A program made the translations under genes and the position numbers. A stretch of DNA of 64,000 nt from Indioceanicola profundi (GTDB lineage: Bacteria; Pseudomonadota; Alphaproteobacteria; Azospirillales; Azospirillaceae), in assembly GCF_003568845.1 (NCBI RefSeq), contig NZ_CP030127.1:527501-591500 (forward strand), in the 5' to 3' direction. Shown here piece by piece: positions 1-64,000 of the stretch (positions within the stretch are counted from its first letter, which is position 1; each line of letters begins with the position of its first letter). Below the pieces are notes generated by a model, which ran no database searches, was not told where the DNA came from, and worked only from the letters and a program-made list of their open reading frames with translations.

Positions 1-72
1 GAATCGGGCATCCATTTTCGAGGGGAAGCCGGTTAGTCTTGGTCGCACGTCCAAATGGGAAAGGCCACCCTC

Positions 73-1242
73 ATGTCCCTCTTCGGTCCGCTGCAGCAAC
101 AGCCTGCCGATGCGCTCCTCGCCCTGATCGGTCAGTACCGCGCCGACCCGCGGCCCCACAAGATCGACCTCGGCGTCGGCATCTATCGGGACGAGACCGG
201 GAACACGCCGGTTCTGCGCGCGCTGAAGGCGGCGGAGGAGCGGCTGTGGCAGGGCCAGACCAGCAAGTCCTATCTTGGGCCGGAAGGGAACACCGCCTTT
301 ACGGCGCACATGCAGCGGCTGGTCTTCGGCACGATGGATTTTGCCGGCCGTCTTGCCGGTGTCCAGACGCCGGGCGGGACCGGTGCGTTGCGGCTGGCGG
401 CGGAGCTGATCGCAGCCGCATCGCCGGGGGCCCGGGTCTGGGTCGGGGCGCCGACCTGGCCCAACCATCCGCCGATCCTGAATGCGGCCGGTCTGGCAGT
501 GGAAACCTATGAGAGCTTCGACAAGGCAAGCCAGAGCCTGCGCTTCGACGAGATGATGGCAGCCCTGGGGCGGGCGCGGGCAGGCGATGTCGCCCTGCTG
601 CATGGCTGCTGCCACAATCCGACCGGCGCCGATCTGTCCGACGCTCAATGGCGGGAAGTGGCCGAGCTGCTGGCCTCCCGCGGAGTCATCCCGCTGCTGG
701 ATCTGGCCTATCAGGGGATGGGCCGTGGCCTGGACCAGGATGCGCTGGGCGTGCGCACTGTTCTGGCCCGGTGCCCGGAAGCGCTGGTCGCCTATTCCTG
801 CGACAAGAATTTCGGGGTCTACCGTGAGCGTGTCGGTGCCTTGTTCACCCTGGCGGGCAGCCGTGCGGATGCCGACCGCGTCCACTCCAACCTGCTTTCC
901 CTGGCCCGGGCCAACTGGTCCATGCCGCCCGACCACGGCGCTGCCGCCATCGCCCTGCTGTTGGACGATGCGGAACTGACAGCGGCATGGCGGGAGGAAC
1001 TGGAGGAGATGCGGTCGCGGCTGGTAGCGGTGCGCCAGGCGCTGACGGCACATGGGGGGCCGCTTCGCGCAGTGGCGGAGCAGCACGGCATGTTCTCGCT
1101 GCTGCCGCTCTCTCCAGAGGTGGTGACGCGGTTGCGGACCGACCATGCTGTCTATATGGCCGGGTCTGGCCGGATCAATATCGCGGGCCTGACAGAAAAG
1201 ACCGTGCCGGTGTTTACGGCGGCCCTGGCCGCTTGCTGCTGA
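73..1242 (+). CDS. aromatic/aspartate aminotransferase, class I
   Basis: PLP-dependent transaminase of about 389 residues, expected to exchange amino groups between aromatic or acidic amino acids and 2-oxoacids in the cytoplasm. The PLP lysine is K245 in SCDKNFGVYRERVG, the signature of the AspC/TyrB group. HNPTG (near residue 182) and DLAYQGMG (near 218) bind the cofactor and substrate. ATG 73 gives the family N-terminus MSLFGPL; an in-frame ATG at 55 would add six residues. A LysR gene follows 79 bases downstream on the same strand and may regulate it. TyrB versus AspC specificity cannot be read from sequence, so no symbol is given. Confidence 0.9.
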   Translation: MSLFGPLQQQPADALLALIGQYRADPRPHKIDLGVGIYRDETGNTPVLRALKAAEERLWQGQTSKSYLGPEGNTAFTAHMQRLVFGTMDFAGRLAGVQTPGGTGALRLAAELIAAASPGARVWVGAPTWPNHPPILNAAGLAVETYESFDKASQSLRFDEMMAALGRARAGDVALLHGCCHNPTGADLSDAQWREVAELLASRGVIPLLDLAYQGMGRGLDQDALGVRTVLARCPEALVAYSCDKNFGVYRERVGALFTLAGSRADADRVHSNLLSLARANWSMPPDHGAAAIALLLDDAELTAAWREELEEMRSRLVAVRQALTAHGGPLRAVAEQHGMFSLLPLSPEVVTRLRTDHAVYMAGSGRINIAGLTEKTVPVFTAALAACC

Positions 1243-1321
1243 ACCGCCGCAGGAAAATGGAGGGTCGTGTCGTGGAACCAGGTGGTGACGATGCCCGCCG
1301 CCCGGCCAGCTGACGGCCGGC

Positions 1322-2188
1322 ATGTCGCTCCGTGCCCTCCGGACGCTTGTGGCCATCGCGCGGCACGGTACCTTCGGCCGTGCCGCCGACGCGCTCGGCC
1401 TGACGCAGTCCGCCGTCAGCTTGCATGTCAAGGCGCTGGAGGAGGAGTTCCGGGCGACGCTGTTCGACCGGTCGCGCCGCCGCCCGGTCCTGACCGAGGC
1501 CGGGCACCTTGCCCTGCAACGGGCCGAAGCCATCATCGCCGCCTATGATGCCATCGCCGGCGAGATCGCGGCAGGCCCTGGATTGCGGGGCCGTTTGCGT
1601 CTCGGCGCGATCCAGACCGCTCTGGCTGGACGCCTGCCACAGGCGCTCGGTCGCCTGAAGCGTGAGCATCCGTTGCTCCGGATCAGTGTGGCGAGCGGCA
1701 TGTCGGCCGAGCTTGCGGGGCGCGTCGACGCAGGCGATATCGACGCCGCGGTCACGACCGAACCGGTGAAGCCTTATCCGGCGGGACTGTCCTTCGAGCC
1801 GCTTTATGCCGATCGTTTCTGGATCATCGCGCCGCCCGATGCGGCCGGCGCCGATGCGCGGGAGTTGCTGACCGGCCTGCCCTTTCTTCGGTTCGAGAAG
1901 CGCGCCTGGGCCGGACGTATGATCGAGGATGAGCTCCGGCGGCTGGGGCTGCGGGTGCGGGAGGAGATGGAGCTGGACAGTCAGGAGGCGCTGGTACGAA
2001 TGGCGGCGAACGGGCTCGGGGTCGCAGTGGTGCCCCTGGCCGACAAGGATCTGGACCGCCTGCCGGCTTTGACGCGGTTGCCCTTCGGCGAGCCGCAGCG
2101 TGAACGCTGGGTCGGGCTTCTGCAGCGGGAGGATAACGCCCTGTTTCCCCTTACCGGTGTTCTCGCCGCCGCGCTCAGGCAGAGCTGA
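1322..2188 (+). CDS. LysR-family transcriptional regulator
   Basis: 288-residue DNA-binding regulator. The N-terminal winged HTH covers about residues 1-60, with GRAADALGLTQSAVSLHVKA as the recognition region, and is followed by the periplasmic-binding-like effector domain. It lies between the aminotransferase and an AEC permease, all on the plus strand, so these neighbours are the likeliest targets; this is inference from position. The ligand is unknown. Confidence 0.9.
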   Translation: MSLRALRTLVAIARHGTFGRAADALGLTQSAVSLHVKALEEEFRATLFDRSRRRPVLTEAGHLALQRAEAIIAAYDAIAGEIAAGPGLRGRLRLGAIQTALAGRLPQALGRLKREHPLLRISVASGMSAELAGRVDAGDIDAAVTTEPVKPYPAGLSFEPLYADRFWIIAPPDAAGADARELLTGLPFLRFEKRAWAGRMIEDELRRLGLRVREEMELDSQEALVRMAANGLGVAVVPLADKDLDRLPALTRLPFGEPQRERWVGLLQREDNALFPLTGVLAAALRQS

Positions 2189-2319
2189 CCGATGAGAAAT
2201 TCTCGACGGACCGACAAGAATTCAGCGTTTTTGCTCACGCGTTAACCGGCCTAGGCTTCGGCGTTCTTTCAAGGCGGAGCCGGCATGAGCGCAATCCCCA
2301 ATACCGCACAGGTCCGGGC

Positions 2320-3237
2320 ATGATCGGCGCCATCGTCCTGGCCCTGGCTCCCGTCGCTCTCCTGATCGGTCTCGGTTATGCGATGCGGCGGGGCTCGTTT
2401 CTGGCGGAGGCGTTCTGGCCCCAGGCGGAGCGGCTGAGCTACTATGTGCTGCTACCGGCGCTTTTCGTCCATGCGCTTGCGACGGCCGATCTCGACGGCG
2501 TGCCGGTGGCGGCTCTGGCCGGGACGCTGGTGCTCGCAGCTCTGACGGTTGCGCTGGTGCTGGTTGTCGCCAGGCCATGGCTGCGCCTCGACGGGGCGGC
2601 CTTCACCTCCGTGTTCCAGGGCGGCGTGCGCTTCAACAACTATGTCGGGGTCAGCGCCGCGGTCGGGCTGTTCGGGGCGGCGGCCGTACCATTGGCGGCG
2701 GTCGCCAATGCCGCTCTCGTCCCCACCGTCAATATCCTCTGCGTCCTGGTCTTCGCACGCTGGGGTACCGCCCGGACGTCGCTGCTGGGAGCATTGCGCG
2801 GGATTGCTCTCAACCCGCTGGTCTTGAGCTGTGCGGTCGGCATCACTTTGCAGGCAAGCGGGCTCCGCCTGCCGCCTGGTCTGGACGGTGGGTTGCGCGC
2901 CTTGGGACAGGCGGCGCTGCCCGTCGGACTGCTGTGCGTCGGTGCGGCGCTGGACCTCCGCGCGCTAGGGCGCGGTGTTGCGCCGACGCTGATCGCCTCA
3001 TGCGCGAAGTTCGCACTGATGCCTCTGGCCACGATCGCCGCGGCGATGCTCTTCGGGCTAGAGGGGATGGCGGCACTGACGGCGCTTCTCTTCCAGGCGC
3101 TGCCGACGGCCTCCTCTTCCTACGTGCTGGCGCGTCAGCTTGGAGGCGATGCGCCGTTGATGGCGGGCATCATCGCCTTGCAGACCCTGCTCGCGGTTCT
3201 CACGCTACCCCTGGTTCTTCTGTTGGCGCCGTTCTGA
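2320..3237 (+). CDS. AEC family (auxin efflux carrier-type) permease
   Basis: 305-residue inner-membrane protein with about ten hydrophobic segments in two halves, typical in length and pattern of the AEC/malate permease family (PF03547). GGVRFNNYVGVSAAVGLFG near residues 103-121 matches the conserved first half. Members export or import small organic acids such as malate, malonate or auxin; the substrate here is not determined. It begins 131 bases after the LysR gene, which may control it. Confidence 0.88.
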   Translation: MIGAIVLALAPVALLIGLGYAMRRGSFLAEAFWPQAERLSYYVLLPALFVHALATADLDGVPVAALAGTLVLAALTVALVLVVARPWLRLDGAAFTSVFQGGVRFNNYVGVSAAVGLFGAAAVPLAAVANAALVPTVNILCVLVFARWGTARTSLLGALRGIALNPLVLSCAVGITLQASGLRLPPGLDGGLRALGQAALPVGLLCVGAALDLRALGRGVAPTLIASCAKFALMPLATIAAAMLFGLEGMAALTALLFQALPTASSSYVLARQLGGDAPLMAGIIALQTLLAVLTLPLVLLLAPF

Positions 3238-3372
3238 CTGCTGCTGGGCGCCTGCGCAAGCCTACATCGGAATTGCCAGCTGGTCGGTGATTGTGTTTGC
3301 TGGACGCAGAACGTATGTCTCTGCTCCACCTTGAGCCATGCCCCTGTCCTTCGCGAACCATGCCGCACAATG

Positions 3373-6252
3373 ATGTCTGAGCCGGGCGAAATTACCGCCC
3401 CGAACTTCATGGCTGGCGGCGGCGTAATGGGGCAGAAGATGCGTACGCATGCCTGGGCGGCAACGCCGCTTGGCCCGCCGGAATGCTGGCCGCAGTCATT
3501 GCGTACTGTGGTCGGTCTCTTGCTGACGTCCAGCTTCCCGATGTTCGCCGTTTGGGGACCGGACCTCACCTTCTTCTACAATGACGCCTACCGGCCGATT
3601 CTTGGTTCCAAGCCAGAAGCCCTTGGGCGCCCGTTCCGGGAAGTCTGGGCCGACATCTGGGACGTGCTGGGCCAACTGGTGGAACGGGCGCTGGCCGGGG
3701 AGGCTACTTTTCGTGAAGACCAGCTGCTCGTCATGGAGCGGCACGGTTACCGGGAGGAGACATATTTCACATTCTCCTACAGCCCGGTCTTCGATGAGAC
3801 CGGGCGTGCGGCCGGCATGTTCTGCGCCTGTACCGAGACTACAAGTAAGGTGCTGGGTGAGCGGAGGGCGGCATTCCGGCTGGCGCTGGAGGAGAAGCTG
3901 CGCGACTTCTCCGACCCGCTGGAGATCGCCGCGGCCGCCGAGGAGGCGCTTGGCCGTTATCTCGGCGTGAGCCGGGTCGGCTATGGCACGGTGGATGAAG
4001 AGGAGATGCGGTTCTTCACCACTGAACGCAACTGGACCGACGGCGCAGTGGCATCCCATGTCGGCACGCATGATCTGGCAGCCTTTGGCACGGAGGTGCT
4101 GACGGCACTCCGCCGGGGCGACCCGCTGGTCATCCAGGATGCGGCGACGGACCCCCGAACGAACTCGCCTGAGCGGCTGGCTGCTTTCGCCGCGCTTGAA
4201 ATGTCCTCCGTCATCACGGCCAGCCTGGTGAAGGACGGCAGGATGGTCGCGGCGCTCTATGTACATAATCGGCTGCCGCGGCGATGGCGGGCGGACCAGG
4301 TCGAACTCGTGCAGGAGGTTGCTGAGCGCACTTGGTCGGCCATCGAACGCGCCCGGGCGGAAAGCCTGCTGCGGGCCGAGCGCGACCGCAGCCGGGAAGT
4401 GCTGGAGAGTATCGCCGAAGGATTCCTGGTGCTCGACCGCAATTTCCGGGTGGTGGAAATGAATGCGGAAGGGCTACGGCTGGAACAGCGGCCTGCGGAG
4501 GAGATTGTCGGCCGTGTCGTCTGGGAGGCATGGCCGGGGTCCGAGAACAGCGCCATTGGACAGGCCTATAAGCGCGCCATGCGGGAGCGGGCTCCAGCCT
4601 TCGTGGAACATCGCTACGACTGGGCCGATGGCCGGCATGCCTGGCTTGAAGCCAGGATATTTCCATCGGGTGCGGGGCTTGCCGTCTTCTACCGAGACGT
4701 AAGTGAGCGCAAGCATGCCGAGGATGCGCTACGGGACCTGAACGTCACGCTGGAGCGGCGCGTGGCCGAGCGGACGGCAGACCGTGACCGCATGTGGCGC
4801 CTGTCCACCGATATCATGCTGGTTGCCCGCTACGACACGACGATCACGGCGGTGAACCCGGCCTGGACAAGCCTGCTGGGCTGGGCGGAGGACGAGCTTC
4901 TGGGCCGGTCGTTCCTGGATTTCGTGCATCCCGACGACCGCGACGTCACCGCGGAGGAGGCTGGCCGCCTGAGCCCGGCGCGCGCCAATCTGCGGCATGA
5001 GAACCGATACCGGCACAAGGACGGCTCGTTCCGCTGGATTTCCTGGGTAGCGGTGCCGGATAGGGGGCTGGTCCATGGCGTCGGCCGCGACGTCACGGCG
5101 GAAAAGGAACGTGAGGCGTCGTTGCGCCAAGCCGAGGACCAGTTACGGCAGGCGCAGAAGATGGAGGCCGTCGGGCAGTTAACCGGCGGGGTGGCGCACG
5201 ATTTCAACAATCTACTCCAGGCACTGGGCGGGTGCCTCGCAATGATCGGTCGCCGCACGGCGGAGCCGCGGGTACGCCCGATGCTGGAGGCCGGCCAACA
5301 GGCTGTGGAGCGCGGCGCCAAGCTGGTTCAGCAGCTCATGGCCTTCTCCCGTCGCGAAAGCCTGCGGCCGGAGCCCATCGACATACGCGACCGGGTTCTC
5401 GCCATGTCTGGACTTCTGGAGCGGGCCTTGCGCGCCGATATCGCCGTGGTGACCAGCTTCGGGTCTGACCTCTGGCCGGTCGAACTTGATCCCACGCAGT
5501 TCGAGCTGACCTTGCTGAATCTGGCGGTCAATGCGCGCGACGCCATGCCCGGCGGGGGCAGGCTGGCGATCCATGCCAGGAACATTACACTGCACCCAGG
5601 CGATCCGACGGGGCTGGCGGGCGATTTCGTGTGCCTGTCGGTTGCCGACAGCGGGACCGGCATGTCCCAGGAGGTCGCTGCCCGCGCCTTCGATCCATTC
5701 TTCACCACGAAGGAGGTGGGGAAGGGATCGGGCCTGGGGCTCGCCCAAGTCTACGGACTTGCCCGCCAAGCCGGCGGAACGGCCTGGATAGAGAGCGAGG
5801 AGGGCCTCGGTACGACGGTGCATCTGCTGCTCCGCCGGTCGGAGCAGGTGGCGCGGGCCGTTGAACCGGACCGGACGCTTCCCGGACTTGAGCGGCAGGG
5901 CGGACACATGCTCCTGGTGGAGGATGACCCGGTGGTCGCCTCGACGGTGACCGCGGCATTGGAAGATGCGGGCTGGACGGTGACGCGCGTGGGCACGGCG
6001 GACGATGCCGTGCCTCTGCTTGCCGGCAGCAGCCGTTTTGATGTCCTGTTCAGCGATGTGGTGACACCGGGAACCCGCAGCGGGGTGGATCTGGCCCACG
6101 AATGCCGCCGGCTGCGTCCTGGCCTGCCCGTGGTGCTGACCACCGGCTACAGTGAGGAAGGAGCGCGGGCGGAAAACATCGAGGTTCTGCCGAAGCCCTA
6201 CAGTCTCGACGCGCTCTTCCGCGCGCTGGCCGCAGCAATCGGCGACACCTGA
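3373..6252 (+). CDS. hybrid sensor histidine kinase (PAS-GAF-PAS-PAS-HisKA-HATPase-REC)
   Basis: About 959 residues with no clear membrane segment, so probably a soluble sensor. Domains in order: an N-terminal PAS-like region, a GAF domain, a second PAS, a short coiled coil, and a third PAS ending in GRDVTAEKE. HisKA follows with VGQLTGGVAHDFNNLLQ (phospho-acceptor His), then an HATPase_c domain (NLAVNARDAMPGGG and GLGLAQVYG), then a receiver with LLVEDDPVV, Asp in FDVLFSDV and Lys in LPKPYS. The HDFNNLLQ motif marks the hybrid kinase family common in rhizobia. The start is uncertain: TTG 3331, ATG 3370 or 3373, and ATG 3409 are all in frame with weak ribosome sites. No partner regulator lies beside it. 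Confidence 0.88.
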   Translation: MSEPGEITAPNFMAGGGVMGQKMRTHAWAATPLGPPECWPQSLRTVVGLLLTSSFPMFAVWGPDLTFFYNDAYRPILGSKPEALGRPFREVWADIWDVLGQLVERALAGEATFREDQLLVMERHGYREETYFTFSYSPVFDETGRAAGMFCACTETTSKVLGERRAAFRLALEEKLRDFSDPLEIAAAAEEALGRYLGVSRVGYGTVDEEEMRFFTTERNWTDGAVASHVGTHDLAAFGTEVLTALRRGDPLVIQDAATDPRTNSPERLAAFAALEMSSVITASLVKDGRMVAALYVHNRLPRRWRADQVELVQEVAERTWSAIERARAESLLRAERDRSREVLESIAEGFLVLDRNFRVVEMNAEGLRLEQRPAEEIVGRVVWEAWPGSENSAIGQAYKRAMRERAPAFVEHRYDWADGRHAWLEARIFPSGAGLAVFYRDVSERKHAEDALRDLNVTLERRVAERTADRDRMWRLSTDIMLVARYDTTITAVNPAWTSLLGWAEDELLGRSFLDFVHPDDRDVTAEEAGRLSPARANLRHENRYRHKDGSFRWISWVAVPDRGLVHGVGRDVTAEKEREASLRQAEDQLRQAQKMEAVGQLTGGVAHDFNNLLQALGGCLAMIGRRTAEPRVRPMLEAGQQAVERGAKLVQQLMAFSRRESLRPEPIDIRDRVLAMSGLLERALRADIAVVTSFGSDLWPVELDPTQFELTLLNLAVNARDAMPGGGRLAIHARNITLHPGDPTGLAGDFVCLSVADSGTGMSQEVAARAFDPFFTTKEVGKGSGLGLAQVYGLARQAGGTAWIESEEGLGTTVHLLLRRSEQVARAVEPDRTLPGLERQGGHMLLVEDDPVVASTVTAALEDAGWTVTRVGTADDAVPLLAGSSRFDVLFSDVVTPGTRSGVDLAHECRRLRPGLPVVLTTGYSEEGARAENIEVLPKPYSLDALFRALAAAIGDT

Positions 6253-6295
6253 AATATCGTAGCGGCTGTGTATGGCTCCGGCCGGAAAGCAGGAC

Positions 6296-6327
6296 GGCGG
6301 CAGCGCGCTCGGGGGGACGCTGCCGCC
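6296..6327. terminator. hairpin between convergent genes
   Basis: GGCGGCAGCG (6296-6305) pairs perfectly with CGCTGCCGCC (6318-6327) over a 12-base loop. It sits between the kinase stop (6252) and the mucR stop (6335), so it probably ends transcripts from both sides. There is no T-tract on either side. Confidence 0.5.
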
Positions 6328-6334
6328 CTGTCCG

Positions 6335-6811
6335 TCAGGCTGCCTTGGGACGACCGCGGCGTGCCTTCTTCGGCGTCGCATCCGGCGTTGGCTCTTCAAC
6401 CTCGGGGGCCTGCTCCGACTTGTTCGGGCGGCGGCCGAGGCCGATGTCGCGAGCGAAAGAGCTGCGGCGCTCCGAGTAATTCGGAGCGACCATAGGATAA
6501 TCGCCCGGCAATCCCCACTTCGCCCGGTATTCCTCAGGCGTCATGCCATATGCCGTGCGCAGATAGCGCTTCAGCATCTTCAGCTTCTTACCGTCTTCCA
6601 GGCAGACGATGTAATCGGGCGTGACCGACTTCTTGACCGGTACCGCGGGAATCGGCTTTTCCGCCTGCGGCGCGGGCGGATTGGATATCCCGTTCAAAGC
6701 GCCATGGATCGTCTGCACCAGGCCAGGAAGATCATCGGGAGGTATACGGTTTGCCTCCAGGTACGAGGCGGCGATTTTGGCAGTGAGCGTAATTATCTGG
6801 TCCACTGGCAT
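6335..6811 (-). CDS. mucR: MucR/Ros family transcriptional regulator
   Basis: 158-residue member of the Ros/MucR zinc-finger family, global regulators of surface polysaccharide, motility and cell-cycle genes in alphaproteobacteria. The core around residues 60-115 contains VTPDYIVCLEDGKKLKMLKR, then LRTAYGMTPEEYRAKWGLP and APNYSERRS. The usual finger Cys-x2-Cys/His-His pattern is only partly present: one Cys in IVCLEDG and no evident second Cys. That is also true of many MucR homologs, where zinc binding may be lost. The C-terminal tail is lysine- and arginine-rich (KKARRGRPK). A palindrome at 6841-6854 lies in its leader. Confidence 0.9.
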   Translation of the reverse strand: MPVDQIITLTAKIAASYLEANRIPPDDLPGLVQTIHGALNGISNPPAPQAEKPIPAVPVKKSVTPDYIVCLEDGKKLKMLKRYLRTAYGMTPEEYRAKWGLPGDYPMVAPNYSERRSSFARDIGLGRRPNKSEQAPEVEEPTPDATPKKARRGRPKAA

Positions 6812-7372
6812 TCCCTTGAAAATCGGTTGGCAAGTTCTCTGATGTACCTACATCCCGAACAAACGCCTTTGCTCTGCAAAATGATCAACACTGCATGAAA
6901 AATTCTTCCATGTGCGATCAAGGGATCGCGCATTGCGCATTGCAGGCTCGGAAGACGAACAGAGTGCCTTGCCCCTGACGCGCCGTTTCAGAGGAGCCAT
7001 GTCGTCGGGGCCCTGCCGGAAACGTCACGGAAGCCTGCGCAAGGGTTTCCCATTGCAATAATTCAAAGCTGCATGTCGGGACGGCAGAACGTCTACGGAG
7101 AACCAACGCCTGTTCTGCCGAATCCAGGTCGGAACTTGGTTCGATCCATTCTCCGGGGCCAACGATGCCGGACCGGTGTACCTCCGGTGGTGAGGGTCGA
7201 CCTCCGAGGTCGATTTTGTCCAATTTCGGCACCCTCATTCAAGACCGTCGTGCCAAGCCACGGCAGCATTTGCCGCGTCACACCGTCCGGATGCCCGATG
7301 TTTCCGACCCTTCCTGGCGGTGACTTGCCGCGGTCCGATCCGGACCGACTACCCCGACGACGGAGCTGCGAC
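6812..7372. other. 561-base gene-free stretch upstream of mucR and of the broken hydrolase
   Basis: No convincing coding region. It holds the mucR leader with a palindrome at 6841-6854 and a GCGATC-AAGG-GATCGC inverted repeat at 6914-6929. A TCGACC-TCCGA-GGTCGA stem followed by TTTT lies at 7197-7217, upstream of the hydrolase. An open frame on the minus strand at 6918-7238 has no recognisable domain and odd composition, so I do not call it. Confidence 0.5.
6841..6854. promoter_or_regulatory. palindrome in the mucR leader
   Basis: GATGTACCTACATC is a perfect 6-2-6 inverted repeat 30 bases upstream of the mucR start. It has the size and symmetry of a dimer-binding operator. Which protein binds, and whether MucR itself does, is unknown. 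Confidence 0.3.
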
Positions 7373-8194
7373 ATGCCAACGATCACCACCAGAGACGGCA
7401 CCCAGATCTACTATAAGGACTGGGGTTCAGGCACGCCGATCGTATTCTCGCACGGTTGGCCCCTGACGGCCGATGCCTGGGAAGATCAGATGGTCTTTCT
7501 TGCCCAGCATGGTTTCCGCACCATCGCCCATGACCGCCGTGGTCACGGCCGTTCCAGCCAGCCGTGGGACGGAAATGAAATGAATACCTACGCCGACGAC
7601 CTCGCCTGATTGCTGGAGCAGTTGAACGTGCGTGGGGCCATGATGGTCGGCCACTCTACCGGCGGCGGAGAGGTGGCCCGCTATATCGGCCGTCACGGCA
7701 CCGGACGGGTCGCTAAGGCGGTGCTGGTCAGTGCGGTTCCGCCCATCATGCTGAAGACGGAGAACAATCCGGGCGGCCTGCCCATCGAAGTGTTCGACGG
7801 CATCCGCAATGGCCTCGCCGCCGATCGCTCGCAGTTCTTCAAGGACCTGACCACTCCCTTCTTCGGCGCCAATCGCGACGGTTCGAACGTCAGCCAGGGC
7901 ATGCGTGACGCATTCTGGATGCAGGGCATGATGGGCGGGCTGAAGAACGAGCTGGATTGCATCAAGGCCTTCTCCGAGACGGACTTCACGGCGGATCTGG
8001 AGAGATTCGACATCCCGACGCTGATCATTCATGGCGACGACGATCAGATCGTTCCCGTCGACGCCTCGGCCCGCCGTACGGTGGAGCTGGCGAAGGGCGC
8101 CGTGCTGAAGATCTATGCCGGCGGCGACCACGGCCTTGCCGCCACCCACAAGGACCAGCTCAACGCCGATTTGCTGGACTTCGCACGGAGCTGA
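7373..8194 (+). pseudogene. alpha/beta hydrolase (non-haem chloroperoxidase type), interrupted by in-frame TGA
   Basis: Read through the stop, this is a 273-residue alpha/beta hydrolase of the cofactor-free haloperoxidase/esterase group. ATG 7373 opens with [18 protein letters not shown], the family N-terminus. The TGA at 7607-7609 (codon 79) falls in the helix before the nucleophile elbow, between NTYADDLA and [10 protein letters not shown]. The catalytic Ser (GHSTGGG), Asp (GDDDQIVP) and His (GGDHGLA) all follow the stop and are intact, as is the rest of the frame. Loss is therefore recent, or the TGA is a read error. A TTG directly after the stop (7610) could restart translation, but a fragment without the first strands is unlikely to fold. 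A terminator follows at 8244. Confidence 0.75.
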
Positions 8195-8243
8195 GACGGG
8201 AGGGGCAGCCCTGGCCGGTACATTTGCTTCGGGCCGGTTCAGG

Positions 8244-8266
8244 GCAGCCGCGCCGGGCTGCTTTTT
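8244..8266 (+). terminator. intrinsic terminator after the hydrolase gene
   Basis: GCAGCC (8244-8249) pairs with GGCTGC (8256-8261) over the loop GCGCCG and is followed at once by TTTTT. Correctly placed 49 bases after the hydrolase stop. Confidence 0.65.
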
Positions 8267-8411
8267 CAAAGGTGCTGGGACGCCGGGCGGACGTAACGGC
8301 TGACCATTTCAAGACGCGCTGATACCGCTCCTGCCGTGTTGACGGCCATAGCTTCTCCGCCCAGGCAGGTTCTGCCCGCGGGGAGCTGCGGACGATATCG
8401 GGAGCAAGCGC

Positions 8412-8633
8412 ATGCACCTTGTCGATTGGAGCCGGATCGGTTCCCGTTGGATAGCTGAGGATCCCGCCGGCATGTGGGCGGCGACCCTCATGCCAATGGA
8501 AGACGGCCGTTGGAACTGGAGTATCGAGGCCGATAATGGCCGCAAGGCGGGCGGGCAGGGCTTTTCGGAAGATGATGCCAAGGAACTGGTCGAGATGACG
8601 CTGCGCTGCATCCTCAGGCATCCGCAACATTGA
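8412..8633 (+). CDS. small hypothetical protein
   Basis: 73 residues, rich in Trp (positions 6, 13, 22, 34, 36) with an acidic C-terminal helix (FSEDDAKELVEMTLRCIL). It looks like a compact cytoplasmic alpha+beta protein. I do not recognise the family. Codon use fits its neighbours and no gene overlaps it on the other strand. The ribosome site (GGGAGCAAGCGC before ATG) is acceptable. Function unknown. Confidence 0.5.
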   Translation: MHLVDWSRIGSRWIAEDPAGMWAATLMPMEDGRWNWSIEADNGRKAGGQGFSEDDAKELVEMTLRCILRHPQH

Positions 8634-8694
8634 CCGAGTTGTCGGCATACCCTGTGGTCTGTTACCTACAATGATCTTCCGACTGCTATGGGCG

Positions 8695-10305
8695 TCAGGT
8701 TCCCTGCTGGATGAAGGGCACCTTCGCGAAAAGCGCCCGTTCGGCTCCGCGCGGATCATTTTCCAGGCGGGTGGAGGAGTCGAAGACCATGGTTTCGCGG
8801 CGAGGCAGCGTATAGGGCTGCCATTCGGGAACGGACGGGCAGTTCGGGTTACCGGTCCGGGCGAATGCAATGAAGGCGTCCATCATTCGGCCAGATACCT
8901 CGCGCGCATCGGCCGCCGTGCCGGTGATCGATTCCTCCGCATCCAACGTCCCGAACACCAGTGGGATGTCCAGCATGTGCGGCGCACCCCATTTGCCGCC
9001 GTCCAGGGGTGATCCCCAGTCGAGCTGATAGGCATAGACGGGGGAACCCTGGATCGCCCGTAATTCCGCCTCGACCACGGCGGCGCGCCAGGACCGGCCC
9101 GCGGTCGTGGCGGCGAAGAAAACGTCGGATGGGCTGTAATGGGGATAGAGCTTCCGGTATTCCGCGACCACCATTTCGGGGTGGATGTCCACCCGCATGT
9201 GTCGGGCGAGGCGAGGGGCGACCTCCTCCCAGGCGAGATTGAAGCTATCCGGCTCGGAGTTGCCGATCAGGTTCCGTGTCTCGTCGTGGGTGTTGCCGAT
9301 GATCATGGGAATGTGGGCGGATAGCGTGGGGGCGTCCGGGTAGAAGGGATGACGGTTAAGGCTCCGCTCATCCAGGACGGGGCCGAAATAAAGCGAACCT
9401 GCCCCGATCACGGGATCAGTGGCCTTCAGTGCGGCCGTCAGCTGCGCCAGCGGCATGTGGCGGGCCTCCTCCGCCCGCTCCGGCGTCAGGCCCAGGGCAG
9501 CCAGATAGGCCTCGGCGCGCCGGGTTGCGTTCAGCGGGCCGGATGCGGTGAGCTGCTGTCCGCTCATGGTGGCGGCGCGGTGGAACAGGCCGGCGGCGGC
9601 CGGCATCGCCATCAACGTCGCGATCTTGGCGCCGCCGCCGGACTGGCCGAACAGCATCACATTGCCGGGATCGCCGCCGAACTCGGCGATGTTGTCCCGC
9701 ACCCAATGCAGCGCCAGCACGAGGTCCAGCATGCCGGCATTGCCGCTGTCCGCCATCTCCGGCCCGGCCAAGCGCGCCAGGTACAGATACCCCATGGCGT
9801 TCAGCCGGTGATTCACCGTAACCACCACCACGTCGCCCCGTTGGCAGAGCCGGGTCCCGTCATAGAGCGGGCTGGCGCCTGAACCATGGTTGTAGGCCCC
9901 GCCATGGATGTAGAACATGACCGGCCGCTTACCCCCGTCTCGCAGGCCCGGCGTCCATAGATTCAGGAACAGGCAGTCCTCTCCCATCTCCTCTCCGGGC
10001 GGGTTCTTCGATTGCGGGGAGGCCGGGCCGTATGACGTCGCATTCTGCACGCCGGTCCAGGGTTCCGGCGGTAGCGGCGGCATAAAGCGGCGGGGGGCTG
10101 TGTCGGCGCCGTAACGGATGCCCTTGAAAACGGAAATGCCGTCGCGTGCGGCGCCGCGCACCTTGCCATGGCTGGTGGTGGCAATAGGCATATCTTCGGC
10201 GGCCGTGGCGACATGAGGATGCACGGCCAGCCCTGCCATGGCGGCGGCTCCGGCAGCCCCATTCAGCAAGCTGCGACGGGCAACCGGGGTGGTCTGGATG
10301 GTCAT
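8695..10305 (-). CDS. carboxylesterase type B, probably exported
   Basis: 536-residue carboxylesterase/para-nitrobenzyl esterase family member (PF00135). The N-terminus has a twin-arginine-like signal (ARRSLLNGAAGAAAMAG, cleavage near residue 35), so it probably acts in the periplasm. The nucleophile Ser lies in LFGQSGGGAKIATL, near residue 225; the family usually has GESAGG, so the residues around it are variant. An oxyanion HGGAYNHGSG and DCLFLNLW are present. It starts 18 bases after the PL10 pectate lyase stop on the same strand, so the two form an operon. Inferred job: removing methyl, acetyl or feruloyl esters from pectin fragments. Confidence 0.87.
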   Translation of the reverse strand: MTIQTTPVARRSLLNGAAGAAAMAGLAVHPHVATAAEDMPIATTSHGKVRGAARDGISVFKGIRYGADTAPRRFMPPLPPEPWTGVQNATSYGPASPQSKNPPGEEMGEDCLFLNLWTPGLRDGGKRPVMFYIHGGAYNHGSGASPLYDGTRLCQRGDVVVVTVNHRLNAMGYLYLARLAGPEMADSGNAGMLDLVLALHWVRDNIAEFGGDPGNVMLFGQSGGGAKIATLMAMPAAAGLFHRAATMSGQQLTASGPLNATRRAEAYLAALGLTPERAEEARHMPLAQLTAALKATDPVIGAGSLYFGPVLDERSLNRHPFYPDAPTLSAHIPMIIGNTHDETRNLIGNSEPDSFNLAWEEVAPRLARHMRVDIHPEMVVAEYRKLYPHYSPSDVFFAATTAGRSWRAAVVEAELRAIQGSPVYAYQLDWGSPLDGGKWGAPHMLDIPLVFGTLDAEESITGTAADAREVSGRMMDAFIAFARTGNPNCPSVPEWQPYTLPRRETMVFDSSTRLENDPRGAERALFAKVPFIQQGT

Positions 10306-10323
10306 GCTTGTTACCTCGCCGCT

Positions 10324-11925
10324 TCAGGGCCGGCCGACATGGCGGATCAGGGCGGCCATATTCTGGATATAGGTGCCCGTGGAGATGCCGATTGCCGGTG
10401 CGTCGGTCAGGTAGGGGGAGGTGTCGGTATGGTCGCCGACACGGGTGGTCGCGTAATCGCCGGGAGCCGGCGTCGGGCTGCCTGGGCCTGCATAGGGGTT
10501 GCTGGTGGCGCGCAGCGGCGTCGGCCACCAGCCTTCAGCATTCAGTCCGCCGATCAGTCCGCGCAGTTCCGTCTCCGGCGGTGCTTCGCCTCGTTCCTGG
10601 GGCGCATTGCTGTTCAGGTCTGACACTTCGACCGGGTCGAGCGTGAAATAGACCGGCAGGGCTACTGGGCCTTCCGCTCGCAGGGGCGAGTTCCTGGCTG
10701 CTTCCTGCGGCGGGACAGCCTTCAGCCGCTCATAGCGCGCATGGAGGCCGGCGGTGTCGATGGCGCGGGTGCCGGAATAGTGGATGATGGTGTTGGCCGG
10801 ATCATAATCCACATAGTACGCGCCATTAACCACGTTGGAACCGCGCCGGTGCACATAAAGCGGACGATCGGTGCCGATCTCGATAAAAGTGGGATGGGTG
10901 CGCCCGTCCTTGATCCGGTCGTCCGGCAGGCGCACCCGGTCCAGCCAGTTCAGCGCCGCCGGGATCGGTTCCAGATACTTCGCATCGCCGGTGAGCTCAT
11001 AGAAATTCATGAGCTGGCCGATATTCGCCGCCGTGGTGTGGGTGACCAGGGAGTTCGGCTCATAGGTCCGTGCCCCGGCCGGCTTGAGGTCGGTCGTGTA
11101 TTGCAGGGCCCAGCCCGGCTGCGGGTCAGGCAACTGCGTCACGACGAAGCTGTCCATGGCCCGGCGGATCGGGTCCAGCACGCGCTTGTCACCCAGGGCC
11201 TGCCAGCACAGGATAAGGAACTTGATGTTCTCCGCCGCGACATCGTCATTGAAGGTGATGTGGGCGCTGTAATCATCCTGGAGCGGGAAACGTTGCGGCC
11301 AACCGCCCATCGGATACTGGCTGTCCAGGACGAAGCGGATCGCTTTTTCCAGCGCCGGACGATAGCGCTCATCCTGCTTTTCCATGTAGAGCCGCAGCAG
11401 GAACTGCGATGCTTCCGCAGTGCCGGCGTCGTCGAAGGTGGCGCTGTCGCTGTAATGCTGGAATTCCTCCAACCGCCAGGCGTTCCGGCCTATCGTCTCG
11501 TACCAGCGGTGCAACGACTCCTCGCCCGCGAAGTCGATGAGGTAGTTCCAGCCGCCGGATGAATGCTGCCCCTCGATCAGGGCGCCCGCCGCCTGTTGGG
11601 CAGCCTGGTAGTAATATTCGTCACCAGTGGCGTGGTAGGCATCCAGGAACAGGTGGCCCATGGTGGCGGTGCCGGGCGGCTGGACCCAGGCCATGGTTTC
11701 CGTCGCCTCCATCTCCCCCCATCGGCGGGACATGTCGGGCAGGTAGGACCAGACATAGCCGCCCCTGTTGGCAACCTTCTCCACCATGAAGCGGGTGGCG
11801 CGCTTCATAGTGTCCAGCGCATCCTGGCGCAGGTCGTCGGCCGCCATGGCCGGAGCAACGGTCAGCGCCACGCACAGGGCGATGGCAGCCGGAACGGTTC
11901 GCATCAGGAGGCGGCGCGCCTTCAT
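10324..11925 (-). CDS. pelA: pectate lyase, PL10 family
   Basis: 533-residue secreted polysaccharide lyase that cleaves polygalacturonate by beta-elimination, leaving 4,5-unsaturated ends. A Sec signal peptide (residues 1-28, ending APAMA) precedes an alpha-toroid domain with the PL10 signatures SSGGWNYLIDFAGE, GGWPQRFPLQ, ITFNDDV and LVTHTTAANIGQ. ATG 11925 is chosen because GGGAGA lies eight bases upstream and it opens the signal peptide (MKARRLLMRT). It is first in an operon with the carboxylesterase. An island operator at 12022-12035 lies in the shared upstream region; on this strand a TTGACA overlaps it (12036-12031). Confidence 0.88.
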   Translation of the reverse strand: MKARRLLMRTVPAAIALCVALTVAPAMAADDLRQDALDTMKRATRFMVEKVANRGGYVWSYLPDMSRRWGEMEATETMAWVQPPGTATMGHLFLDAYHATGDEYYYQAAQQAAGALIEGQHSSGGWNYLIDFAGEESLHRWYETIGRNAWRLEEFQHYSDSATFDDAGTAEASQFLLRLYMEKQDERYRPALEKAIRFVLDSQYPMGGWPQRFPLQDDYSAHITFNDDVAAENIKFLILCWQALGDKRVLDPIRRAMDSFVVTQLPDPQPGWALQYTTDLKPAGARTYEPNSLVTHTTAANIGQLMNFYELTGDAKYLEPIPAALNWLDRVRLPDDRIKDGRTHPTFIEIGTDRPLYVHRRGSNVVNGAYYVDYDPANTIIHYSGTRAIDTAGLHARYERLKAVPPQEAARNSPLRAEGPVALPVYFTLDPVEVSDLNSNAPQERGEAPPETELRGLIGGLNAEGWWPTPLRATSNPYAGPGSPTPAPGDYATTRVGDHTDTSPYLTDAPAIGISTGTYIQNMAALIRHVGRP

Positions 11926-12020
11926 GGTCTTCTCCCTGTCCGACCCGCCTCTGGAGCGGAGCCATGTTCTTGTCGTTTCCCGGCCGGCTGAAATGTCCAA
12001 CCATTCCCCCAGTGTTTCAT

Positions 12021-12048
12021 TGCCACCGGTGTCAATTCAAGTATTCCT
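12021..12048 (+). promoter_or_regulatory. promoter of the secreted alpha/beta hydrolase with island operator
   Basis: TTGCCA (12021-12026) and TATTCC (12043-12048) are 16 bases apart. The palindromic TGCCACCGGTGTCA (12022-12035) overlaps the -35 box. The same element occurs at 14307, 18040, 18075 and 25565. Because it lies between divergent genes it could control pelA as well. Confidence 0.55.
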
Positions 12049-12083
12049 ATCGGATGCCCGTCTCGGAGAGAGGAAAAACCACG

Positions 12084-13058
12084 ATGCGCCGGCCCGTTCG
12101 CCGTCTTCTTCCGGTGCTGCTTCTGCTCCTGTCCGGCCTCGCCGCGCCGGTTGCTGCAAGGGCCGAGACCGAGGAGGTCTGGCCCTTGTGGCCTGCCGAA
12201 CCGCCGGGCGGGGAGCTGGTCACCGTTGTGCAGGAGGTGCTGGACCGCCCGGCCCCGCCAGGGCTGCGGGATCGCGCCGTCACCGGAATACGCGCTCCTA
12301 CTCTGACCGTCTTCCGCCCGGCTCGGCCGACCGGGGCGGCGATGCTGCTGATTCCCGGCGGGGGCTATGCCCGCGTGGTGGTGGACAAGGAGGGGCTGGA
12401 GACGGCGCGATGGCTGGCCGACCGCGGAATAGCAGCCTATGTGCTGCTCTATCGGCTTCCTGCCGATGGCTGGGCGGCGGGCGCCGATGCGCCCCTACAG
12501 GATGCGCAACGGGCGATGCGTCTGATCCGATCGCATGCAGCGGCGGAGGGGGTATCGCCGGACAGGGTCGGGGTGATGGGCTTTTCGGCCGGCGGACACC
12601 TTGCCGCCCGTCTGGCCGCGGAAGCGGATCGGGAAATCTATGCGCCGGTCGATGGGGCCGATTCCCTCTCGGCCCGGCCGACGCTGGCGGCGCTTATCTA
12701 TCCCGTTATCGCGATGGATGGCGCGGCCGTGCATGCCGGTTCCCGAACCCATCTGCTGGGAAGCTCTCCATCGCTGGCGGAGATGGCCGCCTTGTCGGCC
12801 CAGAATAGAGTCACGTCGCAGACACCGCCGACCTTCCTGCTTCATGCGATGGACGACACGGCCGTGCCGCCGGAGAATGCCCTGATCATGGTGCAGGCGC
12901 TTCGCGCGGCCGGAGTGCCGGTGGAAGCCCATCTGTTTGAGGAGGGCGGGCACGGGTTCGGGTTGCGCGCCATTGCCGGCAAACCCGTGGCGGCCTGGCC
13001 GGACCTTTTCCTCACCTGGGCGATGCGCAAAGGCCTGTCGGGCGCGGACTCGCCTTGA
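12084..13058 (+). CDS. secreted alpha/beta hydrolase (BD-FAE/pectin acetylesterase-like)
   Basis: 324-residue exported esterase. ATG 12084 follows a GAGAGAGGA site and opens a Sec signal peptide (VLLLLLSGLAAPVAARA). The fold shows an oxyanion loop IPGGGYARV, nucleophile MGFSAGGHLAAR, acid HAMDDTAVP and His in EGGHGFGLR. These match bacterial acetyl/feruloyl esterases often found in pectin and xylan loci. It is divergent from pelA across a shared operator. Deacetylation of pectin is inferred from context; substrate not determined. Confidence 0.82.
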   Translation: MRRPVRRLLPVLLLLLSGLAAPVAARAETEEVWPLWPAEPPGGELVTVVQEVLDRPAPPGLRDRAVTGIRAPTLTVFRPARPTGAAMLLIPGGGYARVVVDKEGLETARWLADRGIAAYVLLYRLPADGWAAGADAPLQDAQRAMRLIRSHAAAEGVSPDRVGVMGFSAGGHLAARLAAEADREIYAPVDGADSLSARPTLAALIYPVIAMDGAAVHAGSRTHLLGSSPSLAEMAALSAQNRVTSQTPPTFLLHAMDDTAVPPENALIMVQALRAAGVPVEAHLFEEGGHGFGLRAIAGKPVAAWPDLFLTWAMRKGLSGADSP

Positions 13059-13137
13059 CTGCAATCGCGCTTGCACATGAAACAATGCGGGCGCAGCTTG
13101 AAAATACACTCCAGTCAATTGCAGGAACAGACGACCG

Positions 13138-14247
13138 ATGACACGGGCCAAAAGGGCAGCGGCGGAGCTGGAGACATGCGGTCCAGAAGGGGCCGGCGCA
13201 ATACCCGGCCAGATCGTCTGGACCTTGAAGCGCAAGCCGACCATCAACGATGTAGCGCGTCTTGCCCAGGTCTCGAAGAAGACCGTTTCCCGCGTGATCA
13301 ACCAGTCGCCGTTCGTGAAGAATGAGACGCGGGACCGGATACAGAGCGTCATCGATCAGATCGGCTATGTGCCGGACCCGCAGGCACGTGGCCTCGCATC
13401 GCAACGATCCTTGCTGATCGGGCTGATCTACGACAATCCCAGCTCCCACTACATCGTGAACATCCAGTACGGCGTGCTCGGCGCCTGCCGCAGGATGGGG
13501 TACGAGCTGGTGGTGCATCCCTGCGACAAGACCAGCCCGACCTTCTTCGCAGAGGTGCGGCAGCTGGTCGAGCGGCAGAAGCTGGACGGGGTCATTCTGT
13601 TGCCGCCGCTGTCGGAGAACAACGAACTCGCCGCGCTGCTGACGGAACTGGAGTGCCCCTTCATCCGGGTCGTCGCCGTGCCCCTGGATACGCCGCGCAA
13701 CACCGTTGTCTATCATGACTGTCAGGCCGCGGAAGAGGTGGCGCACCATCTGGTAGAGCTTGGCCACCGCCGCATCGGCTTCATCAGCGGCTCCCCGACC
13801 TACCGGTCGGCGCATGAACGGACGCGGGGCTTCATCGGCGGCTTGGAGCGGCATGGGGTAATGCTGCCCCCGGAGCTGATCGTGCAGGGTGAATACACCT
13901 TCGAGACCGGGGAGGCCTGCGCCGACATCCTGCTGAACCTGCCAGACCCGCCGACGGCCATCTTTGCCAGCAATGACGAGATGGCGGCCGGCGTCTACAA
14001 GGCCGCCTATCGGCGCGGCATGCAGATTCCGGAGGATATCGGCGTGGTGGGGTTCGACGACAGCCCGCTCGCTACCCGGCTCTGGCCGGCGCTCACCACC
14101 GTGCGCTCGCCAAGCCAGGACACCGGGCGGATGGCGGCCGAAAAGCTGATCGGCCGCGTCCTCCAGGATGATCTCGGCCCTGTGGAGCCGACCTCCGTGA
14201 TTCCCCGGCTGGTTCTACGCGAATCCGTGATCCCGCCCAGACGCTGA
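13138..14247 (+). CDS. LacI-family regulator of the pectin island (KdgR-like role)
   Basis: 369 residues. The HTH is at about 35-80 (PTINDVARLAQVSKKTVSRV then INQSPFVKNETRD), followed by a periplasmic-binding-type effector domain ending DDSPLATRLWPALTTVRSPS. The 34-residue extension before the HTH is unusual; an in-frame TTG at 13225 would remove most of it. The island carries palindromes centred on ACCGGT, the core typical of LacI-family operators, so this is the likely binder; the effector is probably KDG or a related uronate intermediate. No such palindrome lies before its own gene. Confidence 0.88.
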   Translation: MTRAKRAAAELETCGPEGAGAIPGQIVWTLKRKPTINDVARLAQVSKKTVSRVINQSPFVKNETRDRIQSVIDQIGYVPDPQARGLASQRSLLIGLIYDNPSSHYIVNIQYGVLGACRRMGYELVVHPCDKTSPTFFAEVRQLVERQKLDGVILLPPLSENNELAALLTELECPFIRVVAVPLDTPRNTVVYHDCQAAEEVAHHLVELGHRRIGFISGSPTYRSAHERTRGFIGGLERHGVMLPPELIVQGEYTFETGEACADILLNLPDPPTAIFASNDEMAAGVYKAAYRRGMQIPEDIGVVGFDDSPLATRLWPALTTVRSPSQDTGRMAAEKLIGRVLQDDLGPVEPTSVIPRLVLRESVIPPRR

Positions 14248-14306
14248 GCCGGCCGCGCACGGCCGATGCTGAGGCCAATGCCCAAAGTGCGTGTTGAATT
14301 CCGAAT

Positions 14307-14320
14307 TGACACCGGTTACC
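14307..14320. promoter_or_regulatory. island operator before kduI
   Basis: TGACACCGGTTACC, an imperfect copy of the TGACACCGGTGTCA palindrome, 138 bases before the kduI start. A TTGACA (14306-14311) overlaps it and may be a -35 box, but I see no good -10. Confidence 0.55.
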
Positions 14321-14457
14321 TATGATCGGGAAATCGAGCGGACGGGCGTGAATTCCGTTCGCTGGAGCTTGCGGAGTGCGGGCATCGGCACATCGGGGCG
14401 GCCTGCTCCGCGTAGCGAAGCCGCCGGAGCGGCGCACACATTTCGGGAGGAATGAGC

Positions 14458-15303
14458 ATGTTCAAGAAGACCTACCAGGCCACGCATCCGGTCATGATGG
14501 CCGGCGCCTCGAATGAGGATCTGCGCGACCGCTACCTCATCGCTGGCCTGTTCGTGCCCGGTGAGGTCGTCCTGAACTACTCCCACAACGAGCGGTTCGT
14601 GATCGGCGGCGCGACCCCGGCCGGCAGCGCCATCGAGCTGCCGAAGCAGACGGAGCCGGCCTCCGCCGCCGGCAAGCCCCTTCTGGAGCGGCGCGAACTC
14701 GGCATCGTCAATGTGGGCGGTGCTGGGCGGGTCACGGTGGACGGGACGGTTTATGAGCTGGCGCCCAAGGACGGGCTCTATGTCCCGATGGGAACGGAAA
14801 GCGTGGTGTTCGAATCCGCCGATGCGGGCAGCCCGGCACGTTTCTATCTGGTCAGCACCCCGGCCCATGCGCGCTTCGAGACGGTGAAGATCTCCATCGA
14901 CAAGGCGGTCCCGCTGGAGCGCGGCGCTCTGGAAACCTCCAACGAGCGGACGATCTACCAGTACATCATCCCAGGCGTCTGCCAGTCCGCCCAGCTTCTG
15001 TTGGGGGTTACGACCTTGAAGCCGGGCAGCGTGTGGAACACCATGCCGCCGCACCTGCATGACCGCCGGTCGGAAGTCTACTGCTACGTCGACCTCGGCC
15101 CCGACGACCGCGTATTCCACTTCATGGGAGAGCCGGAGGCTGCGCGCCACATCGTGGTCGCCGATGGCGAGGCCGTGGTGTCGCCCCCCTGGTCGATCCA
15201 CATGGGCTCCGGTACCAAGAACTATACCTTCATCTGGGCGATGGGCGGCGAGAACCTGGACTATACCGACATGAAGGTCCTCGACATCTGCCAGCTGCGC
15301 TGA
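14458..15303 (+). CDS. kduI: 5-dehydro-4-deoxy-D-glucuronate isomerase
   Basis: 281-residue cupin isomerase converting 5-keto-4-deoxyuronate (DKI) to 2,5-diketo-3-deoxygluconate (DKII). Metal-site residues appear in [17 protein letters not shown] (His, His, Glu) and a later His in [10 protein letters not shown]. The C-terminal [16 protein letters not shown] matches KduI. ATG 14458 has GGGAGG seven bases upstream; ATG 14452 would leave one base, so the later start (MFKKTYQ) is chosen. It heads an operon with kduD and a GDSL esterase. Confidence 0.95.
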
Positions 15304-15317
15304 AGGCGGGACCTATC

Positions 15318-16076
15318 ATGCTCGATCTCTTCAATCTGAAGGGCAAGGTGGCCCTGGTCACCGGTGCCAATACCGGCATCGGCCAGGGCATCGCCGTTGC
15401 GCTGGCAGGCGCCGGCGCGGACATCGCCGCGGTTGGACGCACCCCGCCGACGGAAACGGAGGCCATAATCGCGGAGACCGGTGCCCGCTTCCACTTCATC
15501 TCCGCCGATCTGGGCAAAGGCGCCCCTGTTTCCGCGGTGGTGGAGGAGGCGGTAATGGTGCTGGGCCGGGTGGATATCCTGGTCAACAATGCTGGCACCA
15601 TCCGCCGCGCCGACGCGCTGGAATTCTCCGAAGCGGACTGGGACCTGGTGCTGGACGTCAATCTGAAGACGCCTTTCTTCCTGGCCCAGGCGGCGGCCCG
15701 TCAGATGCTGGCGCAAGGGGAAGGGGGCAAAATTATCAATATCGCCTCCATGCTCTCCTACCAGGGCGGTATCCGCGTCGCCTCCTACACGGCCAGCAAG
15801 AGCGGCATCGCCGGGCTGACCAAGCTGCTGGCGAATGAATGGGCGGCGAAGGGCATCAATGTGAATGCCATTGCGCCCGGTTATTTCGCCACCAACAACA
15901 CCGAAGCCCTGCGCAATGACGAGCAGCGCAACCGCGACATCCTGGGCCGCATCCCGGCCGGGCGTTGGGGGGCGCCGTCCGATCTGGGCGGGGCGGCGGT
16001 CTTTCTCGCCTCCCGCGCGGCTGACTATATCCACGGCACGCTGCTGCCCGTGGATGGCGGCTGGTTGGCACGGTGA
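15318..16076 (+). CDS. kduD: 2-dehydro-3-deoxy-D-gluconate 5-dehydrogenase
   Basis: 252-residue short-chain dehydrogenase that reduces DKII to 2-keto-3-deoxygluconate (KDG). The cofactor motif is TGANTGIGQG near residues 14-23; NNAG and the active-site YTASK (Tyr, Lys) with upstream Ser are present. Length and the opening LFNLKGKVALVTGA match KduD. It lies 14 bases after kduI and its stop overlaps the next start by four bases. Confidence 0.94.
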   Translation: MLDLFNLKGKVALVTGANTGIGQGIAVALAGAGADIAAVGRTPPTETEAIIAETGARFHFISADLGKGAPVSAVVEEAVMVLGRVDILVNNAGTIRRADALEFSEADWDLVLDVNLKTPFFLAQAAARQMLAQGEGGKIINIASMLSYQGGIRVASYTASKSGIAGLTKLLANEWAAKGINVNAIAPGYFATNNTEALRNDEQRNRDILGRIPAGRWGAPSDLGGAAVFLASRAADYIHGTLLPVDGGWLAR

Positions 16077-16873
16077 CGAACAGGCCTTCGAGCCGGAGGA
16101 TGAAGGGGCTGTCCCGGCGGATGCTGCTGGCATCCGTCGGGGCGGGTCTTTTCACCCTGTCCGGCATCGCTGCAGCCGCTGCGGATGCACCGCCTGTACA
16201 GCTCATTATCGCCGGGGACAGCACGGCGGCCGAATACGGGCCGGAGCGGGCGCCGCGGGCCGGATGGGGCATGATGCTCCAGCCCCTGTTCGACGACGGG
16301 GTGGCGGTGGTCAATCTGGCCAAGTCCGGCCGTAGCACCCGCAGCTTCATCGACCAGGGTCTCTGGAACGAGGTGACGGCCCGCATCCGTCCCGGCGACC
16401 ATGTGCTGATCCAGTTCGGTCACAACGACCAGCGCCGGGACGATCCCGCCCGTTACACCGATCCTGCTGCGGACTATCCGGCCAATCTGACCCGCATGGT
16501 GGCGGATGTTCGGGCCAGGGGTGGCCTGCCGGTGCTGCTGACGCCCGTGGCCCGCCGCCTGTTCGAGGGCGGGCGCATGGTGCAGACCCATGAGCCCTAT
16601 CTCACGGCCATGAGGCAGGTGGCTGCAACGCATCAGGTGCCGCTGATCGACGTCACAGTCGCCACAATGGCCCACATGGAAGGCTTCGGGCAGGAAGGCT
16701 CAAAGGCGCTCTACATGGTCTTCCCGCCCGGTACGTATCCTGCGTATCCCGACGGGAGTGAGGACAACACCCATTTCTCCAAGCAGGGGGCGCAGGATGT
16801 GGCCCGGCTGGTCGCGGACGGGTTGCGTCAGGCCGGACTTCCGATCGCCCTGCATCTGAAAACCGGCTTGTAA
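16073..16873 (+). CDS. rhamnogalacturonan acetylesterase, SGNH/GDSL (CE12)
   Basis: 266-residue exported esterase removing acetyl groups from rhamnogalacturonan. SGNH blocks are IIAGDSTAAEYGP (Ser), a Gly block in NLAKSGRSTRSF, GHNDQRRDDP (Asn) and DNTHFSKQGA (Asp-His). The N-terminus carries a Tat-like signal (SRRMLLASVGAGLFTL). GTG 16073 overlaps the kduD stop as GTGA, implying translational coupling; ATG 16100 is an alternative just after GGAGG. Third gene of the kduI operon, linking side-group removal with uronate catabolism. Confidence 0.87.
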   Translation: MTNRPSSRRMKGLSRRMLLASVGAGLFTLSGIAAAAADAPPVQLIIAGDSTAAEYGPERAPRAGWGMMLQPLFDDGVAVVNLAKSGRSTRSFIDQGLWNEVTARIRPGDHVLIQFGHNDQRRDDPARYTDPAADYPANLTRMVADVRARGGLPVLLTPVARRLFEGGRMVQTHEPYLTAMRQVAATHQVPLIDVTVATMAHMEGFGQEGSKALYMVFPPGTYPAYPDGSEDNTHFSKQGAQDVARLVADGLRQAGLPIALHLKTGL

Positions 16874-16933
16874 GAGGGGGCCGGCACGCGGCCGATGCCG
16901 CTGCCGACCCTGGATAGGAATGTGCGCACCTTG

Positions 16934-17950
16934 TCAGCGCCGTACATCCAGTCCGCCGGACTCCAGAAAGGCCTGCACATCCGCCAACTCGACCAGGTTG
17001 AAGTCGCCCGGTATGGAGTGCTTCAGGCAGGCCGCAGCCACGCCCAGACGCAGGGCCTCTCCTGGATCGATACCGGTAACCAGCCCGTGGATCAGTCCCG
17101 CCGCAAAGGCGTCGCCGCCGCCGATCCTGTCCACGATGGGCACAAGGGCATAGCTTTCCGTCTTCCAGGCCGCATCGCGGGAAACCAGGGCGCCCGACAT
17201 GTCGTGATGGTCCACATTGACGGTCACACGATCCGTGGCCGCCATGTAGCGCAGGCGCGGGAAGGCGGCGAAGGCGGCGCGGGCCGCATTGGCGAAACGT
17301 TCCTCTGCCGGAGCCGCGCCCGTGTCATGGCCCAGGATCAGGGCGATATCGCGGTGGTCGCCGAACACCAGTTCGGCATGCGACATGATCTGCTTCAGGC
17401 ATGAGCGGGCATCGCCGCCCCAGGCCTGCCACAGCTTGGAGCGGTAGTTGCAGTCGAAGGAGACGCGGATTCCCTTCTCCGTGGCCTTCTTCACGGCGCG
17501 CAAGGCGGATTCGGCGGAGCGCGGACCCACCGCGGGCGTGATGCCGGACAAATGAAACCAATCGGCCCCGTCCAGTTGGCGGTTCCAGTCGAAGCTGTCC
17601 GGTTCTGCCAAGGCGAAGGCCGAATCGGCACGGTCGTAGACGATGTCCGATGGCCGCTGCAGCGCGCCTGTCGCCATGAAGTAAAGGCCCATTCTGCCCG
17701 GCGTGAAGCGAAGCGCCTTCACATCAACGCCCTGGCGGCGCAACTCGCCCAGGCAGGCCCGACCCAGCGGGTTCTCCGGAAGCACGCTGACCATCGCCGC
17801 ATCGTGGCCGAAGCGGGCCAGCGATACGGCGACATTCGCCTCCGCCCCGCCGAAATGGACATCCAGCCGCAACGACTGCAGCAATTGCTCCCGTCCGGGA
17901 GCTGACAGGCGGAGCAGCAGCTCCCCGAAACAGACGATCCGCGCCGCCAT
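16934..17950 (-). CDS. kdgK: 2-dehydro-3-deoxygluconate kinase
   Basis: 338-residue PfkB-family sugar kinase that phosphorylates KDG to KDPG. The N-terminal signature is CFGELLLRLSAPG with HFGGAEANVAVSLARFG; the C-terminal DRIGGGDAFAAG carries the catalytic Asp and anion hole. It is divergent from the TonB receptor; the two island operators at 18040 and 18075 lie between them and could regulate both. Its 3' end faces the esterase gene convergently, 60 bases away. Confidence 0.93.
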   Translation of the reverse strand: MAARIVCFGELLLRLSAPGREQLLQSLRLDVHFGGAEANVAVSLARFGHDAAMVSVLPENPLGRACLGELRRQGVDVKALRFTPGRMGLYFMATGALQRPSDIVYDRADSAFALAEPDSFDWNRQLDGADWFHLSGITPAVGPRSAESALRAVKKATEKGIRVSFDCNYRSKLWQAWGGDARSCLKQIMSHAELVFGDHRDIALILGHDTGAAPAEERFANAARAAFAAFPRLRYMAATDRVTVNVDHHDMSGALVSRDAAWKTESYALVPIVDRIGGGDAFAAGLIHGLVTGIDPGEALRLGVAAACLKHSIPGDFNLVELADVQAFLESGGLDVRR

Positions 17951-18038
17951 GGCGATCCTCTCCCCTTGATATGCCGGCTTCCCCGACCGGGCTGTAATCT
18001 CGTCCGAAGTTTCTGCACCGGCCTGGGCAAAAAAGCTA

Positions 18039-18088
18039 TTGCCACCGGTGTCAGAGCTGGTGCTATAAGATTTATGTCACCGGTGTCA
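18039..18088 (+). promoter_or_regulatory. TonB-receptor promoter flanked by two island operators
   Basis: TTGCCA (18039-18044) and TATAAG (18064-18069) with a 19-base spacer form a plausible promoter. Operator TGCCACCGGTGTCA (18040-18053) covers the -35 box, and a second, TGTCACCGGTGTCA (18075-18088), covers the likely transcription start. The centres are 35 bases apart. Such a pair suits tight LacI-type repression. Confidence 0.6.
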
Positions 18089-18165
18089 AACGCTCGGTGA
18101 CGGCCCTTCTGCAGACCTGGCTGAACGCTCGGGCGCGAAGGGACCAAAAGCAAAGGGGAGGAAAC

Positions 18166-20904
18166 ATGAAGTCCAAGAAGGGGGGGCGGTCCCGTCTGGG
18201 CCGTCTGTTCACCGGCGTATCGTCCGTTGCCCTGTTCGTCACAATGGGTGCGGGCCTTGCTCAAGCGCAGACGGCCATGCAGCAGGTCGCGCAGGCCAAT
18301 GGCGCGGATGTGCCGACCCAGGCGGAACCGGCTGAGCCGCCCCTGGAGGAACTCATCATCACCGGCTTCCGCAAGAGCCTGGGTGAGGCGCTCGATACCA
18401 AGCGCGATGCCGTCGGCCATGTGGATGCGATCATGGCGGAGGACATGGCCGACTTCCCGGACATGAACCTCGCCGAGTCCATCCAGCGCGTGCCCGGCGT
18501 CGCCATCGACCGCGACGCGGGCGAGGGACGGCAGATCACCCTGCGCGGCCTGGGCCCGACCTTCACCCGTGTGACTCTGAACGGGATGGAGACGCTCGGC
18601 ACGACCGGCGGCACGGATAGCTCGGGCGGCACCAACCGCAGCCGCGCCTTCGACTTCAATATCTTTGCATCGGAGCTGTTCAACAGCATCACCGTCCGCA
18701 AGACATCCTCGGCGGAAGTCGAGGAGGGCGGCATCGCCGGCGTGGTGGAACTGCGCACTGCCCGTCCTTTCGACTATGACGGCTTCAAGATGGCTGTGAC
18801 GGGGCAGCTCGGCTACAATGATCTGGCTGAGAAGGTCGATCCCCGCGGGGCCTTCCTGATCTCCGACACCTTCCTGGATCAGACGGTGGGCGCCCTGCTC
18901 TCGGTGGCCTATGCCGAGCGCACTGTCCGCGAGGAGGGGCACAGCACCGTGCGCTGGGAGGCCGGCGGCTTCCAGGATGCCGGCACGGCCGGGCTCCCGC
19001 TCGACGAATTAAACGAGGCGTTCCATCCCCGTATTCCGCGCTATGGTGTCGTCGCCAGCGAGCAGGAGCGGCTGGGTATCACCGGCGCCCTCCAGTTTGC
19101 GCCGACCAATTCGATCGAAATCAATCTCGACCTGCTCTACGCGAATTTCGGGGGCACCCGGACAGAGCATTATATCGAGGCCGTGTCGTTCAGCCGCCGC
19201 AATGCCTCGGGCATCTTCGAGACGCTGCCGCGCAATGTGATCGTCCAGGATGGCACGATCGTCGCCGGCGAGTTTGACAATGTCGATATCTGGTCGGAAG
19301 CGCGTGTCGACGAACTGGAGACGGATTTCTATCAGGCCGTTCTGTCCGGCGACTATGACGTGACGGACAGTTTCACAATTCGCGCCCTGGGCGGATATGA
19401 GAAGTCGGATTTCAGCAATCCGGTCCAGGATACCCTGCTCATGATCTCGCCGAATCAGAGCTTCGGTTACGACTACCGGGGCAATGACCGGTTGCCGTTG
19501 CTGGATTTCGGCTTCGACACCACAAATCCAGAAAACTTCATCTTCGACGAACTGCGGTCCCGACCGAACACGGTGCTGAACGAGCTTTATACGGCCAAGC
19601 TCGAGGGCGAGTACCATATCAGCGACGACTATGTGTTCCAGCTCGGCGGCGTTTGGAAGAAGTTCACGTTCGAGCAGCGTGAGTACCGTGCCGACACCAC
19701 CCAGTTCCGTGGCCGTAGCGTCGCCGACTTGGTGGAACTGCTGCCCTTCGACGATTTCGGCCAGGGGCTGGACCTACCGAGCGGCCAGATCACCCGCTGG
19801 CTGGTGCCGAACCTGGACACCGGGTTCGACATTCTGGGCCTGGGGAACCTTCCCGTCGCTCTCCGTGAGGATGCGACGCAGGACGTAACGGAGGAGCAGC
19901 TCGGCGGTTTCGCCCAGCTCGATTTCACCTTTGATCTGGCCGGGCGTCCGTTGCGCGGGAATGTCGGCGTGCGTGTGGTCGAGACGAAGCAGGAGTCCAC
20001 CGGCTTCAACAACGGCGCACTGGTCACCATCGAGCGCGATTACACCAACACTCTTCCCTCGCTGAACTTGGCGTGGGAAGTGACGGACGATGTCGTCCTC
20101 CGCGGCGCGGCATCCCGGAACATCACCCGTCCGGCGCTGGGCAATCTGACGCCCGGCGGATCGGTGGATAGCTTCACCCGCCGCGTCACCGCGGGCAATC
20201 CGTTCCTTGAGCCGTTCAAGGCCGACTCCTTCGATGCATCCGCCGAATGGTATTTCAGCGATGAGGGCCTGCTGGCGGCAGCGTTCTTCTACAAGGACGT
20301 GAAGTCCTTCGTGGCCACGGAATCGGTATTCATGCCGTATAACCAGTCCGGCTTCCCGCTGGATCTGGTGGACACCAACATCGTGGACCCGTCCGAGGAG
20401 TTCGAGTTCCGGCAGCCGATCAACGGGCAGGGTGCGGACGTGGTTGGCCTTGAGCTGATCTACCAGCAGCCCTTCGACTTCCTGCCGGCTCCGTGGGATG
20501 GCTTCGGCGTCGTCGCCAATTACACGTACGTGGACTCCACGGCGCAGTATGGACCGGTGGACAACCCGATCGAGTCCCAGCTTGTCGGCCTGTCCAAGCA
20601 CTCCGCCAACGGCACGCTCTATTACGAGAACGAGACTTTCGGCGCTCGCATCTCGGTCAATTACCGCGATGACTATCTCAGCCAGGTCCCGGGCCGGAAC
20701 GGGAATGATGTCGAGGGCAAGAACTCCAGCATCAATGTGGACTTCTCCGCCTTCTACAATGTAAGCGACAATCTCGAGATCACTCTGGAAGCCATCAACC
20801 TGACCGACGAGTTCAACGACCAGTTCGTCGACTCCTCGGACCGCGTGTACGTCTATACGCATACGGGTCGTCAGGTATTCCTGGGCTTTCGTTACTCCTA
20901 CTAA
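18166..20904 (+). CDS. TonB-dependent receptor for pectin-derived oligosaccharides
   Basis: 912-residue outer-membrane beta-barrel transporter. A signal peptide (cleavage after AQAQ, near residue 36) is followed by a TonB box region (LEELIITGFRKSL), a plug (DFPDMNLAESIQRVPGVAID and ITLRGLGPTFTRVTLNG) and a barrel ending in the aromatic terminus VFLGFRYSY. The plug type is that of Caulobacter- and sphingomonad-like carbohydrate receptors. ATG 18166 has GGGGAGG six bases upstream; the open frame extends back to 18097 without one. Two operators control it. Uptake of oligogalacturonides is inferred from context. Confidence 0.9.
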   Translation: MKSKKGGRSRLGRLFTGVSSVALFVTMGAGLAQAQTAMQQVAQANGADVPTQAEPAEPPLEELIITGFRKSLGEALDTKRDAVGHVDAIMAEDMADFPDMNLAESIQRVPGVAIDRDAGEGRQITLRGLGPTFTRVTLNGMETLGTTGGTDSSGGTNRSRAFDFNIFASELFNSITVRKTSSAEVEEGGIAGVVELRTARPFDYDGFKMAVTGQLGYNDLAEKVDPRGAFLISDTFLDQTVGALLSVAYAERTVREEGHSTVRWEAGGFQDAGTAGLPLDELNEAFHPRIPRYGVVASEQERLGITGALQFAPTNSIEINLDLLYANFGGTRTEHYIEAVSFSRRNASGIFETLPRNVIVQDGTIVAGEFDNVDIWSEARVDELETDFYQAVLSGDYDVTDSFTIRALGGYEKSDFSNPVQDTLLMISPNQSFGYDYRGNDRLPLLDFGFDTTNPENFIFDELRSRPNTVLNELYTAKLEGEYHISDDYVFQLGGVWKKFTFEQREYRADTTQFRGRSVADLVELLPFDDFGQGLDLPSGQITRWLVPNLDTGFDILGLGNLPVALREDATQDVTEEQLGGFAQLDFTFDLAGRPLRGNVGVRVVETKQESTGFNNGALVTIERDYTNTLPSLNLAWEVTDDVVLRGAASRNITRPALGNLTPGGSVDSFTRRVTAGNPFLEPFKADSFDASAEWYFSDEGLLAAAFFYKDVKSFVATESVFMPYNQSGFPLDLVDTNIVDPSEEFEFRQPINGQGADVVGLELIYQQPFDFLPAPWDGFGVVANYTYVDSTAQYGPVDNPIESQLVGLSKHSANGTLYYENETFGARISVNYRDDYLSQVPGRNGNDVEGKNSSINVDFSAFYNVSDNLEITLEAINLTDEFNDQFVDSSDRVYVYTHTGRQVFLGFRYSY

Positions 20905-20908
20905 CGTC

Positions 20909-20944
20909 GTGGCGCGGCCTTCTTAGAGGGTCGCGCCACTTTTC
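20909..20944 (+). terminator. intrinsic terminator after the TonB receptor
   Basis: GTGGCGCG (20909-20916) pairs with CGCGCCAC (20932-20939), extended inward by three more pairs including a G-U, then TTTT. It sits five bases after the receptor stop. Confidence 0.7.
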
Positions 20945-20976
20945 TATTCCTCACATGTAACCAGGGTTCTGCACGC

Positions 20977-21621
20977 ATGTCGAAACCACCCCTCTCCGCC
21001 TTCCGGGCTATCCTGCGGACGTCCCGCGTCGTGCCGGTTCTGGTCGTGGACCGGGTCGACGACGCCGAGCCGCTGGCCGAAGCCCTGTGCGGTGCGGGGC
21101 TGAAGGTGCTCGAAGTGACGCTGCGCACGCCAGCGGCCCTGGAGGTGATCCGGCGCATGAAGGCGGCAGCTCCCGGCGTGCTTGTCGGGGCCGGCACCGT
21201 TCTCTCCGAGCGGGATGTGAATGCCGCCCTGGAGGTCGGGTCCGACTTCATCGTCACGCCCGGAACCACGCCGCGCACGGCCTCTGCGTTGTTGCGGGCA
21301 GGCATTCCGGTAATGCCCGGCGTTTCCACCCCCAGCGAGGCCTTGGCCCGGCTGGAGGAAGGGTTCGAAATCCTGAAGTTCTTCCCTGCGGAGCAGTATG
21401 GCGGCCTTGCCACCCTGAAGGCCATGGCCGGCCCGCTGGCCGGAATCCAGTTCTGCCCCACGGGCGGTGTCGGCCGGGCAGAGACGCCCGAATATCTGGC
21501 GCAGCCGAACGTCATTGCTGTGGGTGGTTCCTGGGTGGCGCCGGCGGCGCTGCTGAAGGCCGGGGATTGGGCTGCCATCGCCGCCAACGCCGCCACTGCC
21601 GCCGGGATGGGGCAGGGGTGA
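20977..21621 (+). CDS. eda: KDPG aldolase (2-dehydro-3-deoxy-phosphogluconate aldolase)
   Basis: 214-residue class I aldolase splitting KDPG into pyruvate and glyceraldehyde-3-phosphate, the last step of the island pathway and also of Entner-Doudoroff. The Schiff-base Lys lies in EILKFFPAEQ; GAGTVLSERDV and VTPGTTPRT shape the phosphate site. It follows the receptor and its terminator by 72 bases, so it depends on read-through or on a promoter I could not identify. Confidence 0.93.
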   Translation: MSKPPLSAFRAILRTSRVVPVLVVDRVDDAEPLAEALCGAGLKVLEVTLRTPAALEVIRRMKAAAPGVLVGAGTVLSERDVNAALEVGSDFIVTPGTTPRTASALLRAGIPVMPGVSTPSEALARLEEGFEILKFFPAEQYGGLATLKAMAGPLAGIQFCPTGGVGRAETPEYLAQPNVIAVGGSWVAPAALLKAGDWAAIAANAATAAGMGQG

Positions 21622-21736
21622 TGTTTCGGTAACCGGGTTTCATGGCCGACCCCGCCGATCCTTTCCTGCGGCGCACCTGGGACGGCCATGATGAACGGCC
21701 TGCTTGTCACCTTCGCAGGGCGGGCCGCAGAACTCG

Positions 21737-21762
21737 ATCCGGGCGCAAGCCCGGATTTTTTT
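21737..21762 (+). terminator. strong intrinsic terminator after eda
   Basis: ATCCGGGC (21737-21744), tetraloop GCAA, GCCCGGAT (21749-21756), then a seven-T run. Placed 115 bases after eda on its strand. Confidence 0.8.
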
Positions 21763-21824
21763 ATGGCCGGGCTCAGTCCGCCGCCGTGATCAGGGGGCAG
21801 TTCCCCACAAGGAGCTGACCCGCG

Positions 21825-21864
21825 AAAAAGGAAAAGCCCCGGCGGGATGGCCTGCCGGGGCTTT
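21825..21864 (-). terminator. intrinsic terminator of the TRAP operon
   Basis: An 11-bp perfect stem AAAGCCCCGGC (21833-21843) / GCCGGGGCTTT (21854-21864). Read on the minus strand it is followed by CTTTTCCTTTTT. It lies 42 bases after the dctM stop. Confidence 0.75.
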
Positions 21865-21906
21865 GTCCTTGTATCCGCCGATGACTTCGCCGCGGGGGAG
21901 GGAGGG

Positions 21907-23187
21907 TCAGCCCATCAGCTGGGGCAGCAGCAAGGACAGGGCCGGGATAAAGGTCACGAGCATCAGGGCGGCGATCAGGGCCAGATAGAAGGGCCACATG
22001 GTTCGCACCGCCTGCTCCACCCGGATGCGGCCGATGGCGGCCCCGACGAACAGCACCGACCCGACCGGCGGTGTGACGAGGCCGATACCCAGGTTCAGCA
22101 TCATGATGATGCCGAAATGCACCGGGTCTACGCCCATGGATTGCGCCACCGGCAGGAAGATTGGCGTCGTGATCACGATCAGTGGCGCCATGTCCATGAA
22201 GGTGCCGAGGATCAGCAGCATGATGTTGATGATCAGCAGCACGATGATGGGGTTGTCGGAGAGAAGCTGGATGAAGCCAGCCAGATGCATCGGTGCCTGC
22301 AGCAGCGCCACCAGCCAGCCGAACGCGCCGGCCCCGCCGATGATCAGCATGACCATGGCGGTCGTCCGCACCGCCCCAGTCACCGCTGCCTTGAACCCGT
22401 TCCAACCCAGGGACCGGTAGACCAGCGTTCCGACAATCAGTGTGTAGATCACGGCGACCGCCGAGCTTTCCGTCGGGGTGAAGACGCCGCCCAGCACGCC
22501 GATGATGATGATGCCAGCGGTCATCAGGCCAGGAATCGCCATGCCCAGCGAATGCAGGAAGGCGCCCCAACCGGGAAAGCATCCCGGTGGATAGCCGCGC
22601 CGCACGGCCACCGCCCAGGCTGCGAACATCAGCAAGGCGCCCGTCAGCAGCCCCGGCACCACTCCGGCCAGGAACAGATCCTGGACCGAGACGCCGACGC
22701 CGGCCGCGGCCGCATAGATGATCATGTTGTGGGAGGGTGGAATCAGGATGCCGGTGATTGCGGCTGTGGAGGTGACGTTAACCGCATAGTCCGGATCGTA
22801 CCCCTTCTCCTTCATCAGGGGCATCAGGGTGGAGCCCATGGCCGAGACGCTGGCAATGGGTGATCCCGAGACGGCGCCGAACAGCATTGAGGCGCCGACA
22901 TTCACCTGTCCCAGGCCGCCGCGGGCGCGGCCTAGCACAGCATCCGCCACCTCCACGATCCGGCGGGCGATGCCGGCCTGGTGCATCAGGTCGCCGGCGA
23001 AGATGAAGAACGGGATGGCGATCAGCACGAAAATGTTCATGCCGGCGACCATCTGCTGGAAGCCCACCACCAGCGGGATGTCCAGCATCAGGAAGGTAAC
23101 CAGCGATGCGCCCAGCAACGCAAATGCCACTGGAACCCCAAGGGCCAGCAACGCGAAAAGGCTGAGCATGAGGACGGTCAGCGCCAT
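21907..23187 (-). CDS. dctM: TRAP transporter large permease (DctM)
   Basis: 426-residue inner-membrane protein with about twelve hydrophobic segments, the ion-coupled channel subunit of a tripartite ATP-independent transporter. Family marks include IPFFIFAGDLMHQAGIARRI, NVGASMLFGAVSGSPIASVS and PPSHNMIIYAA. Its start overlaps the end of dctQ by ten bases. With the binding protein it probably imports uronates or keto-deoxy sugar acids released from pectin. The symbol denotes the subunit type, not C4-dicarboxylate specificity. Confidence 0.92.
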   Translation of the reverse strand: MALTVLMLSLFALLALGVPVAFALLGASLVTFLMLDIPLVVGFQQMVAGMNIFVLIAIPFFIFAGDLMHQAGIARRIVEVADAVLGRARGGLGQVNVGASMLFGAVSGSPIASVSAMGSTLMPLMKEKGYDPDYAVNVTSTAAITGILIPPSHNMIIYAAAAGVGVSVQDLFLAGVVPGLLTGALLMFAAWAVAVRRGYPPGCFPGWGAFLHSLGMAIPGLMTAGIIIIGVLGGVFTPTESSAVAVIYTLIVGTLVYRSLGWNGFKAAVTGAVRTTAMVMLIIGGAGAFGWLVALLQAPMHLAGFIQLLSDNPIIVLLIINIMLLILGTFMDMAPLIVITTPIFLPVAQSMGVDPVHFGIIMMLNLGIGLVTPPVGSVLFVGAAIGRIRVEQAVRTMWPFYLALIAALMLVTFIPALSLLLPQLMG

Positions 23188-23675
23188 AGCGGTTCAACCT
23201 TTCGTCCAAGCATGCCCGCCAGGATGTGTTCCAGCGCGAACAGCGCGATCAGCAGCCCGGCAAGCGAGATGGGCACGTAGGCGACGCCGCGCGGCAGCGA
23301 CAGCGTCGGGATGTTATGGCCCCAGGTGGCGATGGTCAGTTCCGCCCCGCATGCAGCCATGGTGAGGCCGAGCGTCAGCACGACCAGATTGGAAATCACC
23401 TCCATCCGGGCGCGGGCGGCTGGCGTTACAGCGTCTTCCACCGCCGTGATGCGGATGTGGAAGCGCTCCCGCACGCCGGCCGCAGCCGCGAGGCTGATGT
23501 ACCAGATCATCAGAACCAGGCTGGCCTGTTCCGCCCAAGTAGGGCTGGCCTCCAGGGCGTAGCGGGCAAAAACCTGCCAGCCGATGATCGCGGTCATCAG
23601 CACCAAACCGGCCCCGGCGAACCAAAGGAACGCCGTACTCAGCATGCGTGTGATCCTGGCAAGAAGGTCAAGCAT
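23178..23675 (-). CDS. dctQ: TRAP transporter small permease (DctQ)
   Basis: 165 residues with four hydrophobic segments, the small membrane subunit that pairs with DctM. The family motif ASPTWAEQASLVLMIWYISL is near residues 38-57. It overlaps dctP at its 5' end by eight bases and dctM at its 3' end, so the operon is translationally coupled. Confidence 0.9.
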   Translation of the reverse strand: MLDLLARITRMLSTAFLWFAGAGLVLMTAIIGWQVFARYALEASPTWAEQASLVLMIWYISLAAAAGVRERFHIRITAVEDAVTPAARARMEVISNLVVLTLGLTMAACGAELTIATWGHNIPTLSLPRGVAYVPISLAGLLIALFALEHILAGMLGRKVEPLWR

Positions 23676-24672
23676 CGGCGCCTCCGAGTGCCTGAACCTG
23701 CGCCATCAGCTGCTGCAGGAAAGGCGTATTCATGAAGCGGTCCCAGAGCGGCTCCATCGGGGCCGTGAAGGCGGACTGATCCACCTTGTTGACCTGGATG
23801 CCGGCTGCGAGCAGCCGCGTCTCGGCCTCCTGCTCCCGCTTGTCCCAGAGGGCGCGCATCACGGGTACGCTGTCCTTGGCGGCCTGCCGGATCGTGTCCT
23901 GATGGGATTGCGGCAGCTTCTCCCACCGGCGGCGCGACATCACCAGGGCCTCCGGCGCCATCACATGGCCGGACAGGCTGTAATAGCGGGCAACCTCGTA
24001 ATGCCGGGTGCTCTCATAGGAGGGCCAGTTGTTCTCCGCCCCGTCCACAACGCCCTGCACCAGGGCCTGATAGACCTCGCCCAGCGGAATCGGCGTGGGA
24101 TTGCCGCCAGCGGCGGCAATCATCGCTACATACAGGTCGGAGGTCGGCACCCGTATCTTCAGCCCACGCAGATCGTCGGGCGTGTAGACCGGCCCGCGGG
24201 TGTTGTAGAAGTGGCGCGCGCCACTGTCGTAGAAGCAGAGGCCGACCAGCCCCTTGTCCATCATCGAGTCCAGAATCACTTCCCCCGGCACGCCGTCGAA
24301 AGTGCGGCGGGCATGGGGGATGGACTTGAACAGGAAGGGCAGGTTCAGCACCTGGGTGGCCGGTGCGATGGGGTTCAGGGGCGCCAGGCTGACACGGTTC
24401 AGGTCGATCCCGCCGAAGGTCGTGATCTCCAGCGTATCGTTCTCCGACCCCAACTGCCCGCCGGCATAGACGCGGATGGACAGCTCGCCGTTTGTACGCT
24501 CCTCCAGCATACGCCCCATGGCCTTCACGGCCTCCACGGTGGGGTAGCCTTCGGGATGGGTTTCGGCGCTGAACAGCGGACGGCTGACCTCGTCGCAGCC
24601 TGTCAGCGTCAGCGTCCCCGCGGCCGCTCCGGCAGCCAGGAAGCCACGGCGGGACAGGGAGGGGGAGATCAT
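23668..24672 (-). CDS. dctP: TRAP transporter substrate-binding protein (DctP family)
   Basis: 334-residue periplasmic binding protein. The N-terminus combines a Tat-type SRRGFLAAGAAAG with a lipobox LTGC, so it may be an exported lipoprotein. The central region has the DctP pattern KIRVPTSDLYVAMIAAAGG and PIPLGEVYQALVQGVVDGAE, including the conserved Arg (KIRVP) that binds a ligand carboxylate. Its start overlaps the upstream hydratase gene by four bases. The ligand is inferred to be a uronate. Confidence 0.9.
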   Translation of the reverse strand: MISPSLSRRGFLAAGAAAGTLTLTGCDEVSRPLFSAETHPEGYPTVEAVKAMGRMLEERTNGELSIRVYAGGQLGSENDTLEITTFGGIDLNRVSLAPLNPIAPATQVLNLPFLFKSIPHARRTFDGVPGEVILDSMMDKGLVGLCFYDSGARHFYNTRGPVYTPDDLRGLKIRVPTSDLYVAMIAAAGGNPTPIPLGEVYQALVQGVVDGAENNWPSYESTRHYEVARYYSLSGHVMAPEALVMSRRRWEKLPQSHQDTIRQAAKDSVPVMRALWDKREQEAETRLLAAGIQVNKVDQSAFTAPMEPLWDRFMNTPFLQQLMAQVQALGGADA

Positions 24673-25469
24673 CTCGACACCGCCGGAACCGCGACGGCGT
24701 CGATGGGCGGAAGACCCTCCATCTCGACTCGGGCAACGGCGCCGGGTTGCACCTGATGAATGCCGGTGGTGGCCCCGGTGGTGATCCAGTCGCCTTCCTT
24801 CAGGGTTATGCCGCGCTTTGCGCAGTGCTCCACCAGGAAGGCCAGGGCGGCGAGCGGGCTGCCGGGCACGGAAGCGGCGCTACCCTCGCCGACGGCGGCG
24901 CCGTCTACAATGGTGCGGACCCGCATGCTGTCCCACGCACGCTCACGCCAGCCCACGATTTCGGACCCGATGATCAGGCCGGCATTGTTGCCGAAATCCG
25001 ACGCGACCACCGCCGGGCCATGATCATTGATTTCCGGGAAGGGGCTGCCGGCCGGCTCAATGCCGAGATGCAGGGCCGCCACCAGATCCGCCACGTCGGC
25101 CACCACGTTGCCGGGTGCGATGTCGCGGGCCAGCTTGAACACGAACTCCGCCTCGACCGCGCCGAAGCCGCCCTGGAAGACGGGGAAGCTCACCGGCGCT
25201 CCCGGCTGCGCGGTCCAGACCGCCTTGGCGAAGACCGGACCCGCCAGCCGCTCCGCCCCGTACTGCGGACGAAGAGCCGGGGCGATCAGCCCGATCTTCC
25301 AGCCGGCGACCCGGTCGCCCCAGGCGGCAATGGACCGATCCTGGCAGGCATAGGCCTCCGCCATGGTGGCCGGCATCGTTCCGGGATAGCTGGGCAGGGC
25401 CTGCGCCGTATGGCGGGCGGTGACGAACGAGTCCGACACGGACAGCAGATCGAAGCCGGAGTCCGGCAT
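24669..25469 (-). CDS. 2-keto-4-pentenoate hydratase/fumarylacetoacetase-like protein
   Basis: 266 residues of the MhpD/FAH fold. Evidence: GWKIGLIAPALRPQYGAERL near residue 55, the metal-ligand stretch AVEAEFVFKL, IEPAGSPFPEIN, and a C-terminal GDWITTGATTGIHQVQPG. Enzymes of this group hydrate or hydrolyse 2-oxo acids with Mg2+. It is first in the TRAP operon (four-base overlap with dctP), so its substrate should be related to what the transporter brings in. No standard pectin-pathway step needs it, so the function is open. Confidence 0.8.
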   Translation of the reverse strand: MPDSGFDLLSVSDSFVTARHTAQALPSYPGTMPATMAEAYACQDRSIAAWGDRVAGWKIGLIAPALRPQYGAERLAGPVFAKAVWTAQPGAPVSFPVFQGGFGAVEAEFVFKLARDIAPGNVVADVADLVAALHLGIEPAGSPFPEINDHGPAVVASDFGNNAGLIIGSEIVGWRERAWDSMRVRTIVDGAAVGEGSAASVPGSPLAALAFLVEHCAKRGITLKEGDWITTGATTGIHQVQPGAVARVEMEGLPPIDAVAVPAVSR

Positions 25470-25537
25470 GTCTTATCCTCCCCGGCGGCGAAGCCGCGCC
25501 GCCCTGTCTCTGTTGTTCGCCCCTTTGTGGCAGGGCG

Positions 25538-25578
25538 TTGTCAAACACCTGAGGAATGGTTATAGGAAACCGGTGTCA
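25538..25578 (+). promoter_or_regulatory. promoter of the PL1 pectate lyase with island operator
   Basis: TTGTCA (25538-25543) and TATAGG (25561-25566) with an ideal 17-base spacer. The half-degenerate operator GGAAACCGGTGTCA (25565-25578) overlaps the -10 box and start site. It lies between the divergent TRAP operon and the lyase and may control both. Confidence 0.6.
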
Positions 25579-25687
25579 TAATCAAGAACCGGGTGCTCGG
25601 CGTCAGATAGTTGCGGGCACCGGCGGCGCATCGGCGAACGGCAAGAACATGCTGTCCCGCGCCTGCCAGGAAAATAGGGGAGGATTC

Positions 25688-26992
25688 GTGAAGAAGAGTC
25701 TACTGGCCGCTCTGTGCCTGACCGTTGCCGCCTTCGCCGGCACGTCCCTTCCGCAACCCGCTGCCGCGGCGGACCCGCTGGCCTTCCCCGGCGCCCAAGG
25801 CTGGGCCGCCGAAACCAAGGGCGGGCGCGGCGGGCGCATAATCAAGGTCACCACGCTGGCCGCCACTGGCCCCGGTTCCTTCGCCGAAGCCGTGGCCACC
25901 AAGGGACCGCGGATCGTCGTCTTCGAGGTGGGCGGGGTCATCGACCTGGAGCGCACCGCGCTGAAGATCACGGAGCCCTTCCTGACCATCGCCGGCCAGA
26001 CGGCTCCCTCGCCGGGAATCACCTTCATCCGCGGCGGGCTGGACATCGTCACCCATGACGTCATCGTCCAGCATATCCGCGTCCGCCCCGGCGAGGCGGA
26101 GCAGCCCAAGATGGGCGGGATGGACTTCGACGCGATCGCGACCCTTGGCGGCGCGTATAACGTCATCGTCGACCATTGCTCCCTGACCTGGGCGACCGAC
26201 GAGAACCTGTCCGCCAGCGGGCCGCGTGTGCAGGGCGACACGCCGGAGGAGTGGCGGCGGAACACATCCCACCGCATCACCTTCTCGAACAACATCATCG
26301 CCGAGGGGCTGGCCTATTCCTCCCATGCGAAGGGGGAGCATTCCAAGGGCTCCCTGATCCACGACAATGTCAGCGACATCCTGATCATCGGGAATCTTTA
26401 TTCCAACAACATGGAGCGTACCCCGCTGTTCAAGGGCGGCGTGCGCGGCGCTATCGTCAACAACCTGATCTACAATCCCGGCCAGAAGGCCATCCACTAT
26501 AATCTGATCGCCCAGGAATGGGGTGACCATCCCTTCCAACTCGGGCAGATGTCGGTGGTGGGCAATGTCATGCGCGCCGGCCCGGATACCTGGGACGGGC
26601 TGCCGCTGGTCATGGTCGGCGGCTCCGGCGATGTGGAACTGCACATGGCCGACAACCTCACCATGGACCGGCTTGGCCGGCCGTTGCCGGAATTCGGTCT
26701 CTACACCACGGCGCCGATCAAGGTGTCCCGCCTGGATAGCCCGCCGGTCTGGCCCGAGGGGCTGAAGGCGCTTCCGGCAGAGGCGGTGCAGGATGCCGTG
26801 ATCAAGAATGCCGGTGCCCGCCCGTGGGAGCGGGACCCCGTGGATGCCCGGATCGTGGCCGACGTGATCGAGGGCCGCGGGGCCATCATCGACAGCGAGA
26901 AGGAGGTCGGCGGCTATCCGGTGGTCAAGGAAACCCGTGCGCCCTTCGACCCGGCGGCATGGAACCTGGACGACATGACCCCGCGGAAATAG
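25688..26992 (+). CDS. pectate lyase, PL1 family, secreted
   Basis: 434-residue parallel beta-helix lyase. GTG 25688, five bases after GGGGAGGA, opens a signal peptide (VKKSLLAALCLTVAAFAG, cleavage after PAAAA). The mature part starts LAFPGAQGWAAETKGGRGG and shows the Ca-site and helix features VIVDHCSLTWATDENLS and RITFSNNIIAEGL typical of PL1 and related pectate lyases. It should cut polygalacturonate in the periplasm or outside. It is divergent from the TRAP operon with a shared operator, so product formation and uptake would be induced together. Confidence 0.87.
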   Translation: MKKSLLAALCLTVAAFAGTSLPQPAAAADPLAFPGAQGWAAETKGGRGGRIIKVTTLAATGPGSFAEAVATKGPRIVVFEVGGVIDLERTALKITEPFLTIAGQTAPSPGITFIRGGLDIVTHDVIVQHIRVRPGEAEQPKMGGMDFDAIATLGGAYNVIVDHCSLTWATDENLSASGPRVQGDTPEEWRRNTSHRITFSNNIIAEGLAYSSHAKGEHSKGSLIHDNVSDILIIGNLYSNNMERTPLFKGGVRGAIVNNLIYNPGQKAIHYNLIAQEWGDHPFQLGQMSVVGNVMRAGPDTWDGLPLVMVGGSGDVELHMADNLTMDRLGRPLPEFGLYTTAPIKVSRLDSPPVWPEGLKALPAEAVQDAVIKNAGARPWERDPVDARIVADVIEGRGAIIDSEKEVGGYPVVKETRAPFDPAAWNLDDMTPRK

Positions 26993-27109
26993 CCGCCCGG
27001 ACTTATACAGCAGGGGTGCCGGACCGGCGCCCCACGGTTCCATGCGCATCCGCCGGAAACAATTCCGTATGTGGAGTCGAAAACCGCTCAACAAGCCGGA
27101 GGTGACGAA

Positions 27110-27568
27110 ATGGGACGCGTCATGGTTTCCCTGACCCCGACTCAGTTTCATCACATCAGGAGCCATCTTCCCGCAGTGTCCAAGTCGTGTCTGCGGGACG
27201 TCTACGGCATCAGCGAGACCACTTGGCGAAGACTCAGGGATGGGCGACCGATACGCGCCGCCACGTTCCACCGCCTCATGCATTCCGTCGCGGATGGGCG
27301 GATGGAGCGGAACGGCGTCGCGCCGCTCCGCAGCGGCGGATGCGGGGAGACGACCGGAAACATGATCGTGGTCAGCCGCACGCAGTTCCTGGAACTCAGG
27401 AACCACCTGCCCGCGGCCACCAAGGCCTGCCTTCAGGAAACCTACGGCATCAGCGAGGGAACTTGGCGGCGGATGCGGGAGGGGCAGCCCATCCGTCTCC
27501 GGACATTCAGCCGGATCATGAAGGCGTTGGATGCCCGCAGGGAACAGGCGCTGGCTTTACCGGTGTAA
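27110..27568 (+). CDS. hypothetical protein of two tandem HTH-like units
   Basis: 152 residues built from two copies of a 56-residue unit, at 5-60 and 85-140, offset by exactly 80 residues; I count 30 identical positions of 56. Each copy has TQF...R.HLPA..K.CL, then YGISE.TWRR.R.G.PIR and TF.R.M, which reads as a helix-turn-helix (GIS followed by a recognition helix with Trp and Arg). The linker is about 24 residues. ATG 27110 is chosen for the GGAGGTGA site at 27098-27105; GTG 27071 also opens the frame. Family not recognised; DNA binding is inference. Confidence 0.72.
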   Translation: MGRVMVSLTPTQFHHIRSHLPAVSKSCLRDVYGISETTWRRLRDGRPIRAATFHRLMHSVADGRMERNGVAPLRSGGCGETTGNMIVVSRTQFLELRNHLPAATKACLQETYGISEGTWRRMREGQPIRLRTFSRIMKALDARREQALALPV

Positions 27569-27599
27569 TCGAAAGGATTGCCTGTAATCGGCAAGCTTG

Positions 27600-27633
27600 T
27601 CCCCCGGACGTCAAGCACTCGTCGTCCGGGGGA
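27600..27633. terminator. hairpin between convergent genes
   Basis: TCCCCCGGACG (27600-27610) pairs perfectly with CGTCCGGGGGA (27623-27633). It lies between the two stop codons (27568 and 27647). There is no T-tract, so a bidirectional terminator is likely but not certain. Confidence 0.5.
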
Positions 27634-27646
27634 GCCTCAGCCGCAG

Positions 27647-30600
27647 TCAGTCGCTTCCGGCGGGCACCGGAACCGGTCCCGCCACATGGCCGGCCCGTGT
27701 GGTCAGGCGGCGGATGACCACATAGAAGACGGGCGTGAACACCAGACCGAAGAAGGTGACGCCCAGCATGCCGAAGAACACGGCGGTGCCAATGGCCTGC
27801 CGCATCTCCGCACCGGCGCCGCTGGCGATCATCAGCGGCACCACGCCCAGGATGAAGGCGAAGCTGGTCATCAGGATCGGCCGCAGGCGCAGGCGGCAGG
27901 CCTCGATCACCGCATCGAAGCGATCGCGACCCTCCGCCTCCAGCTGGCGCGCGAACTCCACGATCAGGATGGCGTTCTTGGAGGCGAGGCCAACCAGCAC
28001 CACGAAGCCGATCTGGGTCAGGATGTTGTTGTCCATGCCCCGCATCATCACCCCGCCAATGGCCGAGAGAAGGCACATCGGCACGATCAGGATGATGGCG
28101 AAGGGCAGGGACCAGCTCTCATACTGCGCCGCCAGCACCAGGAAGACGAAGAAGACGCAGAGCGGGAAGATGTAGAGGGCGGAGTTGCCCGTATTCTTCT
28201 CCTGATAGCTCAGATCCGTCCATTCGATGCCGAAGCCCTCCGGCAGCGCGCCGTCCGCCAATCCCTCCATCGCCGCGATGGCCTGGCCCGAACTGAAGCC
28301 GGGCAAGGCATTGCCCTGAATTTCGGCTGCCGGGAACAGGTTGTAGCGGTGGACGCGGTCCGGCCCGGTCACGTAGCGGAAGTCCACGAAGGACCCCAAG
28401 GGAACCATGTCGCCATTGGCGTTCCGGGTTTCCAGCTTGGCGATGCCTTCCGGGTCCAGCCGGAACTGGCTGTCCGCCTGGGCGGTGACACGGAAGGTGC
28501 GGCCGAACAGGTTGGTATCGTTGACGTAGGCCGAGCCGAGATAAACCTCCAGCGTACCGAAGACATTCTCCACCGGCACTTCCAGCATCTGCGCCTTGAC
28601 CCGGTCAATGTCGAGATAGACCTGCGGAGCCTTGGCGCTGAACGGCGTGAAGACGTTGATCAGGCCAGGGACCCCATTGGCCGGAATGGCCAGACCCCAG
28701 GCGGCCTCCTCCAGTGCGGCCGGTCCGCGGCCCGCACGGTCCTGGACGCGCATGGCGAAGCCGCCGGACGTGCCGAGGCCGCTGACCGGCGGCGGCGGCA
28801 CCACGAAGATCTGCGCATCCGTAATGGTCATCATCTTGCCCTGGAGCGTCTGGAGCACATGGTCGGCCGTCAGGCCGTGCCGCTCCTCAAACGGGACCAT
28901 TGTGGCGAAGATGGCGCCGGCATTGGTTGCGATGGTGCGGGTAGCGCCGCTGAATCCGGCGAAGGTGGCGGTATGGGCCACGCCTTCCGTCTCCAGGATC
29001 ATCTGTTCCGCCCGCTTGATCACCGCGTCGGTCCTGGCGAGGCTGGTGCCCTCCGGCGTCTGGATGGCGACGATGACATAGCCCTGGTCCTGCTGCGGAA
29101 TGAACCCGCCCGGCACGCGGGTGAACAGGTATCCGGTCAGGCCGATCAGCCCGACATAGACCAGTAGCATCAGAACCGATGCCCGGCTGACCCGCCCGAC
29201 CAGCCGCCCATAGGCATCCGACATGCGGTCGAAGCCATTGTTGAAGCCGTTGATCAGCCGCTGCATCAGGCCCAGGCGCTGGGCGGCTTCCGCATGTGCG
29301 GTCTCATGCCCCTTCAGCAGCATGGCGCAGAGCGCCGGGCTGAGCGTCAGGGAGTTGAACATGGAGATGACGGTGGCGACCGCGATGGTCACCGCGAACT
29401 GCTGGTAGAACTGGCCCTGGATGCCTTCGATGAAGGCGGTCGGGATGAACACGGCCGAGAGGACGAGCGCGATGGAGACCAGCGCCCCGCCGACCTCGTC
29501 CATGGTGACCCGGGCCGCCTCCTTGGGGCTCAGTCCCTTGGCCAGGTTACGCTCCACATTCTCCACCACCACGATGGCGTCGTCCACGACGATGCCGACG
29601 GCCAGCACCAGCCCGAACAGGGTCAGGTTGTTGATGGTGAAGCCCAGCGCCGCCATCACGGCAAAGGTGCCGATCAGGCTGACCGGAATGGCGATGACAG
29701 GGATCAGGCTGGCGCGCCAGCGCTGAAGGAAGACCAGCACCACCAGCACCACCAGGAACACCGCCTCATAGATGGTGGTGAGCAGCGCGTCGATGGACTG
29801 TGCGATGAATTCGGTAGGATTGTAGATGATGCGGTATTCCAGCCCCGGCGGAAACGCCTCGGACAGTTCCGCAATGGCGGTCTGAAGCCGCTCCGCCGTG
29901 GCGAGCGCGTTCGAGCCGGGAAGCTGGCTCACCGCCAGCACCACCGCCGAGTTGCCGTCCAGGTAGGAGTTGGTGACGTAGTTCTGCGCTCCGAGCTCGA
30001 CCCGCGCCACGTCCGACAGGCGGACGACGCGGCCGTCCTCGCCGGTCTTGACGATGATGCTCTCGAACTGCTGCGGCTCCGTCAGCCGGCCCTGGAGGCT
30101 GAGGTTGAGCTGGAAGTCGCGGCCGAGATCCGTCGGCGGCTGGGCGAGCTGTCCGCCGGCCACCTGGACGTTCTGGGCCCGGATGGCGGTGACCACGTCC
30201 TGCGCCGTCATGTCCAGCTCGGCGATCCGCTGCGGGTCCAGCCAGACGCGCATGGAATAGTCGCGCGCGCCGAAAAGCTGGATATTGCCAACACCCTCGA
30301 TGCGGGCCAGCGTGTCCCGGACCTGCAGCAGGGCGTAGTTGGAAATGTAGAGCTGGTCGAGGCTGTTGTCCGGCGAGATCAGGTGGATGACCATCATCAG
30401 GTCGGGCGAGTTCTTGCGCGTCACCACGCCGAGACGCCGGACCTCCTCAGGCAGGCGAGGCTCCGCCACGGCCACGCGGTTCTGGACCAGCACCTGCGCC
30501 TCGTCCAGGTCGGTGCCAAGCTCGAAGGTGACGGTCAGGTTCATCTGCCCGTCGGAGGTGGACTGGGAGGACATGTAGAGCATGCCCTCGACCCCGTTCA

Positions 30601-30811
30601 CCTCCTGCTCGATGGGAGCGGCGACGGTGTCGGCCACGGTCTGCGCGTTGGCGCCCGGATACTGGGCGGTCACCACCACCGTGGGCGGAGCCACCTCCGG
30701 ATACTGGGAAACGGGAAGGGAGACGTAGCTGATCACGCCGACGACCAGCACGAAAATCGACAGGACGATGGCGAAGACCGGTCGGTCGATGAAGAAGCGT
30801 CCGATCCTCAT
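27647..30811 (-). CDS. RND multidrug efflux permease (HAE1/AcrB-MexF type)
   Basis: 1054-residue inner-membrane proton-driven exporter with twelve predicted membrane segments and two large periplasmic loops. The opening MRIGRFFIDRPVFAIVLSIF is the HAE1 signature. The proton-relay Asp pair is in LVLAVGIVVDDAIVVVENVE (TM4), and the second half repeats as VVLVGLASKNAILIVEFARQ. Its start overlaps the adaptor stop by four bases. No outer-membrane channel or TetR regulator is next to it, so it must use a TolC-like partner elsewhere. Confidence 0.95.
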   Translation of the reverse strand: MRIGRFFIDRPVFAIVLSIFVLVVGVISYVSLPVSQYPEVAPPTVVVTAQYPGANAQTVADTVAAPIEQEVNGVEGMLYMSSQSTSDGQMNLTVTFELGTDLDEAQVLVQNRVAVAEPRLPEEVRRLGVVTRKNSPDLMMVIHLISPDNSLDQLYISNYALLQVRDTLARIEGVGNIQLFGARDYSMRVWLDPQRIAELDMTAQDVVTAIRAQNVQVAGGQLAQPPTDLGRDFQLNLSLQGRLTEPQQFESIIVKTGEDGRVVRLSDVARVELGAQNYVTNSYLDGNSAVVLAVSQLPGSNALATAERLQTAIAELSEAFPPGLEYRIIYNPTEFIAQSIDALLTTIYEAVFLVVLVVLVFLQRWRASLIPVIAIPVSLIGTFAVMAALGFTINNLTLFGLVLAVGIVVDDAIVVVENVERNLAKGLSPKEAARVTMDEVGGALVSIALVLSAVFIPTAFIEGIQGQFYQQFAVTIAVATVISMFNSLTLSPALCAMLLKGHETAHAEAAQRLGLMQRLINGFNNGFDRMSDAYGRLVGRVSRASVLMLLVYVGLIGLTGYLFTRVPGGFIPQQDQGYVIVAIQTPEGTSLARTDAVIKRAEQMILETEGVAHTATFAGFSGATRTIATNAGAIFATMVPFEERHGLTADHVLQTLQGKMMTITDAQIFVVPPPPVSGLGTSGGFAMRVQDRAGRGPAALEEAAWGLAIPANGVPGLINVFTPFSAKAPQVYLDIDRVKAQMLEVPVENVFGTLEVYLGSAYVNDTNLFGRTFRVTAQADSQFRLDPEGIAKLETRNANGDMVPLGSFVDFRYVTGPDRVHRYNLFPAAEIQGNALPGFSSGQAIAAMEGLADGALPEGFGIEWTDLSYQEKNTGNSALYIFPLCVFFVFLVLAAQYESWSLPFAIILIVPMCLLSAIGGVMMRGMDNNILTQIGFVVLVGLASKNAILIVEFARQLEAEGRDRFDAVIEACRLRLRPILMTSFAFILGVVPLMIASGAGAEMRQAIGTAVFFGMLGVTFFGLVFTPVFYVVIRRLTTRAGHVAGPVPVPAGSD

Positions 30812-32004
30812 TGTACGGCCTCCGCATTACGGACCGGGGCGCCGGCATCGGCCAGCGGCTCCTCAACCGGGGTCACCGGCGCGCCGGGGCGGACCCGCTG
30901 AAGGCCGGAGACGATCACCCGCTCGGTCGGCTCCAGCCCGCTACGGACCACGCGCAGCCCATCGACCAGGGGTCCGATCTCCACCGGCCGGTACTGCGGT
31001 ATCCCGTCATCGCCGACCACAAAGACATAGCGCCGGGTCTGGTCGGTACCGATGGCGCTGTCGGGCAGCATCAGGGCATCATACTGTCCGCGGCCAAGCA
31101 GCCGGATGCGGGCGAAAAGTCCGGGGGTGAACAGCAGGTCGGGATTGCTGAAGGTCGCCCGGGCGCGGATCGTGCCGGTGGAACGGTCGAGCTGGTTGTC
31201 CAGGAAGTCCATCCGGCCCTCATGCTCGAACGCCGTCTCGTCCGGCAGGGACAGCACCACCCTGCTCTGGTTTTCCCGCGCGCTGGGCTGCGTGCCAGCC
31301 TGCGCCATGCGGACATAGCGGAGGAAGGCTGCCTGGTCGGCGTCGAAATAGATGTGGATGGGGTCCAGCGAGACGATGGTGGTCAGCAGGGTGCTGGCCG
31401 TCGTGCCGCCGGAAATCAGATTGCCCTCACTGACCAGATGCCGGCCGACCCGGCCGGAGATCGGCGCCGTCACCCGGGTGAATTCCAGATTCAGCTCCGC
31501 CTGGCGGACTTCGGCCCTTGCGGCCATGACGGCGGCCTGGGCGGCGGCGCGCTCCTGCTCCCGCTGGTCCAGCACCGTTTCGGACACGGCCTGCGACCGG
31601 CGGAGATCGCTTGCGCGGGTCAGTTCCCGTGTCGCCAGTTCAAGGCGGGACTCCGCCTCCGCCAGCCCGGCATGGGCGGCGGCCAATTCCGCCTCGAAGG
31701 GGCGGGGATCGATGACGAACAGGAGATCGCCCTTGCGGACGATGTCGCCGTCACGGAAGTTCACGCTGTCGAGGAAGCCGCCGACGCGCGGCCGGACCTC
31801 GACCTCGTTCACGGCGGCGAAGCGGCCGGTATATTCGTCCCACTCCGCGACCGTTTTCTGCAGCGGCGTGCTGACGACGACCTGCGGCAGGGGTGGACTT
31901 CCGTCCGCTCTGCTCTGCGATGCCGGATCGCAGGCGGACAGGAGAAGGACGCCCAGGGCCGCAAAGGCCCAGGACAGATGTCCGATGGAACGCAACTGTG
32001 CCAT
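30808..32004 (-). CDS. RND efflux periplasmic adaptor (MexE/AcrA type)
   Basis: 398-residue membrane-fusion lipoprotein linking the RND pump to the outer-membrane channel. Lipobox LLLSAC, then a lipoyl half (EVRPRVGGFLDSVNFRDGDIV), an alpha-hairpin rich in Ala/Glu/Arg, the second lipoyl half (APISGRVGRHLVSEG) and a beta-barrel domain. ATG 32004 follows AAGGGG; ATG 32028 would add eight residues. First gene of the two-gene pump operon. Confidence 0.92.
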   Translation of the reverse strand: MAQLRSIGHLSWAFAALGVLLLSACDPASQSRADGSPPLPQVVVSTPLQKTVAEWDEYTGRFAAVNEVEVRPRVGGFLDSVNFRDGDIVRKGDLLFVIDPRPFEAELAAAHAGLAEAESRLELATRELTRASDLRRSQAVSETVLDQREQERAAAQAAVMAARAEVRQAELNLEFTRVTAPISGRVGRHLVSEGNLISGGTTASTLLTTIVSLDPIHIYFDADQAAFLRYVRMAQAGTQPSARENQSRVVLSLPDETAFEHEGRMDFLDNQLDRSTGTIRARATFSNPDLLFTPGLFARIRLLGRGQYDALMLPDSAIGTDQTRRYVFVVGDDGIPQYRPVEIGPLVDGLRVVRSGLEPTERVIVSGLQRVRPGAPVTPVEEPLADAGAPVRNAEAVQ

Positions 32005-32207
32005 TGGCAGCCCCTTTTGAATGCGCACGACCGGTCGTTCCCTGACCGGCGCAAGGTGTTCTGCCGCCTCACGATGGGGCGGGGCTTTTTGAAAATTTTT
32101 AAAAGTCGCTTCGCGACGGTACTTCAGACCAATGCCGGGCAGCGCTACCCAACTCTACTGCATGTCGGGAGCAAAAGCCGCCACAGCATTGGTGTTAAAA
32201 TTCGGCG

Positions 32208-32564
32208 TCACCGGGCGGTGGTAGCCGTCAGAGAGACTTCAGCGGACTGCGTAAGGGTCGGGTCATTGCGGGCCGCTGCACTGGCATCCAGCCGCACCTG
32301 CTCCAACCTGTACTCGAGAGCGTTCATCTCGGCGACCAACTGCGCCCGTTCGTGATGGGTGGCACCCTCTCGCGATGCTTCAAACTCCTTCAAGAGGCAG
32401 GCCATCAGGGTTTGCCCCGAAGCCAGATAACGTTCCACCGCCTCCGCCGACAACGGGTTGGGTTCGGGCGGTAGGGGAGCGCAAGCCGCACTGGCTGCAG
32501 CGGATCCGGAAACCAGGCCGGTCGCCAGCAGCGCAGAGGCCAGGACGAAACGAAGACCACGCAT
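32208..32564 (-). CDS. small secreted protein of unknown function
   Basis: 118 residues with a clear Sec signal peptide (FVLASALLATGLVSGSAAASA). The mature part begins with a proline-rich CAPLPPEPNPLS and continues as a helical, charged domain (EAVERYLASGQTLMACLLKE, then AEMNALEYRLEQVRLD). Two Cys remain after cleavage and could form a disulfide. GGAG lies eight bases before the ATG. It is 203 bases upstream of the pump adaptor on the same strand; a link to the pump is not shown. No family recognised. Confidence 0.6.
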   Translation of the reverse strand: MRGLRFVLASALLATGLVSGSAAASAACAPLPPEPNPLSAEAVERYLASGQTLMACLLKEFEASREGATHHERAQLVAEMNALEYRLEQVRLDASAAARNDPTLTQSAEVSLTATTAR

Positions 32565-33033
32565 TCCGATTGCTCCTCGATCCGAGGGACGGCCGGCCCA
32601 TGGCGGGCCGACTTAGGTGACCACATTGATGCCGCAATTCGCTGCCTGCGCCTGTGACCGTCCGCACAAGCAGCAGAATACGATCTCCTCCCGGAGATTC
32701 GGGTCATCCTGGACGGGGAATCCACGGCCCAGGGCGGCCTTCGGCCTGGGTCTGCGGCGGCCTGCGCGTGCTTTGTCGCTATTGCAGGGCAGGAATGCAT
32801 ACGGCCAGGATGGCGAATGGACAACGCCCAAGGCTGCCGCGCCGAGGCGTATGCCTGCTGCCCGTCTGATCGGATCATCCCGCTTTCCGCCCCTGTCGTG
32901 TCGACCGGCGCACCATTGGCGGAAGCGGGCGGGGAGGATTGTAGGATAAGGCTGGTTTTGACCGAAACCGGCGCGTTCTACGGAAGGCTCCATGCTATTG
33001 AGCTCCGCTCCAACGGCCGGTGGAGCAGAGCCG
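32565..33033. other. 469-base stretch without a supported gene
   Basis: It lies between the 3' end of the GH3-like gene and the start of the small secreted protein. A minus-strand open frame (32613-32993) has a CCLCGRSQ stretch, and a plus-strand frame (32617-32949) overlaps it; neither shows a domain or a good start. A CCCAGG-GC-GGCC-TTC-GGCC-TGGG hairpin-like element lies at 32728-32751. Confidence 0.4.
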
Positions 33034-34566
33034 TCAATGGTTTCCGGCTGCCATCCGCCTCAGGCCCGCCAGAAGATCCGGGTCCTGGATGACACGGGGC
33101 ACTTTGTGCTGTCCGCCCAGCTTGCCGCGTCGGCGCATCCATTCGGTGAAGGTGCCAGGCGGGGCCGGCTCTACCAGGGGCGCCGCCATGCCAAAGCCGC
33201 CGGCCCGGTGATCCTTGTAGTCCGCGTTCTGGCGGGACAGACTTTGATCCAACGCCGATGCGAAGCCGGCGAGCATGTCTTCTTGGGGTGGACCTCCCCC
33301 GAACTCTACCACCCAGACATGGCCGCCCAGGCTGCCGGGCCGGTCGGACAGAACGGCGCCGACCGAGAAGTCGACTACCGTGGCGCCGCTTTCCGCCGCT
33401 GCCTCCGCCACAGCCTGCTCGATCTCCTCCCCGATCAGATGTTCGCCGAAGGCGGACAGGGTATAAGAGGTGCGGCCTGTGACCAGGATTCGGGGCGGCC
33501 GGGTCTCCACGAACCGCACCGTGTCCCCCAGTATGTAGGACCAGAGCCCGGCATTGCTGGACAGAACGATGGCGTAGTTCACGCCGGTCTCCACATTCTC
33601 CAGCCAGAATCGGCGGGGAGAGGGGCTGTCCAATTCCACCACCGGTACGAATTCGAAGAACAGGCCGTTGTCGGCCATCAGACGCAGCCCTTCTCCGGTG
33701 CCGCGGTCGGCCAGCGCCACAAACCCCTCGGACGCCGGATACACCTCCCGCAGTTCGGCGTGGCTTCCCTCCAGCATCCATTCGAAGGCAGGGCGGTAGG
33801 GGGAGAAGTTCACGCCGCCATGCACCAGCAGCTCCAAATTCGGATAGAAATCCACCGCTCGCCGTCCGCGCCCAGGGGCCAGTTCCGCCAACCGATCGAA
33901 ATAGAGCAGCAGCCAACTTGCCGTGCCGCCGATGGTGCGGATGTCGAGCTCAAGGGAGGCGCTGCCCATCCGGTCCACCTTCTCCGCCCAGTCGGAGAGG
34001 CGGGCAAGGTCGGGCGGCGGGTAATAGAAGGGCCGCGCCCAAGCAGGAATTTCGTTGGCGGCAATGCCGGACAGGTCGCCAGCCAGAACGCCGGGAGCGA
34101 GCTGCTCCATCGCCGTGCTGCCGCCCAGCATGAAGTTCAGCCCGCCCAGCACCCGGCTGTAGGGGCGGGCGCGGAGATGGTGGACGATGATGTCCAGCGC
34201 CGCCCGGCGGTTCGCCCGTACCATCTCCCGGCTGACGGGGATGTATTTGGTCCGGCCTGTCGTGGTGCCGGAGGTGGCGGCCAGATAGGGGATGTGGCCG
34301 GGCCAGCTCACATCCTTCAGGACCGGAAATACGGCCTTCCACCAGCCTTCCCACATCTCCTCATACCGGCGCAGGGGAACCGCCGACTGGAAGTCCTCGA
34401 CGGTGCGGATACGGGCGAAGTCATGATCGCGGCCGAAGCGCGTCTGTGCGGCCCGTTGCAGCAGGCACATCAACTGGCGACGTTGCGCTTCCACCGGGTC
34501 CTGGCGGTCCAGCGCCCGCCCGCGCTGGCGGGCGTAGAGACGGAACAGGGGTGTCGCGTCCAGCAT
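33034..34566 (-). CDS. GH3-family acyl-acid amido synthetase-like protein
   Basis: 510-residue ANL-type adenylating enzyme of the GH3 (auxin-responsive promoter) family, known in plants for joining amino acids to indole-acetate or jasmonate. The ATP loop is AATSGTTTGRTKYIPVS; YPASEGFVALADRG and SYILGDTVRFVETRP match the GH3 nucleotide and hinge motifs, and a C-terminal domain follows. Bacterial GH3 proteins are poorly characterised and the substrate is unknown. It starts 13 bases after a penicillin-acylase-type gene on the same strand, so the two are almost surely cotranscribed. Confidence 0.85.
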   Translation of the reverse strand: MLDATPLFRLYARQRGRALDRQDPVEAQRRQLMCLLQRAAQTRFGRDHDFARIRTVEDFQSAVPLRRYEEMWEGWWKAVFPVLKDVSWPGHIPYLAATSGTTTGRTKYIPVSREMVRANRRAALDIIVHHLRARPYSRVLGGLNFMLGGSTAMEQLAPGVLAGDLSGIAANEIPAWARPFYYPPPDLARLSDWAEKVDRMGSASLELDIRTIGGTASWLLLYFDRLAELAPGRGRRAVDFYPNLELLVHGGVNFSPYRPAFEWMLEGSHAELREVYPASEGFVALADRGTGEGLRLMADNGLFFEFVPVVELDSPSPRRFWLENVETGVNYAIVLSSNAGLWSYILGDTVRFVETRPPRILVTGRTSYTLSAFGEHLIGEEIEQAVAEAAAESGATVVDFSVGAVLSDRPGSLGGHVWVVEFGGGPPQEDMLAGFASALDQSLSRQNADYKDHRAGGFGMAAPLVEPAPPGTFTEWMRRRGKLGGQHKVPRVIQDPDLLAGLRRMAAGNH

Positions 34567-34579
34567 GGGCAGCCTCGTC

Positions 34580-36853
34580 TCAGGCTCCGGCCGGGCGCAG
34601 AACGGTTAGATGCGGCATCTCCCGCTCCGCCGTGTCGGGACGTAGCGGCAGGCGGATATAGCGCCCCTCCTGCCATAATGCGAACTGGTCGAAGAAGGTG
34701 CTGCTCCCCAGGAACCCGTCCTGCCCGCCAAGAAGGCAGAAATCATTGCAGTCCGGGTCCGCCAGGTCGCTGATATGGCGGGCGACAGCGCCAAGCTTGA
34801 CGGCGTGCCTGCCGCTGGAAAAGCCGTGGGCGGTCTTCATCAGGGTCTCGTTGCTGCCGGCGGCAGGGACATCGGCGAAGCGGTAGCGCTTTCCCACCAG
34901 CGGCAGGGCGCCCAGCGGGTGGCGCAGGCGAAGACGGTGCATCCGTCCCCAGTTCTGGTGCCGGTCCAGCGCCTTGCAGGTCCGCTGGACCGCGGGCTTC
35001 ATGGCGCGCGCCAGTCGGGCGGCTGACAGGCCGGCCAGATCCTGACGCAGCAGCGCCCAGGGCTCCCAGGCATGGGTATAGATGTCCAGATCCTCCTTGC
35101 CGTGCAGTTCGCGCAGCAGGTGATAGACCAGCAGCTCCAGCGCCACCGGCGCCTCCGCCTCCACTGTGAAGTGGCCGTCCCAGTCGCGCAGCAGCCCGAC
35201 CAGCCGGTCGCGCGCCGGGTCCGTCGCGGCAGCCCCCCCGGTGGCCAGTGCAAGCAGGCGGTCGCGTATGTCGATAGCGGAGCGCATCAGCACGTCGCGC
35301 TGGGCCTTGCGCAGAACCAGCCCATCCACCTTGCCCCCTCCAGTCAGCTCATGCAGCCGCGCCACCCTGTCGTCGGGGGAGAAGAACCAGCCCACCGCCA
35401 TCCACTCCAGCCCCTTCGGCCGGTCGTTGGCGGAGGCGACGACGCCCCCGTCCGGATTGATGCAATGGGGCAGGTTGCGGACACTGGCCATCCGCTCCCA
35501 ATGCTCATCCGCCTCGGCGCCCAGCACCAGGTCGGGCGGCGGCTTGGTCGGGCGGCGCGGCAGGTGGGCGGCCATGCAGGTGCCGACCCGGCCCTGTTGG
35601 TCCGCATAGATCATAGTCAGCGCCGGCACGGCATAGCCCTCCAACGCCGAAAGGAACCCCTCCCAGTCCGCGGCCCGGCTGACCGAGAGCAGTGAGGTGA
35701 GTTCATCGCTGACCCGGTGGCCGACCCAGCGCAAGGCAAGGACGCGCCCCAGTCGGGTGGGGAGCAGCGGAGCGTCAGAAATGATCGGCTCATCCCCCCG
35801 GCTGCGTACAGTGACGGCGACAGGCTTGCCGCCGCGGACCCGGATCACCTCCCGGCGCTCCTGCAGCGGCGTTCCCGCCGGCACCTCCACCAGTTCGCTG
35901 CTGGCGGCATGCAGGCTGGTGCCGCCCCAAGCGATCCGGGGATTGCGGCCCAGCCCGATCACCGGCACGCCAGGAATCATCAGCCCCACCGCGTTGTGCC
36001 CGGGACTCTTCATCCCCGCCAGCAGCCAGAGGTTCGGCAGGGTGATGCCGAGATGGGGATCGCTGGCGATCATGGCGCCGCCGCCAGCCGTCCGCCCCGC
36101 CGCCACGGCTACGGAGTTGCTGCCGCTCCGGCTGAACAATCCGAGCAGGGCGGGCATGGAGTCCAGCAATGCCGGGTTCAGCCCGGGCAGGCCACCACCG
36201 GCGAAGCTCGGAACGCCGATGGCATCCTCCCCAACCATGCGCTCCCACAGCTTCAGCCAGTCGGGCCGGCCGGCCAGTTTCAGAAGTGGAACCCAGACCT
36301 TCCAGGTGAAATCGGTGGCGGCCAGCCGGCTCAACGCCACCAGATCCTCCATGCTCCAGGGCTCCGGCCGGAAATCCAGCAGCCGGAATTCCTCCGGCAG
36401 CTCGGGCGCGTTGGCGATCACATGATTGATGCCGTCGCGGAAGCCTTCCAGCCACTCCCGGGTCTCGGCCGGCATGCCGGCCATGATGCCGGGCAGTGCG
36501 GCGGGAACATTCAGGATGCGCAGCATGTGATCGACCTGCACCGCTGCCGGTCCCAGAACTTCCGCCAGCCGGCCCCAGGCCGCCCGTCGCATGAATTCGA
36601 TCTGGGTCAGCCGCAGATGGGCATGCACCACGCCCAGCCCCACCGCGAGATCGCGGTCATGCTCCGCCAGGACATAGGGAATCTGGTGGTTGTTCCAGCG
36701 GATGCGCACCGGCGCTTGCACGGGAAGACCGGCCGCCGGAATGGCGGACAGCCTGTCCTGGAGGGAAAGGGCCTTGCGTCGGGTGCGGAGTGCGCGCGCG
36801 GTGATGCGGGCTCCCAGTCCCAGCAGGCCGAGAAGCGTGCGTCGATCGGGCAT
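34580..36853 (-). CDS. penicillin acylase/amidase family Ntn-hydrolase
   Basis: 757-residue member of the penicillin amidase (S45) family, which includes acylases of beta-lactams and acyl-homoserine lactones. The autocatalytic cleavage site and nucleophile are Ser245 in FSRSGSNSVAVAAGRT, separating an alpha chain from a beta chain. ASDPHLGITLPNLW follows in the beta chain, and a late Asn/Arg region is seen in AGSNETLMKTAHGFSSG. The N-terminus (MPDRRTLLGLLGLGA) is a weak export or anchor signal. ATG 36853 is preferred to an in-frame start at 36925. It is followed by the GH3 gene. Confidence 0.87.
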   Translation of the reverse strand: MPDRRTLLGLLGLGARITARALRTRRKALSLQDRLSAIPAAGLPVQAPVRIRWNNHQIPYVLAEHDRDLAVGLGVVHAHLRLTQIEFMRRAAWGRLAEVLGPAAVQVDHMLRILNVPAALPGIMAGMPAETREWLEGFRDGINHVIANAPELPEEFRLLDFRPEPWSMEDLVALSRLAATDFTWKVWVPLLKLAGRPDWLKLWERMVGEDAIGVPSFAGGGLPGLNPALLDSMPALLGLFSRSGSNSVAVAAGRTAGGGAMIASDPHLGITLPNLWLLAGMKSPGHNAVGLMIPGVPVIGLGRNPRIAWGGTSLHAASSELVEVPAGTPLQERREVIRVRGGKPVAVTVRSRGDEPIISDAPLLPTRLGRVLALRWVGHRVSDELTSLLSVSRAADWEGFLSALEGYAVPALTMIYADQQGRVGTCMAAHLPRRPTKPPPDLVLGAEADEHWERMASVRNLPHCINPDGGVVASANDRPKGLEWMAVGWFFSPDDRVARLHELTGGGKVDGLVLRKAQRDVLMRSAIDIRDRLLALATGGAAATDPARDRLVGLLRDWDGHFTVEAEAPVALELLVYHLLRELHGKEDLDIYTHAWEPWALLRQDLAGLSAARLARAMKPAVQRTCKALDRHQNWGRMHRLRLRHPLGALPLVGKRYRFADVPAAGSNETLMKTAHGFSSGRHAVKLGAVARHISDLADPDCNDFCLLGGQDGFLGSSTFFDQFALWQEGRYIRLPLRPDTAEREMPHLTVLRPAGA

Positions 36854-36988
36854 CGCAAACGGCAACAGCCTTCGGGGTCGTAGCGTTCCCCGCAAGGTTG
36901 CGTCACCATTCCAACGCGCTGGCAAGGAAAACGCCGCGGCAGGTCCCCCGCCGCGGCGTCCAACTTCTGCTTCCGATATCTGGCCGGA

Positions 36989-38485
36989 TCAGCCCTCGGC
37001 GCGCTTCAGCGGCAGGGGCACGAAGCTGCGGGCCTCACCGCGGCGGACCAGCAGCAGGGCGTTGCGGCGGCCCTGCTTCTCCGCCTCCTTCACCGCCTCG
37101 CCGACCTGCTTCGGGTCGGTGACGGACTGCCCGTTGACCGTCTCGATCACATCGCCGGGGCGAAGCTGCTCCAGCGTCCGGTCGACTTCCGTCACCACCA
37201 CGCCCTCGGCGTCGTCGGCGAGGGAGAGGCGCTGACGCCAGCGCTGATCCAGGCGGGAGAGCTTGAGACCGGCCACGTCGGCTTCGGCGCCGCCGCGGCC
37301 GGGAAGAGCGGCCTGCTCGCTGCCCGGAGGAGCGCCGACGGCGACCTCGATGGTGTGCTCACGCCCTTCGCGCCAGACCTTCATCTCCAATTCCGTGCCG
37401 GGGGCGACGCTGCCCACGGCGCGGGCCAGGGCGCGGGTGTCCTCCACAGCCTGCCCGTCCACCGTGCGGACCACGTCGCCAGCCTTCAGGCCGGCCTCCT
37501 CCGCCGGGCTGTCCGGATTGACGGAGGCGATAAGTGCGCCCTTGTCCTCCTTCAGGCCCAGCCCCTCGGCCAGATCGGGGGTGAGACCCTGGAGGGACAC
37601 GCCGAGCCAGCCGCGCTCCACCCGGCCAGTAGCCTTCAGCTGCTCGATCACCGGCTTGGCGAGATTTGCCGGAATGGCGAAGCCGATGCCGACCGAGCCG
37701 CCATTGGGGCTGAAGATCGCGGTGTTGATGCCGATCACCTCGCCGGCCGCATTGAAGGTCGGGCCGCCGGAATTGCCGCGGTTGATGCTGGCGTCGATCT
37801 GGATGTAGTCGTCATAGGCATTGTTGCTGATCGCGCGGCCGCGGGCGGAGACGATGCCAGCCGTGACCGTTCCGCCCAGGCCGAACGGATTGCCGACGGC
37901 GATCACCCAGTCGCCGGGGCGCATCTTGTCGCTGTCGCCGAAGGTCAGGTGCGGCAGCGGCTTGTCAGCCTCCACCTTCAGTACGGCCAGATCGGTGCGG
38001 TCGTCCTGGCCGACAATGGTGGCCGCACGCTCCGTCCCGTCGGCGAAGGTCACGGTGACGTCGTCGGCACCCTCGATCACATGGCGGTTGGTGACGACAT
38101 AGCCGTCGGCATCAATAACGAAGCCACTGCCCAAAGACCGGGCCTGCTCACCGCGCGGGCCGCCCTCGGGCAGGCCGGGGACGCCCGGCATGCCGAAGCG
38201 GCGCAGGAACTCCTCCATCTGCGGCGGCAGTTCGCGGGCGATCCTGTCCGGCATCTCCGCGGCGCGGGCGGCCGTGATGGTGACGACGGCCGGGCTCACA
38301 TGCTCCACCAGGCCGGCGAAGCTGCCGGGCAGCCCGGCGACGGGCGCCGGGGCGATGGCGGCGCTGCTATTGCCGTTCGCGGCGTCTGCCGGATAGGTGG
38401 ACAGGCCGGCGCCGAGTGCCGTGCCGGCCAACAGCGCCACGGCCAGGCTGCGGCGGACGGCGGTGGGGATGCGGCGAAGACTCAT
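36989..38485 (-). CDS. degP: periplasmic serine protease, DegP/HtrA family
   Basis: 498-residue exported protease/chaperone. A signal peptide covers residues 1-36. The catalytic triad is His135 (VTNRHVIEG), Asp165 (DDRTDLAVLKV) and Ser239 (NRGNSGGPTFN). Two PDZ domains follow (about 270-370 and 400-490). It degrades or refolds damaged envelope proteins. It is divergent from an OmpR-type two-component pair, an arrangement that suggests the pair controls it as part of an envelope-stress response; that is inference. Confidence 0.93.
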   Translation of the reverse strand: MSLRRIPTAVRRSLAVALLAGTALGAGLSTYPADAANGNSSAAIAPAPVAGLPGSFAGLVEHVSPAVVTITAARAAEMPDRIARELPPQMEEFLRRFGMPGVPGLPEGGPRGEQARSLGSGFVIDADGYVVTNRHVIEGADDVTVTFADGTERAATIVGQDDRTDLAVLKVEADKPLPHLTFGDSDKMRPGDWVIAVGNPFGLGGTVTAGIVSARGRAISNNAYDDYIQIDASINRGNSGGPTFNAAGEVIGINTAIFSPNGGSVGIGFAIPANLAKPVIEQLKATGRVERGWLGVSLQGLTPDLAEGLGLKEDKGALIASVNPDSPAEEAGLKAGDVVRTVDGQAVEDTRALARAVGSVAPGTELEMKVWREGREHTIEVAVGAPPGSEQAALPGRGGAEADVAGLKLSRLDQRWRQRLSLADDAEGVVVTEVDRTLEQLRPGDVIETVNGQSVTDPKQVGEAVKEAEKQGRRNALLLVRRGEARSFVPLPLKRAEG

Positions 38486-38872
38486 GGCAGGGTCACTCCT
38501 GACTGCATTTGAACTGCATGCTCCCGAAGATAGGGAACCATGCCCGTCCGCGGCCTGACGGCTGCATTAATTTGCGTTCATGTTCATCGGCGCGGCTCCA
38601 GGCCAGCATGACAGCGATTTCATCTTGCTGACATGACGCTTCAGCCGCGCCTGTGACACGATCAATGTGTCGGGTGCCGGAAACGGCCGGTGCGATTGCC
38701 CCTTCCCCCGGACGGGGCCGGTGCCCGGCAGCTCCTGTTGAGCTGAATCTCTTCGCGTTAGACTATCCCTGTTGATACCCCGCCTGACGGCCGGGCGGCC
38801 CCCACCGCCCGGCCGAACTTTTTGCAGGGGCAAGGGCGCGCCTGTAGAGTGATGCGCCGAAGGGACGGGCCC
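38486..38872. other. 387-base divergent regulatory region between degP and the response regulator
   Basis: No coding frame supported. It contains a tandem TTCATGTTCATC (38579-38590) and the similar CATGACAGCGATTTCATC / TTGCTGACATGACGC stretch (about 38602-38634), possible direct-repeat sites for the OmpR-type regulator. TTGAGC (38738-38743) with TAGACT or GACTAT about 15-17 bases on may be a promoter. A strong terminator follows at 38788. No small protein is visible. Confidence 0.45.
38788..38823 (+). terminator. strong intrinsic terminator upstream of the response regulator
   Basis: CGGCCGGGCGG (38788-38798), loop CCCCCA, CCGCCCGGCCG (38805-38815), then AACTTTTT. The stem is 11 perfect G-C-rich pairs. 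It points toward the response-regulator gene 50 bases away, with no gene before it on that strand, so it ends a small transcript or attenuates the leader. Confidence 0.65.
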
Positions 38873-39550
38873 ATGAAGATCCTGGTTATCGAAGACGACC
38901 GCGCCACCGCGGACTATCTGGTCAAAGGCCTGCGCGAGGCCGGCCATGTCGCCGATCACGCGGACAACGGCAAGGACGGCCTGTTCCTCGCGGCTTCCGA
39001 ACATTACGACGCCATGATCGTGGACCGCATGCTGCCCGGCCGTGACGGGCTGAGCCTGCTCGAAGTGCTGCGCGCCACCGGCAATCAGACGCCGGCCGTG
39101 GTGCTGTCGGCGCTGGGCAGCGTGGATGACCGGGTGAAGGGGCTGCGCGCGGGGGCGGACGATTACCTGGTGAAGCCCTTTGCCTTCTCCGAGCTGCTGG
39201 CCCGGCTGGAAGCGCTGCAGCGCCGCTTCTCCGCCGCCGCACCGGTGACCCGCCTGCAGGTCGCCGATCTGGAGATGGACCTGCTGGCCCGCACGGTGAA
39301 GCGGGGCGGCAAGGCGGTGGACCTACTGCCGCGGGAGTTCCAGCTTCTGGAATTCCTGATGCGCAATGCCGGCCATGTAGTGACCCGCACCATGCTGCTG
39401 GAGAATGTCTGGGACTATCATTTCGACCCGCAGACCAATGTGATCGACGTCCATGTGGCGCGCCTGCGGCAGAAGATCGACAAGGACCATCCCGTGCCGC
39501 TGATCCAGACGGTACGGGGGGCAGGATACGTGCTGCGTGAACCGGCTTAG
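38873..39550 (+). CDS. OmpR-family response regulator
   Basis: 225-residue regulator. The receiver has Glu/Asp at 7-9 (VIEDDRA), phosphorylation Asp51 (AMIVDRMLPG) and Lys in VKPFAF; the winged-helix domain spans about 128-222 and ends TVRGAGYVLREPA. ATG 38873 gives the usual MKILVIEDD opening. The 3' end overlaps the kinase start by 14 bases, so they are made together. It is divergent from degP, the likeliest target. Confidence 0.93.
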   Translation: MKILVIEDDRATADYLVKGLREAGHVADHADNGKDGLFLAASEHYDAMIVDRMLPGRDGLSLLEVLRATGNQTPAVVLSALGSVDDRVKGLRAGADDYLVKPFAFSELLARLEALQRRFSAAAPVTRLQVADLEMDLLARTVKRGGKAVDLLPREFQLLEFLMRNAGHVVTRTMLLENVWDYHFDPQTNVIDVHVARLRQKIDKDHPVPLIQTVRGAGYVLREPA

Positions 39551-40895
39551 CTTCCTGCGCACCTCCACCTTCCGGCTGGCGGCCTTCTATCTGGGCCTGT
39601 TCACCCTGTCGGTCGGGGCAGTGCTGGGCGTGGTCTGGTGGTTCACCGCCGGCTTCGTGGAGCGGCAGGCCGAACAGACGGTTCTGCGGGAGGTGCAGGA
39701 GCTTCGCCATGCCTTGGCCACCCGCGGCCGGATCGGCTTCCTGCAACTGGTGTCCGACCGCAGCCAGGCGCAGCGCACCAACATGATCTATGCCGTGGCC
39801 AGCCCGCGGCTGGACATCGTGACCGGCAATCTCGCCCCCTGGCCGATTCCGGACGCGCGCTCGGGCTGGGTGGAGTTCGAGATCAAGACGGTGCGGGAGC
39901 CCGGCCCGTCCCGCCCGGCCATCGCCCTGGTCATCGACATGGGGAATTTCGGCTGGCTGCTGGTCGGCCACGACATGACGGAACGCTATCTACTGCGCGA
40001 GCAGCTCCTGACCGCGTTGATCTGGGCCGTGTCGCTGGCGCTGGTGGTGGGGGCGGGGGGCGCCGTGCTGATCAGCCGGCGGGTGGCGCGTCGCATCGAC
40101 AGCATCAACACCACCATCGACCGCATCACCGCCGGAGCCTTTGCCGACCGCATGCCGCTCTCCGGCACGGATGACGAGCTGGATCGGCTTTCCGCCAAGC
40201 TGAACAGCATGCTGGACGAGATCGCGCGGCTGATGCTGAACCTGCGGCAGGTCACCGACAATGTGGCGCACGACCTCCGCACCCCGATGTCGCGCCTGCG
40301 CTCCCGCCTGGAGATGGCGCTGACGGACCAGAGGCTGAGCGAGGCGCAGCGCGGCCAGTTGGAGCAGGCGGTGGAGGAAATCGACCGCATGCTCTCCGTC
40401 TTCAAGGCCATCCTGGACATCGCGGCAGCCGAATCGGGCAGGGCGCGGGCCGATTTCGGCCCTGTCGATCTGGCCGCCCTGGCCGACAATGTGGCCGAGC
40501 TGTACCAGCCAGTGGCGGAGGAGAAGGGGCTGACGCTCACCCTTGATGCGGCGCCCGGCGTGACCGTTTCGGGCAGCGGGCAGCTCCTGGCGCAGGCGCT
40601 CAGCAATCTGGTCGAGAACGCAATCAAATATACGCCGCCGGGCGGCAGGGTTGCTGTGCGGGTCCTATCTGGCGCGCGCGCCGCATTGGCCGTGGAGGAT
40701 AGCGGCCCCGGCGTGCCAGAGGCGCAGCGTGGGCGGGTGCTGGAGCGGTTCGTCCGGCTGGAGGAACACCGGGGCACGCCGGGCCACGGGTTGGGGCTGA
40801 GTCTCGTGGCCGCGGTTGCGCGGCTTCATGGTGCGGAACTGCGGCTGGAAGACAATGCGCCCGGTCTTCGCGCCATGCTGAGCTTCTCCGGCTGA
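39537..40895 (+). CDS. sensor histidine kinase partner of the OmpR-type regulator
   Basis: 452-residue membrane kinase. TM1 lies at about 13-37 and TM2 at about 158-180, with a periplasmic sensor between. HAMP follows, then HisKA with the phospho-acceptor His in VTDNVAHDLRTPMSRL, and HATPase_c (NLVENAIKYTPPGG, GPGVP, HGLGLSLVAAVARLHGA). GTG 39537 overlaps the regulator gene. The stimulus is unknown; proximity to degP suggests envelope damage. Confidence 0.92.
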   Translation: MNRLSFLRTSTFRLAAFYLGLFTLSVGAVLGVVWWFTAGFVERQAEQTVLREVQELRHALATRGRIGFLQLVSDRSQAQRTNMIYAVASPRLDIVTGNLAPWPIPDARSGWVEFEIKTVREPGPSRPAIALVIDMGNFGWLLVGHDMTERYLLREQLLTALIWAVSLALVVGAGGAVLISRRVARRIDSINTTIDRITAGAFADRMPLSGTDDELDRLSAKLNSMLDEIARLMLNLRQVTDNVAHDLRTPMSRLRSRLEMALTDQRLSEAQRGQLEQAVEEIDRMLSVFKAILDIAAAESGRARADFGPVDLAALADNVAELYQPVAEEKGLTLTLDAAPGVTVSGSGQLLAQALSNLVENAIKYTPPGGRVAVRVLSGARAALAVEDSGPGVPEAQRGRVLERFVRLEEHRGTPGHGLGLSLVAAVARLHGAELRLEDNAPGLRAMLSFSG

Positions 40896-41042
40896 GTCTT
40901 CATACCTTCTCCGGGATTGATGCAACACCGCATGGGGAGTTCCGCCAGCTGCCGTTCCATGCCAATTTGGCCGGCCCGAAAAGGCCCGAACCGTCCCGCG
41001 GACGGGGAGGGCAGATCCAAGAGCATGCGGAGGAGCAGTGCC

Positions 41043-42286
41043 ATGACCCCCGACGATCCCGCCGCCCTGCTGCGCCGCCTGTTCGATACCGCCGTGCATG
41101 CGGTCGCGGCCGAAACCGCCGTGCCGCCCGCCCTGCCGGAGCCGCCGAAGGGCCGCACCGTGGTGGTGGCTGCCGGAAAGGCCGCCGCCGCGATGGCCGC
41201 GGTGGTGGAGGCGCACTGGCCGGGCGAGCTGTCGGGCTGGCGGTGACCCGCTACGGTCACGGCCTGCCGACCCGCAGGATTGAGGTGGTGGAGGCCTCCC
41301 ACCCGGTGCCCGACGCCGCCGGGCAGGAGGCGGCGCGGCGCATCCTGGACATGGCGGCGGAGCTTGGGCCGGACGATCTGCTGCTCTGCCTGATCTCCGG
41401 CGGCGGCTCGTCCCTGCTGGCGCTGCCGGCACCGGGCATCACGCTTCAGGACAAGCAGGCGGTGGCGAAGGCGCTGCTGCGGTCGGGGGCGACGATCTCG
41501 GAGATCAATGCGGTACGCAAGCACCTCTCCGCCATTAAGGGCGGGCGTCTGGCGGCGGCGGCCTGGCCGGCGCGCTGCGTGACGCTGGCGGTGTCGGATG
41601 TGCCCGGCGACGATCCGGCGGTGATCGCCAGCGGTCCCACCGTGCCCGACCCCAGCACCTTCGCGGAGGCGCGCGCCGTGCTGGCGAAATACGGGATCGA
41701 GCCGCCGCCCGCCATCGCCGCCATCCTGGAGGAGGCAGCGGAGGAAAGCCCGAAGCCCGGCGACCCCAGTCTGGCCAATGCCGAGTTCCGCATGATCGCC
41801 ACACCGATGCAGGCGCTTGAAGCCGCGGCGGCGGAAGCGCGTAAGGCCGGACTCAATCCCATCATTCTGGGCGACGATCTGGAAGGAGAGGCGCGGGAGC
41901 TGGGAGCCGCCCACGCCAAGTTGGCGATGGAGGCGGAGTCCGGCACGGTGATCCTGTCCGGCGGCGAGACCACCGTAACGGTGCGCGGCCAGGGGCGCGG
42001 CGGGCGCAATGTGGAATATCTGCTGGGCTTCGCCCTGGCGCTGGGTCCGGTGCCCAACGTCTGGGCGCTGGCCTGCGACACCGACGGCATCGACGGGACG
42101 GAGGACAATGCCGGCGCCATCCACCGCCCCGGCAGCCTGTCCCGCGGCCGCTCCCAGGGGCTGGACCCCGACGCCATGCTGGCCGACAACGACGCCTATG
42201 GCTGGTTCAAGCGGCTGGGCGACCTGATCGTCACCGGGCCGACCCGCACGAACGTCAACGATTTCCGGGCCATCCTGATCGGGTGA
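41043..42286 (+). pseudogene. glycerate 2-kinase (MOFRL family), frameshifted
   Basis: The kinase is split by one missing base. ATG 41043, seven bases after GGAGGAG, reads MTPDDPAALLRRLFDTAVHA and continues to PGELSGWR with a stop at 41244-41246. The correct continuation LAVTRYGHGLPTRR is in the -1 frame from 41237, so one C is missing in GTCGGGCTGG (41231-41240). Downstream motifs are intact: LLCLISGGGSSLLALP, VSDVPGDDPAVIASGP and CDTDGIDGTEDNAGA. The full product, about 414 residues, would phosphorylate glycerate. No slippery heptamer is present. Either a sequencing error or a recent inactivation. Confidence 0.8.
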
Positions 42287-42397
42287 GGGCCCGGGGTCCG
42301 CAGCTCACCCGTTCCCGCACCGACCGTTCGTGCTAAAACAAACCTGACCCGCGCGCCCGACCCATGAGGCGCACCGCGAGAAGCAGGGACCGAGGAA

Positions 42398-43603
42398 ATG
42401 CCGGAAGCCTATATCTACGACCATGTCCGCACGCCCCGGGGCAAGGGCAAGAAGGACGGCTCGCTGCACGAGATCACGCCGATCCAGCTTGCGACACAGG
42501 TTCTGGCGGGTTTGCGCGACCGGAACGGCCTGGATACGGCCTGTGTGGACGATGTCATCCTGGGCTGCGTCAGCCCGGTGGGGGAGCAGGGGGCGGACAT
42601 CGCCCGCGTCGCCGCCATCAATGCCGATTTCGACCAGACCGTGGCCGGGGTGCAGATCAACCGCTTCTGCGCCTCGGGGCTGGAGGCGGTGAACATGGCG
42701 GCCTCCAAGGTCATGTCCGGCCAGTCGGACCTGACCATCGGCGGCGGGGTGGAGAGCATGAGCCGCGTGCCCATCGGGGCGGATGGCGGGGCCTGGGTCA
42801 GTGACCCGGCCGTGGCGATCAAGACCTACTTCGTGCCCCAGGGCATCAGCGCCGACCTGATCGCCACCAAGTACGGCTACAGCCGCGACGATGTGGACGC
42901 CTACGCCGTGGAAAGCCAGAAGCGCGCCGCCGCGGCCTGGGCGGAGGGGCGCTTCTCCCGCTCCGTCCAGCCGGTCAAGGACGTGATCGGCATGACGGTG
43001 CTTGACCATGACGAGATGGTGCGCCCGACCACCATGCAATCGCTTGGCGGCCTGAACCCGTCCTTCGCCGAGATGGGCCGGAATTATGGTTTCGACAGCG
43101 TCGCGGTGCAGAAATACCCGCAGGTGGAGCGAATCAACCATGTCCACCATGCCGGCAACAGCTCCGGCATCGTGGACGGGGCGGCCGGCGTGCTGATCGG
43201 CACAAGGGAGATGGGGGAGCAACTCGGCCTCAGGCCCCGCGCCCGCATCCGCAGCTTCGCCTCCATCGGGTCGGAGCCGACGATCATGCTGACCGGTCCC
43301 AGCTTCTCCGCCGAGAAGGCGCTGAAGCGGGCCGGCATGAGCAAGGCCGACATCGACCTCTGGGAGCTGAACGAGGCCTTCGCGGCCGTGGTGCTGTGCT
43401 TCATGGATGCGCTGGACATCCCGCACGACCGGATCAACGTCAATGGCGGGGCCATCGCCATGGGCCACCCGCTGGGCGCCACCGGGGCCATGATCCTGGG
43501 CGTGCTGCTGGACGAGATGGAGCGGCGCGACCTCTCCACCGGCCTTGCCACTTTGTGTGTGGGTGCGGGCATGGGCACCGCCACCATCGTCGAGCGGGTG
43601 TGA
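42398..43603 (+). CDS. acetyl-CoA acyltransferase (thiolase)
   Basis: 401-residue thiolase for the last step of beta-oxidation. The nucleophile Cys lies in [12 protein letters not shown] near residue 90; [29 protein letters not shown] (His) and [11 protein letters not shown] (second Cys) complete the active site. The next gene, a FadB-type protein, starts three bases after its stop, so the two encode the alpha and beta parts of one fatty-acid oxidation complex (FadI/FadA role). Confidence 0.93.
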
Positions 43604-43606
43604 GCC

Positions 43607-45790
43607 ATGACCAGCAGCATCACCATCGCCGTCGACGCCGGCGGCATCTGCACCCTGACCATAGACCAGCCGGGCCGGTCGATGAACGTGATCGACACCC
43701 GTTTCGCCGATGAGTTCGCCGCCGCCGTGGCGCGCGCGGCCAAGGACGACGCGGTCAAGGGCGTCCTGATCACCTCCGCCAAGAAGGATTTCCTGGCCGG
43801 GGCCGACCTTGTCGGTTTCGAAGCCTGGATGGAGGAGGCGCGCAGCCAGCCGGTGGAACAGGTTTATGCGGAGTTGAGCAAGTTCACCCGCACCCTCCGG
43901 GCGCTGGAGACCTGCGGCAAGCCGGTGGCCTGCGCCATCAACGGCACGGCGCTGGGCGGCGGGTTCGAGATCGCGCTGGCCTGCCACTACCGCGTGGCGG
44001 CGGATACGCCTTCGGCCAGGCTAGGGCTGCCGGAGGTGCAGGTCGGCCTGCTGCCGGGGGCCGGCGGCACCCAGCGCCTGCCGCGCATGATCGGCATCCA
44101 GGCGGCCCTGCCGCTGCTGTTGGAAGGCCGGCACCTGTCGCCGGAGAAGGCCAGGGCCGCCGGGCTGGTGCATGAGATCGTGGCGGCGGATTCGGTGGCG
44201 GAGGCGGCGCGGGCCTGGCTGCTGTCCGACAACGCCGCGGCGGTGCAGCCCTGGGATCAGAAGGGCTTCAAGGTGCCGGGCGGTGCTGGCGGCATGAATT
44301 CTGGCACGGTGCAGGCCTTCATGGCCGGCAACGCCCTGCTCCAGGCCCGGACCTGGCACAATTACCCGGCACCGGAAGCCATCATGTCCTGCGTCTATGA
44401 GGGCACCCAGCTCCCCATGGACAAGGCCTTGGCGGTGGAGGCCAAGTACTTCACCAAGCTGTTTCTAGACCCCGTTGCGCGGAACATGATCCGCACCCTG
44501 TTCCTGAACAAGGGCAGGGCGGACAAGCTGGCGCGCCGCCCGGCCGGCGTGCCGAAGGCGGAATTCCGCCGGATCGGCATGCTGGGGGCCGGCATGATGG
44601 GCGGGGCCATCGCCTATGTGGCGGCCTCCCGCGGGATCGAGGTCGTGCTAATCGACCAGAGCCTCGAGGCGGTGGAGCGTGGCAAAGGCCATGCCGCCAA
44701 GCTGCTGTCGAGCCAAGTCGCGAAGGGCCGGATGGAGCAGGCCGATGCGGACGCCATCCTTGCCCGCATCCTGCCCGGCACGGACTACGCGGCGCTGGCC
44801 GACGCCGACTATGTGATCGAGGCGGTGTTCGAGGACCGTGAAATCAAGGCGGAGGTGACCCGCAGGGCGGAGGCCGCCATGCCGGCCGGCGCAATCATCG
44901 GCACCAACACCTCCACCCTGCCGATCACCGGGCTGGCCCAGGCCAGCGTGCGGCCGGAGCGGTTCATCGGCATCCACTTCTTCAGCCCCGTCGACAAGAT
45001 GCCGCTGGTGGAGATCATCCGCGGCGAGCGGACGGGGGAGGCAGCGCTGGCGGTGACGCAGGACCTGGTCCGGGCACTGGGCAAGACGCCCATCGTCGTC
45101 AATGACGGACGTGGCTTCTTCACCAGCCGCTTCTGCGGCGCCTACATGAACGAGGGGCAGACCTTGCTTCTAGAGGGCGTCGGTCCGGCGCTGATCGAGA
45201 ATGCCGGAAGGCTGGCCGGCATGCCGGTGGGGCCGCTGGCCCTGGCGGATGAAACGGCCCTGGACCTCGCCTGGAAAATCTACCGGCAGTGGGAAAAGGA
45301 TCTCGGGGCCGATTACGTCCCGGCAACCGGCTGGGATGTGGTCCGCCGCATGGTGGAGGAGTTCGGGCGGCCCGGACGAAAGGCGGGCAAAGGCTTCTAC
45401 GACTATCTGGAGAGTGGGGAGAAACGCCTCTGGCCCGGGCTGGGCGCTCACTGGCCCCGGAAGCCGGAGGCGGAGCAGCCGGATGTCGAGGAGGTGAAGA
45501 TGCGCCTGCTCTATGCCCAGGCCATCGATGCCGTGCGCGCCATGGAGGACGGGGTGCTGACCACGCCGGAGGATGGCGATGTTGGGGCCATCCTTGGCTT
45601 GGGGTATGCGCCCTGGAGCGGCGGACCCTTTTCGCTGATCGATACCGTGGGGGCGGCGAGTTTCGTCAGCCAGTGCGAGGCCCTGGCCGCCCGGCATGGC
45701 CCCCGCTTCGCCCCGCCGGCCCTGCTGAAGCGCATGGCGGCGGAGGGGCGGCGGTTCTATCCGCGGGCGGCGGCAAAGGCGGCCGCTTGA
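43607..45790 (+). CDS. multifunctional fatty-acid oxidation protein (enoyl-CoA hydratase/3-hydroxyacyl-CoA dehydrogenase)
   Basis: 727 residues of FadB/FadJ architecture. The N-terminal crotonase domain (1-190) has GTALGGGFEIALACHYRVA and EVQVGLLPGAGGTQRLPR, which carry the two catalytic Glu residues. The NAD-binding dehydrogenase domain starts IGMLGAGMMGGAIAYVAASR near residue 322, with GIHFFSPVDKMPLVEII, followed by two C-terminal helical domains. With the thiolase it covers three steps of beta-oxidation. FadB versus FadJ not resolved. Confidence 0.93.
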   Translation: MTSSITIAVDAGGICTLTIDQPGRSMNVIDTRFADEFAAAVARAAKDDAVKGVLITSAKKDFLAGADLVGFEAWMEEARSQPVEQVYAELSKFTRTLRALETCGKPVACAINGTALGGGFEIALACHYRVAADTPSARLGLPEVQVGLLPGAGGTQRLPRMIGIQAALPLLLEGRHLSPEKARAAGLVHEIVAADSVAEAARAWLLSDNAAAVQPWDQKGFKVPGGAGGMNSGTVQAFMAGNALLQARTWHNYPAPEAIMSCVYEGTQLPMDKALAVEAKYFTKLFLDPVARNMIRTLFLNKGRADKLARRPAGVPKAEFRRIGMLGAGMMGGAIAYVAASRGIEVVLIDQSLEAVERGKGHAAKLLSSQVAKGRMEQADADAILARILPGTDYAALADADYVIEAVFEDREIKAEVTRRAEAAMPAGAIIGTNTSTLPITGLAQASVRPERFIGIHFFSPVDKMPLVEIIRGERTGEAALAVTQDLVRALGKTPIVVNDGRGFFTSRFCGAYMNEGQTLLLEGVGPALIENAGRLAGMPVGPLALADETALDLAWKIYRQWEKDLGADYVPATGWDVVRRMVEEFGRPGRKAGKGFYDYLESGEKRLWPGLGAHWPRKPEAEQPDVEEVKMRLLYAQAIDAVRAMEDGVLTTPEDGDVGAILGLGYAPWSGGPFSLIDTVGAASFVSQCEALAARHGPRFAPPALLKRMAAEGRRFYPRAAAKAAA

Positions 45791-45794
45791 GGTG

Positions 45795-45874
45795 GGTCGC
45801 AAGCAGCGAAGCGGATTGCGACATGTGTTCGACGGATCTGGACGACGTCGCAATCCGCTCCGCTGCTTGCGACC
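45795..45874. repeat. pair of REP-like palindromes in inverted orientation
   Basis: Two 28-base arms (45795-45822 and 45847-45874) are inverted copies differing at one base, with a 24-base spacer. Each arm is itself a palindrome-like unit beginning GGTCGCAAGCAGCG and ending GATTGCGAC, so GTCGCAA pairs with TTGCGAC inside the arm. The design resembles dispersed intergenic REP elements (GTAGG-TCG...CGAC types) seen in proteobacteria. It sits between the convergent fadB-like and M42 peptidase genes and can fold as one long hairpin, possibly ending both transcripts. Confidence 0.65.
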
Positions 45875-45896
45875 TACGCCAGCCTACGGTTCGGCG

Positions 45897-46964
45897 TCAG
45901 GCACTGTCCTCCGGCGGGGACTGCATGTAGACGGCGATAAGGCGCGCCACGTCGACCAGGGCGGAGGCGTGGATGCGCTCATAACCATGGCTGGCGTCGA
46001 TGCCGAAGCAGATGAGCGCCGTGCGCATGTCGTTGCCGGCTTCCAGCGCCGCGGCGCTGTCGCAGCGGTAATAGCGGAAGACATCGCGCTGGTGCGGGAT
46101 GTGGAATTCCCGGCAGAGGCCGATCAGGCTTTTCGTCAGGCGCATGTCGAACGGCCCGGTCATGTCGGCCATGGCCACGGTCACCCCGAACTCGGACGAG
46201 TTCTGGCCCGGAGCCGTGGTGCCGTTATCAATGGTCACCATTTCCGACACGTCCTGGTGCAGGCCGGTGGAGGCGCCGCTGCCGACCTCCTCGCTGATGG
46301 TGACCAGCAGGTGGCAATCCACCGGCAGCTCCACCCCGGCCTCGAGCACCGCCTTGGCGGCGGCCAGCATGATGGCCACCCCGGCCTTGTCGTCCAGGTG
46401 GCGGGAATTGATGAAGCCGCTGTCCGTGACCTCCGGCTGGGGATCGATGGCGACGCCGTCGCCGACATGGATGCCCAGATCCAGGATGTCCTGCAAAGTG
46501 GTGCAGCGCTCATCGATGCGCAGCTCCACATGCCGCCAGCCGACCGGCTGGGTGTCGATCTCCTCGTTGAAGGTGTGGCCCGACGCCTTCAGCGGCAGGA
46601 TGGTGCCGCGGTATCGCTTCGACTCCGCCATGATGGTGCAGCGCGCACCCTCGGCGAAGCGGGCGGACCAGTGCCCGATGGGCACCAGCTCCAGCCGTCC
46701 GTTCTCCTTCAGCCGCTTCACCTGGGCGCCCAGCGTATCGACATGGGCCACCACCGCCCGGTCCGGCGAATAGCGCCGGCCGGACAGGTTGGCACGGATG
46801 GCGCCGCGGCGCGTCATCTCGTACTTGATGCCGAGGCGGGTCAGCTCGTTCTGGAGAAACTGGATCGCCTCGTCGGTGAAGCCGGTCGGGCTCGGGATCG
46901 CCAAGAGCTGGCGCAAGGTGTCCAGCAGGTAATCCCGGTCGATCGGCAGATCCTTCATCCTCAA
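45897..46964 (-). CDS. M42-family metallopeptidase of the NAGGN operon
   Basis: 355-residue aminopeptidase-like protein. Metal and catalytic residues appear as VVAHVDTLG (His, Asp), NSRHLDDKAGVAIM (Asp), TISEEVGSG (Glu-Glu) and a late His in YERIHASAL. This subfamily is found fused in operons with NAGGN synthesis genes; its role there (trimming or recycling the dipeptide) is not settled. Its ATG overlaps the upstream synthetase stop by four bases. Confidence 0.88.
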   Translation of the reverse strand: MRMKDLPIDRDYLLDTLRQLLAIPSPTGFTDEAIQFLQNELTRLGIKYEMTRRGAIRANLSGRRYSPDRAVVAHVDTLGAQVKRLKENGRLELVPIGHWSARFAEGARCTIMAESKRYRGTILPLKASGHTFNEEIDTQPVGWRHVELRIDERCTTLQDILDLGIHVGDGVAIDPQPEVTDSGFINSRHLDDKAGVAIMLAAAKAVLEAGVELPVDCHLLVTISEEVGSGASTGLHQDVSEMVTIDNGTTAPGQNSSEFGVTVAMADMTGPFDMRLTKSLIGLCREFHIPHQRDVFRYYRCDSAAALEAGNDMRTALICFGIDASHGYERIHASALVDVARLIAVYMQSPPEDSA

Positions 46965-48718
46965 TGTCCTCCGCGGGTATGTGGGAACAGTAGGTCGATG
47001 AACCGCTCCGCCGTCGGGGCCGGCTCATGGTTGGCAAGGCCGGGACGCTCATTCGCCTCGATGATGACGTAGTCCTCGCCCTCCACGTCGGGAACCAGGA
47101 AATCGAACCCGACAAGCGGAATATCAAGGGCCCGCGATGCCTTCACCGCCACTTCCGCCAGATGCGGGTTCAGGCGGGCGGTCACATCGTGGATCGTGCC
47201 GCCGGTGTGCAGGTTGGCGGTCTTGCGCACCGGCAGCACCTTGCCCTCCGGCAGCACATCCTCCATGGACAGGCCAGCGCTGCGCACGCAGCGTTCCGTT
47301 TCCGCATCCATTGGAATGCGGCTCTCCCCGCCGGTGGCGGCGGCGCGGCGGCGGCTCTGCGCCTCGATCAGCTCCCGGATCGTGTGCTGGCCGTCACCAA
47401 CCACCTCCGCCGGGCAGCGGACGGCGGCGGCCACCACCTCATGCCCGATCACGATGATGCGCAGATCCTGGCCCTCGCAGAACTGTTCCAGCAGCACCGT
47501 CTCGCAATGGTGGCGGGCGCTGGCGATGGCCCGTTCCAGCGTCTCCTCGTCGCGGACATCTACGGTGATGCCGCGGCCCTGCTCGCCGCGGGCGGGCTTG
47601 ACCACGATGCGGCCATGCTCCTCCAGGAAGGCCTTGTTGCCCTCGCCGAAATCGGCGACCGCCTGGGCCGGCACCTTCAGACCGTTCTTGACCATCAGCC
47701 GGCGGGTCACCGCCTTGTCGTCGCACCGGCTCATGGCAATGGCGCTGGTCAGCTCCGTCAAGCTCTCGCGGCAGACGATGCTGCGCCCGCCGGCGGTCAG
47801 GCTGAAGAAGCCGCCCTCCGCGTCCAGCACCTCCACCGCGATGCCGCGCCGGCGCGCCTCCTTCACCAGGATGGCGGCATAAATGTTTAGCTTGGCCTCA
47901 TCCTCCGGCGGCGGGCCGATGAACAAGCTCTCATTGATCGGGCTCTTGGTCTTGAGCGCGAAGGCCGGGATGCGGCGGAAGCCCAGCTTCTCATAGAGCG
48001 CGATGGCCTGGTCGTTGTTGTGCAGCACGGACAGGTCCATGAAGGCGCGTCCACGCGCCTGGAAATGTTCCGCCAGCGTGCGAACCAAGCTTTCCCCGAT
48101 GCCAGGGAAGCTGGCCTGCGGATCGACCGCCAGGCACCAGAGGCTGCTGCCGTTTTCCGGATCGTTGAAGGCGCGCTGGTGGTCCACGCCGGTGACCACG
48201 CCGACCACCTTGCCGTTGTTCTGGTCAATGGCGACCAGATGGGTCAGGGTCTGGCTGTTGCGGGTCTCGTACAGGAACTCAGGGGCGGGGGGCACCATGC
48301 CGCGGCGGGAGTAGATGCCGTGCGCGCCCACGGCCTCCTCCTCCTGGCGCAGACGCTGGATCGCATAGCCCTTGGGGCGGCGCCGGCCGGGGCGGTAGCC
48401 GCTCAGCCACAGGCGGTAGGTGTGGCTGGGGTCCAGGAACAGCTCCTGCGGCGCCCGGGACAGCGCGACATGGGGATCGTGCAGATACAGCGCGATGTCG
48501 CGCTGGCCCGGCTTCTCCTGCCGCATCACCTCGACCAGCCGGTCCAGGTCGCGGAAGGTATGGGCGAAGATCAACCGGCCCCAACCGCAATCCACAACCG
48601 ATTCGGGGACCTCCTCGGGCATGGGGTCGGTCTGGGCAGGGGGGCGACCGATCAAGTTCAAGGTGGGGCTGGCATTACGCTCCAGACGGTGCTGGTGCGG
48701 CCCACGCGGAATGGTCAT
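46961..48718 (-). CDS. ngg: N-acetylglutaminylglutamine synthetase (GNAT + ATP-grasp)
   Basis: 585-residue bifunctional enzyme. A GNAT acetyltransferase domain is at about 100-290 (LWCLAVDPQASFPGIGESLV, then VLHNNDQAIALYEKLGFRRI) and an ATP-grasp ligase domain at about 310-575 (GRIVVKPARGEQGRGITVDV, LLEQFCEGQDLRIIVIG, VIIEANERPGL). It acetylates and joins two glutamines, giving the precursor of the osmolyte NAGGN. ATG 48718 follows GGAGG. It is 43 bases after the amidotransferase gene. Confidence 0.9.
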   Translation of the reverse strand: MTIPRGPHQHRLERNASPTLNLIGRPPAQTDPMPEEVPESVVDCGWGRLIFAHTFRDLDRLVEVMRQEKPGQRDIALYLHDPHVALSRAPQELFLDPSHTYRLWLSGYRPGRRRPKGYAIQRLRQEEEAVGAHGIYSRRGMVPPAPEFLYETRNSQTLTHLVAIDQNNGKVVGVVTGVDHQRAFNDPENGSSLWCLAVDPQASFPGIGESLVRTLAEHFQARGRAFMDLSVLHNNDQAIALYEKLGFRRIPAFALKTKSPINESLFIGPPPEDEAKLNIYAAILVKEARRRGIAVEVLDAEGGFFSLTAGGRSIVCRESLTELTSAIAMSRCDDKAVTRRLMVKNGLKVPAQAVADFGEGNKAFLEEHGRIVVKPARGEQGRGITVDVRDEETLERAIASARHHCETVLLEQFCEGQDLRIIVIGHEVVAAAVRCPAEVVGDGQHTIRELIEAQSRRRAAATGGESRIPMDAETERCVRSAGLSMEDVLPEGKVLPVRKTANLHTGGTIHDVTARLNPHLAEVAVKASRALDIPLVGFDFLVPDVEGEDYVIIEANERPGLANHEPAPTAERFIDLLFPHTRGGH

Positions 48719-48761
48719 ACGATCCTCCAGATATCGGCGGTTCTCGTTCGCGCGGAACCGC

Positions 48762-50564
48762 TCAGATGCCGTGCTCCTGGAACCAGAACTCGAGCAGGGC
48801 GACCTGCCAGAGCTTGGAGCCGCGCAGCGGCGTGATGTGCGCTTCCGGTTCCGCCAACAGCCGGTTGACATAGTTCTCCTGGAAAAGACCGCGGGAGCGA
48901 GCCTTCTCGCTGGTGACCAGATCGCGCACCAGTTCCAGGAAGGGGCCACGGAGGTACTTCAATGCCGGCACCGGGAAATAGCCCTTGGGACGGTCGATCA
49001 CCTCCGATGGGATGACCTTGCGGGCGGCTTCCTTCAGCACGTATTTGCCGTCTTCGGCCACCTTCATCTCAGCCGGAACGCGGGCTGCCAGCTCCACCAC
49101 CTCGTGGTCCAGGAAGGGCACGCGCGCCTCCAGGCCCCAGGCCATGGTCATGTTGTCCACGCGCTTGACCGGGTCGTCCACCAGCATGACCGTGGTGTCC
49201 AGCCGCAGGGCCTGATCCACCGCGCGTTCCGCCCCCGGCATCTTGAACCGCTCCGCCACGAAGGCGCGGGCATGGTCGGTGCCGTCGAACATGGCGGGGC
49301 TCAGCACCTGCCGCATCTCGTCGATGCCGCGATCGAAGAACACCTTGGAATAGGCGTCCACAGCCGCATCCGCGCCGGACACGTCCAGCAAAGGCGGGTA
49401 CCAATGATACCCGCCGAACACCTCGTCCGCCCCCTGGCCGGACTGGACCACCTTCACATGCTTCGCCACCTCCTGGCTCAGCAGGTAGAAACCGATATTG
49501 TCGTGGCTGACCATCGGCTCCGACTGGGCGCGGACGCAGTTCACCAGCTCCGGCAGGGCACGGCTGCTGTCCACGAACAGCTTGCGGTGATCGGTGCCGA
49601 AGTGCTTGGCGACGATGTCGGAATACTGGAATTCGTCGCCCCGCTCCTCGCCTACCGTCTCAAAGCCGATGGAGAAGGTCTTGATATTGCTTTGCCCCTC
49701 CTCGGCCAGCAGGCCGGTGATGAGAGAGCTGTCCAGCCCGCCGGAGAGCAGCACGCCAACTGGCACGTCCGACACCAGGCGGCGACGCACGGAGGTGCGT
49801 AGAACCGAGATCACCTCCTCCTGCCAGTCGGCGAAGCTTTTCCGCTCGTCCCCCGGCTGCGGTCCGTAGGTGACTTCCCAGAATTTGGTCTCGGTCCGGG
49901 TGCCGTCCGGCTCCACCGTCATCAGCGTGCCGGGCGGCATCTTCTTGACGCCCTTCAAGATGGTGCGCGGGGCCGGCACCACGGCGTGGAAGCTCATGTA
50001 ATGGTAAAGCGCCACCGGATCGACGCTCTGGTCGACGCCGCCGCCGGCCACCAGGGCGGGCAGGGAGGAGGCGAAGCGGAAGGCCTTGCCGCCGCCCTCG
50101 CCGGGCACCTCCGCCCAGTAAAGCGGCTTGATGCCCAGACGGTCGCGGCCCAGAACGGCGCGGCCCGACTCCCGCTCCACGATGCAGAAGGCGAACATGC
50201 CGTTCATGCGCTCGACGAAGCGCGGGCCCCAGGCATGGTAGGCCTTGATCAGCACTTCCGTGTCGCCGGTGGAGAAGAACCGGTAGCCCTTGCCCTCCAG
50301 TTCGGCACGCAGCTCCTTGTGGTTATAGATGCAGCCATTGAAGACGATGGACAGTCCCAGCTCGGAGTCCACCATCGGCTGCTGCGCCGCTTCGGAAAGG
50401 TCGATGATCTTGAGGCGGCGGTGGCCAAGCGCCACGCGCCCCTGCGCCACCACGCCGTGCCCGTCCGGCCCACGCCGGGACAGAACATCGCACATGGCCT
50501 GGACGGCAGCCACGTTGGGGGCATGGCCGGTCTTGGGTTGGATTTCGCCGCTGATACCGCACAT
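48762..50564 (-). CDS. asnO: N-acetylglutaminylglutamine amidotransferase (asparagine-synthase type)
   Basis: 600-residue glutamine-dependent amidotransferase. Cys2 (MCGISGEI) is the glutaminase nucleophile; the synthetase domain has the PP-loop LLSGGLDSSLITG near residue 280 and GADEVFGGYHWYPP. This AsnB paralog amidates the dipeptide C-terminus to give NAGGN, a compatible solute made under salt stress. It heads a three-gene operon with the synthetase and the M42 peptidase. Salt induction is known for the pathway; no osmotic promoter element could be identified here. Confidence 0.92.
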   Translation of the reverse strand: MCGISGEIQPKTGHAPNVAAVQAMCDVLSRRGPDGHGVVAQGRVALGHRRLKIIDLSEAAQQPMVDSELGLSIVFNGCIYNHKELRAELEGKGYRFFSTGDTEVLIKAYHAWGPRFVERMNGMFAFCIVERESGRAVLGRDRLGIKPLYWAEVPGEGGGKAFRFASSLPALVAGGGVDQSVDPVALYHYMSFHAVVPAPRTILKGVKKMPPGTLMTVEPDGTRTETKFWEVTYGPQPGDERKSFADWQEEVISVLRTSVRRRLVSDVPVGVLLSGGLDSSLITGLLAEEGQSNIKTFSIGFETVGEERGDEFQYSDIVAKHFGTDHRKLFVDSSRALPELVNCVRAQSEPMVSHDNIGFYLLSQEVAKHVKVVQSGQGADEVFGGYHWYPPLLDVSGADAAVDAYSKVFFDRGIDEMRQVLSPAMFDGTDHARAFVAERFKMPGAERAVDQALRLDTTVMLVDDPVKRVDNMTMAWGLEARVPFLDHEVVELAARVPAEMKVAEDGKYVLKEAARKVIPSEVIDRPKGYFPVPALKYLRGPFLELVRDLVTSEKARSRGLFQENYVNRLLAEPEAHITPLRGSKLWQVALLEFWFQEHGI

Positions 50565-51166
50565 CGGCTGTCGAGCTCCTTCGGTTCTTCACACGAGAGG
50601 GGCGCCCGACCCGTAAATGGGCCAAACACCAGGGATTCTCGCCCGCTCGCGCGGGAGGTTCCCTTCCTAAACACGGCGACAGGGCAATCGGATGATGCCG
50701 CAAGAGTGGTGGCCTTCGCCGGCGGACGCAAAGCGGACGGGTCCAGCTTTCCTGGCCCGTTCCTGACCGCCTGGCCTGTCGGCGCACCGTTCATATGCGG
50801 GGAGCGGAAAAATCGCCTGCATATGAGATCGCTGTCGCTGCTGCTGGCGCGCAGATGCGGCCGGCAACGACTTTCTACCTAGAAAGATGATACTTGTCCA
50901 ATGCCACTGACGCATCCCGGCGTTGAAGCGGAGCGCCGTCCGCGGAAAGGACTTTGCACCGAAACGCAGATCTGGATCGGGCATGAGGGCGAGAGTCGAT
51001 ACCTGCCCTGATCACCTGGCGGTAAGCAGCCGCCCGGCCTTCAGCCTCGGGATGCACCGAGGGGAAGGCAGCCATGCAGGTCAAAAAATCGGGAATATGC
51101 AAGAACCGGCACCGGCCGGTGTTCATTGCTCCGACCTTGACACCGAAGCTGCCATGGCGGGAGCGG
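50565..51166. other. 602-base upstream region of the NAGGN operon
   Basis: No supported gene. It contains the palindrome CTTTCTA-CC-TAGAAAG (50871-50886), about 300 bases before asnO, and an ACCGGCACCGGCCGGT-type inverted repeat near 51114-51124 close to the end of the HerA-like gene. A minus-strand frame (50875-51225) runs into the HerA-like gene and shows no domain. Confidence 0.45.
50871..50886. promoter_or_regulatory. operator-like palindrome upstream of asnO
   Basis: CTTTCTACCTAGAAAG is a perfect 7-2-7 inverted repeat in a G-C-rich background, with the size of a dimeric repressor site. Its distance from asnO (about 300 bases) and lack of a clear promoter nearby keep this tentative. Confidence 0.3.
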
Positions 51167-52714
51167 TCAGGCCGCTCCCGACACTTCCTCGCCGCCCAGC
51201 AAGGGCAGGTCCGGTTCTTCCGCATTGGGATTGCCGGGGGCGGTTTCCCACCCCAGGCCCGGCAGGGCGATGATGCGATTGCCCGTCCGGTCGTTGCGCG
51301 ACACGATCACCGACCGCTGCTCCATATAGCTCAGCAAACGGCGCGCGCGCCCGGCGGAGCGGCTGCCGCAGGCGCGCGCCACCTCGGCATCGCTGGGGCA
51401 AGGCGCACGGTCCAGCGCCGCCCGTGCGATCAGCAGGAACACGCCCTGCATGTCCTCCTGCAGGCCGGCGGCGGCGCTGACCGCCTGATCCCATTCCGGG
51501 CTGCCGGCCGCCTTGGCGTCCACGCCGGCGCGGATCACCGACAGGCGGCGGCGGAAGGCCGCCATGTCCAGGCTCTCCCCGCGCACGCGGTGGATGCGGC
51601 AGCGGACCAGGAAGTCCTGGTACAGCACGGCATCGGTGCGGAAGGCGGCATCCGGGTCCGCCAGCACTTGGCGCAGGATATCGTCCAGCTTCTGCTCCAT
51701 CTCCGCCGGGTCCGGCGGTTCCGCCTGGGCGTCCGCGGCAGCCTGGGCCGCGGCTTCCGCCTGCCGTTGCCCGGCTATACGGAGAAGCTGGTTGATGTCC
51801 TGCGGCGGGGGCGGCGGGGAGCGGCGGACGGGCTGGGCCAGCGGGGTCATCCGCTCCTCGTCCGTGGGCGTCAGGATCAGGTCGCGCGCATCCTCCTGCG
51901 GGGTCGTGGGCAGAGGCACCAGCTTGGGGCTGCCGCCCCGGCCGGCGGTTTCCACCGCACCGATGCGCAGCGGCAGGGGGCGGCGGGACAGGGCCGGGCC
52001 CAGGGCCACGAAATGCCCGCGCTCCAGGTCGCGGAACATCTCCGCCTGCCGCTTCTCCATGCCGAGCAGATCGGCCGCGCGGGCCATGTCGATATCCAGG
52101 AAAGTGCGGCCCATCAGGAAGTTGGAGGCCTCGGCCGCCACGTTCTTGGCCAGCTTGGCCAAGCGCTGGGTGGCGATGACGCCGGCCAGACCGCGCTTGC
52201 GGCCACGGCACATCAGGTTGGTCATGGCGCCCAGGCTGACCTTCCGCGCCTCATCCGACACCTCGCCCGCGGCGGCGGGGGCGAAGAGCTGCGCCTCGTC
52301 CACCACCACCAGCATGGGGTACCAGACCTCCCGGTCGGCATCGAACAGCCCGCCCAGAAAGGCGGCGGCCATGCGCATCTGCATCTCCACATCCAGCCCT
52401 TCCAGGTTCAGGACGACGGAGACGCGGTGCTGGCGCACGCGGGCGGCGACGCGCTGCAGGGAAATTTCGGTATGCTGGTCGGCCTCCACCACCACATGGC
52501 CGTACTTGTCGGCCAGGGTGACGAAGTCGCCCTCCGGATCGACGATGCATTGCTGGACATAGGGGGCCGACTGCTCCAGCAGGCGGCGCAGCAGGTGCGA
52601 CTTGCCGGACCCGGAATTGCCCTGCACCAGCAGGCGGGTCGCCAGCAATTCCTCAAGGTCCATCGTCGCGGGCGCGCCGAGGTCGGTCAGGCCCATGTCG
52701 ATGCTGATCTTCAC
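51167..52714 (-). CDS. HerA-like P-loop ATPase (DUF87/helicase type)
   Basis: 515 residues. The Walker A loop is VQGNSGSGKSHLLRRLLEQ near residue 31 and Walker B is MLVVVDEAQLFAP; CRGRKRGLAGVIATQRLAKL is the following sensor region, all typical of the HerA/FtsK-like family of hexameric DNA pumps. The C-terminal third (from about 300) is a proline-rich linker plus a helical domain I cannot assign. GTG 52714, about seven bases after GGGAG, is preferred (VKISIDMGLTDLG). No nurA nuclease or SIR2 partner is beside it, so it appears to stand alone. Confidence 0.8.
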   Translation of the reverse strand: MKISIDMGLTDLGAPATMDLEELLATRLLVQGNSGSGKSHLLRRLLEQSAPYVQQCIVDPEGDFVTLADKYGHVVVEADQHTEISLQRVAARVRQHRVSVVLNLEGLDVEMQMRMAAAFLGGLFDADREVWYPMLVVVDEAQLFAPAAAGEVSDEARKVSLGAMTNLMCRGRKRGLAGVIATQRLAKLAKNVAAEASNFLMGRTFLDIDMARAADLLGMEKRQAEMFRDLERGHFVALGPALSRRPLPLRIGAVETAGRGGSPKLVPLPTTPQEDARDLILTPTDEERMTPLAQPVRRSPPPPPQDINQLLRIAGQRQAEAAAQAAADAQAEPPDPAEMEQKLDDILRQVLADPDAAFRTDAVLYQDFLVRCRIHRVRGESLDMAAFRRRLSVIRAGVDAKAAGSPEWDQAVSAAAGLQEDMQGVFLLIARAALDRAPCPSDAEVARACGSRSAGRARRLLSYMEQRSVIVSRNDRTGNRIIALPGLGWETAPGNPNAEEPDLPLLGGEEVSGAA

Positions 52715-52836
52715 AAACCCACTCCCTGGAAAAGCGGCGTGCCGAATCCTGATCGGCCGGCGGCACGCGGCCCTAGGGTATATCGCAGGCCAGGGCTTTC
52801 TTTCCAGTAAAGCAGGCCGGCAATGCAGGGTAAGGG

Positions 52837-53094
52837 TCAGCTCGCAGGTTGCTGCGTTTTTGCGCCTTCCGGCGGAAGTTCCCAGATCGTACAGCGCTGC
52901 CCATCGATCATCAGGGCATCCTGCCCGTATGGACAGATTTGGAAGTCCCGGGATTCGAAGCCCACGGCGATCTCGAACCTGGGATTTGCGATGCAAGCGC
53001 CGGAGAAGCGCACGAGGTGCCGTTCCGTGCCGCTTCCCTCCACCATGATCATGTCGCGCGAGACGGCCTGCCAGCTTCTGATGCTCCGCCGCAT
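52837..53094 (-). CDS. DUF6491-like small protein, 5' end unclear
   Basis: 85 residues from ATG 53094. Conserved-looking features are IRSWQAV, FSGACIANPRF, FQICPYGQDALMID and QRCTIWELPP, matching my recollection of the DUF6491 periplasmic family (paired Cys). The frame continues upstream as APAPEPNVADLGPGNRCI, which fits a mature exported protein, but then meets a TGA at 53199-53197. The neighbouring frame just upstream carries a lipoprotein-like signal (STTLLSVFQALSGC). The true gene may therefore start at ATG 53229 (GGGAGA six bases before it) and be damaged by small indels. Function unknown. Confidence 0.5.
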   Translation of the reverse strand: MRRSIRSWQAVSRDMIMVEGSGTERHLVRFSGACIANPRFEIAVGFESRDFQICPYGQDALMIDGQRCTIWELPPEGAKTQQPAS

Positions 53095-53308
53095 GATGCA
53101 CCGGTTGCCTGGACCAAGATCCGCGACGTTCGGTTCCGGCGCAGGCGCTGCCGCCGGTCTGGTCCGCAGTGCACCCGCTGAGGGCCTGGAACACGCTCAG
53201 AAGCGTGGTTGAGGCGGAAATACCCGCATGGCCTGTCTCCCGCCCAGTCATTCAACAGAACAACCGGGTGGACCGAAGCCCGTTACGGCACGCCGAGTGC
53301 TGGATTGC

Positions 53309-54541
53309 TCATGCGGGTCGGAACCAGGGGCGGAGGCGAAGACCGACCCAATTGCCCGCGAGCGCGGCCGGCAACCAGACCCAGCCATGCAGGCTGCCAG
53401 AGGCTACACCGCCGAAATAGGCGCTGATGTTGCACCCCGTGCTGATCCGCGCGCCATAGCCCAGCAGCAGGCCGCCTATGATGCTCGCCGCCAGTATGCG
53501 CCAGGGCAGGCGCAGGTTCGGCGCGAAGCGGCCGGCCAGGGCCGCGGCCAAGAGGGCGCCGGCGATCAGGCCGAAATTCATGACCGTGGTGATGTCGGTG
53601 AAGATGCTGGACTCCAGGGCCGTGGCCTGGGCGGCATCGGCCCAGTAGTCCCAGAACAGGATGTCCTCATTCCAGTTCATGGCGACCTTGGACCCCCAGA
53701 GGGTGAAGGCATTGGTGATGCCCCAGGGCCGGCCGGCCACTGCCAGCGTCGCGAAATTCAGCACGGCCAGCGCTACGGCGCCCCACAGCAGCGGCCAGCG
53801 CCCGCGCAGCATACGGCGCCACAACGGCCCATCCGTCACGGCGCTGCTGTTCAGCTCATGCTGAAGCGTGCCGTGCCGGCGCTTCTCCAGCCAGACAGTC
53901 AGGGCGTAGACTGCGCCAAACACGGCCAGATTGACGGCCAGCGCCGGCAGCCAGCCCAGTTCCCCGATTAGCCAGACGGATTCGAAGCGGGGCAGGCTGT
54001 TCCACCAGGGCAGGTGCGGCGCGCCGACGGTCGAGCCGACGATGAAGAAGGCCAGGGTCACCAGCATGGCGGTGCTGCCCCCGCCGATGGTGTAGAGCGT
54101 GCCGGAGGCGCAGCCGCCGGCGATCTGCATGCCGATGCCGAACATGAAAGCTCCGGCCACCACCGCCGTGCCGACAGGGAAGATGATCCCGCCGACGGAC
54201 TGGCCGAACAGGCTGCCATGGCCGAGCGCCGGGAAGAACAGGGCACAGGCCACAGCCAGCATCACCATCTGCGCCCGGATGCCGGCCCCCCGCCCGTCGG
54301 TCAGGAAAACGCGGAAGGCATGGGTGAAGCCGAAGGCGGCATGATAAAGCACGACACCGAGCGCACCGCCTAGCAGGTAAAGCACAGCTTGGCGTCCCGA
54401 CACCGCATCGCCCAGCCAAAGGGCTCCGCCCGCCAACGCCAGCAGCGCCGCCAGGGCCGGCAGCCGGTTGACGGGCGGTTCGGTCGCGCTGCTCGCTGCG
54501 GAGGGCAGGGGCGCGCTGCCCGCCATTGCTGTGCTGCTCAT
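53309..54541 (-). CDS. YeeE/YedE family inner-membrane transporter
   Basis: 410-residue permease with about ten membrane segments in two repeats. Each repeat has the family Cys in a glycine-rich loop: QIAGGCASGTLYTIGGGS near residue 140 and ARISTGCNISAYFGGVASG near residue 370. Relatives take up thiosulfate (TsuA) or sulfur-containing ions through relay cysteines. No sulfurtransferase (TusA) gene adjoins it, so the substrate is not fixed by context. Confidence 0.87.
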   Translation of the reverse strand: MSSTAMAGSAPLPSAASSATEPPVNRLPALAALLALAGGALWLGDAVSGRQAVLYLLGGALGVVLYHAAFGFTHAFRVFLTDGRGAGIRAQMVMLAVACALFFPALGHGSLFGQSVGGIIFPVGTAVVAGAFMFGIGMQIAGGCASGTLYTIGGGSTAMLVTLAFFIVGSTVGAPHLPWWNSLPRFESVWLIGELGWLPALAVNLAVFGAVYALTVWLEKRRHGTLQHELNSSAVTDGPLWRRMLRGRWPLLWGAVALAVLNFATLAVAGRPWGITNAFTLWGSKVAMNWNEDILFWDYWADAAQATALESSIFTDITTVMNFGLIAGALLAAALAGRFAPNLRLPWRILAASIIGGLLLGYGARISTGCNISAYFGGVASGSLHGWVWLPAALAGNWVGLRLRPWFRPA

Positions 54542-54685
54542 ACTACACCGCTAAAAATGTGGTTGGTTTGGCTTGTGCGAGTGGAAATGTAGGTTTGACG
54601 GGAGACCTTTAACAACCCGCCCCGTGCGCAATGTCGGCAACTCTCCGCCGCGCCGGGCGCGGGGCAGCGCCATAGGGCGGCCGGA

Positions 54686-55690
54686 TCAGATCCATTTCAG
54701 CCAGCGGAGCAGCGCCAACTGAAGAAGCGCGAACAGGCCCAGAAGCCCGCAGACGATCAGAAAGGCATTGCCGCTCTCCGCACCCGGAATCCCGCCCACA
54801 TTGATTCCCAGCAGACCCGTGACGAAGGTCAGGGGCAGGAACATGCCCGCCATCAAGGACATCAGGTAAAGGCGGCTGTTGAGCTGCTCCGTCAGCCGGT
54901 TTGCGACTTCGTCCTGCAGGACGGCGCCTCTTTCCCAGGTGGCGTTCAGCGCCTCCACATAGCGGGTGACGTCGTCCGCCACCTCCCGCAGGCGGAGCCG
55001 CTCCCCCTCGCTGAGCGGAGAGGAGTCGTCTGCCGCCAGTCTGGCCAGGGCATCGCGTTGCGGGGCGATGTAGCGGCGCAGGATCGCGGCCTGACGGCGC
55101 AGGCCGGCCAGACGGACGCGGGTGGTCCGGGGCAACTCGTCGGCATCGGGATCGGCCACGCTGTCCAGCACCTCCTCCATCTCCAGGATGATCGGCTCCA
55201 TCATCTCGGTCATGCTTTCGGCCAGCATGACGATCAGGTCGCCGGGATCGGCGGGACCGTGCCCGGCGGCAATGGCGTCGCGCACCTGCGCCACGGCGAG
55301 AAGCCGACGCAGCCGCACGGTCACGATCCGGCGATCCTGGACCCAGATGCGCAGGGAGATCATGTCTTCCGGCTCCGCGCCGGGGTTCAGGTTGACGCCG
55401 CGCAGGATCAGGACCATGCCGCCCGCGACCTTGACCAGCCTGGGCCGGGTCTCCTCCGCCGTCAGGGCCTCCACCGCCAGCTCCGGAATCCCGCTTTCCC
55501 GCTCCAGCCAGTCCATGGTTTCCTGGACTTTGCGGTCCAGATGCAGCCAGAGCACCTCTCCCTCCGCCGGCTCGGCGAGGCGGGCCTCCGCCCAGCCCAG
55601 CCGTCGCCCGCCTCCGCGCCCATCCAGCATATGGCCGTGGATCAGGGGGCCGTCCGGCGTGATCGGGTCGTTGCTCTGGTGTGTTGTCAT
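54686..55690 (-). CDS. zntB: CorA-family metal transporter, ZntB-like
   Basis: 334 residues: a large cytoplasmic N-domain (PLIHGHMLDG, LWLHLDRKVQETMDWL, then ISLRIWVQDRRIVTVRLRRL) and two C-terminal membrane helices. The pore signature is GIN in TGLLGINVGGIPGAES rather than GMN, which is typical of ZntB, the proton-coupled zinc transporter. It is divergent from the carbonic anhydrase, a zinc enzyme; a functional tie is only suggestive. Confidence 0.85.
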   Translation of the reverse strand: MTTHQSNDPITPDGPLIHGHMLDGRGGGRRLGWAEARLAEPAEGEVLWLHLDRKVQETMDWLERESGIPELAVEALTAEETRPRLVKVAGGMVLILRGVNLNPGAEPEDMISLRIWVQDRRIVTVRLRRLLAVAQVRDAIAAGHGPADPGDLIVMLAESMTEMMEPIILEMEEVLDSVADPDADELPRTTRVRLAGLRRQAAILRRYIAPQRDALARLAADDSSPLSEGERLRLREVADDVTRYVEALNATWERGAVLQDEVANRLTEQLNSRLYLMSLMAGMFLPLTFVTGLLGINVGGIPGAESGNAFLIVCGLLGLFALLQLALLRWLKWI

Positions 55691-55858
55691 GGTCCGGTCC
55701 GCTGTGCAATTCGGCGCTGCGGGCGGACCCTACCATCAGTAGGCTTGCCGGGCAGCAGGACCGGCAGGGTCTATGAAGAGGTTGCGATAGATCGATTGCA
55801 GCGTTAACAGGGATACATCCTGCGCCCGCCAGATGCGGGCGGCGATCCCAATCGGGGC

Positions 55859-56518
55859 ATGGCGACCATGGAAAGTCTTCTGGAAGGATACCGGCGCTTC
55901 CGCACAGGCACATGGCGGGTCGGGCGCGATCTCTATCAGCGCCTGGCAGAGGACGGGCAGCAGCCCAAATGCATGATTATCGCCTGCTCCGACAGCAGAG
56001 TGGACCCGCAGCTCATTTTCGATGCGGGGCCCGGCGACATATTCGTCGTGCGCAACGTGGCGAACCTGGTGCCGCCCTATGCGCCCAACCAGGACTTCCA
56101 CGGCACCAGCGCCGCGCTGGAATTTGCGGTGACGCAGTTGCAGGTGCAGAACATCGTCGTCATGGGCCATGCCGGCTGCGGCGGCATTGCCAGCCTGTTG
56201 AAGCAGAGCACCGCCCCGACCGACTTTGTCGGCGCCTGGATGCGCATTGCCGAGCCCGCGCGCGTCAAGGCGCTGGCCTGCTGCGCGGGCGATCCGGTCA
56301 AACTCCAGACCACCTGCGAGCATGCGGCGGTGGAGGTGGGGTTGGAAAACCTGATGACCTTCCCCTGGGTCAGGGAGCGGGTGGAGACCGGAGCCCTCAA
56401 GCTGGTCGGATGTCATTTCGACATCGCAACGGGTGAGCTGAAGTTCCTCTCCGGCGGGTCTGAATTGCTGGAGCCGGACGCGCCCGGCGAGGGGATTGCC
56501 GAATCGCCGGCGTTCTAG
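55859..56518 (+). CDS. beta-carbonic anhydrase
   Basis: 219-residue zinc enzyme interconverting CO2 and bicarbonate. Zinc ligands and dyad: Cys43, Asp45 and Arg47 in IACSDSRVDP, and His104 and Cys107 in VVMGHAGCGGI. ATG 55859 (MATMESLL) is used; ATG 55868 is nine bases later. The gene ends six bases before the end of the convergent chemoreceptor gene. Confidence 0.93.
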   Translation: MATMESLLEGYRRFRTGTWRVGRDLYQRLAEDGQQPKCMIIACSDSRVDPQLIFDAGPGDIFVVRNVANLVPPYAPNQDFHGTSAALEFAVTQLQVQNIVVMGHAGCGGIASLLKQSTAPTDFVGAWMRIAEPARVKALACCAGDPVKLQTTCEHAAVEVGLENLMTFPWVRERVETGALKLVGCHFDIATGELKFLSGGSELLEPDAPGEGIAESPAF

Positions 56519-56524
56519 GAACCG

Positions 56525-57988
56525 TCAGGCCGCGCTCCGCACCTCTTCGGCGAATTTGCCAACGGCGGCGGTCAGGCTTTCCGTCCGGGCCTTCAGGGTT
56601 TCCGACAGGCGGGTCATCCGGTCCGCGGCCTCGCCGGTCGAGCGGCCTACGGCCACGACCTCCTCGCTGAGGTCGGCGGAGGCGCGGCTTGCCTCCGCGG
56701 CGGCGGCGGCGTGACCGGCCATGTCGCGGGTGGCCGCATCCTGCTCGGTCACGGCCCCGGCGATGGTCGCGTTGACCTGATCCAGGTCCAGGATCACGGT
56801 GGCGATCTCCTCAATGGCGGCCACCGCCTCATCCGTGCTCTTGCGGATGGCGGCGATCTTGGCTCCGACTTCCTGGGCGGAGCGGGCGGACTGCCCGGCC
56901 AGATTCTTCACCTCGTTGGCGACCACGTTGAAGCCCTTGCCGGCCTCTCCGGCGCGGGAGGCCTCGATCGTGGCGTTGAGGGCCAGGAGCTGGGTCTGTG
57001 CGGCCAGTTCGCTGATGGCGTCCAGCACGCTGTCGATGCTGCGGGTCGTCTCCACCAGGCTGCCGACGATATGCCGGGTCTCGCGCGCCCGCTCGGCCGC
57101 CCGGTGGCTGACCGCGGCGGAACGCTCAAGCTGCTCCCCGATCTCCGAGATGGAGGCGGCCAGTTCGCCGGTGCCGGCGGCCAGCGTCTCCACATTCATG
57201 GACGCCCCCTCGCTGGAGCGGCTGACGCCCACCGCGATATCGATCCCCTTGCGGGCGAAGCCGCGGAGGTTCTCGGCATCCTCGGCAGCCAGTCTGGCAG
57301 CGTCCGACACCTCCACCGCCAGCCGGCCGACCTCCGCCTCCAGCTTGTCGGCGACCTGCATCAGCACGGCCATCCGTTCCTCCCGCGCCTTGGCGGCCAG
57401 CATCTCCCGCTCCTGTGTGGCGGCTTCCACCTCATCCCTGGCGTGGTGGGCGTCGTCCAGGGCGGCCTGCGATGCCAGGAAGGCGCGGGACAGGGTGGTG
57501 GCGAGCCAGAGCAGTAGGGCCGTCTCGAACAGCACCAGCCAGATATGCAGGCCCAGGCGCAGCACCTCCAGCCCGCCCGGCATCAGATAGTCCGGCGCCA
57601 GCAACGCCGCCAGCAGGTGATGTGCCACGACCGCGCCCGCGGCGGCCACGATGGCGGCCCGATCGCAGAAGCCCGCGACCACGGCCAGCAGCACGAAGAA
57701 GTAAATATGCAGGTCGCCCTGCCAGGGATGGCCCTGGAAAGCGACCATTGCCGCACCTGCGGCCAGCGGCAGAGCGGCGCCCAGCACCACCCGCTCCGCC
57801 ACTGTGTCCCGCAGCAGCCGCCAGGCGCACAGGGCGATGATGAACAGCGTGCCGGTCAGCAGGGCCGCATGGCCGCTGAAGCCGGAGGTCAGCAGCCATT
57901 CGCCAGCCGCGATCGACGGCACCTGGACCAGAAGCAGGCCCAGGATGAGCAGGGCGGTGAGATGGCGGATGTGGCGCAACTGGGTCAT
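56525..57988 (-). CDS. methyl-accepting chemotaxis protein with multi-pass membrane sensor
   Basis: 487 residues. The N-terminal 170 residues form about six membrane segments with a conserved-looking HPWQGDLHIYFFVLLAVVAG loop and VVAHHLLAALLAPDY, a polyhistidine arrangement that may bind a metal or cofactor. A coiled coil follows, then the MCP signalling domain, with the hairpin tip around ELAAQTQLLALNATIEASRA and EVKNLAGQSARSAQEVG. It lacks a periplasmic ligand domain, so it probably senses a membrane or small diffusible signal. Its start overlaps the upstream GGDEF-EAL gene by four bases. Confidence 0.9.
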   Translation of the reverse strand: MTQLRHIRHLTALLILGLLLVQVPSIAAGEWLLTSGFSGHAALLTGTLFIIALCAWRLLRDTVAERVVLGAALPLAAGAAMVAFQGHPWQGDLHIYFFVLLAVVAGFCDRAAIVAAAGAVVAHHLLAALLAPDYLMPGGLEVLRLGLHIWLVLFETALLLWLATTLSRAFLASQAALDDAHHARDEVEAATQEREMLAAKAREERMAVLMQVADKLEAEVGRLAVEVSDAARLAAEDAENLRGFARKGIDIAVGVSRSSEGASMNVETLAAGTGELAASISEIGEQLERSAAVSHRAAERARETRHIVGSLVETTRSIDSVLDAISELAAQTQLLALNATIEASRAGEAGKGFNVVANEVKNLAGQSARSAQEVGAKIAAIRKSTDEAVAAIEEIATVILDLDQVNATIAGAVTEQDAATRDMAGHAAAAAEASRASADLSEEVVAVGRSTGEAADRMTRLSETLKARTESLTAAVGKFAEEVRSAA

Positions 57989-59838
57989 GTGCAGGTCTCC
58001 GGGCGGGACAGTGCGGGATCGGGGGAGCAGTCCAGGCGCATGAGGTCGGTGAGCGGCATGGGGCGTCCGAACAGCCAGCCCTGGCCATACTGGCAGCCCA
58101 GGCGCAGTAGTTTCTCCGCCTGCTCGGCGGTTTCCACACCTTCTGCCACGATGGCCCGGTCCAAGGCGCCGCCAAGAGCCACGACCATGCGTACGATCTC
58201 CGCATCCTCGGTCTCGGCATCCATGCCGGCGATGAAGGAGCGGTCAATCTTGATCTCGTCGGCGGGAAGCTGGCGCAGGCTGGCCAGGGTGGCGAATCCG
58301 GTACCGAAATCATCCAGGGCCACGGTGAGGCCCAGGGCGCGGAGTTCAGACAAGGTGCGGCGGGCCGTACCGGCATCGCTGGCCAGCGCCGTCTCCGTCA
58401 CTTCGATCAGGAGGTCGGAGGGGCGCAGCCCATAGGCGTCGAGCAGGCCCGCAACATGCTGCGCCAGCCCGGGATGGGTGAGCTGGAGGGGCGAGACGTT
58501 CGCAGCGAAGGGAATCGGCGGAAGGTTGGCGGCTTTCCAGGCGGCGGCGGCTCCGGCCACCTGCTCCAGGACCCAGCCGCCGATCTCCTCGATCAGGCCA
58601 AGCTCCTCCGCCATGGGGATGAAGGTGGCCGGCGGCACCGGCCCGATGACCGGGTCCGTCCAGCGGATCAGCGCTTCGGCCCCGGCCAGCTGGCCGGTAC
58701 GCAGATCGATGCGCGGCTGGAACGCCAGGGCGAACGCCTTCGTCCTTACGGCTTGGCGCAGGGCCGCCTCGATCCGAAGTCGTGCCTTCATCTGTTCGGA
58801 AGCCGTGCTGCTGAAGGAGGAGCAGCGGTTTGCGCCCAGCTTCTGCGCTTCATCCACGGCCGCCGCAGCATGGCGCAGCAGCATATCGGCGCTGGTTCCA
58901 TCCACCGGGGAGGCGGCAAGTCCGACGGAACTGGTCAGGGGGGCGCCTAAGCCGCAGCCCGCGCCCGCGGCGGTGACGGCCTGCTGAAGCACCCTCGCCA
59001 ACGCTGGAAGCTGATGTGGCGGGCGCGACGGGGTCATTACGGCGAATTCGTCGCCGGACAGGCGGGAGACCAGCTCTGTCGGACGTAGCCGGCCCCGCAG
59101 CCCCCGGGCCGCGGCGATCAGAACGCGGTCGCCGGCAGCATGTCCGAAGTGCTCATTGATGCGGCGGAAATTATCGATGTTCAGCACGATCAGGCCGACC
59201 GTGCTCCCCGTGCGGGCCGCGTCCCTCATGGCCTGGGCGAGCCGGTCGGTGAAATAGCTCCTGTTCGGCAGCCCGGTGAGCGCATCGAAGCGCGATTGCC
59301 GCTCAGCCCTGCTCCGTGCCCGGCGGTGCTCCGTCACGTCGGTGAAGACGGCAATGTGGCGCACGGCGCCGCTCTGCGGATCGGCGATCCGGAAGATGCG
59401 CAGCCGCTCCAGATAAATGTCGCCGGCCTTGTTGCGGTTCCAGATCTCGCCGGCCCACTGATGCCTGGTCAGGAGCGAGCGCCAGATATCCTTGTAGAAG
59501 GCGGAACCATGCCGGCCGGAACTCAACATGGACGGTTTCCGCCCAACCGCCTCCGCCGCCGTATATCCGGTAACATGGGTGAAGGCGGGATTCACCGTCA
59601 GGATGCGGTTGTCGGCATCGGTGACGATCACCCCGTCATTGGTCGATGCCATCAGCGTGGCCAGCAGCGGCCCGTCATAGGACGTGGCCCCAGGCGGGCG
59701 CAGGGGCAGGCACATGAAATCGGTCAGCGCATCCATGATCTTGCAGTCCAGCGGCGGCCCGGAGGGCAGCCGTTCCGCGGAATCCGTCGGCGCACACGGT
59801 CCCACATCCGACCGGCCCGCGGATTTGATGCAAGTCAA
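57985..59838 (-). CDS. PAS-GGDEF-EAL c-di-GMP turnover protein
   Basis: 617 residues: a PAS domain (about 60-175, with VNPAFTHVTGYTAAEAVGRK), GGDEF (about 185-345) and EAL (about 360-605). The diguanylate cyclase motif reads LSGDEF instead of GGDEF. The EAL part has GAEALIRWTDP, ANVSPLQL, IEVTE, ALDDFGTGFATL and KIDRSF, so the phosphodiesterase looks complete. ATG 59838 may be early; later in-frame Met residues precede the PAS. It overlaps the chemoreceptor start by four bases, so c-di-GMP level and chemotaxis are likely coordinated. Confidence 0.9.
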   Translation of the reverse strand: MTCIKSAGRSDVGPCAPTDSAERLPSGPPLDCKIMDALTDFMCLPLRPPGATSYDGPLLATLMASTNDGVIVTDADNRILTVNPAFTHVTGYTAAEAVGRKPSMLSSGRHGSAFYKDIWRSLLTRHQWAGEIWNRNKAGDIYLERLRIFRIADPQSGAVRHIAVFTDVTEHRRARSRAERQSRFDALTGLPNRSYFTDRLAQAMRDAARTGSTVGLIVLNIDNFRRINEHFGHAAGDRVLIAAARGLRGRLRPTELVSRLSGDEFAVMTPSRPPHQLPALARVLQQAVTAAGAGCGLGAPLTSSVGLAASPVDGTSADMLLRHAAAAVDEAQKLGANRCSSFSSTASEQMKARLRIEAALRQAVRTKAFALAFQPRIDLRTGQLAGAEALIRWTDPVIGPVPPATFIPMAEELGLIEEIGGWVLEQVAGAAAAWKAANLPPIPFAANVSPLQLTHPGLAQHVAGLLDAYGLRPSDLLIEVTETALASDAGTARRTLSELRALGLTVALDDFGTGFATLASLRQLPADEIKIDRSFIAGMDAETEDAEIVRMVVALGGALDRAIVAEGVETAEQAEKLLRLGCQYGQGWLFGRPMPLTDLMRLDCSPDPALSRPETCT

Positions 59839-59900
59839 TAGATTGGCGAAATCGTTTGGATAGTGACGGGTTGGTGCGGCCGGCCCTGAAAACGCGAAAC

Positions 59901-59925
59901 GCGGCCCCCGGATACCGGGGACCGC
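59901..59925 (-). terminator. probable terminator after the S12 gene
   Basis: Stem CCCCGG / CCGGGG with loop ATA, extended past one mismatch by GCGG / CCGC. On the minus strand it is followed by GTTTCGCGTTTTC. It lies about 150 bases after the S12 stop. Confidence 0.45.
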
Positions 59926-60077
59926 GCTCTGCTCCTCACGACCGATGCGCTATGGCACGGACGTGGCGGGATCGCTGTGCACTGCCAGCCCGCAGGCGCC
60001 ACCCTTCGCGGAAAGCGACGGGGCTGCCGAAGGCGGGCGGCGGAGCCATGCGGTCCGCCAGCCGGCAGGCAACGATC

Positions 60078-60449
60078 TTACTTCGGCCGCTTGGCGCCGT
60101 AGCGGGACCGCTTCTGCTTACGGTCCTTCACGCCCTGGGCGTCCAACGTACCGCGGATCACGCGGTGGGACACGCCGGGAAGGTCGTTCGGACCGCCGCC
60201 CTGGATCAGGACCACCGAGTGCTCCTGCAGGTTATGGCCCTCGCCGGGGATGTAGCTGGTGACTTCGTGGCCGTTGGACAGGCGCACACGGGCGACCTTA
60301 CGCAGTGCCGAGTTCGGCTTACGCGGGGTCACGGTGTACACGCGGGTGCAAACACCGCGAAGCTGGGGATTGCCTTCGAGACCCAGGCGCCGCTGCTTCT
60401 CTTCGGGCGGCTTGCGGGGGTTCGAGATCAACTGATTGATAGTGGGCAT
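60078..60449 (-). CDS. rpsL: ribosomal protein S12, divergent
   Basis: 123-residue S12 that aligns with E. coli S12 without gaps through the core. Conserved parts are [42 protein letters not shown] and GVKDRKQ...YGAKRPK. The decoding-centre residues differ: Arg43 (TPRKPNS, usually Lys), Asn88 (usually Lys), and the 83-96 loop [15 protein letters not shown] where RGGRVKDLPGVRYH is nearly universal. Lys30 is Leu. Asp89, target of RimO, is kept. The gene is not in a str operon (no rpsG, fusA or tuf) but 149 bases after rimO. Probably a second S12; the canonical copy should lie elsewhere. Confidence 0.9.
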
Positions 60450-60483
60450 TGACTCTGTTGCTCCAGTCGCAAGAAGGCCAGCC

Positions 60484-60511
60484 TTCTAACAGGCCTCCCC
60501 AGCCAAATCAA
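60484..60511 (-). promoter_or_regulatory. putative promoter of the S12 gene
   Basis: On the minus strand, TTGATT (60511-60506) and TTAGAA (60489-60484) are 16 bases apart, about 35 bases before the S12 start. It would let S12 be made independently of rimO. Confidence 0.45.
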
Positions 60512-60548
60512 GGGTGGTTGCACGTAAAATGGCGTATGAGCCATGCAT

Positions 60549-60593
60549 CCGCGCCCCTGGAATGGGGCGCGGCCGGAATGGCTCTCCGGCCGC
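60549..60593 (-). other. two overlapping hairpins between rimO and rpsL
   Basis: GCGGCCGGA (60569-60577) pairs with TCCGGCCGC (60585-60593). CCGCGCCCC (60549-60557) pairs with GGGGCGCGG (60564-60572). The two stems share bases 60569-60572, so only one can form fully. No T-tract follows either. They may stabilise the rimO end or act as a switch. Confidence 0.45.
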
Positions 60594-60598
60594 TTATA

Positions 60599-61921
60599 TC
60601 ACGCGTGGACGCGGCTTGCCCAGAAATCGTACTCGTCGGACTCTTCGATTTTCGCCTGGACGATGTCGCCCGGCTTCAGGCCGGTTTCGCCTTGAAGGAA
60701 GGTGATGCCGTCCACCTCGGGCGCGTCCCACTTGGTGCGGCCGATCGCGCCCTCCTCATCCACCTCGTCGATGATGATGGGCGTGGTGCGGCCGATGCGG
60801 CGGCGCAGGACACGGGCGCTGATGGCCTGCTGGCTTTCCATCAGGCGGTTGAAGCGCAGGTCCTTGACCTCCTCCGGCACGAATCCGCCGAGGTCATTGG
60901 CCTTGGCCCCGTCCACATGCTCATAGCGGAAGCAGCCGACGCGGTCGATCTCCGCCTCTTCCAGCCATTGCAGCATGAACTCGAAATCCCCGTCCGTCTC
61001 GGTAGGGAAGCCGACGATGAAGGTGCTGCGGATGGCGATGTCCGGGCAGGCCTGGCGCCAGGATTTGATGCGGTTCAGCACCTTTTCCTGGTTGGCAGGG
61101 CGCTTCATGGCCTTCAGCACGTTCGGGGAGGCGTGCTGGAACGGGATGTCCAGATAGGGCAGCAGCTTGCCGTCCACCATCAGCTCGATCAGGTCGTCCA
61201 CCTCGGGATAGGGGTAGACATAGTGCAGGCGCACCCAGATCCCCAGCTCGGCCAGACCGGTGCAGAGGTCCTTCAGCTTGGTCCGGTATTCCTTGTCCCG
61301 CCATTGGTCCGCGGCATAGCGGACGTCGACGCCGTAAGCACTGGTGTCCTGTGAGACGACCAGCAGCTCCTTGGTGCCGGCCTTTGCCAGCCCCTCCGCC
61401 TCGCGCAGAACATCGGCAACCGGCCGGCTGGCCAGCTTGCCGCGGATCTGCGGGATGATGCAGAAGGTGCAGCTATTGTTGCAGCCCTCGGAAATCTTCA
61501 GATACGAGTAGTGGCGCGGCGTCAGCTTCATGCCGCCCGGCGGCAGCAGGCTGGTGAAGGGGCTGTGTGCGATGGGCGCAGCCTCTCGTACCGCCTTCAG
61601 CACGGCGTCGTACTGCTGCGGGCCGGTCACGGCCAGCACGGTGGGGTGCGTTTCGCGGATTCGGGCTGGCTCGACGCCAAGGCAGCCGGTCACGATGACC
61701 TTGCCATTCTCGGCGATGGCCTTGCCGATGGTGTCCAGCGAGTGCTGCTTGGCGGAATTCAGGAAGCCGCAGGTATTGACGACGACGATGTCGGCATCCT
61801 GATAGGTGGGGGCGATGCCGTATCCTTCGGCGCGCAGGCGGGTGATGATCCGCTCGGAATCAACCAACGCCTTCGAGCAGCCCAGGCTGACGAAGCCGAC
61901 CTGCGGGGACTGATTTGCCAT
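60599..61921 (-). CDS. rimO: ribosomal protein S12 methylthiotransferase
   Basis: 440-residue radical-SAM enzyme that adds a methylthio group to Asp88/89 of S12. N-terminal cluster Cys residues are in [23 protein letters not shown] and [11 protein letters not shown]; the radical-SAM motif is CNNSCTFC (Cys-x3-Cys-x2-Cys) near residue 150; a C-terminal TRAM domain ends [14 protein letters not shown] 61921 opens [15 protein letters not shown]; the frame extends upstream to 62032 without family similarity. Its neighbour on the same strand is an unusual S12 gene. Confidence 0.95.
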
Positions 61922-62043
61922 TTGTGGGGGACCCGGTTCCAAAAACAAGCCCCTGATATAGGGAATCGGGGTAATCCGGTTCAAGCCGGGAACCCATGCA
62001 CAGGAGGGACGGGGGCGTGCCGTTCTACGCAATCCTTAGGCCA

Positions 62044-62093
62044 GCCAGGGGCCATCCGCCCCATGCGCTCGGGTCTGCCATGCGGCCCCTGGC
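62044..62093. repeat. 10-bp inverted repeat in the rimO-fpr intergenic region
   Basis: GCCAGGGGCC (62044-62053) and GGCCCCTGGC (62084-62093) are perfect complements over a 30-base loop. It lies between divergent rimO and fpr and may form a hairpin in a transcript leader. Confidence 0.4.
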
Positions 62094-62144
62094 CCTGCTG
62101 GACGATTGTCCTACATAAAGAAATGGGCTATTTGATTGGCAATA

Positions 62145-62162
62145 CCACACGCCGCGGTGTGG
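62145..62162. promoter_or_regulatory. palindrome just upstream of fpr
   Basis: CCACAC-GCCGCG-GTGTGG, a perfect 6-6-6 inverted repeat 19 bases before the fpr start. It could be a repressor site or an RNA hairpin near the ribosome site. Confidence 0.35.
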
Positions 62163-62181
62163 AACAGTGTAGAGAGGGATT

Positions 62182-62955
62182 ATGAGCGCGTTCGCCGAGG
62201 AGAAGGTCATCTCCGTCCACCACTGGACCGACACGCTTTTCAGTTTCAAGCTGACCCGGGACCAGTCCTTGCGGTTCCTCAATGGCCAGTTCGCCATGAT
62301 CGGGCTGCAGGTGGAGGGGAAGCCTCTGGTGCGCGCCTACTCCATGGCCAGCGCCAATTATGAGGACCATCTGGAGTTCTTCTCCATCAAGGTTCCGAAT
62401 GGTCCCCTGACCTCCCGGCTGCAGCACATCAAGGTTGGCGACACAGTGCTGGTGGGGCGGAAGCCCACGGGCACGCTGCTGACGGACAATCTGCGCCCGG
62501 GCCGCAACCTCTATCTCTTCTCCACCGGCACCGGCCTTGCCCCGTTCATGAGCCTGATCCGCGATCCGGAGATGTACGGCAAGTTCGACAAGGTCATCCT
62601 GACCCACGGCGTCCGCTACAAGGCGGAGCTGGCCTATCAGGAGCTGATCACCCGCGAGCTGCCGGACAATGAATTCTTCGGCGATCTGGTCCGGGAGAAG
62701 CTGGTCTACTACCCCACGGTAACGCGCGAACCGTTCAAGACCCAGGGCCGCCTCACCGACCTGATCCACACCGGCCGGATGGCTGCCGATCTGGGCCTGC
62801 CCGATCTCGATCCCGAGCTGGACCGCGCCATGATCTGCGGCGGCCCGGACATGCTGGCCGATCTGAAGCAGATGCTGGAAGAGCGCGGCTTCAAGGAAGG
62901 TTCCAGCAACGACCCGGCCGACTTCGTGGTCGAAAAGGCCTTTGTGGAGAAGTAA
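62182..62955 (+). CDS. fpr: ferredoxin/flavodoxin-NADP+ reductase
   Basis: 257-residue bacterial-type FNR moving electrons between NADPH and ferredoxin or flavodoxin. FAD binding: RAYSMASANYEDHLEFFSIK; NADP domain: FSTGTGLAPFMSLIRDPE and ICGGPDMLADLKQML; the C-terminus ends FVVEKAFVEK. Bacterial FNRs often serve oxidative-stress defence and iron-sulfur enzymes; the adjacent divergent rimO is such an enzyme and needs reduced electron carriers, a suggestive pairing. Confidence 0.95.
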   Translation: MSAFAEEKVISVHHWTDTLFSFKLTRDQSLRFLNGQFAMIGLQVEGKPLVRAYSMASANYEDHLEFFSIKVPNGPLTSRLQHIKVGDTVLVGRKPTGTLLTDNLRPGRNLYLFSTGTGLAPFMSLIRDPEMYGKFDKVILTHGVRYKAELAYQELITRELPDNEFFGDLVREKLVYYPTVTREPFKTQGRLTDLIHTGRMAADLGLPDLDPELDRAMICGGPDMLADLKQMLEERGFKEGSSNDPADFVVEKAFVEK

Positions 62956-62990
62956 GCCTCCACACATCGGAAAGGCGTGGGGCGGCGCCC

Positions 62991-64000
62991 TCACGCCGCG
63001 GGGGCGGCGCTCTCCGGGTCGGCCAGCCGCACATGTTCCGAGAGGGGCACGTTCATGGTGACGCGCAGCCCTTCGGGCCGGAAATCCTGTTTTGTCGATC
63101 CGCCTAGCTCATAAGCCAGGCCGGAGCGGATCAGGCGGGAGCCGAAACCGCTGCGGCTGGGCGGGCTCACCGGCGGACCGCCCGTTTCCCGCCAGGTGAT
63201 CAGCAGGCGTTCCTTTCCTTCCTCCGCCGCGGCGTCGATGGTCCAGGACAGGTCGACCCGCCCCTCGGGCGTCGAGAAGGCCCCGTACTTCGCGGCGTTG
63301 GTGGCCAGCTCGTGCACCGCCATGCCCAGGGCCAGGGCCGCCTTGGGACTCAGTTGCACCGGCGGACCGTCGAGACGCAGGTTGCCGCGCTGCTCATCCC
63401 GGTAGGGCGCAGCCTCGCTGGTCAGGAGCTGTGCCAGCTCGACCTCTCCCCAATGATGCCGCGCCAACAGGTTATGGGTATTGGACAGCGCCTGGAGCCT
63501 GCCGGAAAAGGCTGCCCAGAAGGCGTCGGTATCCTGCTGGTGGCGCTGGCGGGTCTGGGCGGCGATGGAATTGACAGTGGCCAGGGTGTTTTTCACCCGG
63601 TGGCTCAGCTCTGCCATCAGGATGGCTTGGCGCTGCTCGGCCCGCCGCCGCTCGGTGACGTCCACCATCTGCACCACCATGCCGCCTTGGCGCAGATGGG
63701 CCACCGACATGATCACCGGCACCTTGGTGCCGTCCACGCGGAACAGCTCGGCTTGCCCGTCGCGCAGGGCGGCGATGCCGTTCTCGCTCAGCCCGATGCT
63801 CTCTGCCAGCGGTTTCCCCTGCAACCTCTCCAGCCCGCAGCCCAGCAGCGTTTCCGCTGCCGGATTCATGAAGGTGGGCAGGCCGTCCTGGTCCACCATG
63901 AACAGGGCGGTGGAGACGCTTTCCGTAATGGTCCGCGTCACCGCCGCCTGATGTTCCAGCCGCGCATAGGCCTCCTGAAGCCGGTCATTGGCCTCCCGCA
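62991..64000 (-). CDS. PAS-HWE histidine kinase, 5' end outside the window
   Basis: At least 336 residues; the frame is open through 64000 with a coiled-coil sequence (REANDRLQEAYARLEHQAA) before the PAS, so the start is beyond the window. PAS: MVDQDGLPTFMNPAAETLLG. The kinase is HWE type: LMAELSHRVKNTLATVNSIA (phospho-His), HELATNAAKYGAFSTPEG and the WRE in LLITWRETGGP, then FGSRLIRSGLAYELGG. HWE kinases are frequent in alphaproteobacteria and often signal general stress or light. The partner is not visible. Confidence 0.9.
   Translation of the reverse strand, partial: REANDRLQEAYARLEHQAAVTRTITESVSTALFMVDQDGLPTFMNPAAETLLGCGLERLQGKPLAESIGLSENGIAALRDGQAELFRVDGTKVPVIMSVAHLRQGGMVVQMVDVTERRRAEQRQAILMAELSHRVKNTLATVNSIAAQTRQRHQQDTDAFWAAFSGRLQALSNTHNLLARHHWGEVELAQLLTSEAAPYRDEQRGNLRLDGPPVQLSPKAALALGMAVHELATNAAKYGAFSTPEGRVDLSWTIDAAAEEGKERLLITWRETGGPPVSPPSRSGFGSRLIRSGLAYELGGSTKQDFRPEGLRVTMNVPLSEHVRLADPESAAPAA

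What the first reader, a model, noticed from the sequence alone, without database searches (positions are those of the whole stretch)
33034..36853. Amide hydrolase and amide synthetase in one operon
A penicillin-acylase-type Ntn hydrolase (Ser245 in GSN) is followed 13 bases later by a GH3-type acyl-amido synthetase. One family cuts N-acyl amides such as acyl-homoserine lactones; the other joins carboxylic acids to amines or amino acids. Together they could swap the amine of an acyl signal or plant hormone conjugate (IAA- or jasmonate-amino acids), plausible for a plant associate. I know of no described system of this pair.
Basis: partly seen in the sequence, partly recalled or inferred. Interest (0 to 1): 0.62.

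Follow-up and report, generated by a model that had tools for sequence, protein, structure and literature searches.

The report
Conserved amide-maker and amide-cutter gene pair
Two neighbouring bacterial genes, one that probably joins fatty acids to amino acids and one that probably cuts such bonds, form a widely conserved pair whose joint job, likely the turnover of amino-acid lipids, seems not to have been described.

Summary
In detail: two minus-strand genes 13 bp apart encode a penicillin-acylase-type Ntn hydrolase (34580-36853, Ser245 = first beta-chain residue) and a GH3 amido synthetase (33034-34566). The pair is real. In a class survey of 385 genomes, 47 carry the GH3 and 57 this Ntn subfamily; 40 carry both, 31 of them adjacent (two judged from contig ends). 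One adjacent pair lies in another class.

The GH3 is not plant-hormone-like. It scores 610 bits against NCBI's model of OlsH, an ATP-dependent lyso-ornithine-lipid synthetase reported in 2025 (cut-off 620), and keeps its three motifs. The genome also has olsB-olsA, so ornithine lipid probably does not need the GH3. Best reading: a synthesis/hydrolysis (salvage or exchange) module for long-chain N-acyl amino acids or aminolipids.

Extra: 53 of 78 Ntn relatives look like envelope lipoproteins, while the window's group has no lipobox and an Arg-rich N-terminus; a dienelactone-hydrolase-like gene recurs as a third neighbour.

Function is inferred, not shown.

The parts
33034..34566 (-). GH3-type acyl-amido synthetase, 510 aa, OlsH-like; second gene of the pair
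   Evidence: PF03321/PF23571/PF23572; NF052613 OlsH 610.4 bits (cut-off 620)
34246..34275 (-). GH3 nucleotide-binding motif 1, T98-SGTTTGRT-K107; Ser99 corresponds to OlsH Ser115, which is needed for activity
   Evidence: sequence; OlsH motif from PMC12493201 sections 6-7; S99, G100, T101, K107 invariant in the 26 aligned sequences
33727..33744 (-). GH3 motif 2, VYPASE (residues 275-280)
   Evidence: OlsH TYPCSE
33523..33549 (-). GH3 motif 3, GLWSYILGD (residues 340-348)
   Evidence: OlsH GMWSHLIGD
34580..36853 (-). Penicillin-acylase-type Ntn amidohydrolase, 757 aa; first gene of the pair
   Evidence: model m8d71859c213f pLDDT 79.8, best Foldseek PDB hits D-succinylase 7ea4/7eby, query TM 0.76-0.78
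36119..36121 (-). Ser245, predicted N-terminal nucleophile of the beta chain after autocleavage
   Evidence: Aligns with beta-chain residue 1 of 4hst_B, 1ghd_B and PvdQ 2wyb_B; invariant in 17 of 17 aligned sequences
36053..36055 (-). His267 (beta-chain position 23, DPH motif)
   Evidence: Invariant in A2; aligns with DPH of 4hst_B
35426..35428 (-). Asn476 in the ASAN motif, likely oxyanion-hole Asn of S45 amidases (role recalled)
   Evidence: Invariant in A2; aligns with TANN of 4hst_B
36764..36844 (-). N-terminal Arg-rich helical segment (residues 4-30) without lipobox, at the place where 53 of 78 relatives carry a lipoprotein-like signal
   Evidence: (helix 4-23)

Best explanation
The two genes are a dedicated module for making and breaking long-chain N-acyl amino acids (amino-acid lipids). 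The GH3 enzyme activates a free fatty acid with ATP and joins it to an amino acid, as OlsH does in making lyso-ornithine lipid. The Ntn enzyme cleaves itself to expose Ser245 and hydrolyses the amide bond of the same class of compound. Because the genome also has the usual olsB-olsA pair for ornithine lipid, the module most likely handles a second N-acyl amino acid, or recycles released acyl chains by rebuilding or exchanging amide lipids. Shown by sequence: the families, active-site residues, conservation of the pair, presence of olsBA. Inferred: substrates, that both act on one compound class, direction of flux, and location of the hydrolase.
For: GH3: NF052613 OlsH 610.4 bits, just below the 620 cut-off; all three OlsH motifs have counterparts. 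OlsH uses free fatty acid, ATP, Mg2+ and ornithine, and S115A is dead (PMC12493201 section 7). Hydrolase: full Penicil_amidase domain, catalytic residues invariant, nearest solved fold D-succinylase, described as acting on D-amino acids. Linkage: in the window's family 6 of 82 genomes (its own included) have the GH3 and all 6 have the Ntn directly upstream of the main copy; 46 of 68 informative loci out of 80; class survey of 385: 47 GH3+, 57 Ntn+, 39 with both by score (Fisher p 1.4e-31) and 40 when a contig-edge fragment in G303 is counted (p 5e-33), 31 of the 40 adjacent; a pair with overlapping genes in another class, G559. A recurrent third neighbour is an alpha/beta hydrolase, and OlsH's own partner OlsI is an alpha/beta-hydrolase-superfamily O-acyltransferase. 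GH3 loci without a seen Ntn often have a fatty-acid-desaturase-family neighbour, 9 of 34 versus 0 of 46 (one member checked, PF00487). Own olsB-olsA.
Against: No activity has been measured for either protein. A synthetase and hydrolase for one bond in one cell could be a futile cycle. 7 of 47 GH3+ genomes show no Ntn of this subfamily, 18 Ntn+ genomes lack the GH3, and 22 of 68 informative loci lack an adjacent Ntn, so neither strictly needs the other. In most relatives the Ntn looks like an exported lipoprotein, in another compartment from the GH3. The substrate class rests on homology to one enzyme across a curated cut-off that 0 of 385 class genomes passed.
Confidence: 0.5

Rival explanations
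1. Salvage of outside amides: the Ntn enzyme, in most relatives an envelope lipoprotein, releases fatty acids from N-acyl amides of other organisms; the fatty acid enters the cell and the GH3 conjugates it to an amino acid, for storage, detoxification or lipid synthesis.
For: 53 of 78 Ntn relatives have a lipobox-like N-terminus, many of them beside a GH3; OlsH needs neither ACP nor CoA as acyl donor.
Against: The window's own Ntn and its 19-row group have no lipobox and a positively charged segment (mean +2.6 versus -1.3), which argues against export; no transporter family is a constant neighbour.
Confidence: 0.2
2. The Ntn enzyme works as an acyltransferase or a finishing enzyme: the GH3 makes an N-acyl amino acid that is an intermediate, and the Ntn moves the acyl group to another acceptor or removes it after assembly or export, as PvdQ does for pyoverdine precursors (recalled).
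For: Penicillin acylases can transfer acyl groups (recalled); tight spacing, median estimated gap 6 bp over 44 loci.
Against: No conserved set of biosynthetic genes surrounds the pair; the PvdQ model scores 38.8 against 950.
Confidence: 0.12
3. One reading: amine exchange on acyl-homoserine lactones or plant-hormone conjugates.
For: Fold relatives include AHL acylases MacQ and PvdQ and plant GH3s.
Against: No luxI match in the genome; luxI in 9 of 52 GH3+ versus 11 of 28 GH3- genomes; GH3 far closer to OlsH than to JAR1.
Confidence: 0.06
4. Neighbours without a joint function: two independent enzymes kept together by descent.
For: 9 of 40 class genomes with both do not show them adjacent (one of these undecidable at contig ends); neither is always with the other.
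Against: Adjacency kept at 37-57% Ntn identity across many families and in a second class while other neighbours change.
Confidence: 0.07

Closest known systems
OlsH-OlsI ornithine-lipid pathway of Singulisphaera acidiphila (PMC12493201)
   Same: GH3 enzyme with the same three nucleotide-binding motifs; near full-length match to NF052613; in some relatives an alpha/beta hydrolase gene is adjacent
   Different: Window GH3 is below the OlsH cut-off (610 vs 620); partner is an Ntn amidohydrolase; the genome has OlsBA, whereas the paper reports no OlsB or OlsF in Singulisphaera; no alpha/beta hydrolase next to the window pair
Penicillin-acylase family S45 (D-succinylase 7eby, cephalosporin acylase 4hst, AHL acylases PvdQ/MacQ)
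   Same: Whole domain, Ser at the beta-chain start, DPH and AN motifs, fold
   Different: 14-23% identity in the Foldseek alignments listed; own sequence cluster (549 bits and above versus paralogues at 430 and below); no substrate known
Plant GH3 conjugases (JAR1, GH3.5, GH3.12)
   Same: Fold family and motif types
   Different: Sequence match weak (best E 2.4e-12, best stretch residues 254-495); no reason found to expect hormone substrates
OlsB-OlsA ornithine lipid synthesis
   Same: Also forms N-acyl amino-acid lipids; present in the same genome
   Different: Unrelated enzymes, acyltransferases rather than ATP-dependent ligase plus hydrolase; elsewhere in the genome

Membership tests
OlsH lyso-ornithine lipid synthetase | NCBIfam equivalog cut-off (NF052613, 620 bits) | tested here: not met
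   610.4 bits; 0 of 385 class genomes and 0 of 398 phylum genomes pass
OlsH lyso-ornithine lipid synthetase | Three GH3 nucleotide-binding motifs with the essential motif-1 Ser | tested here: met
OlsH lyso-ornithine lipid synthetase | OlsI-type alpha/beta hydrolase in the operon | tested here: not met
   Window neighbours are a DegP-like protease and an RND pump; a DLH-type hydrolase lies elsewhere in the genome. Homology of that protein to OlsI could not be tested
OlsH lyso-ornithine lipid synthetase | ATP-dependent N-acylation of ornithine | not testable with these tools
   Needs assay
GH3 family (PF03321) | GH3 N, middle and C domains above cut-offs | tested here: met
   89, 52.5 and 79.3 bits versus 23.6
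Penicillin acylase (S45, PF01804) Ntn hydrolase | Full domain with Ser at the start of the beta chain | tested here: met
   456 bits, Ser245 = beta1, invariant in 17 of 17
Penicillin acylase (S45, PF01804) Ntn hydrolase | Autocatalytic cleavage and amidase activity | not testable with these tools
   Needs expression
AHL acylase PvdQ | NCBIfam equivalog cut-off (NF051460, 950 bits) | tested here: not met
   38.8 bits
Exported lipoprotein (most members of this Ntn subfamily) | Lipobox in the N-terminal 45 residues | tested here: not met
   Absent in the window protein; lipobox-like in 53 of 78 rows by a rule of my own

The most novel reading that the evidence does not exclude
A closed make-and-break cycle for amino-acid lipids, distinct from OlsBA, OlsF and OlsHI: a GH3 ligase and a self-cleaving amidase that together swap acyl chains or amino-acid headgroups of membrane lipids, with a dienelactone-hydrolase-like protein as an occasional third part (acting on the ester-bound chain), in two layouts: hydrolase as an envelope lipoprotein away from the ligase, or, as in this window, held at the inner face next to it.
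Probability: 0.28. Interest if true: 0.7.

Novelty: new variant of a known kind. Interest (0 to 1): 0.5.

Why it matters
The paper on OlsH (2025) ties a bacterial GH3 enzyme to ornithine lipid and leaves the homologues outside planctomycetes open. A partner hydrolase kept next to them in many lineages gives a direct handle on what these GH3s make, and suggests that N-acyl amino acids are actively turned over in Alphaproteobacteria. It makes a specific experiment possible: delete or assay the pair and look for amide lipids.

Tried and rejected
Rejected or corrected: (1) AHL link: luxI has no match in the own genome and is not enriched. (2) Plant-hormone link: no support beyond fold. (3) GH3 needed for ornithine lipid here: unlikely, since olsB-olsA is present and OlsB-type PF13444 is in 78 of 80 genomes. 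(4) Direction of the lipobox change: one search put lipoproteins first, but two of its seven outgroup rows (L203, L207) were wrong-frame ORFs. The clean rerun puts no-lipobox rows nearest the root with weak support, and the other-class pair also shows no lipobox by eye, so direction is left open. (5) Same-strand neighbours of Ntn genes away from GH3: of nine scanned, five had a Pfam family (Macro domain, gamma-glutamyltranspeptidase, flavin reductase, Dus, DLH) and four had none; only DLH recurs. (6) No sigma-70-like site (0 versus 0.4 expected) and no Rfam match around the pair. (7) Plasmids: no Ntn match at E <= 1e-40; six GH3 hits, 30-35% identical, five Bacteroidota and one Vibrio.

Rows dropped before counts: class GH3 survey, 57 genomes matched at E <= 0.001; 10 with at most 91 bits were dropped and 47 with 482 bits or more kept. 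Class Ntn survey, 173 genomes matched at E <= 1e-60; the 116 whose best match was 430 bits or less were dropped as paralogues. DLH, 29 of 80 genomes matched at E <= 1e-30 (24 of 52 GH3+, 5 of 28 GH3-, p 0.015); at 200 bits or more 22 and 3 (p 0.005). The phylum searches were run with strict limits (1e-140 and 1e-30). The 28 GH3- genomes were chosen by me, 11 of them Ntn-positive.

Weaknesses: genome searches score only the top 2-3 candidates per genome for these class queries, so misses are possible; G303 was such a case and was corrected. The 80 named loci were picked with an alignment of six paired sequences (A1), which favours pairs; the class survey does not have that bias. Counts are not corrected for relatedness. 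The named loci and the surveys overlap: 12 identical pairs among the 35 survey loci compared, among them G018 = Azospirillum halopraeferens. Trees are 'quick' ones. The lipobox rule is my own pattern, not a trained predictor; the 'paired' label includes one row (L149) whose adjacency was not shown. Gaps are estimated from alignment ends. Some scripts after read the gapped alignment row of the same protein instead of the plain one (harmless); this spoiled a residue print-out, which was ignored; residue numbers come.
Full report
WHAT IS THERE. On the minus strand, an Ntn amidohydrolase gene (34580-36853, 757 aa) is followed after 13 bases by a GH3 gene (33034-34566, 510 aa). Pfam finds Penicil_amidase over profile positions 1-673 of 675 (456 bits) and the three GH3 domains. 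Upstream on the same strand lies a DegP-like protease (36989-38485); downstream, after about 1 kb, an RND efflux pair (27647-32028). No sigma-70-like promoter and no Rfam family was found around the pair, so operon limits rest on spacing only.

ACTIVE SITES. Ser245 aligns with residue 1 of solved beta chains. Ser245, Asn246, His267 (beta position 23) and Asn476 are invariant in all 17 aligned sequences. The AlphaFold model (pLDDT 79.8, pTM 0.86) matches D-succinylase (query TM 0.76-0.78), cephalosporin acylases and MacQ; a 2024 survey describes D-succinylase as acting on D-amino acids (PMC11241749, passages only). The GH3 keeps TSGTTTGRTK, VYPASE and GLWSYILGD, counterparts of OlsH TSGTTQGATK, TYPCSE and GMWSHLIGD (PMC12493201 sections 6 and 7). 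The Ser of motif 1, essential in OlsH, is Ser99 here and invariant in the 26 aligned sequences.

WHAT THE GH3 IS. NCBIfam gives one hit, OlsH lyso-ornithine lipid synthetase, 610.4 bits over nearly the whole protein, cut-off 620. OlsH makes N-acyl ornithine from free fatty acid, ornithine and ATP; the paper notes homologues in Alphaproteobacteria and says that those outside planctomycetes may use other amino acids (PMC12493201; I read the abstract, sections 6, 7, the first part of 9, and passages). No genome of 385 in the class or 398 in the phylum passes the OlsH cut-off, so I do not file it as OlsH. The same genome has adjacent olsB and olsA genes (311.6 of 320 and 279.4 of 300 bits). OlsB-type PF13444 is in 50 of 52 GH3+ and 28 of 28 GH3- genomes tested. 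Ornithine lipid is therefore probably made without the GH3.

HOW CONSERVED THE PAIR IS. In the window's family 6 of 82 genomes (its own included) have the GH3, and in all 6 the Ntn is directly upstream of the main copy; one of them has a further GH3 without it (L008). Of 80 loci from titled records, 44 have the Ntn directly upstream (median estimated gap 6 bp, 37 of 44 within 35 bp), 2 have it tail-to-tail, 22 lack it (18 with at least 2.4 kb on both sides, 4 with it upstream only), and 12 are uninformative. In a class sample of 385 genomes, GH3 is in 47 (10 weak matches dropped) and the Ntn subfamily in 57 (549 bits and above; the next paralogues are at 430 and below); 39 have both, 8 GH3 only, 18 Ntn only, 320 neither, Fisher p 1.4e-31, not corrected for relatedness. 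On checking, one GH3-only genome (G303) has an Ntn fragment at a contig edge right upstream of its GH3, which makes 40, 7, 18, 320, p 5e-33. Of the 40, 29 are adjacent by coordinates, G161 is adjacent but split over contigs, and G303 is the fragment: 31. Eight have the two apart and one (G275) cannot be decided. In a phylum sample of 398 genomes, the 4 GH3+ genomes (three of them also in the class sample) all have the Ntn adjacent. The fourth (G559) is labelled as another class, with overlapping genes at 48% and 39% identity; a fifth genome has the Ntn alone. By ORF clustering no other gene family is as constant a neighbour in the 80 loci. On a GH3 tree of 69 rows plus 2 outgroup rows, paired and unpaired rows need 10 changes against 18.8 in shuffles; one 12-row clade that includes the Myxococcota and Bdellovibrionota MAGs is all unpaired.

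A THIRD GENE. A dienelactone-hydrolase-like alpha/beta hydrolase starts 22 and 24 bp after the GH3 in L013 and L048 and, by its likely ATG, about 190 bp after it in L065; it lies divergently next to the Ntn in A. halopraeferens (L023/L175) and downstream of an Ntn away from any GH3 in G228 (L168). In genomes not used to build its profile it is adjacent to the GH3 in 4 of 20 GH3+ genomes that have it: G284, G261, and G257 and G352 (one genus, no Ntn). Assuming about 1 in 1000 by chance, p is about 1e-6 counting three genera. The window's genome has one, but elsewhere (C1:1952412, next to a COQ7-domain gene). [quoted passage not shown] whether the two are homologous could not be tested.

WHERE THE HYDROLASE SITS. 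By a pattern of my own, 53 of 78 Ntn rows begin with a lipoprotein-like signal; 25 do not. Nineteen of the 25, the window's among them, group together with full SH-aLRT support in the tree. The 14 residues before the domain carry mean charge +2.6 in this group and -1.3 in lipobox rows. In the cleaner rooted tree the group splits near the root, so I cannot say which state is older. Positive residues after the helix suggest that the window's protein is not exported (inference). Thus the pair seems to exist in two layouts: hydrolase outside, or hydrolase on the same side as the ligase.

FUNCTION. Best reading, confidence 0.5: a make-and-break module for long-chain N-acyl amino acids or aminolipids. 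For: OlsH-like ligase, amidase fold, conserved pairing, alpha/beta-hydrolase link, and a fatty-acid-desaturase-family neighbour in 9 of 34 GH3 loci without a seen Ntn and 0 of 46 with it (only L076 was checked with Pfam). Against: no assay, possible futile cycle, partners not obligate, two compartments in most relatives. Rivals are given in their field.

NOVELTY. Paper searches 'GH3 auxin-responsive promoter' + 'penicillin acylase' (0), 'ornithine lipid' + acylase + hydrolysis + N-acyl (0), 'bacterial GH3' and related terms (2), 'GH3' + 'penicillin amidase' (3, listing only, titles unrelated) and a looser search (60 papers, 10 listed, titles and starts of abstracts seen) showed no description of this pair. 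The main text of the OlsH paper does not contain 'acylase' or 'amidase'. Only open-licence papers are held, so this is not proof. I rate it a new variant of a known kind.

Noticed in passing
L013:11568-12467, L048:11603-12628, L065:11733-12656, L190, L191, L192, L184, L168, L175: A dienelactone-hydrolase-like alpha/beta hydrolase recurs beside the GH3 or the Ntn gene and may be the third part of the system.
   Followed up: partly
L012, L027, L034, L053, L054, L062, L067, L068, L076: GH3 loci without a seen Ntn gene, several from delta-type or Oligoflexia MAGs, have a fatty-acid-desaturase-family gene downstream (only L076 confirmed, PF00487).
   Followed up: partly
L014:1-3200 (= L101); G276:C1:153092-156125: Tandem duplicated OlsH-like GH3 genes.
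   Followed up: no
L008, L009, L010 (genome G056): One relative has a second full GH3 without an adjacent Ntn partner and a diverged 657-codon open frame matching GH3 in two pieces.
   Followed up: no
L181:5739-7555 (G000:C1 about 2967.7-2969.6 kb): Adjacent olsB and olsA genes of the window's genome score just below both NCBIfam equivalog cut-offs.
   Followed up: yes
window 25556-26992 +: Protein similar to pectate lyase PelZ (444 bits, cut-off 840) near the pair; the one plant-polymer hint among the ten window genes scanned.
   Followed up: no
L151:5737-6276 and L155:8649-10496: Ntn genes away from any GH3: one overlaps a downstream Macro-domain gene, one lies within 90 bp of an upstream gamma-glutamyltranspeptidase gene.
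   Followed up: no
G303 and G436: Two GH3+ genomes without a PF13444 OlsB-type match; there the GH3 could be the only N-acyl-amino-acid enzyme.
   Followed up: no
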